Positions 1 through 32,703 of a DNA stretch of 32,703 bases are shown piece after piece. The translations under genes were made by a program, and so were the position numbers. Source of the DNA: Variovorax sp. YR752 (GTDB taxonomy: Bacteria; Pseudomonadota; Gammaproteobacteria; Burkholderiales; Burkholderiaceae_C). How positions within the stretch are numbered: the stretch's first letter is position 1; each line of letters begins with the position of its first letter. The notes under the pieces were generated by a model. That model saw only the letters and a program-made list of their open reading frames with translations. It had not been told where the DNA came from and ran no database searches. The stretch spans positions 1-32,703 of the forward strand of contig CAMATD010000032.1 in the NCBI GenBank assembly GCA_945860785.1. Direction: 5' to 3'.

Positions 1-201
1 CTTGCCCAGCATGTCCGGGTCCTGGCCACGGAACTTGTAGTTGCTGGTCAGGGAAATGTTGCCGGTCAACAGCGGAGCGGGAGCCGCCGCTGGCGCCGCG
101 GCGGCGTCCGTCGTTGCTGCGGTCTGCGCCAGGGCAGCGCCCGACGTGGTCAATACAGTGGCCAGAACGATCAGCGCCTGGACGGCGTTACGGTGCGTCA
201 T
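1..201 (-). CDS. TorF-like putative porin, N-terminal part (runs off left edge)
   Basis: Minus-strand translation from ATG at 199-201: MTHRNAVQALIVLATVLTTSGAALAQTAATTDAAAAPAAAPAPLLTGNISLTSNYKFRGQDPDMLGK. Signal peptide followed by a 'TGNISLTSNYKFRGQ' start typical of TorF/CHP02001 porins. Confidence 0.75.
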   Translation of the reverse strand, partial: MTHRNAVQALIVLATVLTTSGAALAQTAATTDAAAAPAAAPAPLLTGNISLTSNYKFRGQDPDMLGK

Positions 202-415
202 CGGGAAACTCCTCGCAAGTGTTGTGGAACCTGAACACCCTCAAAGCAGGGAGCGTGCCAAACCGCACGAATAGCGCCTCTCAAGAGGGCGCACCCAGAC
301 CGTGGTGAGAGCCAAATCGTTACAAAGAATCTTTCGATCGGTTGCGGGCACCAGCGTGCCGCACTGCCATGGGTCAACAAAAGATGGGCGCACCATCTTG
401 GGGAGAGGAAGAGAA

Positions 416-1963
416 ATGAGTCTGTCTTTGGTGCAAAGCCGCGCTTTGCTAGGGCTGGAAGCGGCCAGTGTCACGGTCGAGGTGCATCTGGCGAACGGTT
501 TGCCTAGCTTCACGCTCGTGGGTCTGGTGGAGACCGAAGTGAAGGAAGCGCGCGAACGCGTGCGCTCGGCCATCCAGAACGCCGGGCTCGAATTTCCGAA
601 CAACAAGAAGATCGTCGTCAATCTCGCGCCCGCCGACCTGCCCAAGGATTCGGGTCGTTTCGACCTGCCGATTGCACTCGGCATCCTCGCGGCCAGCGGG
701 CAGATCGAGAGCGCACGGCTTGCCGGGCACGAGTTCGCCGGCGAGTTGTCTCTTACGGGCGAGCTGCGGCCCGTGCGCGGCGCGTTGGCCATGGCGCTGG
801 CCCTGCACACGCGCGGCGTCGCGACCCGGCTCGTGCTGCCCATGGACAGTGCACAGGAGGCCGCGCTGGTGCCCGGTGGCGAGGTGTATGGGGCTAGGCA
901 CCTGCTCGATGTGGTGCGGCAGTTCATCGCCGAAGGCGATGCGGCGGCGTCGCAACTGCCCGACGCGCCAAGCGATGGCTGGGCACGGGTTCAGCCCGCA
1001 CCGGGAACAGCCACCCCGCTCTATGCCGACCTGGCCGACGTCAAGGGCCATGCAGGCGCCAAGCGGGCACTCGAAATCGCGGCAGCCGGCGGCCACAGCC
1101 TCCTGATGGTGGGCGAGCCGGGCTCGGGCAAGTCCATGCTCGCGCAGCGCTTTGCCGGCCTGCTGCCGGCAATGAGCATCGACGAAGCCCTGGAAACCGC
1201 CGCGGTGGCCAGCCTGGGCGGCCGCTTCGCGACCGAGCGCTGGATGAACCGACCGACGTCGGCGCCGCACCATACATCCAGTGCGGTGGCACTGGTGGGT
1301 GGCGGCTCACCACCGCGGCCGGGCGAGATTTCCAGGGCGCACCATGGCGTGCTCTTCCTCGACGAGTTTCCGGAGTTCGCACGCTCTGCGCTCGAAGCGC
1401 TGCGCGAGCCCCTCGAGACCGGCACCATCACGATCGCCCGGGCCGCGCGACGCGCGGAGTTTCCGGCACGTTTCCAGCTGATCGCCGCGATGAACCCCTG
1501 CCCCTGTGGCTACCTCGGATCGGCACTGAAGTCCTGCCGCTGCACGCCGGACCAGATCTCGCGCTACCAGGGCAAGCTCAGCGGCCCGCTGCTGGACCGC
1601 ATCGACCTGCACATCGAGGTGCCCGCCGTTTCAGCACAGCAGCTGCTCGATGCACCTGCCGGCGAATCGACCGACAGCATCCGCAGCCGCGTGGTCGCGG
1701 CGCGAGAGCGTGCCATGCAGCGCCAGGGCCATTCCAACCAATCGCTGCAAGGCAGTGCCATCGACAGGCACGCCCAACTGGATGCCACGGCGCGCAAGTT
1801 CATTTACGACGCCGCCGCCAAGCTCGGCTGGTCGGCGCGCAGCACGCACCGCGCGCTCAAGGTGGCGCGCACGATCGCCGACTTGGCCTCGGCCGACGCC
1901 GTTCAGGTCGCACATGTGGCGGAGGCCGTGCAGTACCGCAGGGCGCTGCATCGCAGCGCGTGA
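416..1963 (+). CDS. comM: YifB/ComM family Mg-chelatase-like AAA+ ATPase
   Basis: MSLSLVQSRALLGLEAASVTVEVHLANGLPSFTLVGL..., Walker A GEPGSGKS, HHGVLFLDEFPEF, AAMNPCPCGYLG. Start ATG at 416 after gagagga; the ORF track start at 302 is upstream of the likely start. Confidence 0.95.
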   Translation: MSLSLVQSRALLGLEAASVTVEVHLANGLPSFTLVGLVETEVKEARERVRSAIQNAGLEFPNNKKIVVNLAPADLPKDSGRFDLPIALGILAASGQIESARLAGHEFAGELSLTGELRPVRGALAMALALHTRGVATRLVLPMDSAQEAALVPGGEVYGARHLLDVVRQFIAEGDAAASQLPDAPSDGWARVQPAPGTATPLYADLADVKGHAGAKRALEIAAAGGHSLLMVGEPGSGKSMLAQRFAGLLPAMSIDEALETAAVASLGGRFATERWMNRPTSAPHHTSSAVALVGGGSPPRPGEISRAHHGVLFLDEFPEFARSALEALREPLETGTITIARAARRAEFPARFQLIAAMNPCPCGYLGSALKSCRCTPDQISRYQGKLSGPLLDRIDLHIEVPAVSAQQLLDAPAGESTDSIRSRVVAARERAMQRQGHSNQSLQGSAIDRHAQLDATARKFIYDAAAKLGWSARSTHRALKVARTIADLASADAVQVAHVAEAVQYRRALHRSA

Positions 1964-1977
1964 AGCCCCCTGGGCCG

Positions 1978-4022
1978 CTACTTGAACTCGTGTGCCACCA
2001 CAGGCGCCGAGCGGCTGTCCTGCACCGTCACGCGCTGCCGGTAGGCCTCGAGGTCGCCGTTGCGCACCTCGATGTTGTAGATGCCCGGGCGCAGCGAGAG
2101 CGACTTGAGCGGCGGGCTCACGCCGCGGTCCGCGCCGTCGACGAACACCTGGCCCCACGGCCGGATGTTGAACTGCACCCGGCCCGTACCGGGTGATGCC
2201 GCGGGCGGCGGCGTGCCGCCCACCACCACCGGCGGCACGGTGCCGGTCGCGGTGGTCGTCGTGGTGCCGGGTGGCGTCGTGCCGGGCGCGACGGGTACCG
2301 TCGGCGACAGCCGGTTCAGTTCGGCGATGGCGTTGCGCGCCTCCCGCGCATGGAGGCCGCGCCGGTACCGGCGCAGATAGGCCTCGTAGCCTTCGCGCGA
2401 GTTCTCGGCCTGGGCCAGGTTCCAGTCCTCGACTTCGGAGGTCGACAGCGCGGGCTCCGGCGGGGTCGCGGGCGTTGCCGGCGTGGCGGCGACCGGCACG
2501 TTGTCGAGCGGCGTCAGCGGCCCTGCCGCAGGCGCGCTGCCAGGTGGTGCCGCGGGCGGCGTGGTGCCACCGGCGACAGCGCTGCCGCCAGCGGCGGGTG
2601 TGCCATCGGTCGCAGGCGGCGGGGTGGCCCCGGCGGCAGCCGACGCGCCAGTGCTCGGCGGCATGACGGCCGGCGGCGAGGCGGCGTTGGACATCGGCGC
2701 GGCAGGCGGCGGCACCGGCACCATCGCGGTCGTCGTGTCGGGCTTGCCTGAAGTCAGGCGCAGGCCGATCCAGCAACCCACCGCAACCAACGCAATCAGC
2801 AGCACGCCCACCATGCCCCACGGCGGCATCATCGATGGCTTCTTGCCCGCCGCCTCGGCCTTGCTGCTGCCACTGCCGCTCTTCGGTGCAGTGCGCGGCG
2901 GCGGCGGTGCGACAGGCTGCTTGACCTGCACCGGTTCGACAGCCGCCACAGGCGGCGAAACGAAGGCCGCTTCGTCCACCGCCTCTTCGAGCGGCGCGGG
3001 GGCCGACACGGGCGAGAACGGCGGCGGTGTTGCCGACACCGGCGCGGCCGCGATGAGCACCGTCGGCGCCGCCAGGCTGCTCACGTAGATGTCGCCGAGC
3101 TTCACGAGCCCCAGTTCGGCCGCGAAGGCGGCCACGGTCTGCGTGCGGTCCTTGCTGTGCACGGCCAGCGTGTGGTCGACCGCCGCGCAGAAGGCCGGGC
3201 TCAAATCGCTGCGGCCCATCGACGACAGCGGCACGTAGGCGTCCTGCACGCTGCGCACCACGGCCGACGGCGGCGGGTGCCCCGTGACCGCGCGGTACAG
3301 CACGGCGCCGAGCGCATAGAGATCGGTCCACGCGCCCTGCAGCAGCGTGTTGTCGTCGGCGTACTGCTCGATCGGGGAGTAGCCCGACTTCACCATCACC
3401 GCCACCTCGTCGACGAGGTCGGCAATCGATTTGCGCGCGGCGCCGAAGTCGAGCAGCACCGGCAGGTCGTCCTGCTGGATGAAGATGTTGTCGGGTGCGA
3501 TGTCGCGGTGGAAGCACTGGTTGCGGTGCAGCGTTTCGAGCGTACCGAGCAGCGGGCCCAGCATGCCGAGCAGCCAGGGCTCGGAGATCTTCGCAGGCTC
3601 TTCCTCGGCCAGGCGGCGCAGCGTGCGGCCCTTGTAGAGCTGGATCGCCATGTAGGCGGTGGAGTTCGACTCCCAGAAGCGATGCACCCGCACCAGCGCC
3701 GGATGGCTGAATTGCGCGAGCGTGCGCGCCTCGTTGATGAAGCTGCGCAGGCCCGCCTGGAAGGTGGCCGTGAGCCGCTCGGAACGCACGTGCACGCTGT
3801 TGTCGCCCACGCGGCGCGCGAGCATCGAGGGCATGTACTCCTTGATCGCGACTTCGCGTTGCAGCGAATGGTCGTAGGCCCGGTAGACGATGCCGAAGCC
3901 GCCTTCCCGATCACCTCGAGCAACTCGAACTCGTCCAGCCGGTGGCTCACGCCCAGCGGATGGGGTCTTTCCTGCGGATCGGCCGGCGGACTGCCGCCGC
4001 TGCTGCCGTGCATCGTCGTCAT
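1978..4022 (-). CDS. ppkA: T6SS-associated Ser/Thr protein kinase with TM segment and C-terminal PEGA-like domain (apparent frameshift near 3903-3909)
   Basis: N-terminus MTTMHGSS...HRLDEFELLEVIG in one frame, continuing GGFGIVYRAYDHSLQREVAIKEYMPSML...HRDIAPDNIF...LLDFGAAR in the next. TM PWGMVGVLLIALVAVGCWIGLRL; tail GRVQFNIRPWGQVFVDGADRGVSPPLKSLSLRPGIYNIEVRN. Confidence 0.9.
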
Positions 4023-4053
4023 TCATCTCCTCCTGCGGCGGGGGCCTGGTTTT

Positions 4054-4767
4054 TCATGCCCATGGCACGTGCCCCTGCGAAAACAATTTCGAAAACAGCC
4101 GTGTGTTGAGGCCGCCGCCATGGGCTGCGGTCCGCAACGGAGACCCGTCGGCCTGGTTGGTCCACCAGTAGCTGGTGCTGCCGAAGGGGTCGAAGCAGAG
4201 GGGCAGCTCCGGCCAGCCGAGACGCTGCTGGGCGGTCGCGCCAGCGGCTGTAGGTCCGAGGATCGAAAGAATGTCGTCCGACCCGCCACTGGCGGTGCGG
4301 AAGCCCTCGCGCCCCGCGGCCAATATCTGGCTGTCGAACTGATCGGGCACCACACCGTAGCGAATGGCCTGCAGCAAGGCGGTGCCGCACTGCCAGTACC
4401 AGGAGGCCGAGCCTTCGAGCACCGAGGGCCGGTAGTTCGACGCGGCCACCTGCAGGGTCACGCACACCGGGTAGTAGCGCCCCACGCGGTCGCAGCTCGG
4501 AGCCAGGCAGCCGAACTGCACCGCATCCACGCCCTGCGTCGCCGGGATGGCGAAGTTCCAGACCGGCGCCACCGCGTAGTGCCGCGTCATCGCATCGGGC
4601 CAGCGCTTGAAGCTGCCCAGGCCGTTCTGCATCCAGCGGTCCCACCAGGCCTGCAGCTCGCGCGGCATGCGGCGGTAAAGAAAGTCGCCGGCGGCGGGCC
4701 GCTTGCCGTACCAGCCGATCTGCTCGTCGACCGGAATCCATGACCTGGGTGGCATGCTGCTGTTCAT
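4054..4767 (-). CDS. tagF: T6SS-associated protein TagF (ImpM/DUF2094)
   Basis: MNSSMPPRSWIPVDEQIGWYGKRPAAGDFLYRRMPRELQAWWDRWMQNGL...; WYGK.P..GDF signature. Start lies 2 nt from the tssM stop. Confidence 0.9.
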   Translation of the reverse strand: MNSSMPPRSWIPVDEQIGWYGKRPAAGDFLYRRMPRELQAWWDRWMQNGLGSFKRWPDAMTRHYAVAPVWNFAIPATQGVDAVQFGCLAPSCDRVGRYYPVCVTLQVAASNYRPSVLEGSASWYWQCGTALLQAIRYGVVPDQFDSQILAAGREGFRTASGGSDDILSILGPTAAGATAQQRLGWPELPLCFDPFGSTSYWWTNQADGSPLRTAAHGGGLNTRLFSKLFSQGHVPWA

Positions 4768-4768
4768 T

Positions 4769-7700
4769 TCAGGATTTCCCAGGGCAGGAGAAGCTGTTCA
4801 TCTGGTTCAGGCGCAGCGGGTTGTAGACGCTGTTCGCGGTCACCGCCAGCACCACCTTCTTGCCCTGCAGATCGAAGCTCGCGTTGAACGATTCGGGGGA
4901 GCTGCCTGCCGATATCGAGGCCTTGTCGAAGAGGCGGTGCAGGGCCCACGGCCCTTCGGTCACGATGCCGCCGGCCGGCGTGCCGTTGGCGGTCGTCACC
5001 TGCATCCGCACCTGGTTGCTGTTGCGCGGGCCGGGCCACTTGACGGTGCTGGGCGCCTGCGGGCCGTGCGCGTAGCGCACCGTCTGCCCGTCGATGTCCA
5101 GCGTGAACTGGGTGATGGCGGCGTCCATGTCCTCGGGCCGGATGTCGATCGTGAACGACGGCGTGCGGCCGCCCGCCATGCCCGAGAAGAACACGTCGCG
5201 GATCGCCTGCGCCTTCTGGAACGAGTCGAGGTACGCCGAGCGCCCCGCCGCGCTGCCGTCGACGCCGCGCTTGAAGGCCCACGGGTTGACCGACGTGTCG
5301 ACCTGCGTGACGAGGTTCTTCTGGGAGAAGTCGTCCATCATCCCGCCCGGCGCGAACAGCTGTGCGAAGTCGCCCGAGGCCACGTCGCGGTTCGAGCCGC
5401 GTGTGAACGGATAGCGCCCCGCGATGGCCTGGTTGCAGAACGAGCCGATGCTGGCCGCCGCGCTCTGCCCGATATTCTGCCGCGTCACCGCAGCGGCCTT
5501 CGACGACGCGGTGGCCGACAGGTCGTTCAGCATGCCCTGGAACGGCACCGGCAGCCGGCCCGCCTCGGCCTGCACCTTGGTGACCGCATCGCTCGCCGGT
5601 GGAATGTTGCCGCTGCGCAGCGCCGTGTCGGTCGCAGTGAGGAAGGTGTAGAGCTCGTTGATGAGCGCGGCCGTCGCGTCGATGGGCGCCAGCCCGCCGG
5701 CCTTGGGCGCGGTCACCATGCGGCGCAGCGGCTCGAAGTGGTTGTCGACCAGCGACTCGGGCCGATCCCCCTGCGTGTTGCGGCGCTGACTGCCGTCGGG
5801 CTGGCCGATGAGCTGCTCGATGCGCTCGCGCGTGCTGGCCACGCGGTTCTGTGCCTGGTCGAGCAGGCTGCGCGCGGCCTCGTCGTGGTTGCGCAGCAGG
5901 TCGGTTTCGCGCGCCGCGCCGCGGATCAGGCGCGACATCGGCGACTCGCTGGTGGAGAGCACGCGCGTCATCTGGATGCTCTGCAGCAGCGAGCGGCTGT
6001 CGGCCAGCCGCACGTCGACCAGGTACTCGTCCCAGACCCGGATGTAGTCGGTGAGGTAGAGGCGCCGCACTTCGCGCAGCAGCAGCTCGCGCGAGGTGAT
6101 GTCGGTGATGCCGGGCGCACGAATCTGCAGCACCCAGCGGTCTTCCTGTTCGAGCGAGAGCGTGGTCTCAGCCATGCGCTTGTCGAAGATGTCCCAGTAG
6201 CCGCGGTAGGTGAACAGCGTGGGGATGCCGTCGGTCAGCGGCTTGCCGCTGGCGCGCCGGATCACCAGCGCCGATTCGGCGCCCGCCGCCTCGGCAATGC
6301 TGAAGGCATTGGGCGGGCTGGTCTGCAGCAGGATGCGCCGCAGCCGCGCATAGGAGCGCTGCGCCAGCGGCACGCCGGCCAGCCGGTCGCGCGTCTGGGT
6401 GACGAGGCGGTCGTCCTTGGCAAAAGGCGAAGCCACCACGCGCCCGCCGAACAGCGTCTTCAGGTGCGACTCGAGGTTGGTGCGCTGCTCGCGCGTGAGC
6501 GATGCGCCGATCTTGCGGTCCACGTCGGTGAGCAGCCAAGCCTGCAGGAAGTCGGCGTCGTAGCGCTCGGCGTCGTACAGCATGAGGTAGGCCTTGAGCG
6601 CCTCGTAGCTGTACTCGGCATCGGTCTTCGAAGCGTCGCGCAGCGACTGCTCGATGCGCTGCGCCGCCTGCGGCAGCAGCACGCTTTCGAGCGCGCGCTG
6701 GTAGACGCCGTCGGTTGCGGCCTGCAGCTTCTCGCCCTGGTAGAGCCCGAAGTGGTAGGAGACGGGCGGATCGCCGATGTCGAAATGGCCCGACTTCGGC
6801 AGGTCGCGCAGGCGGTCGAGAACCAGGAGCGAGCTCGCGATGTCGCCGCTCGAATCGACCACCGTCGGCAGCTCGCCGCGCGCCGCGGCCTTGTTGAAGG
6901 ACTTGGCGTTGTTGTCGACCTCGGCCACGTACTCCTTGTTGTTGCGCCAGCTGTTCACGCAGGCGCCCAGGAACACCACCACCAGCACGCCGATCAGGCT
7001 GTAGCCCGCGATGTCGATGGCGCGGCGGCGGCGGTACCAGCGCAGGTTGGTGCCGGCCACGCCCGCGTCGCGGAAGATCACCTGCTGCAGCAGCTCCTTC
7101 AGGAAGTAGCTCTTGCCCGGGCCCGGCGGCGGTGCCGGCGGCGCATTGACCTGCAGGTAGCGCTTGATGGCGCCCATGACGCGATCGAAGGCCGTGCCTT
7201 CCTGCGTGCCGCTCGTGAAGTACACGCCGCGCAACATCGACGCGGCCTCGAACTTCGAGGGGTTGAACACATCGGCCAGGAAGGTGCCCAGGATGTCCTC
7301 GAAGCTCGCGAACTGCTGCGGCAGCAGGTAGGCCTGCGCGCGGCGCATCTGGTCGGGCTCGGCGGCCAGCAGCTCGGGCAGGCGCTCGTCCAGGCGCTGG
7401 TGCAGCAGCTTGTATTCCTGGTGGAAACGCTCGCGCAGGTCGGCCTTGGCGCGGTCGGCCGGATTGGCCTCGATGGGGAAGGTGAAGCCCCAGACCTGCG
7501 CGCGCTCGGCGCGGCCCAGCGAGCCGAAGTACTCGTTGAAGCCGGCCAGGAGGTCGGTCTTGGTGACCAGCACATAGACCGGGAAGTCGATGCCCAGGTC
7601 GTTGCGCAGCTCCAGCAGGCGCTTGCGCAGCGCCATCGCGTGGCGGGCGCGCTGCGCGTCGTCGGCCAGCGGCAGGTGGGCGATGCTGATCGTCAGGATC

Positions 7701-8403
7701 GCGCCGTTGATGGGCTGGCGCGGGCGGAACTTCTTGAGCAGATCGAGAAAGCCCTTCCACTCGCTCTCGTCGGTTTCGCGGTTGCTCTCGTGCGTGGTGT
7801 AGCGGCCGGCGGTGTCGATCAGCACCGCCTCGTTGGTGAACCACCAGTCGCAGTTGCGCGTGCCGCCAATGCCGCGCACGGCCGCCTTGCCGAGCTGGTC
7901 GGCCAGCGGAAAGTCGAGGTCGGAGTTGACCAGCGCGGTGGTCTTTCCCGAGCCCGGCGCGCCGATGAAGATGTACCAGGGCAGCTGGTACAGGTACTGC
8001 CGGTTGAACACCGAGAGCGGCTCGCGGGCTTGCCGTCGGCGGCCTCCCCGAAGCGCATGTTCTTCAGGATGGTGGTCGCGTCGGTGAAGCCGCTTTGCAG
8101 CTCCTTGATCTCGGGCGCGTCTTCGGGCTTGGCCTCTTTTTCCTTCCTGGAAGGCGTGCGCAACTGGTTGAGCAGCTGCGCATTGAGCCGGCCCTCGCGC
8201 CACTTGCGATAGATCAGCCGAACGAGCCAGATCGCGAACATCGCGACGATGACCACGATGCGGACGAACTCGCTCTCGAGCGGCCGATAACGGCCCACGG
8301 CGACGACGGGGCCGATGATCCAGACCAGGAAGGCAATGGCGACCAGGCCGAGAAAAATCCAGAGGTCGCGGCTGACGAGAAAACGGAAGAAGGCGCGAAA
8401 CAT
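4769..8403 (-). CDS. tssM: T6SS inner-membrane protein TssM/IcmF (apparent frameshift at 8026-8028)
   Basis: N-terminus MFRAFFRFLVSRDLWIFLGLVAIAFLVWIIGP...; Walker A FIGAPGSGKTTALVNS; DTAGRYTTHES; C-terminus ...MNSFSCPGKS. N-terminal part is in a different frame from the rest. Confidence 0.95.
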
Positions 8404-9714
8404 CAGCGGGTTCCCCCCTGCGGAGCCGTCGGCGCCACCAGCAGCGTGACCTCGACGCGTCGGTTGCGCGCGCGGTTGGCGGGCGAATCGTTGGGCGCCA
8501 GCGGATCGGCATCGCCGCGGCCTTCGGGCCGCGTCATGCGCGCGCCCAGCATCTTCTTGACCGCGTCGGCGCGGGCCTGCGAGAGCTGCCAGTTGGAGGG
8601 AAAGCGCACGCTGCGGATCGGCTGGTCGTCGCTGAAGCCGCTGACCAGCACATTGCCCTCGACGGCGTTCAGCGCATCGGCCACCCGCACGAGCACCGGC
8701 GCATAGCGGTCGAGCACGCGGTCGGAACCGGAGGCGAAGAGCCCGTCGCCGCGCAGCACCACCACGCTGCGGTCGGCCTCGTCGCGCACCGTCAGCAGGC
8801 CGTCGCGGATCTCGGGTTCGAGCAAGCGCTGCAGGCGGCGCCACGACGGCGCGCGCCGTCTGCGGCAGGCGCACGGCATTGACGGCCGAGAACGCACCGT
8901 CGGAATGGCCCGCCAGATTGAAGGTGAGCACCGCGAACGCGATGACCATCAGCACCGCGGCGACAGCGCCCATGGCCCACACGGGCAACCAGTTGTGCGT
9001 GCGGCGCACCGGCGCGCTCGCGTCCTGCCAGTGCGGCGACAGCGGCACGGCGATCTCGCCGCGCGTCTGGCGAATGATCTGCAGCAGCCGCTGCTTGAGC
9101 GTTTCGAGCTGCGTGCGGCCGTTGTCGATGACGCGAAAGCGCCCTTCGAAACCCATGGCCAAGCAGAAGTAGATCAGCTCGATCAGGTGCAGGTGCTGTT
9201 GCGGGTTCTGCACCAGGCGCGACAGCAGCTGGAAGAACTTCTCGCCGCCCCAGGTCTCGTTGTGGAACATCACGAGCAGGCTCTGCGACGACCAGATGCT
9301 GCCGCCCCAGGGCGTGAGCGCCGCGGCTTCGTCGACGGCGGTGCACAGGCAGTAGCGCGCGCCGATGATCACCTCGGGTGCAATGCCGCTTTGCTGCGCG
9401 CGCGTCTCGAAGCGCCGCACTTCATCGACGAGGTGCTCGCGCAGTTGCGCGGGCGCACCGTGGTGGCCCGTGGCGCGGATCTGCGGAATCAGGTCGAGCA
9501 GCGGATTGGCCGCCGCGACGAGCGGGTTGTTGCCCGCGAGCGCCGTGTCGCCCGCATGCGGACGCCGTGCGTCATGCCATGCGGTGAAGGATTCAGGTTG
9601 CTGGCTGAGGCCGCGCGGCGTGGAGGGCATGCCACCCGAATCGCCGTTGCCGCCGCCCGGGTTCGGCGGCACGAAGCCTCCCGGACCGACAGCCATGTCG
9701 TTGACACCGTTCAT
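8403..9714 (-). CDS. tssL: T6SS protein TssL/DotU with C-terminal OmpA-like domain (apparent frameshift near 8846-8860)
   Basis: MNGVNDMAVGPGG...NPLLDLIPQIRAT...YCLCTAVDEAAALTPWG...; TM VWAMGAVAAVLMVIAFAVLTF; then, in a second frame, LLEPEIRDGLLTV...VLVSGFSDDQPIRSVRFPSNWQLSQARADAVKKML. ATGA overlap with tssM. Confidence 0.93.
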
Positions 9715-9722
9715 AGGGTCCC

Positions 9723-11099
9723 TCACGGACGGATGGCCCAGAACTCCATGGCCAGCCCTGGAAAGTCACCGGCCAGGTGCATGGCGACGCCACCTGATTT
9801 TTCGAGCTGTCGCCACATGTCGCCGCTCTTGTCGAGTTCGAAGTAGTGGTAGCCCGCGTTGTACGGAATCTGCCGCGGCGCCACCGGCAGCGGCCGCACG
9901 GTCACGCCGGGCAGCTGAAGCTGCACGAGGTCGCGGATACGTTCGACCGAACCGATCTTGACCTGCGTCGGAAAGCGCTGCTGGATGGCCTCGGCCGGCA
10001 GGTCGGCATGCACTGCGAGCACGAAGCCCGCATTGCGCACCAGCACCGGGTCGAGCATGCGGCCCACGCGCACGCCGTGGCTGTGCTCTTCGAGCTCGAT
10101 GGCGATCGCGCTCTGTTCGAGCACGGCCGACAGCGAACGCCGCAGCTCTTCCATCAGCGGGCGAATGCTCTCGTTGAGGTTGTCGTGGTCGTACACCGGC
10201 CACAGCACCGGACGGCGCGTGGGCGAGGTGTGCGTGGCGAGATGGCAGGCCAGCTTAAGCCAGTCGATGAAGAGCTGCTCCGGGTGCACCTGCACCGCCT
10301 GCTGTGCATGCCACGTGGTGGCGAGGTAGCGGTTGACCAGTTCGAGCAGCAGGAAGTCGGAGACCTCGCTCACGCCGCCGCGGCCCGGTTGGGACAAGCG
10401 CGAGGCCAGCGCCTCGGAGCGCTGCGTGAGCAGGCCGTGCAGCTCGGCGATCATGCTGCGCAGCATCGCGTGCGCCGAGGCATCGAGCACCGGCGGGATG
10501 TAGTTGGCATCGACCACCAGCTTGTGGTCGGTACGACGCTCGATCACGCGCACCGCACCGATGGCCTGCCACTCCGCGGTGAGCGACGAAGCCCGCGCAA
10601 GGCGCAGGCGCGGTGCCGCGAGCTGCAGCACCGCCGGGCCGAGGGCCACGGCATTGCCGTCGGCCACCTCGCGCTCGATCACGCCGAAACGCGCGGCCGA
10701 ACCTTCGTCCTCGGAGAAGATGACCTCTTCGCTGCCGGGCCTGCGCAGCGGCAACGCGAGCACGATGAGTTCATCGGTCAGGTCGCTCGGCACTTCATAG
10801 GGCAGCGGCGCATCTTCGGCACCGAAGGAGAACGGCGTGCCGTCGGGCAGCACACCAGCGCCGCCGAGCAGCGACACACGGCCGAGCGCATAGGCATCGC
10901 GGTCGATGTCCAGATGCAGCCAGCCCCAATAGGCGCCTTGCAGGCCCGCTGCGCGACGGGTCACATACTGCTCGACGTACCGCTCCAGTTGCTGGAAGTG
11001 CTGGGGCCGCAGGTACATGCCCTCGGACCACACCACGCGATTCGCCAATGCCTGCGGATGGGCGCCTTGTCTTCCGGCGCCCGAATTGCGAACTGTCAC
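9723..11099 (-). CDS. tssK: T6SS baseplate subunit TssK
   Basis: VVWSEGMYLRPQHFQQLERYVEQYV...; ...IPYNAGYHYFELDKSGDMWRQLEKSGGVAMHLAGDFPGLAMEFWAI. GTG start at 11097-11099 has AGGAGG at good spacing. Confidence 0.96.
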   Translation of the reverse strand: MTVRNSGAGRQGAHPQALANRVVWSEGMYLRPQHFQQLERYVEQYVTRRAAGLQGAYWGWLHLDIDRDAYALGRVSLLGGAGVLPDGTPFSFGAEDAPLPYEVPSDLTDELIVLALPLRRPGSEEVIFSEDEGSAARFGVIEREVADGNAVALGPAVLQLAAPRLRLARASSLTAEWQAIGAVRVIERRTDHKLVVDANYIPPVLDASAHAMLRSMIAELHGLLTQRSEALASRLSQPGRGGVSEVSDFLLLELVNRYLATTWHAQQAVQVHPEQLFIDWLKLACHLATHTSPTRRPVLWPVYDHDNLNESIRPLMEELRRSLSAVLEQSAIAIELEEHSHGVRVGRMLDPVLVRNAGFVLAVHADLPAEAIQQRFPTQVKIGSVERIRDLVQLQLPGVTVRPLPVAPRQIPYNAGYHYFELDKSGDMWRQLEKSGGVAMHLAGDFPGLAMEFWAIRP

Positions 11100-11262
11100 C
11101 AAAGAACCTCCTGGGGAGTGCTCACACTGAAGCGGGGAGATGCGTTTGTGAACGGCCTCCCGATCGATATGTTTTGCTCTGATGCTACACGGCGCTTCTT
11201 ACGTTTTGCACCGCTTTTCGCGCGCGAATTTCTCGCACTTTCGTACTACCGAATGCGCAAAA

Positions 11263-11781
11263 TTAACGACTTGGTAGCAACTCGATGCCCGTCTTGCGGA
11301 TCGCGATGTGCACGGCCTGCTCGCTCGGCGAGAACTGCCACACCTTGTACAGATTGGTTTGCTTCGGTTCCTTCAGCGGCAGCACGATCCGCCAGCGTGC
11401 GGCCTCGAGCTTGCGATAGCCCGCGATGATGCCGATGGAACGCGAATCGAGTCCTGCTTCGCGCTTGAAGACACGCTCTTCGCCGCTGCGCATGATGGCC
11501 TAGTCCGCGTTCACGAGCTCCGTGGAAAGCGTTTCGCGGTCGCGGTCCTGTAGTGCAAAGTAGTCTGCCGCTTCGAAGTTGCCGGAAGATTTCAGTTCGA
11601 AGACCTTGACGAGAATCGGCGCCGCCTGGCCGCGTCCGTCGGGATTGACGCCGTCGTCGATCCTGACGGTGACGGCGTACGGCGTGGGCAGTGACTTTGC
11701 AGTCGACGCGCATCCACTGATGAGGCCCGCAAACAACGGTGTGGTTGCAAGTGCGCCGTGAAGCAAGGTTCGTCGATGCAT
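11263..11781 (-). CDS. tssJ: T6SS lipoprotein TssJ, interrupted by in-frame TAG at 11500-11502
   Basis: MHRRTLLHGALATTPLFAGLISGCAS (lipobox) ...YAVTVRIDDGVNPDGRGQAAPILVKVFELKSSGNFEAADYFALQDRDRETLSTELVNAD*AIMRSGEERVFKREAGLDSRSIGIIAGYRKLEAARWRIVLPL. Both pieces are in the same frame. Confidence 0.88.
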
Positions 11782-11911
11782 GAGATCTCCCTCAGAGGTT
11801 CGCAGCCTATATTATCGAAGTCATGCGCACAAACAACGTCGCATTGCGTGCCTGTCGCATCACAACGGCACACTATCTCAAGCATTGCCTTTCGCGAGGT
11901 AGGAGAGAAGA
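11782..11911. promoter_or_regulatory. Divergent intergenic region between tssJ (-) and the tssQ-like lipoprotein (+); likely bidirectional promoter
   Basis: About 130 nt between divergently oriented T6SS gene starts, locally AT-richer (tatattatc); aggagag upstream of the plus-strand ATG. No promoter elements confidently assigned. Confidence 0.4.
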
Positions 11912-12316
11912 TTGAAGTCATGTCTGCCTGCACTGGCGTTCGCGCTTGTTCTGATCACGGGGTGTACGACCACGCCTCCGCCCGAGCCGCCACAATCCGA
12001 ACGGCTGAGCCAGCAAGTGGCGCGCACGACGCTCGAACGCGCGCAACAGGCCTATGACGACGGCGACTACACCAAGGCCATCAACACGCTCAAGAGCGGC
12101 GGCGTGTCGGTGTTCGAAGGCGCCGAGCCCGCCACGCGACTCGATGCGATGAAGCTCGAGGCGTTCAGCTACTGCGTGGCCAATCAGATCGCCGAATGCC
12201 GCACGCAGTTCCGCAAGGTCCTCGATGCACTCCCGACCTTCGACCTGAGCGTTGCCGAACGCAAGCATCCGGTGTGGGGCCCCGCCTTCGAGGCCGCCAA
12301 GCGACTGAAGCGTTGA
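11912..12316 (+). CDS. tssQ: TssQ-like T6SS-associated lipoprotein
   Basis: MKSCLPALAFALVLITGCTTTPPPEPPQSERLSQQVARTTLERAQQAYDDGDYTKAINTLKSGG...: lipobox LITGC, TPR-like helical body, position beside tagH in a T6SS locus. Confidence 0.7.
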   Translation: MKSCLPALAFALVLITGCTTTPPPEPPQSERLSQQVARTTLERAQQAYDDGDYTKAINTLKSGGVSVFEGAEPATRLDAMKLEAFSYCVANQIAECRTQFRKVLDALPTFDLSVAERKHPVWGPAFEAAKRLKR

Positions 12317-12361
12317 CCATTGCGGTCGGCGACCGAGGCTCGACATGAACACGGAGATGCC

Positions 12362-14356
12362 ATGCGTTGGACGGTGATCGAACATGCCGGCGCGCCGGTG
12401 ACATCGGGGCCCTCGGCGCTGCTCGCGGCGCCCGGTGGAACGATCGGACGCAGCCCCGACAACCACCTCGTGCTGCCCGACGAACAGCGACAGATCTCGC
12501 GCCTGCAAGCCACCGTGCGCTTCGACGACGACGGGGTCGCGGTGCTTCGCAACATGAGCGCCGTGCTGCCGATCAGCGTCAATGGACAGGCGTTGCGGCA
12601 TGAGCAGGAAGCGCGCGTTGCCGATGGTGATCGCGTCGCCATCGGGAGCTATGTGCTGGAGGCTGCGAGCGCGCATCGTGCGGCGAGCGTGGCTGCAGCG
12701 CCGGCGCCTTCGCTGCCGCCGCTACCACCACCTCCTCCTCCGGTTCCGATGGATGTGCAGCCGTCGCCGTTTCGGCCGCTCGAACCATCGGCGAACCCGA
12801 TGGCCGCCCATCCGATGGGCGCGCTTCTCCCGGCTTCGCCGGCCTCCGATGTCTTCTCGGATCTGTTCGGCGAAGGTGCTCTGCCCATCGGAGATGCACA
12901 GCCCGTCACGGTGGCGATGCCGACGCCCGCGCCGGTGTTTGCGCCGGTGCCGCCCCCAGCGCCGGTCGCTGCGCCTGCACCAGCGCCAGCGCCACGAGAA
13001 CAGTTCGCCGCTCCGTTCGCCACCGCGCCCGTGCTGCCACCAATGCCCGCGAAGACAGCCCCTTCGAGCGCGCCGCAAATACCTTCCGCGGCCGACTGGG
13101 ACGCCATCCTCGCCAACGCACCGCGCCGTGTCGACAGCACGCCCGCGCCGATGCCCGACCCGATGGCGCACGAGCCTTTCGAACTGCCCTCGCAGGCGCG
13201 CAGGAACCCCGTCGATCCACTCGCCGAGCTGAACCCCGACAAGACGGCGAGCGACATGTCCGACATGGCGCTCAAGCGCGGCATGGACCCGCTGTCGTTC
13301 TTCGCCGACGACAACAACGCGCATTCGCCGCTCTCCGATCCGCGCCCCACCGCGCTGACCCATGAAGACCCGCTCAGCGACATGCACCCGGCCCTCGACC
13401 TGCTGGCCAAGCCAGCGGCTGTGCAGGGGTACAGCCATTCGAACCATGCACGGGAGGTGGCCGCGCAGTTCCGGCCGCCGAATCCGGTGGCATGCAATCC
13501 GCCTGTTGCGCAGCCGGTGAAGGCAGAGGCACCTCGGCCGCCTGCTCCGCCACCACCACCGCCTCCCCCGGCCCCTGCGCCAGTCGAGGCGCAAAGCCCT
13601 CCCACGCCACCACAGGCGGCCATCGAGCCGCCTGTGGAAGCAGCGCCTCCTCCCCCCGCCGAACCGCCGGTCGAACCGGAACCGGAACCGAAACCCGTTG
13701 CCGTTCAACCGGTGGCCGCGCCCTCCATACCTGCAGCGCCCTCCTCCTCTTCCTCGGACGAACTCTTCAAGGCTTTCCTCGAAGGCGCAGGCGTGCCCGA
13801 CGTTGCCGGCCACCAGCCGCTGGACGCTGAGGCCATGCGGCGCCTCGGCCGGCTCATGCGCGCGTTCACCGACGGCACCATCGAGCTGCTGTCGTCGCGC
13901 GCGATGCTCAAGCGCGAAGTGCGCGCAGAGATCACGATGATCGTCGACGAAGAAAACAACCCGTTCAAGATTCTCCCCAACGGCCGCGCCGTGCTCATGC
14001 AGATGTTCGGCGCGCGCATGCCCGGCTTCCTGGCACCCGAAGCCGCCGTCCACGATGCGCTCGGCGATCTGCAGTCGCACCAGCTCGGCATGGTGGCCGG
14101 CATGCGGGCCGCGCTGCTCACACTGCTCAAGCGCTTCGACCCCGCGACAATGAACAGCACCACGCCGCACGACGGCAGCCTCGGCGAGAAGCTGCTGCCC
14201 GGCGGCCGCGAGGCGCGCCTGTGGCGCCAGCTGCAGCAGCTGCATGCGGAGACGACGGAGGCCGTCGAAGACGATTTCCAGGCCGTTTTCGGCCGGGCCT
14301 TCCAGCAGGCCTACGACAAGGAGATGGAACGTTTGAAGGAGGCGCGCCGTGCTTGA
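12362..14356 (+). CDS. tagH: T6SS FHA-domain protein TagH/Fha with long Pro/Ala-rich linker
   Basis: N-terminal FHA: GGTIGRSPDNHLVLPDEQRQISRLQATVRFDDDGVAVLRNMS...; proline-rich middle; C-terminal AFLEGAGVPDVAGHQPLDAEAMRRLGRLMRAFTDGTIELLSSRAMLKREVRAEITMI typical of the TagH C-terminal domain. Confidence 0.93.
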   Translation: MRWTVIEHAGAPVTSGPSALLAAPGGTIGRSPDNHLVLPDEQRQISRLQATVRFDDDGVAVLRNMSAVLPISVNGQALRHEQEARVADGDRVAIGSYVLEAASAHRAASVAAAPAPSLPPLPPPPPPVPMDVQPSPFRPLEPSANPMAAHPMGALLPASPASDVFSDLFGEGALPIGDAQPVTVAMPTPAPVFAPVPPPAPVAAPAPAPAPREQFAAPFATAPVLPPMPAKTAPSSAPQIPSAADWDAILANAPRRVDSTPAPMPDPMAHEPFELPSQARRNPVDPLAELNPDKTASDMSDMALKRGMDPLSFFADDNNAHSPLSDPRPTALTHEDPLSDMHPALDLLAKPAAVQGYSHSNHAREVAAQFRPPNPVACNPPVAQPVKAEAPRPPAPPPPPPPPAPAPVEAQSPPTPPQAAIEPPVEAAPPPPAEPPVEPEPEPKPVAVQPVAAPSIPAAPSSSSSDELFKAFLEGAGVPDVAGHQPLDAEAMRRLGRLMRAFTDGTIELLSSRAMLKREVRAEITMIVDEENNPFKILPNGRAVLMQMFGARMPGFLAPEAAVHDALGDLQSHQLGMVAGMRAALLTLLKRFDPATMNSTTPHDGSLGEKLLPGGREARLWRQLQQLHAETTEAVEDDFQAVFGRAFQQAYDKEMERLKEARRA

Positions 14357-15160
14357 GACCACCCGCGCTTTCGCGGTTCCCATTTCCACCTCGCAGTTCT
14401 CCTGCGTGGGCGAGCGCTCCGGCAACCAGGACGCCTCGGCTATCACCTCGACGAGTACAACGCCTGCTTCGTCGTCAGCGACGGCGTGGGCGGCAACGCG
14501 GGCGGCGAGCTGGCCGCGCGCATCGCGGTCGACACGGCGCTCAACACCTTCGTCGCCAACCCCTCGGTCGCGGCCGAGGACATCCAATACGCCGTGAAGG
14601 CGGCCAACGACGCCATCCTCGCCAGGCAGCGCGAGCTCGCCGACCAGAGCAGGATGAGCGCGACCATCGTCTCGCTGTTCGTGGACCGCACCAGCGGCCA
14701 GGCCTGCTGGGCCCATGTGGGCGACAGCCGTCTCTACTGGTTCCGCCGCGGTGCGCTGATGCAGCGCACCGAAGACCACAGCCTGTCGGAACGCTCCGGC
14801 GAAGCCGCGACGGGCAATGGCGCCAACGGCGGCGAACGCCTGGTCAAGACCAACCTGCTGTACCGCGCGCTCGGCGCGCGTGCGACGGCGGAGGCCACGG
14901 TATCGACGCCGCAGCGGCTGGCCGATGGCGATGCCTTCCTGCTGTGCACCGACGGCCTGTGGCAGCTCATTTCACAGCAGGTGATGGAGCGCTCGCTGCA
15001 GCTGGCCGACAGCGCCGAGGAATGGCTCGCGCTGCTGCGCCGCGCGGCCGAAGCCAAGGCCGACGAGTCGCAGGACAACTACTCGGCGCTGGCGGTCTGG
15101 GTGGGGTTTCCGCAGCAGGTGACGCTGGCGGGGACGGCGCAGCCTGCGGCGCGTTCGTAG
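14349..15160 (+). CDS. pppA: PP2C-family Ser/Thr phosphatase PppA (apparent frameshift near 14437-14440)
   Basis: Frame 1: MLETTRAFAVPISTSQFSCVGERSGNQDAS; next frame: YHLDEYNACFVVSDGVGGNAGGELAARIAVD...ATIVSLFVDRTSGQACWAHVGDSRLYWFRRG...LCTDGLWQLIS...DNYSALAVWV. Confidence 0.92.
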
Positions 15161-15184
15161 CCAGCGATACCGGAGCGCGCTCGA

Positions 15185-15568
15185 CTATGGCACGAAGTTC
15201 AGGTTCTTGAGCTGACCCGGGACGATCTGGATGCCCCAGGCATTGCCCCCGTTCTGTTGCGTCATGCTCGTGAGCCGGACCCCTGGCGAACCCTTGATCA
15301 GGAAGTTGTTGGAGCCCGTGGTCTTCTTCGAATAGCTCATGACCAGGGACTTGCGCACACCCAGGCCGATGCCCGCGTTGTCCCCGAAGGTCAGCGGTAT
15401 CTTGGTCTTCTTGTTGTGCGCGCACATGCACATGAAATAGATGTTGGTGACGTTGGGCACGGCTGTGAAGCCCAGCGCGAAATCCGGATGCGGAAATGGA
15501 ATCGCAGGCGTCTTGCAGACGTCCGGGATTGCGAAGTCGAGACTTGGCCCCTGGCAAGCACAGTGCAT
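15185..15568 (-). CDS. DUF4150 PAAR-like spike-tip protein, unusually Cys-rich
   Basis: MHCACQGPSLDFAIPDVCKTPAIPFPHPDFALGFTAVPNVTNIYFMCMCAHNKKTKIPLTFGDNAGIGLGV...GSNNFLIKGSPGVRLTSMTQQNGGNAWGIQIVPGQLKNLNFVP. Strong SD aaggaggt before ATG at 15566-15568. Confidence 0.85.
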   Translation of the reverse strand: MHCACQGPSLDFAIPDVCKTPAIPFPHPDFALGFTAVPNVTNIYFMCMCAHNKKTKIPLTFGDNAGIGLGVRKSLVMSYSKKTTGSNNFLIKGSPGVRLTSMTQQNGGNAWGIQIVPGQLKNLNFVP

Positions 15569-15602
15569 TCGATACCTCCTTCGTTCAAAAAAAAGCAAGC
15601 GG

Positions 15603-16313
15603 TCATCCCATGTGGATCTGCTTGGCGTCCGCCTTGATCAGATTCCTGGCCGTGACCACTGTGTTTCTTCCGTGCAGGCGGGCCATTTCGCTCGCCTTGT
15701 AGTCGATCTGGCCCGCCTCCACCTAGTCCAGGCCTTCCGTCATCCGAAAGGCCGATTTGCTCAGATGGCCCAGCCGGTCCACGATGGCCTCGTAGACGCG
15801 GCCGATGATGCGGATGTTCACCACCGTCGCACGCGCCTCCTCGCCCTGGTAGCTCATGCGGCCAATCTGGCAGTCGGCGGCCTGTGCGCCGATGCGCAGA
15901 TGCGCGGTCTGCATGTCGAGGCCCTCCCGCCCTTCGAGATGGAGCTGCGTGGCGCCTTTCACGCGGACGGCGCCGCGCTCGGACGCCAGCGTCAGGTCCC
16001 CCGTCACGTCGATGCGTGCCGTGCTCGCATCAGCCTGCTCGGCGACCGCCGTCAGGTAGAGGCGTTGGTCATCCGGACCAGTGACGAGCACCGTGTCGCC
16101 GAGTTCGGGCCGCAGCAGGCAACTGACTGCCCGCTGGCAGCGCAGAACGCGCCCTTCACTGGCCACACTGTGAATGCCGCCGGGCAGGATGGCCGTGACG
16201 ATCCCCAAGGCATTCACGACGCCACCTGCGCCGCCGGGCCGCGCCGCGGCGATCGTCTCGCGATGCATACCCGCTCGCGACGGGGTATCCGCTGAAGAAG
16301 ACTCGATGTTCAT
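15603..16313 (-). CDS. DUF3540 domain T6SS-associated protein, interrupted by in-frame TAG at 15723-15725
   Basis: MNIESSSADTPSRAGMHRETI...VVNALGIVTAILPGGIHSVASEGRVLRCQRAVSCLLRPELGDTVLVTG...SKSAFRMTEGLD*VEAGQIDYKASEMARLHGRNTVVTARNLIKADAKQIHMG*. Both pieces are in the same frame. Confidence 0.82.
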
Positions 16314-16338
16314 GCTGGATTCCTGGCTGAATGAGGCC

Positions 16339-17448
16339 TCATTCGGAACGGCCGGGTGTTGGGGATGTTGTGGAAGAGGAAGACGGATCCCGGTGCTTCG
16401 GGCGCCGCGCCGAGAACTCCTCGGCATCGAACATGGGCGCGTCCTTGAGAAGCAGCCCGCCACGATCGGAGAAGCGCGTGCCCTCCAGCATCGCACGGTG
16501 GACATTGGTTCGCATCAGCGTGGCGTCACGAAAGTCGGCATCCCGCAGATCGGCATAGGACAGGTCTGCGTGGCTCAGCTGCGCTGCGCTGAAGACGGCA
16601 CCAGTGCATTGCGCGCGATGAAAGACGCACTGCGCGAAGTTGGCGCCGGACAGGTCGGCACCGTTGAGCCGTGCGTCGGCCCAGACACTCTGGAAGAAGT
16701 TGCCGCCGTTCAGGCCCACGCCGTCCAGCTTCGTCTCCACGAACACGCACTGCGGCGCGACCACTCGCCGCAACGAGCCGCCCTCGACCCTGGCGCCCTT
16801 GAAATTGCATTGATTCAAGGTCGCGCCCTCGAAGTCGCAGCCGGAGAGATTGGCATCGACAAACTGGCACAGGTCGAATTTCTGGTCCCGAAAGACCTGT
16901 CCCGAAAGATCCGATTCGACAAACATCGTGCGCGAGAAATGACAGCGCGAGAAGACCGCGCTGCGCAGATCGGCTTGGTAGAACGTCGTTTTCTCCAGCA
17001 CGCTGCCCGAGAAATCGGCCCGCTCGAGCCGCGTGTCGTAGAACACCATCATCTCCGACGTGAGCGTGCCGAACGATGCCCCGCTCGCATCGCAATCCAC
17101 GAAGCTCAGCATTCCCGCAACCGCACCGTCGAAGCGCGCCTCGGACAGCCGGACATCGTGGAACGCCGCCTGGTCCAGCCTGGCGCTGTCCATGCGCATG
17201 CCCGAAGCGTCGCCGCGGTGAAAGGTGCATTGGTCCGCATCGGCCTGCTCGAGAACGGCGCCCGTCAACCTGCAGTCGACGAACATGCTGCCGTTCACCT
17301 GCGCGCCGGACAGGTTGGCGCCCGAAAAGTCGGAGTCGAGGAAGATGCCGCCCGCGAGGTCCAGGCCACGCAGGTCCAGCCCCTGCAGATTCGCTTTGGA
17401 GATCTCCCGGCCTTCCTTGATCATCTTGCGCAACTGCCTGGGCGTCAT
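16339..17448 (-). CDS. Pentapeptide-repeat protein
   Basis: MTPRQLRKMIKEGREISKANLQGLDLRGLDLAGGIFLDSDFSGANLSGAQVNGSMF...ANLSGCDFEGATLNQCNFKGARVEGG...: continuous A(D/N)LXX-type repeats. Start overlaps the upstream gene stop. Confidence 0.92.
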   Translation of the reverse strand: MTPRQLRKMIKEGREISKANLQGLDLRGLDLAGGIFLDSDFSGANLSGAQVNGSMFVDCRLTGAVLEQADADQCTFHRGDASGMRMDSARLDQAAFHDVRLSEARFDGAVAGMLSFVDCDASGASFGTLTSEMMVFYDTRLERADFSGSVLEKTTFYQADLRSAVFSRCHFSRTMFVESDLSGQVFRDQKFDLCQFVDANLSGCDFEGATLNQCNFKGARVEGGSLRRVVAPQCVFVETKLDGVGLNGGNFFQSVWADARLNGADLSGANFAQCVFHRAQCTGAVFSAAQLSHADLSYADLRDADFRDATLMRTNVHRAMLEGTRFSDRGGLLLKDAPMFDAEEFSARRPKHRDPSSSSTTSPTPGRSE

Positions 17449-20107
17449 GAAGCCGCCTCTGGCGCCTTGCGGCGGGGCGTCGTGATCACCTGCTCCGTGT
17501 AAGCCTCGTCGAACCGCGTGGTGGCGTCGATGAGGCACTGCGAAAGATCGGCCTGGAATAGGTTGGCGCGGTGGAAATCGGCCGCCACGAGAATCGATTT
17601 TCGCAGATCGGCATCGATGAGGCTGGCATCCACCAGCGAGGCGCCTGTGAGATCGGTGCGCACGAAAGCCGCTCCGTCGGCATTGGCGCCGGCCAGCTTC
17701 GCGCCGCGCATCGAGGCATCCGAGAAGTCGGTGTTGTCCAGCCGGGCGTCGCGGAAGTCCGCGCCATCGAGCTCGATCTGCTGCAGGTTGCAATCGGTCA
17801 GCACGGCGCCCTGGAAATTGGCGCCGCACAAATGGCTTTCGTCCACGAAGCACGTGCTGTGCAGCCGGGCGTCGGAGAAATCGACCCGGTCGCTGCAGTC
17901 GGTCTCGGTCCAGTCGCAGGTGTCGAGTTCCGCGCCCTGGAATCGAAGATCCGACACCGTGCTCTCGATCCATGCCACCTTGTGCAGCACGGCATCCGTG
18001 AAGCGAAGGCCGCGCAGCACGCTGTCTTCGTCGAAATTCACCACAGACAGGCGAGCGCCCTTGAAATTGCATTCGGAGAGCGTCGCCTCGGTGAAATCGA
18101 TATCGTCCATCGCGACCGCCGAGAAATCGCAGCGCTCCGCGGTGAAGGACTCGACGAGGGTGTTCTCGAAGCGCGCGCCCGAAAAATCGGCATCGCTGCA
18201 TCTCACCAGGGCCAGGTTGGCCTGCGCGAAGTTCACTTCGCGCATCGACGTTCCATGCAGACTGGCGCGTGCCAGCACGGCGCCCTGCATGTCGCCGCCG
18301 TCCAGCACGCTGCCGGTGAAATCGGCGCACTCGAGCAGGGCCCGGTGCCAGCGCGCGTTGCGAAGGTCCATGTTCGACAGGTCTGCGCCAGTGAAGTCGA
18401 GGTCCGAGAGGTCTCGCGTCTGCGCGAGGATGCGTTCCACCCGGGCCCGGACCTCGGCCGCTTCTTCGGGCGCCATGCGGTCGGCGGCGTCCTGCGTGTG
18501 CGCGGTGCGGCGATAGTGGTCGAGAAGGGCGGCCTGGGCTTTCCCGACCAACTCGCGCATCTGCTGCATCTGCTGCGGGGAGGGCGAAAAGCCGGCCGCG
18601 GCCGGCCCGCTGGCCATGGCCTCGATCTTCGGCATGGCGTCGTCCTGGGGCGGGCCCTTCTGGCGCGCCTGCCCCACCTCCTCGAAGATCCTGGACGTAT
18701 CGAAACCCACCTTGCGCGATTGCTCCGCGTTGGCTCGCCCAGTCTCTCGGCGAGCGCGTTGCGCGCCTCGTCGGCCTTGCGGCGATGCACCTCGACGGTC
18801 TCCCTGGTCTTCTGGATGAAGGCCGGCAGCTCGCGTAGCGTCGGCGTCTTCCCGGCTGCGAACTCCGCAGCCGGATCCTCCGTCCAGGTCAGCCCTCTCG
18901 CCTCGAACGCCGCCCTCGTGCTGGCCATCTCCAGCTCCGCACGGGCCTTCATGTTGGTGCGCATCGGCGAATCCTCGAACGTCGCGTCGAGCTCTGGCCA
19001 AGGCGCGATGGCGGCCTCCGGCATCAGATGTTCGTCGAACAATGCGTAGAGCGCCCGGTCCTCCGACTCGCAGCGCAGCGACATCACCTCGCGATAGGCA
19101 TCCAGTTCCTTCGGCGGCGTGGCCCCGTCTTCGAGCGCGATCATCGCGTGCGTGATATCGGCGGCGTCGTCCTCCTTGACCGGAATGACCCCGTGGTAGA
19201 TCAATCCGATCCGCTCCAGGTGGGGAAAGAACCAGGCCGTGGTCAGGCGCATGGGCACGTCGTCCAGCGTCCCTACGGTGGAATCCACGCCGTTGACGGC
19301 CCCCCGCACCACGAAGGCGCGCGCACGCCACTGCGGCACGTTGCCGCGCAGGATCGCGTGCTCGGGATGCATGTTCCAGATCTCGCAATCCGCGCCAGCG
19401 ATCTCGCCATCGCCGGCTGCCAGCCATTGGTCTGCGGGCGCCGCGTTGAAGTAGCTCCATTCCATGTCCTTCGCGAACCCCGGGAACAGATGCTCCTGCC
19501 AGTGCTCGTCGTACTGACGGCCCAGCCGCTTCGCGCGTGAGGGCCGTGCGATGTCCACCAGCCCGAGTCCGGCGGGTTGCACGGCCTAGTCGGGTCGATG
19601 CAGCCGCGCGCCGGGGTGCTCGACGTTCGGCAGTCGATGCGCGCGCAGTCCGTTGACCACTTTCTCCCCATGTCCGATGCCGACGGGGTTCTCCTCGAAA
19701 CCCGGACCGCCGTAGGCATGGCGCCAATCGACGCGCAGCGACTCGAAGGACGCTGGCGCGGTTGCGCGGCCGTCGATCCAGAAGCGCTCGCCGAAGACCA
19801 GCAGGTCCTTCTGCCGGGTGCCGACCCGCACGCGCACCGCGCACTGGGTCTTGTCCTGCTGATGTCCGCTATAGGCCTGGCCACTGACCAGGAACTCGGG
19901 ACTGGCCTTGGGCATGGCCAGGTCGAACGGCGCCTCGCTGCCGAGCTCGTCGCCGAAGGTCTGCCAGCAATGCGGCTCGGGAATGAGCCTGGCATCGCTG
20001 CCCAGGCCGTCTGTCATGGCGATGACCGTCACCGCCAGCCAATGGCGCTGGTCGTTCGTGAACGGATGGGTCAGCATGCTCAGCCGCAGGGGTTTGATGA
20101 TTCTCAT
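17445..20107 (-). CDS. DUF2169 N-terminal domain fused to C-terminal pentapeptide repeats (in-frame TAG at about 19583-19585; apparent frameshift near 18732-18737)
   Basis: MRIIKPLRLSMLTHPFTNDQRHWLAVTVIAMTDG...ERFWIDGRATAPASFESLRVDWRHAYGGPGFEENPVG...LHRPD*AVQPAGLGLVDIARPSRAKRLGRQYDEHWQEHLFPGFAKDMEWSYFNAAPADQW...; then a frame change to ANAEQSRKVGFDTSRIF...DLDFTGADLSNMDLRNARWHRALLECADFTGSVL... Confidence 0.85.
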
Positions 20108-20538
20108 GTGTTCTGTACGAACGACACCTGGGTGCGCTCGCGATCGATGGCCACCAGCGGTGGATTGCCGTCCGAATAGAGGATCGGAAGCTTCTTCCCC
20201 GTCGTGAAGTTCGCGAGGAGTTCCTGATCGATGAAGGTCTTCAGGATCGTCTCGTGCATCGTGCCTGCGTCATCGCAAAAGCGCACCCGCAGCTCCGCGG
20301 CCGCCATGTTCGGCGATCCGTTGCGCCAGACGACCAGCCAGTTGTCCGGCCGCGCAAGCATCAGGATGTCGGCCTCGGCATGCTGCCCGATGCCCTTCAG
20401 CGCCTTCCAGCGCTTCTCTTCCAGCACATGATCCGACTGGGTCGACATGACACTGCGCACGAGGAAGAAGCTCGTGATCAAGACAAACACCACAGTGATG
20501 CTGGTCATGACGGCAGCAACGATTTCCTTCCAATCCAT
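20104..20538 (-). CDS. Small uncharacterised protein with one N-terminal TM segment
   Basis: MDWKEIVAAVMTSITVVFVLITSFFLVRSVMSTQSDHVLEEKRWKALKGIGQHAEADILMLARPDNWLVVWRNGSPNMAAAELRVRFCDD...; start 31 nt after the vgrG2 stop, ATG overlap with the DUF2169 gene. Confidence 0.75.
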   Translation of the reverse strand: MDWKEIVAAVMTSITVVFVLITSFFLVRSVMSTQSDHVLEEKRWKALKGIGQHAEADILMLARPDNWLVVWRNGSPNMAAAELRVRFCDDAGTMHETILKTFIDQELLANFTTGKKLPILYSDGNPPLVAIDRERTQVSFVQNT

Positions 20539-20569
20539 CCGAAGTCCTTTGTCCGCGCGAACCGACCAT

Positions 20570-22808
20570 TCAGGTGTTGTTTTCCATGCCGCTGGTCGTC
20601 TTCTTCTTGCCGCCTATGCGCAACGCAGCCATCGCCGACGAGACCTTCGCCCAGGGCACCTTTTTGGCCGACTTGTGGGCCTGAACCCAGTTGACCGCCG
20701 ACAGATTCAGGAACACGCCCGTCTGCAGAAGGGAGTTGGAGACCGTCGTCTGGATCTTGTTGCCGAAGATATCCAGGCTGCCGACGACGATCAGGTGCTG
20801 ATGCCAGTAGGACTCGTGCACCAGCTGGTTGAACCAGCCCTGGTCGGTGGCATTGATATGCTGCTCCGGCGCGTTGATCACGGTGCCGGTCGCGTTGATC
20901 CTGAACGTCGTGGTCTTGATCGTGTAGTCGGTGCTGGTGTTGTGCATGCTGGGCGCGTAGACCGTCTTCGGCCCGAGCACGGTCTTCAGCTTCGGCCCCT
21001 GCACCAGCGTGATGTCCACCGCATTGATAATTTCCAACCGGCCGCTGCCGGTGACGCGGATGTCCGCGCAGCTCACGAGCCGCAGCACGGTTCCGTTGAT
21101 GGTCACGAGGACTTCGCCGTTCACGGTCTCGGTCGCGCCGCCCGTCACCGTGCGGTCTTCGCCGCCGTTGATGGTCTCCACCGCTCCGCCCGTGATATGC
21201 CGCTCCTCGCCCGACTCGAAGGTCGACGACTCGTGGCCCTTGATCAGCGTCGTGCGCGTCTTTGTTCGTCGTGTGCGTCTCGTCGCCCTCCACCTCCGTG
21301 TCGAGGTTGCGCTCCGCGTGCAGCAGGATCTGCTCGGCGCCCATGCTGTCCTCGAAGACGATGGCGTTCGCATTGGCCGGCGAACCGCCCCGGGTGGAGC
21401 GGGACGCGATCCCGCTCTTCGTCGCCTCGCCGGGCAGGTCGAACGGCGGCATCTGGTCGGCGTTGTACACACGCCCCATGACGATGGGGCGGTCGATGCG
21501 CCCGGCGATGAAGTCCACCACCACTTCCTGGCCGATGCGCGGCACATGAACGGTTCCATAGCCTTCACCCGCCCAGGCCTGCGACACACGCACCCAGGCG
21601 GAGCTGTTCTCGTTGCGCTGGCCCGCACGATCCCAATGAAACTGCAGCTTCACCCGCCCGTACGAGTCTGTCCAGATCTCCTCGCCCTCGGGACCGACCA
21701 CCGTCGCGGTCTGCGGGCCGGTGGTGCGGGGCATAGGCGTCTGGCGCGGTGCGCGGAACGGGTTGTCGGCCGGCTGCGCCACGAACCCGAATCCGTAGCT
21801 ACCCGGCGCGCTGCCGGTGGCATAGCCGCCTTCCCGCAGCGCATACGACACCGAGACGATCAGGTAGTCGCGGTTGTCGTCGCCGCGCGGTGCGTTGCGC
21901 AGCGTGAACTTGCGCCCGGGCGCCATGCCGCGCACCGTCGCGTGGCCGTTGCTGCGCGCCGCCAGCGACTGCGCCTCTTCGAGGCGCACGCGCGCATAGT
22001 GCTCGGCCTGCCCGCCGTCGGTGTGCTCGCCGAGCCACTCGTACATGTCGTAGCCGGCGTTGTCGTGTGAACGCGGTTGGTTGCGCGTGCTGCTCAGATC
22101 GCCCTTGGGCGTGGTGAAGTTGAAGTCGTCCACCGTGTAGCTGCCCGAGCGCAATTCCTCGGTCACCTGCCAGTCGTCGATGACCTCCATGTCCTCGGTG
22201 ATCGGCCTGTCGGCCGCGAAGCAGTCGATGCTTTCGTAGCCCGGCATCGGCTCGTGCGCGCCCGCATCGTCGGCCAGCACCAGCGTGTGGCGTTCCTTCT
22301 CGTGCTCGAAGAAGTAGTAGATGCCTTCCAGCTCCATCAGCCGGCTCACGAAAGCAAAATCGCTCTCGTCGTACTGCGCACAGTATTCCCAGGGCCTGTA
22401 GGTTCCGCAGAGCTTCTTCTCGAACACGAAACCGTAAGCACCGAATACTTCCTCGAGGATCTCGACCACCGACTTGTTCAGGAAGGTCCTGTTGTCGCTC
22501 GCGCGCGTGAGAAACCAGAGCCACGGCCGCATCGTGGCGCGATAGATCGTGTGGCGCGACACGCCGTCTTCGAACCCCACCGGCGCGAATCGCGTGATCT
22601 GGCCATGGAGGAACCGCACGCCGGCGGCCGTCTTGATTTCCAGCGCGAGCGGTTTGCCGAGCACGGCGTCGGCATCGATCGAAGGCTGCGGACTCAGGAG
22701 ATCCACATCGAACTCGAAAAGCTGCGAAAGCCCCTCCGTGCCATGCATGGAGCGGAACAGCAGTTGGTCTTCGCCGAGCGGCGAATGGGCTTTCAGAATG
22801 CGGTCCAT
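20570..22808 (-). CDS. vgrG: VgrG spike protein (copy 2; apparent frameshift at 21261-21263)
   Basis: MDRILKAHSPLGEDQLLFRSMHGTEGLSQLFEFDVDLLS...EGIYYFFEHEKERHTLVLADD...; PRIGQEVVVDFIAGRIDRPIVMGRVYNADQMPP; octapeptide-repeat needle, then a distinct C-terminal tail ending KKKTTSGMENNT. Confidence 0.95.
22099..22151. repeat. 53-bp direct repeat, copy A (in vgrG2), identical to 24483-24535 in vgrG1
   Basis: tcgcccttgggcgtggtgaagttgaagtcgtccaccgtgtagctgcccgagcg read at both positions. Confidence 0.9.
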
Positions 22809-22860
22809 GAACGGTTGCCTCTCGTGTCGGTGCCGTGCGGTGATCGGTGAAGACGCCGCC

Positions 22861-25195
22861 TCATTTTTTTCTGACCTTGAAGTAGTTGGCCACGTAGAAG
22901 GGGGTGAAGCGCAGGCTGACCGCACCGTGCTCCTTCTTGCCCTTTGCCCCGACGAGGAACTTGAACGGCGCGTCGATCATGAAGAACGTTGCCCAGTTCT
23001 GAAAGATGCCGTTGAACTGCGTGTTGTTTCCGCAGATCTGGAGTTTTGCATCGTAGACATCAGCGGCAACCGCAATCGCCTTCACTTTGTCGCGGGCCAG
23101 GAATTTCAGGAAACCCAGGAGCCAGTGCTGGTCTTTGATGTTGACTGTCTTGTGGGGCGTCTTGATGATGATCACGTCCGCGTTGAGCGTGTAGTTGGTC
23201 GTGTCGATCGTGTAGTTGTCGGTGTGATTGACGATGTTGGGCGCATAGACGATCTTCGGTCCGGCCACGAGCGTGATATCGGGCCCCAGCACCACCTTCA
23301 GATCGATCGCATTGATGAGCTCGATGCGGCCGGCGCCGGTGATGCGGATGTCCGCGCCGGTCACGAGCCGTATGGAGCTTCCATTGACCGTCAGCAGGAT
23401 GTTGCCGTTCACCGTTTCGACGATGCCGCCGTTGACTGTGCGCAGCTCCCCGCCCGTGATCGTCTCGGTGGCTCCGCCCGTGATCGTGCGCGTCTCGCCA
23501 TCTGTCACCGTCTCGGTCGCCCCGCCCGTCACCGTGCGCGTCTCGCCGCCGTCGATGGTCTCCACCGCGCCTCGCGTGATGTGCCGCTCCTCCCCCGCCT
23601 CGTAGGTGGCCGACTCGTGACCCTTGATCAGCGTCGTGTGCGTCTTCTGGGTGGTGTGCGTCTCGTCGCCCTCTACCTCCACATCGAGGTTGCGCTCCGC
23701 ATGCACCAGGATCTGCTCGGCGCCCATCTTGTCTTCGAACACGAAGGCGTTGGCCGTGGCCTCCGAGCCCCCCTTGGATGACCGCGTGACGATGCCGCTC
23801 TTGGTGGCCTCGCCCGGCAAGGCGAACGGCGGCATCTGGTCGGCGTTGTACACGCGCCCCACGATCACCGGCCTGTCGGGCCGCCCGCCAATGAAGTCGA
23901 CGATCACCTCCTGCCCGATGCGCGGCGTGAACACACCGCCGAAGCGCTCGCCCGCCCAGATGTGTGACACCCGCACGAAGCGCGAGCTGTTCTCGTTGCG
24001 CTGGCCGTAGCGGTCCCAGTGGAACTGCACCTTCACACGGCCGTACTGGTCAGTCCAGATCTCTTCGCCCTCGGGGCCGACGACCGTCGCGGTCTGCGGG
24101 CCGCTGGTGCGCGGCGGGGGCGTCTGGCGCGGCGCCCTGAACGCCAGCGCGGTGGGCTGCACCACGAAGTCGAAGTTGTATTCGCCGGGCGGCCGCACCC
24201 GTCGCATAGCCGCCTTCGCGCAGCGAGTAGTTGACGGCCACCGCCAGGTACTCCTGGTTGTCGTCCGAGCGCGGCGAGTTGCGCATCGTGAACGTGTAGC
24301 CCGGCGCCATGCCGCGCACGGTCGCCTGGCCCGCGCTTCGCTGCGCCAGGGCCTGCGATTCCTCGAGGCGCACGCGCGCATAGTGCTCGCCATCACCGGC
24401 GGCCGGGTAGTCGCCCAGCCACTCGTACATCTCGTAGCTGGCGTTGTCGCCGCCCAGCGGCTGGCTGCGCACATTCATCAGGTCGCCCTTGGGCGTGGTG
24501 AAGTTGAAGTCGTCCACCGTGTAGCTGCCCGAGCGAAGCTCTTCGCTGGGCTGCCAGTCGCGGATGACCTCCATGTCTTCGGTCACCTCGCGGTCGGCCG
24601 CGAAGTAGTTGATGGTCTCGTAGCCGGGCATCGGCTCGTGCGAGCCGACGTCGTCGGCCAGCACCAGCGTGTGCTGGTTCTGCTCGTGCTTGAAGTAGTA
24701 GTAGATGCCTTCGAGTTCCATCAGCCGGCTGACGAACGCAAAGTCGCTTTCGTTGTACTGCACGCAGTACTCCCACTGCCGGTAGCTGCCGCTCAACTTC
24801 TTCTCGAACGCGAAGCCGTAGTCGCCGAACACCTCTTCCAGGATGTCCACCACCGACTTGTCCTGGAAGATCTTGTTGTCGCTCGAGCGCGTGAGGTACC
24901 ACAGCCACGGACGCACGGTGGCCCGGTACACGGTGTGGCGCGAGGTACCGCCTTCGCGGCCCATCATCGAGAAGCGAACCACCTGGCCATTGAGGAAACG
25001 CGGCTTGTCGCCTGCTGTCTGGATCTCCAGCGACAGCGGCTTGCCCAGCACCGACTTCAAATCGATCGCCGCGCTCGGGCTCAGCAGATCGACTTCGAAC
25101 TCGAACAGCCTCGACAGCCCCTCGCTGCCCTGCATCGAGCGGAACAGCAATTGATCCTCGCCCAGCGGGGTATGCGCCCTTATGACTCTGGCCAT
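22861..25195 (-). CDS. vgrG: VgrG spike protein (copy 1; apparent frameshift near 24188-24196)
   Basis: MARVIRAHTPLGEDQLLFRSMQGSEGLSRLFEFEVDLLS...; PRIGQEVIVDFIGGRPDRPVIVGRVYNADQMPP; extended octapeptide-repeat needle and a distinct tail ending FTPFYVANYFKVRKK. SD aaggag upstream. Confidence 0.95.
23328..23590 (-). repeat. Octapeptide (24-nt period) tandem repeat in VgrG copy 1
   Basis: HITRGAVE/TIDGGETR/TVTGGATE/TVTDGETR/TITGGATE/TITGGELR/TVNGGIVE/TVNGNILL/TVNGSSIR/LVTGADIR: ten consecutive octads of gp5-like VxGxxxxx type. Confidence 0.85.
24483..24535. repeat. 53-bp direct repeat, copy B (in vgrG1)
   Basis: Same 53-nt string as 22099-22151; both encode part of SGSYTVDDFNFTTPKGD. Confidence 0.9.
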
Positions 25196-25216
25196 CCGGG
25201 TTGTCTCCTTGTAGTT

Positions 25217-27950
<2,734 letters not shown>

Positions 27951-27954
<4 letters not shown>

Positions 27955-29133
27955 AGGGCCATGGAAGATGCGGTCGCGGCAGGGACTGCCGCCGATGCGT
28001 TGCGGGAAAACAGTGCTTCGGGCTGGAACACCATGTCGCCGGCGTCGGTGTCCGCGAGGCGCGTGCCGAGCCAGCTGCCCCAGCCAAGGCGCTGGTTGCT
28101 GTTGAGCTGCATGCCGTGGGCCTCCTGCTTCTTGAGCACGAGCCGCAGCTCCCAGGCGAACTCGATGCCGACGTACTGACGCACCCAGTCGACCACCTGC
28201 TGAAGCCGGCGGCTGCCCGGCAGGAAATCGCGGAACTCGTCCTGCGAGAGCGATCCGAGTTCGAGGCGGAATTTGCTCTGCGCATCGCGCACCGCCATGC
28301 CGATGGTGGCGCCGCCGCCCAGCTTGTGGTTGCGCCCGAAGAGGCCGAGCTGGCTCATCTGCCGCTCCTCGAGCATCACCCAGTCGCTCACGAATTCCTC
28401 GACGCGCACGGGCACGTCGAAGTAGAGCTTGAGGATCTGGATCAGGCCTTCGGGGTTGCGCGTCTGGCGCACGAGGTGGCCCGCCATGAAGGTGCGCGCA
28501 TGGTCGGCAATGCGGTCGCGCTCCTTGAGGCTAGGCTGCCCCATGTTCATGAGGCTCGCAACGTAGTCGACGAAGCGGTGGCCGTCGGGACGGTCCAGGC
28601 TGTTGACCGACTGCGCATCGGCCCAGGCGCGGTAGAACAGCAGGATCAGCCGGTGATGGAACAGGTCGGCAAACGCGCTGAGGGTGTTGTCGTTGTGGTG
28701 GCGCTTGCGTTCGCGCGCGTACTCGGTCAGGTGCAGCGGCAGCGGGCCGTTGGGGCCGAACAGGCCGAAGCCGTAGATCGAGATGCGCGGCGGTCCGTCG
28801 CCGTCCACGTCGACACCCGACACGTTCGACGGCGCGAAGGCCATCGAGGGCTCCTGGCCGAGCCGCAGCGGTTCGTCCAGCGGGCGCGGCGCGCGGCCCA
28901 GCAGGGGATGATCGCCCTGCGCGTCGAGCCGGCGCAGCAGCATGAACAGGTCGTGCTCGAAGGGCTGCTCGACCAGGCCGGCCCACAGCGCGGGATCGGC
29001 CTGCGGCACGCCGCGCGGGGGGCAGCTCGGGAAACTGCGGCGTCTCTGTGTTGGCGGCGTCGACCGCGTCGAGCACTTCCTCGTGCTCTGCCTGCGAGGC
29101 CCGCATCCCGTCGGAAAAACCGGCCGCGCTCAT
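27951..29133 (-). CDS. tssG: T6SS baseplate subunit TssG (apparent frameshift in the G6 run 29017-29022)
   Basis: [39 protein letters not shown] in one frame, then [31 protein letters not shown]...[25 protein letters not shown] in the other. ATGA overlaps with tssF and tssH. Confidence 0.95.
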
Positions 29134-31001
29134 ACGGCGGGGCGGCGTCCCACCCGTGGGGTCCATCGCGCGATTTCGCCGCGCTGCAGGCTGGAGAGCG
29201 CGAACTCGGTGAAGGCGTTGAGCGACACATGCCGGCTGAAGCACTGCTCCAGCACGGCGCCGAAAAGATAAGGACTCGCGCCCGAGAACGCGACCTCGTC
29301 GATCTTGAGCGCGATCTCCACGCCGCGCCCGAAGACGATCGGGCCCGGCTCCGGCAGGCGGCGGAACACCGGCGCCAGCGCCATCGAGCGCACGCCCTGG
29401 ATCTGCCGGCGAACCGAGGGATCGGCCAGGTTGCCGTAGAGGTCGAGCATCTCGCGCAGTGCGGAGGCGCCTTGTGCCGCATCGACGTCGGTCAGGCTCA
29501 GGTAATTGAGCCCGAGGTGGCTGATGAGCCGCCAGGTGAGCGCGCCTTCGGCCAATGCGGGGTATGGCCGCGAAGGGCCGCGCAGGATGCGGATCGAGCG
29601 CACGGGTGCCGAAACGCGCAGCGTGAAATCCGATTCGAGCCCGGTCGGCAGCAGGAGCGGCAGGTAGCGGTTGGTGCACAGCGCATCGAGCGTGATGTGC
29701 CGCAGGCTGTGCGGAAAGGGCGCGTCGTGCTGGTCGACCAGCGACACGTACACCTCGCTGCCGGTGTAGCTGGTGCGCGTGCCCTGCGCACGCGCGCGGT
29801 CGGACACGAGGCGCGGCTCGCGGCGCAGCGAGAAGTACGCGCCGAAGTCGCCGTCGTCGGCCGCGAACGATCCGAGGAAGGGCCGGAACTCCCGCTCTTC
29901 CGAGCCGTTGCTCATGTGGCCCGTCACGCGTTCGACCGTGAAGATCTCGAAGTCGCGCGGCCGCGTGCGGTCGATCACCGCATGGTGCTCGTGCTGGCCG
30001 GGCCCGACCGGAATGCGGTCGCTGCGGCGCGGCACGAGGTTGATGATGGGCGTGCAGAACAGCGAGAAGTGCTTCGCATCGACCAGCCGCTCCAAGTCGC
30101 CGTCGGCACGGTCGAGCAGGATCACGATCTCCATCGTGGTGCCGCCGATGGCCGAGGCCGCCGCGCGCAGGTTCTTCACGCTGAAGAACAGGTAGCGGTC
30201 GGGGAATGCAAAGTACTCGTGCAGCAGCCGGTAGCCCTGGAACGAGCGCGCGTCGTAGGGCAGCAGCGCCTGGTCGGGGTCGAAGCCTTCGTGGCGGATG
30301 GCCTCGTCACCGAGCGGCACGATCCGTGCCGTGGTGCCCGGGCCGCTGCGGCACACGGCGCCGACGCTGTGGTGCACCGCAAGTTCGAGCACGCGCAGCG
30401 CATGCAGCTCGGCACCCGAGAGAAAGAACTCGAGCCGGTCGAGCGGCATGTCGGAAAACTTGGCACCGCCCACCGCTTCGAGCTTGATGGTGATCGCGCT
30501 CTTGGCCTGGCGCGCCACGACCGGCATGGCATGCGCGATCTTCGCGGGCACCGGGCCGATGCTGGCGTCGGCAATCTTGATGGGCCACAGCGTGACGGCA
30601 TGGCCGGTGCGGAACTCGCAGGCCGTCTGCTCGCCCTTGATCATGCGGCCGCGCAGGATGGTGTGGCGCGGCAGTTCGTAGCCCGCCTTCAGCGAGCCTT
30701 CGTTGAGGTTGCCGTCGATCTGCACCACGGCCATCACGGGCAACGGTGCGAGGAAGTTGGGGTACACCACTTCCAGCAGGCGCTGCGAGAAGCGCGGAAA
30801 CTCCGCGTCCATCTTGAGCTGGATGCGCGCGGTGAGAAAGCTGAAGCCTTCGAGCAGGCGCTCCACATACGGGTCGCTGACCTCGATGCCGCGCATGCCC
30901 AGGCGCCCCGCGATCTTCGGATAGCGCTGCGCGAACTCGGCACCGAGCTCGTGCATGTAGGTGAGTTCGCGGTTGTAGTAATCGAGCAGCCGGGCGTCCA
31001 T
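29130..31001 (-). CDS. tssF: T6SS baseplate subunit TssF
   Basis: MDARLLDYYNRELTYMHELGAEFAQRYPKIAGRLGMRGIEVSDPYVERLLEGFSFLTARIQLKMDAEFPRFSQRLLEVVYPNFLAPLPVM...; intact. Confidence 0.97.
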   Translation of the reverse strand: MDARLLDYYNRELTYMHELGAEFAQRYPKIAGRLGMRGIEVSDPYVERLLEGFSFLTARIQLKMDAEFPRFSQRLLEVVYPNFLAPLPVMAVVQIDGNLNEGSLKAGYELPRHTILRGRMIKGEQTACEFRTGHAVTLWPIKIADASIGPVPAKIAHAMPVVARQAKSAITIKLEAVGGAKFSDMPLDRLEFFLSGAELHALRVLELAVHHSVGAVCRSGPGTTARIVPLGDEAIRHEGFDPDQALLPYDARSFQGYRLLHEYFAFPDRYLFFSVKNLRAAASAIGGTTMEIVILLDRADGDLERLVDAKHFSLFCTPIINLVPRRSDRIPVGPGQHEHHAVIDRTRPRDFEIFTVERVTGHMSNGSEEREFRPFLGSFAADDGDFGAYFSLRREPRLVSDRARAQGTRTSYTGSEVYVSLVDQHDAPFPHSLRHITLDALCTNRYLPLLLPTGLESDFTLRVSAPVRSIRILRGPSRPYPALAEGALTWRLISHLGLNYLSLTDVDAAQGASALREMLDLYGNLADPSVRRQIQGVRSMALAPVFRRLPEPGPIVFGRGVEIALKIDEVAFSGASPYLFGAVLEQCFSRHVSLNAFTEFALSSLQRGEIARWTPRVGRRPAV

Positions 31002-31528
31002 CAGAGACCTCCCGTGGGCCGCAGGATCATGTGGCTACTTTCGAGATCGAGCTCGGAACGCAGGATGAATTCGATGGGGTAGGGCACCGACCACAGCGTG
31101 CCGCGGATCTCGAGCGCGAGCAGGTTGTGGTGTTCGAGGTCAGTCGCATCGGTCACGCAGCGCACGTCGATGCTGTCCTTCATGATGCGCGGCTCGAAGT
31201 CGATGATCGAGGCGCGGATGGCGGCCTCGACGTCCGCGAAGTCGACCTCCGACATGCGCCCGCCGGCCCAGCCGCGCACGCCATAGTTGACGACCGAGCG
31301 CCGCGCACGCGGCATGGTGTTGATGTTGTGGTCCGCGCCGAAGTTCGTGGTGTTGAGCAGCCACTGCAGATCGCGCAGCACCGAGTCGCGCAGCAGCCTG
31401 CCGCTCATGAGGAAGGCGCCCGCGCGCTCCTGCCGGCTCTGCGGCTGCTTGTCGGTCAGGCGATCGAGCAGCACGGGCTGCAGGCGGTCGCGTGCAACGC
31501 TTTCCTGCTGGTCGCCGTCGATGTCCAT
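31001..31528 (-). CDS. tssE: T6SS baseplate subunit TssE (gp25-like)
   Basis: ...DRLQPVLLDRLTDKQPQ...LLRDSVLRDLQWLLNTTNF...RRSVVNYGVRGWAGGRMSEVDFADVEAAIRASIIDFEPRIMKDSIDVRC...; true start uncertain. Confidence 0.92.
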   Translation of the reverse strand: MDIDGDQQESVARDRLQPVLLDRLTDKQPQSRQERAGAFLMSGRLLRDSVLRDLQWLLNTTNFGADHNINTMPRARRSVVNYGVRGWAGGRMSEVDFADVEAAIRASIIDFEPRIMKDSIDVRCVTDATDLEHHNLLALEIRGTLWSVPYPIEFILRSELDLESSHMILRPTGGL

Positions 31529-31565
31529 GGCCGACGGCTCCCATGCGATACGGGCAGCGTGGTGC

Positions 31566-32429
31566 TCACGGTGCGGCGTCCTCCGCCGCGAACTCGACGA
31601 GCCGGACGTCGAGCAGCGAGTGGTCGCCGGCCTCGCTGATCAGCGTGCGCTGGTCGACACCCGCGTACTGGTCTTCGCCGGCGAGCGGCAGCCAGTCGGT
31701 GCGACGGCCCAGCGTTGTTTCGTCGTCGAGCGCATCGAGCTTGCCGGGGTAGCGGACCGGCACCAGGCCATTGACCGCGCGGCCATCGTGCAGTTCGATC
31801 TGGACGGGCGTCCACAGCAAATCGACCAGATGCTGCGGACGTTGAAACTTGAGGCGGCGCACCGCATGAAACGGCAGCCACGCATAGCCCGAAGGCGTGA
31901 GGAGTTCGAGCACGGCGCCGATGCGCACGTCGCCGTCGCAGAGTCAGGCGAACTCGCTGGTCTCCACAGGCTCGCCATCGATGGCCTGCACGGCGCGCGA
32001 ATCCGATCGGTCGACGCAGCTCAGCGTGCCTTGCAATGCGGGCGCAGCCCGTCGCGCGGCTTCGCGCAATGCCGCCGCCTCGGCAGCTTGTTCGGGCGGC
32101 AGCGCCGCGGCGGCAATCAGCCCGTCGACCCAGTCGGCCTGGCCGGCAACGATTGCCGGCGCACGGCCGCCATTCCAGAATTCGGTTCGATGACGCTCGG
32201 CTGCCAGCGCCATCGCGCAGGTGGCACTGGCAGGAGCGAAAGAAGGATCGATCTTGGCGGCAAGCTTGAGCTGGTCTTCAGCCCGCTGCCATTCGCCGCG
32301 CAGCGCGAGAAAGTGACACAGGGCTAGCCGCAGGCTGGCGTTCTGGGGACTCGCGCGAATCTGCCGCTGTACCCATTCGGTGTGCTCGGACACGGAGCGT
32401 TCGCCCAGCACTGCAAACCCATCGCCCAT
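31566..32429 (-). CDS. tagJ: T6SS accessory protein TagJ (ImpE), interrupted by in-frame TGA at 31944-31946
   Basis: ...VSEHTEWVQRQIRASPQNASLRLALCHFLALRGEWQRAEDQLKLAAKIDPSFAP...AIDGEPVETSEFA*LCDGDVRIGAVLELLTPSGYAWLPFHAVRRLKFQRPQHLVDLLWTPVQIEL...; both pieces in the same frame. Confidence 0.9.
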
Positions 32430-32557
32430 GAAACTTCCTCATTGACTCGCGCACGACGACAAGTCGTTCGGTGATGATGCTCCGCCGGAGGGCGGGCCTT
32501 TTTGTCGACGCGCGAATTGCTCGCGCGACCTGCCCCCGGCATGACGACGACAGGAAA
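32430..32557 (-). promoter_or_regulatory. hcp-tagJ intergenic region with several predicted stem-loops
   Basis: Inverted repeats: cgcgcga-attgc-tcgcgcg (32509-32527), ccgcc-ggag-ggcgg before ccttttt, and acgac-aa-gtcgt. Located directly 3' of hcp. Confidence 0.5.
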
Positions 32558-32703
32558 TCAGGCTTCCTTGTTTTCCTTGATGTTCCAGCCCAGCACGGTC
32601 TCGGCGCCCTTGCCGCCCTTGTCCGTCTGTTCCCAGTACTGCTGCTTGACCTTGGCGGCCTGGAATGCGAACTGCACCAGCACCGCATCGCCACCCTGCT
32701 CGG
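32558..32703 (-). CDS. hcp: T6SS tube protein Hcp/TssD, C-terminal part (runs off right edge)
   Basis: Minus-strand translation: EQGGDAVLVQFAFQAAKVKQQYWEQTDKGGKGAETVLGWNIKENKEA*; Hcp-type C-terminus (GWNIKENKE), in place for T6SS synteny. Confidence 0.88.
   Translation of the reverse strand, partial: EQGGDAVLVQFAFQAAKVKQQYWEQTDKGGKGAETVLGWNIKENKEA

What the first reader, a model, noticed from the sequence alone, without database searches (positions are those of the whole stretch)
23328..23590. VgrG octapeptide needle differs in length between the two paralogues
VgrG1 has about ten consecutive octads (VxGxxxxx-like, as in the T4 gp5 beta-helix), with near-duplicate units TVTGGATE/TVTDGETR/TITGGATE/TITGGELR. 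VgrG2 has about six in the equivalent place (HITGGAVE/TINGGEDR/TVTGGATE/TVNGEVLV/TINGTVLR/LVSCADIR). The four-octad (96 nt) difference looks like tandem expansion or contraction, implying two spikes of different length in one locus.
Basis: partly seen in the sequence, partly recalled or inferred. Interest (0 to 1): 0.6.

Follow-up and report, generated by a model that had tools for sequence, protein, structure and literature searches.

The report
VgrG spike lost four needle repeats
Two neighbouring spike proteins of a bacterial type VI secretion system do differ by exactly four 8-residue needle repeats (10 versus 6), because the second one lost four repeats from the ten that all relatives share; the locus itself also looks like three genes reduced to two, either really or by misassembly.

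Summary
VgrG1 (minus strand) has ten register-perfect octads at 23344-23583 and VgrG2 has six at 21056-21199, with one 96-nt in-frame gap between them. Expansion in VgrG1 does not hold: all 31 complete orthologues in 13 other Variovorax genomes have exactly ten octads, each VgrG1 octad best matches the same-position octad of relatives, and its 'near-duplicate' units show no DNA similarity beyond codon usage. VgrG2 is the third-position ('C') orthologue with octads 4-7 deleted (junction about 21120-21127). Relatives carry three tandem vgrGs after clpV; A and B are nearly identical at silent sites up to the needle, and identity stops inside it (octads 6.6-9.5) in all eight complete loci. The window's VgrG1 has A's upstream DNA and B's tip, so one gene is missing: real A/B recombination or assembly collapse. 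The contig comes from a fragmented assembly, and both vgrGs, clpV and the DUF2169 gene are frameshifted in it, so reads are needed to confirm the deletion. Whole-octad loss would keep the trimer in register and shorten the needle by about 19 Å. Ordinary biology, with one interesting side finding: the octad needle is where a homogenised spike body meets a private tip.

The parts
23344..23583 (-). VgrG1 (V1) ten clean octads of the gp5-like needle; ancestral number
21056..21199 (-). VgrG2 (V2) six octads, equivalent to ancestral octads 1-3 and 8-10
21120..21127 (-). V2 deletion junction: loss of octads 4-7 (96 nt); position ambiguous over about 8 nt
   Evidence: (best breakpoint at needle nt 72-80 against the G005 orthologue, 113/144; 78-79 against G039, 123/144)
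22864..25195 (-). vgrG1 (tssI): Phage_GPD hub, Phage_base_V OB domain, Gp5_trimer_C needle, private tip; A-type upstream DNA, B-type tip; frameshift near 24193-24201
20573..22808 (-). vgrG2 (tssI): orthologue of the third ('C') vgrG of relatives; frameshift near 21247-21264
22864..23343 (-). V1 tip region after octad 10, 71% identical to the B tip of G005
20573..21055 (-). V2 tip region after octad 6, 73% identical to the C tip of G005
15194..15568 (-). PAAR-like (Tox-PAAR-like, PF13665) protein, the only tip-cap candidate found in the parts of the window scanned

Best explanation
Both genes are TssI/VgrG spike proteins of a Variovorax type VI secretion locus. In this array of vgrG genes the gp5-like needle ancestrally has ten clean octapeptide repeats. 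VgrG2, the orthologue of the third gene of the array, lost octads 4-7 by a 96-nt in-frame deletion between out-of-register repeat units (replication slippage or unequal recombination). By the T4 gp5 model each octad is one strand per chain, so removing whole octads leaves the three-fold beta-prism in register and, if the protein is made, shortens it by about 4 x 4.8 = 19 Angstrom without changing hub, OB domain or tip. Shown: the octad counts, the 96-nt difference, the direction of change, the orthology. Inferred: the deletion mechanism, the shortening, and that the protein is made and works.
For: Exact 96-nt gap. Ten octads in all 31 complete A/B/C orthologues of 13 genomes. V2 octads 1-3 and 4-6 match positions 1-3 and 8-10 of C orthologues (0.78-0.85 and 0.79-0.83 identity). 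V2's tip groups with G005 C (support 97/76, 73% identity). Flanking gene order conserved with G005. Pfam and NCBIfam identify Phage_GPD, Phage_base_V, Gp5_trimer_C and TIGR03361. Helix geometry from T4 gp5: 110 Angstrom for 5+18 strands (PMC3004832).
Against: No reads were available. The source is a fragmented assembly (445 contigs, 86.8% complete, 4.6% contamination), and vgrG1, vgrG2, clpV and the DUF2169 gene each carry a frameshift in it, so the locus may be erroneous or decaying. V2 also has a Cys where most orthologues have Gly in the last octad. No second genome with a six-octad copy was found.
Confidence: 0.68

Rival explanations
1. Assembly or consensus artefact: the 96 nt were lost, and one of three vgrGs merged, when similar tandem genes were assembled from metagenomic reads.
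For: Relatives have three vgrGs, A and B being nearly identical over long stretches. V1 has A's upstream DNA (best in 8 of 8 genomes) but B's tip, and no A tip is found elsewhere in the assembly. In draft genomes G002, G039, G008 and G051 contigs start or end inside or beside this array. Several frameshifts in the contig.
Against: Explains the missing third gene better than the needle loss: the deletion is an exact multiple of 24 nt, V2 is only about 70-85% identical to V1 along the gene, and octads 3 and 7 of C orthologues are only moderately alike. rpoB, rpoC and dnaE of the assembly are unbroken.
Confidence: 0.22
2. The T6SS locus is genuinely decaying: the frameshifts and the octad loss are pseudogene lesions.
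For: clpV, both vgrGs and the DUF2169 gene are frameshifted against intact G005 homologues, further apparent breaks lie near 8017 and 8845, none at a long homopolymer, while rpoB, rpoC and dnaE in the same assembly are intact. vgrG decay is common in Ralstonia aux clusters (PMC11481896).
Against: A needle deletion that keeps both reading frame and octad register is not what neutral decay favours; the coding frames are otherwise long and well conserved.
Confidence: 0.2
3. VgrG2's short needle arose by out-of-register gene conversion or crossover between vgrG copies, the same process that homogenises A and B and whose boundary lies in the needle.
For: The A/B identity change point lies in octads 6.6-9.5 in 8 of 8 loci; V2's deletion ends at the octad 7/8 boundary.
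Against: V2 and V1 are not homogenised to the left of the junction: about 70-85% identity, no raised block, so no recent conversion between these two copies left a trace.
Confidence: 0.2
4. Tandem expansion in VgrG1 from an ancestral six-octad needle.
For: Neighbouring V1 octads look alike at protein level.
Against: Ten octads in all orthologues; positional orthology of octads; no excess DNA identity among V1 octads.
Confidence: 0.02

Closest known systems
TssI/VgrG spike proteins (TIGR03361; solved examples P. aeruginosa VgrG1, PDB 4uhv/4mtk, and 8qja)
   Same: gp27-like hub, OB domain and gp5-like needle; V1 matches these chains with E down to 6e-67
   Different: private tip of about 160 residues after the clean octads, to which no Pfam family was assigned; V2 has four octads fewer than its orthologues
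T4 gp5C triple-stranded beta-helix
   Same: 8-residue repeat; strands of three chains form a prism (PMC3004832)
   Different: no lysozyme domain; shorter clean-octad run; a tip follows
V. cholerae vgrG-3 3'-end reshuffling (PMC5361080) and Ralstonia vgrG aux clusters (PMC11481896)
   Same: conserved 5' body with exchangeable 3' ends, recombination within vgrG, frequent vgrG decay
   Different: here tandem paralogues inside one locus share a homogenised body, and the boundary lies within the octad needle

Membership tests
TssI/VgrG (T6SS spike) | gp27-like Phage_GPD hub domain | tested here: met
   PF05954, E 9e-105 (V1) and 4e-95 (V2)
TssI/VgrG (T6SS spike) | gp5-like OB domain (Phage_base_V) and Gp5_trimer_C needle | tested here: met
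   PF04717 and PF22178 above cut-off in P0001 and P0003; TIGR03361 above cut-off
TssI/VgrG (T6SS spike) | T6SS core genes nearby | tested here: met
   TssH/ClpV, TssF, TssG, gp25-like protein, IcmF-type TssM, TagF
TssI/VgrG (T6SS spike) | single intact reading frame | tested here: not met
   frameshift in each gene in this assembly; intact in relatives. May be an assembly error, so it lowers the claim that this copy works, not the family assignment
TssI/VgrG (T6SS spike) | trimeric beta-prism needle capped by PAAR | not testable with these tools
   monomer prediction failed (mean pLDDT 36.6); a PAAR-like gene is present at 15194-15568
Tandem octad expansion in VgrG1 | extra units more alike in DNA than codon usage predicts, and absent from relatives | tested here: not met

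The most novel reading that the evidence does not exclude
The octapeptide needle acts as the built-in recombination joint of a modular spike: gene conversion keeps the spike body of tandem vgrGs identical while the tips stay private. Because octads are interchangeable in register and by three-fold symmetry, the joint can fall at almost any octad and occasionally changes spike length by whole octads, as in VgrG2.
Probability: 0.35. Interest if true: 0.5.

Novelty: new member of a known kind. Interest (0 to 1): 0.3.

Why it matters
If real, the six-octad VgrG2 is a natural test of whether T6SS spikes tolerate needle-length change in whole octads. The survey also shows that tandem vgrGs in Variovorax keep an identical body and differ in the tip, with the boundary inside the octad needle, which bears on how bacteria vary what a spike carries. 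It also warns that such arrays can be fused or misassembled in draft genomes.

Tried and rejected
Expansion in VgrG1: rejected. Needle length as a frameshift effect: rejected, since the frameshifts lie outside the needles. Structure of the needle plus tip: the AlphaFold2 monomer was useless (mean pLDDT 36.6), so no fold search was run. A further copy of V2 on plasmids: none. A close homologue of the V1 needle region outside the genus: none in a sample of 301 genomes of the family at E<=1e-20. Tandem vgrGs in other genera among fetched loci: only Variovorax loci had two in reach, so generality beyond the genus is untested. A stretch of contig C1 as a control for frameshift rate was uninformative; rpoB, rpoC and dnaE were used instead. 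Searches failed on coordinates.

Full report
WHAT WAS CHECKED. The window is a whole contig (C32) of a 445-contig assembly of 6.2 Mb, 86.8% complete, which I take to be a metagenome-assembled genome (inference from its fragmentation and completeness). Relatives that share the locus are Variovorax genomes by record title. Two vgrG genes lie on the minus strand downstream of clpV. vgrG1 (V1) is read in two frames (24050-25195 and 22861-24474), and vgrG2 (V2) likewise (22808 to about 21250, then to 20570). Pfam and NCBIfam identify hub, OB and needle domains.

OBSERVATION. V1 has ten clean octads at 23344-23583 and V2 six at 21056-21199, with one 96-nt gap between them at DNA level. In both proteins and all relatives an octad-like register continues after the last clean octad, so the whole beta-helical part may be longer than these counts.

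DIRECTION OF CHANGE. I fetched the equivalent locus from 13 other Variovorax genomes. All 26 genes in nine loci counted by script, and five further complete genes read off the listing, have exactly ten octads. V1 octads match the same-numbered octads of relatives best (diagonal 0.63-0.90). V2's octads 1-3 match positions 1-3, and its octads 4-6 match positions 8-10. V2 therefore lost octads 4-7. The breakpoint is fixed only to needle nt 72-80, window about 21120-21127. The units of V1 that look duplicated show no more DNA identity than their amino acids and local codon usage predict: octads 3 vs 5, 20/24 against 18.8 expected, P 0.32; octads 3-4 vs 5-6, 36/48 against 34.8, P 0.35 (the first run, used one mis-framed codon sample and gave the same answer). 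There is no sign of a recent tandem expansion.

THE ARRAY. In eight relatives with the complete locus there are three vgrGs in tandem (A, B, C). Within each genome the A and B proteins are 99-100% identical over the OB region, and 100% over the sampled hub part in five genomes, but only 30-49% identical in the tip. Third codon positions are 137-140 of 140 identical in the 420 nt before the needle, against 39-47 of 72 in octads 8-16. The change point of A/B identity falls inside the needle, at octad 6.6 to 9.5, in all eight loci; in G018, G020 and G031 the near-identical block starts only about 520-560 nt before the needle. This is the pattern of gene conversion, or of recent duplication followed by tip replacement, with the boundary in the octads. 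The eight loci are not eight independent events: by their tips they form about four groups.

THE WINDOW'S COPY NUMBER. V1 has the upstream DNA of gene A (best in 8 of 8 comparisons) and the tip of gene B (71% to G005 B, support 97/94). V2 has the tip of gene C (73% to G005 C). A's tip is not elsewhere in the assembly. One vgrG is therefore missing: real recombination between the identical bodies of A and B, or an assembly collapse. Several draft genomes break their contigs in or beside this array.

INTEGRITY. Against G005 the window has frameshifts in clpV (27118), V1 (near 24196), V2 (near 21256) and the DUF2169 gene (18746), and further apparent breaks near 8017 and 8845; none sits at a long homopolymer. 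rpoB, rpoC and dnaE in the same assembly are unbroken. I cannot tell assembly error from decay without reads.

MECHANISM. In T4 gp5C the needle is a three-chain prism 110 Angstrom long with 5+18 strands per chain, about 4.8 Angstrom per strand, one strand per octad in the intertwined part (PMC3004832; the per-octad figure is my arithmetic). Loss of four whole octads would shorten V2 by about 19 Angstrom and keep the three-fold arrangement. Slippage or unequal recombination between octads is the simplest cause; octads 4 and 8 begin alike at DNA level in several orthologues. The function of the private tips is inferred to be cargo or adaptor binding, by analogy with known VgrG tips; no domain was found. 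A PAAR-like protein is encoded at 15194-15568, next to a DUF3540 gene, downstream of the DUF2169 and pentapeptide genes.

KNOWN BACKGROUND. Conserved 5' bodies with exchanged 3' ends are described for V. cholerae vgrG-3 (PMC5361080), and frequent vgrG decay for Ralstonia (PMC11481896). My literature searches found nothing on homogenised tandem vgrGs with a needle boundary, but the library is open-access only.

VERDICT. A correct observation with an ordinary cause: a four-octad contraction in one VgrG, of uncertain reality because of the assembly. The side finding, the needle as the boundary between a homogenised body and a private tip, is the more interesting part.

Noticed in passing
L123-L130 (G005, G033, G079, G023, G027, G018, G020, G031): Tandem vgrG A and B are nearly identical at silent sites up to octads 6.6-9.5 of the needle and then diverge to 30-49% protein identity in the tip.
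   Followed up: yes
window 22864-25195: vgrG1 combines the upstream DNA of gene A with the tip of gene B; relatives have three vgrGs here, the window two.
   Followed up: partly
window about 27118, 24196, 21256, 18746, 8845, 8017: Frameshifts or apparent breaks in clpV, both vgrGs, the DUF2169 gene and genes at and next to tssM relative to intact homologues in G005; rpoB, rpoC and dnaE of the same assembly are intact.
   Followed up: partly
L136 (G032), L137 (G022), L138 (G050): Related Variovorax VgrGs share octads like 1-6 but have much longer needles (17 octads in register in L136), so needle length varies between VgrG groups.
   Followed up: partly
window 15194-19844: Downstream cluster: DUF2169 and pentapeptide-repeat proteins, DUF3540 protein, PAAR-like protein, conserved in order with G005.
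   Followed up: partly
window 20107-20538: Small conserved protein (144 aa, 69% to G005) with a hydrophobic N-terminal stretch between vgrG2 and the DUF2169 gene; no Pfam family.
   Followed up: no
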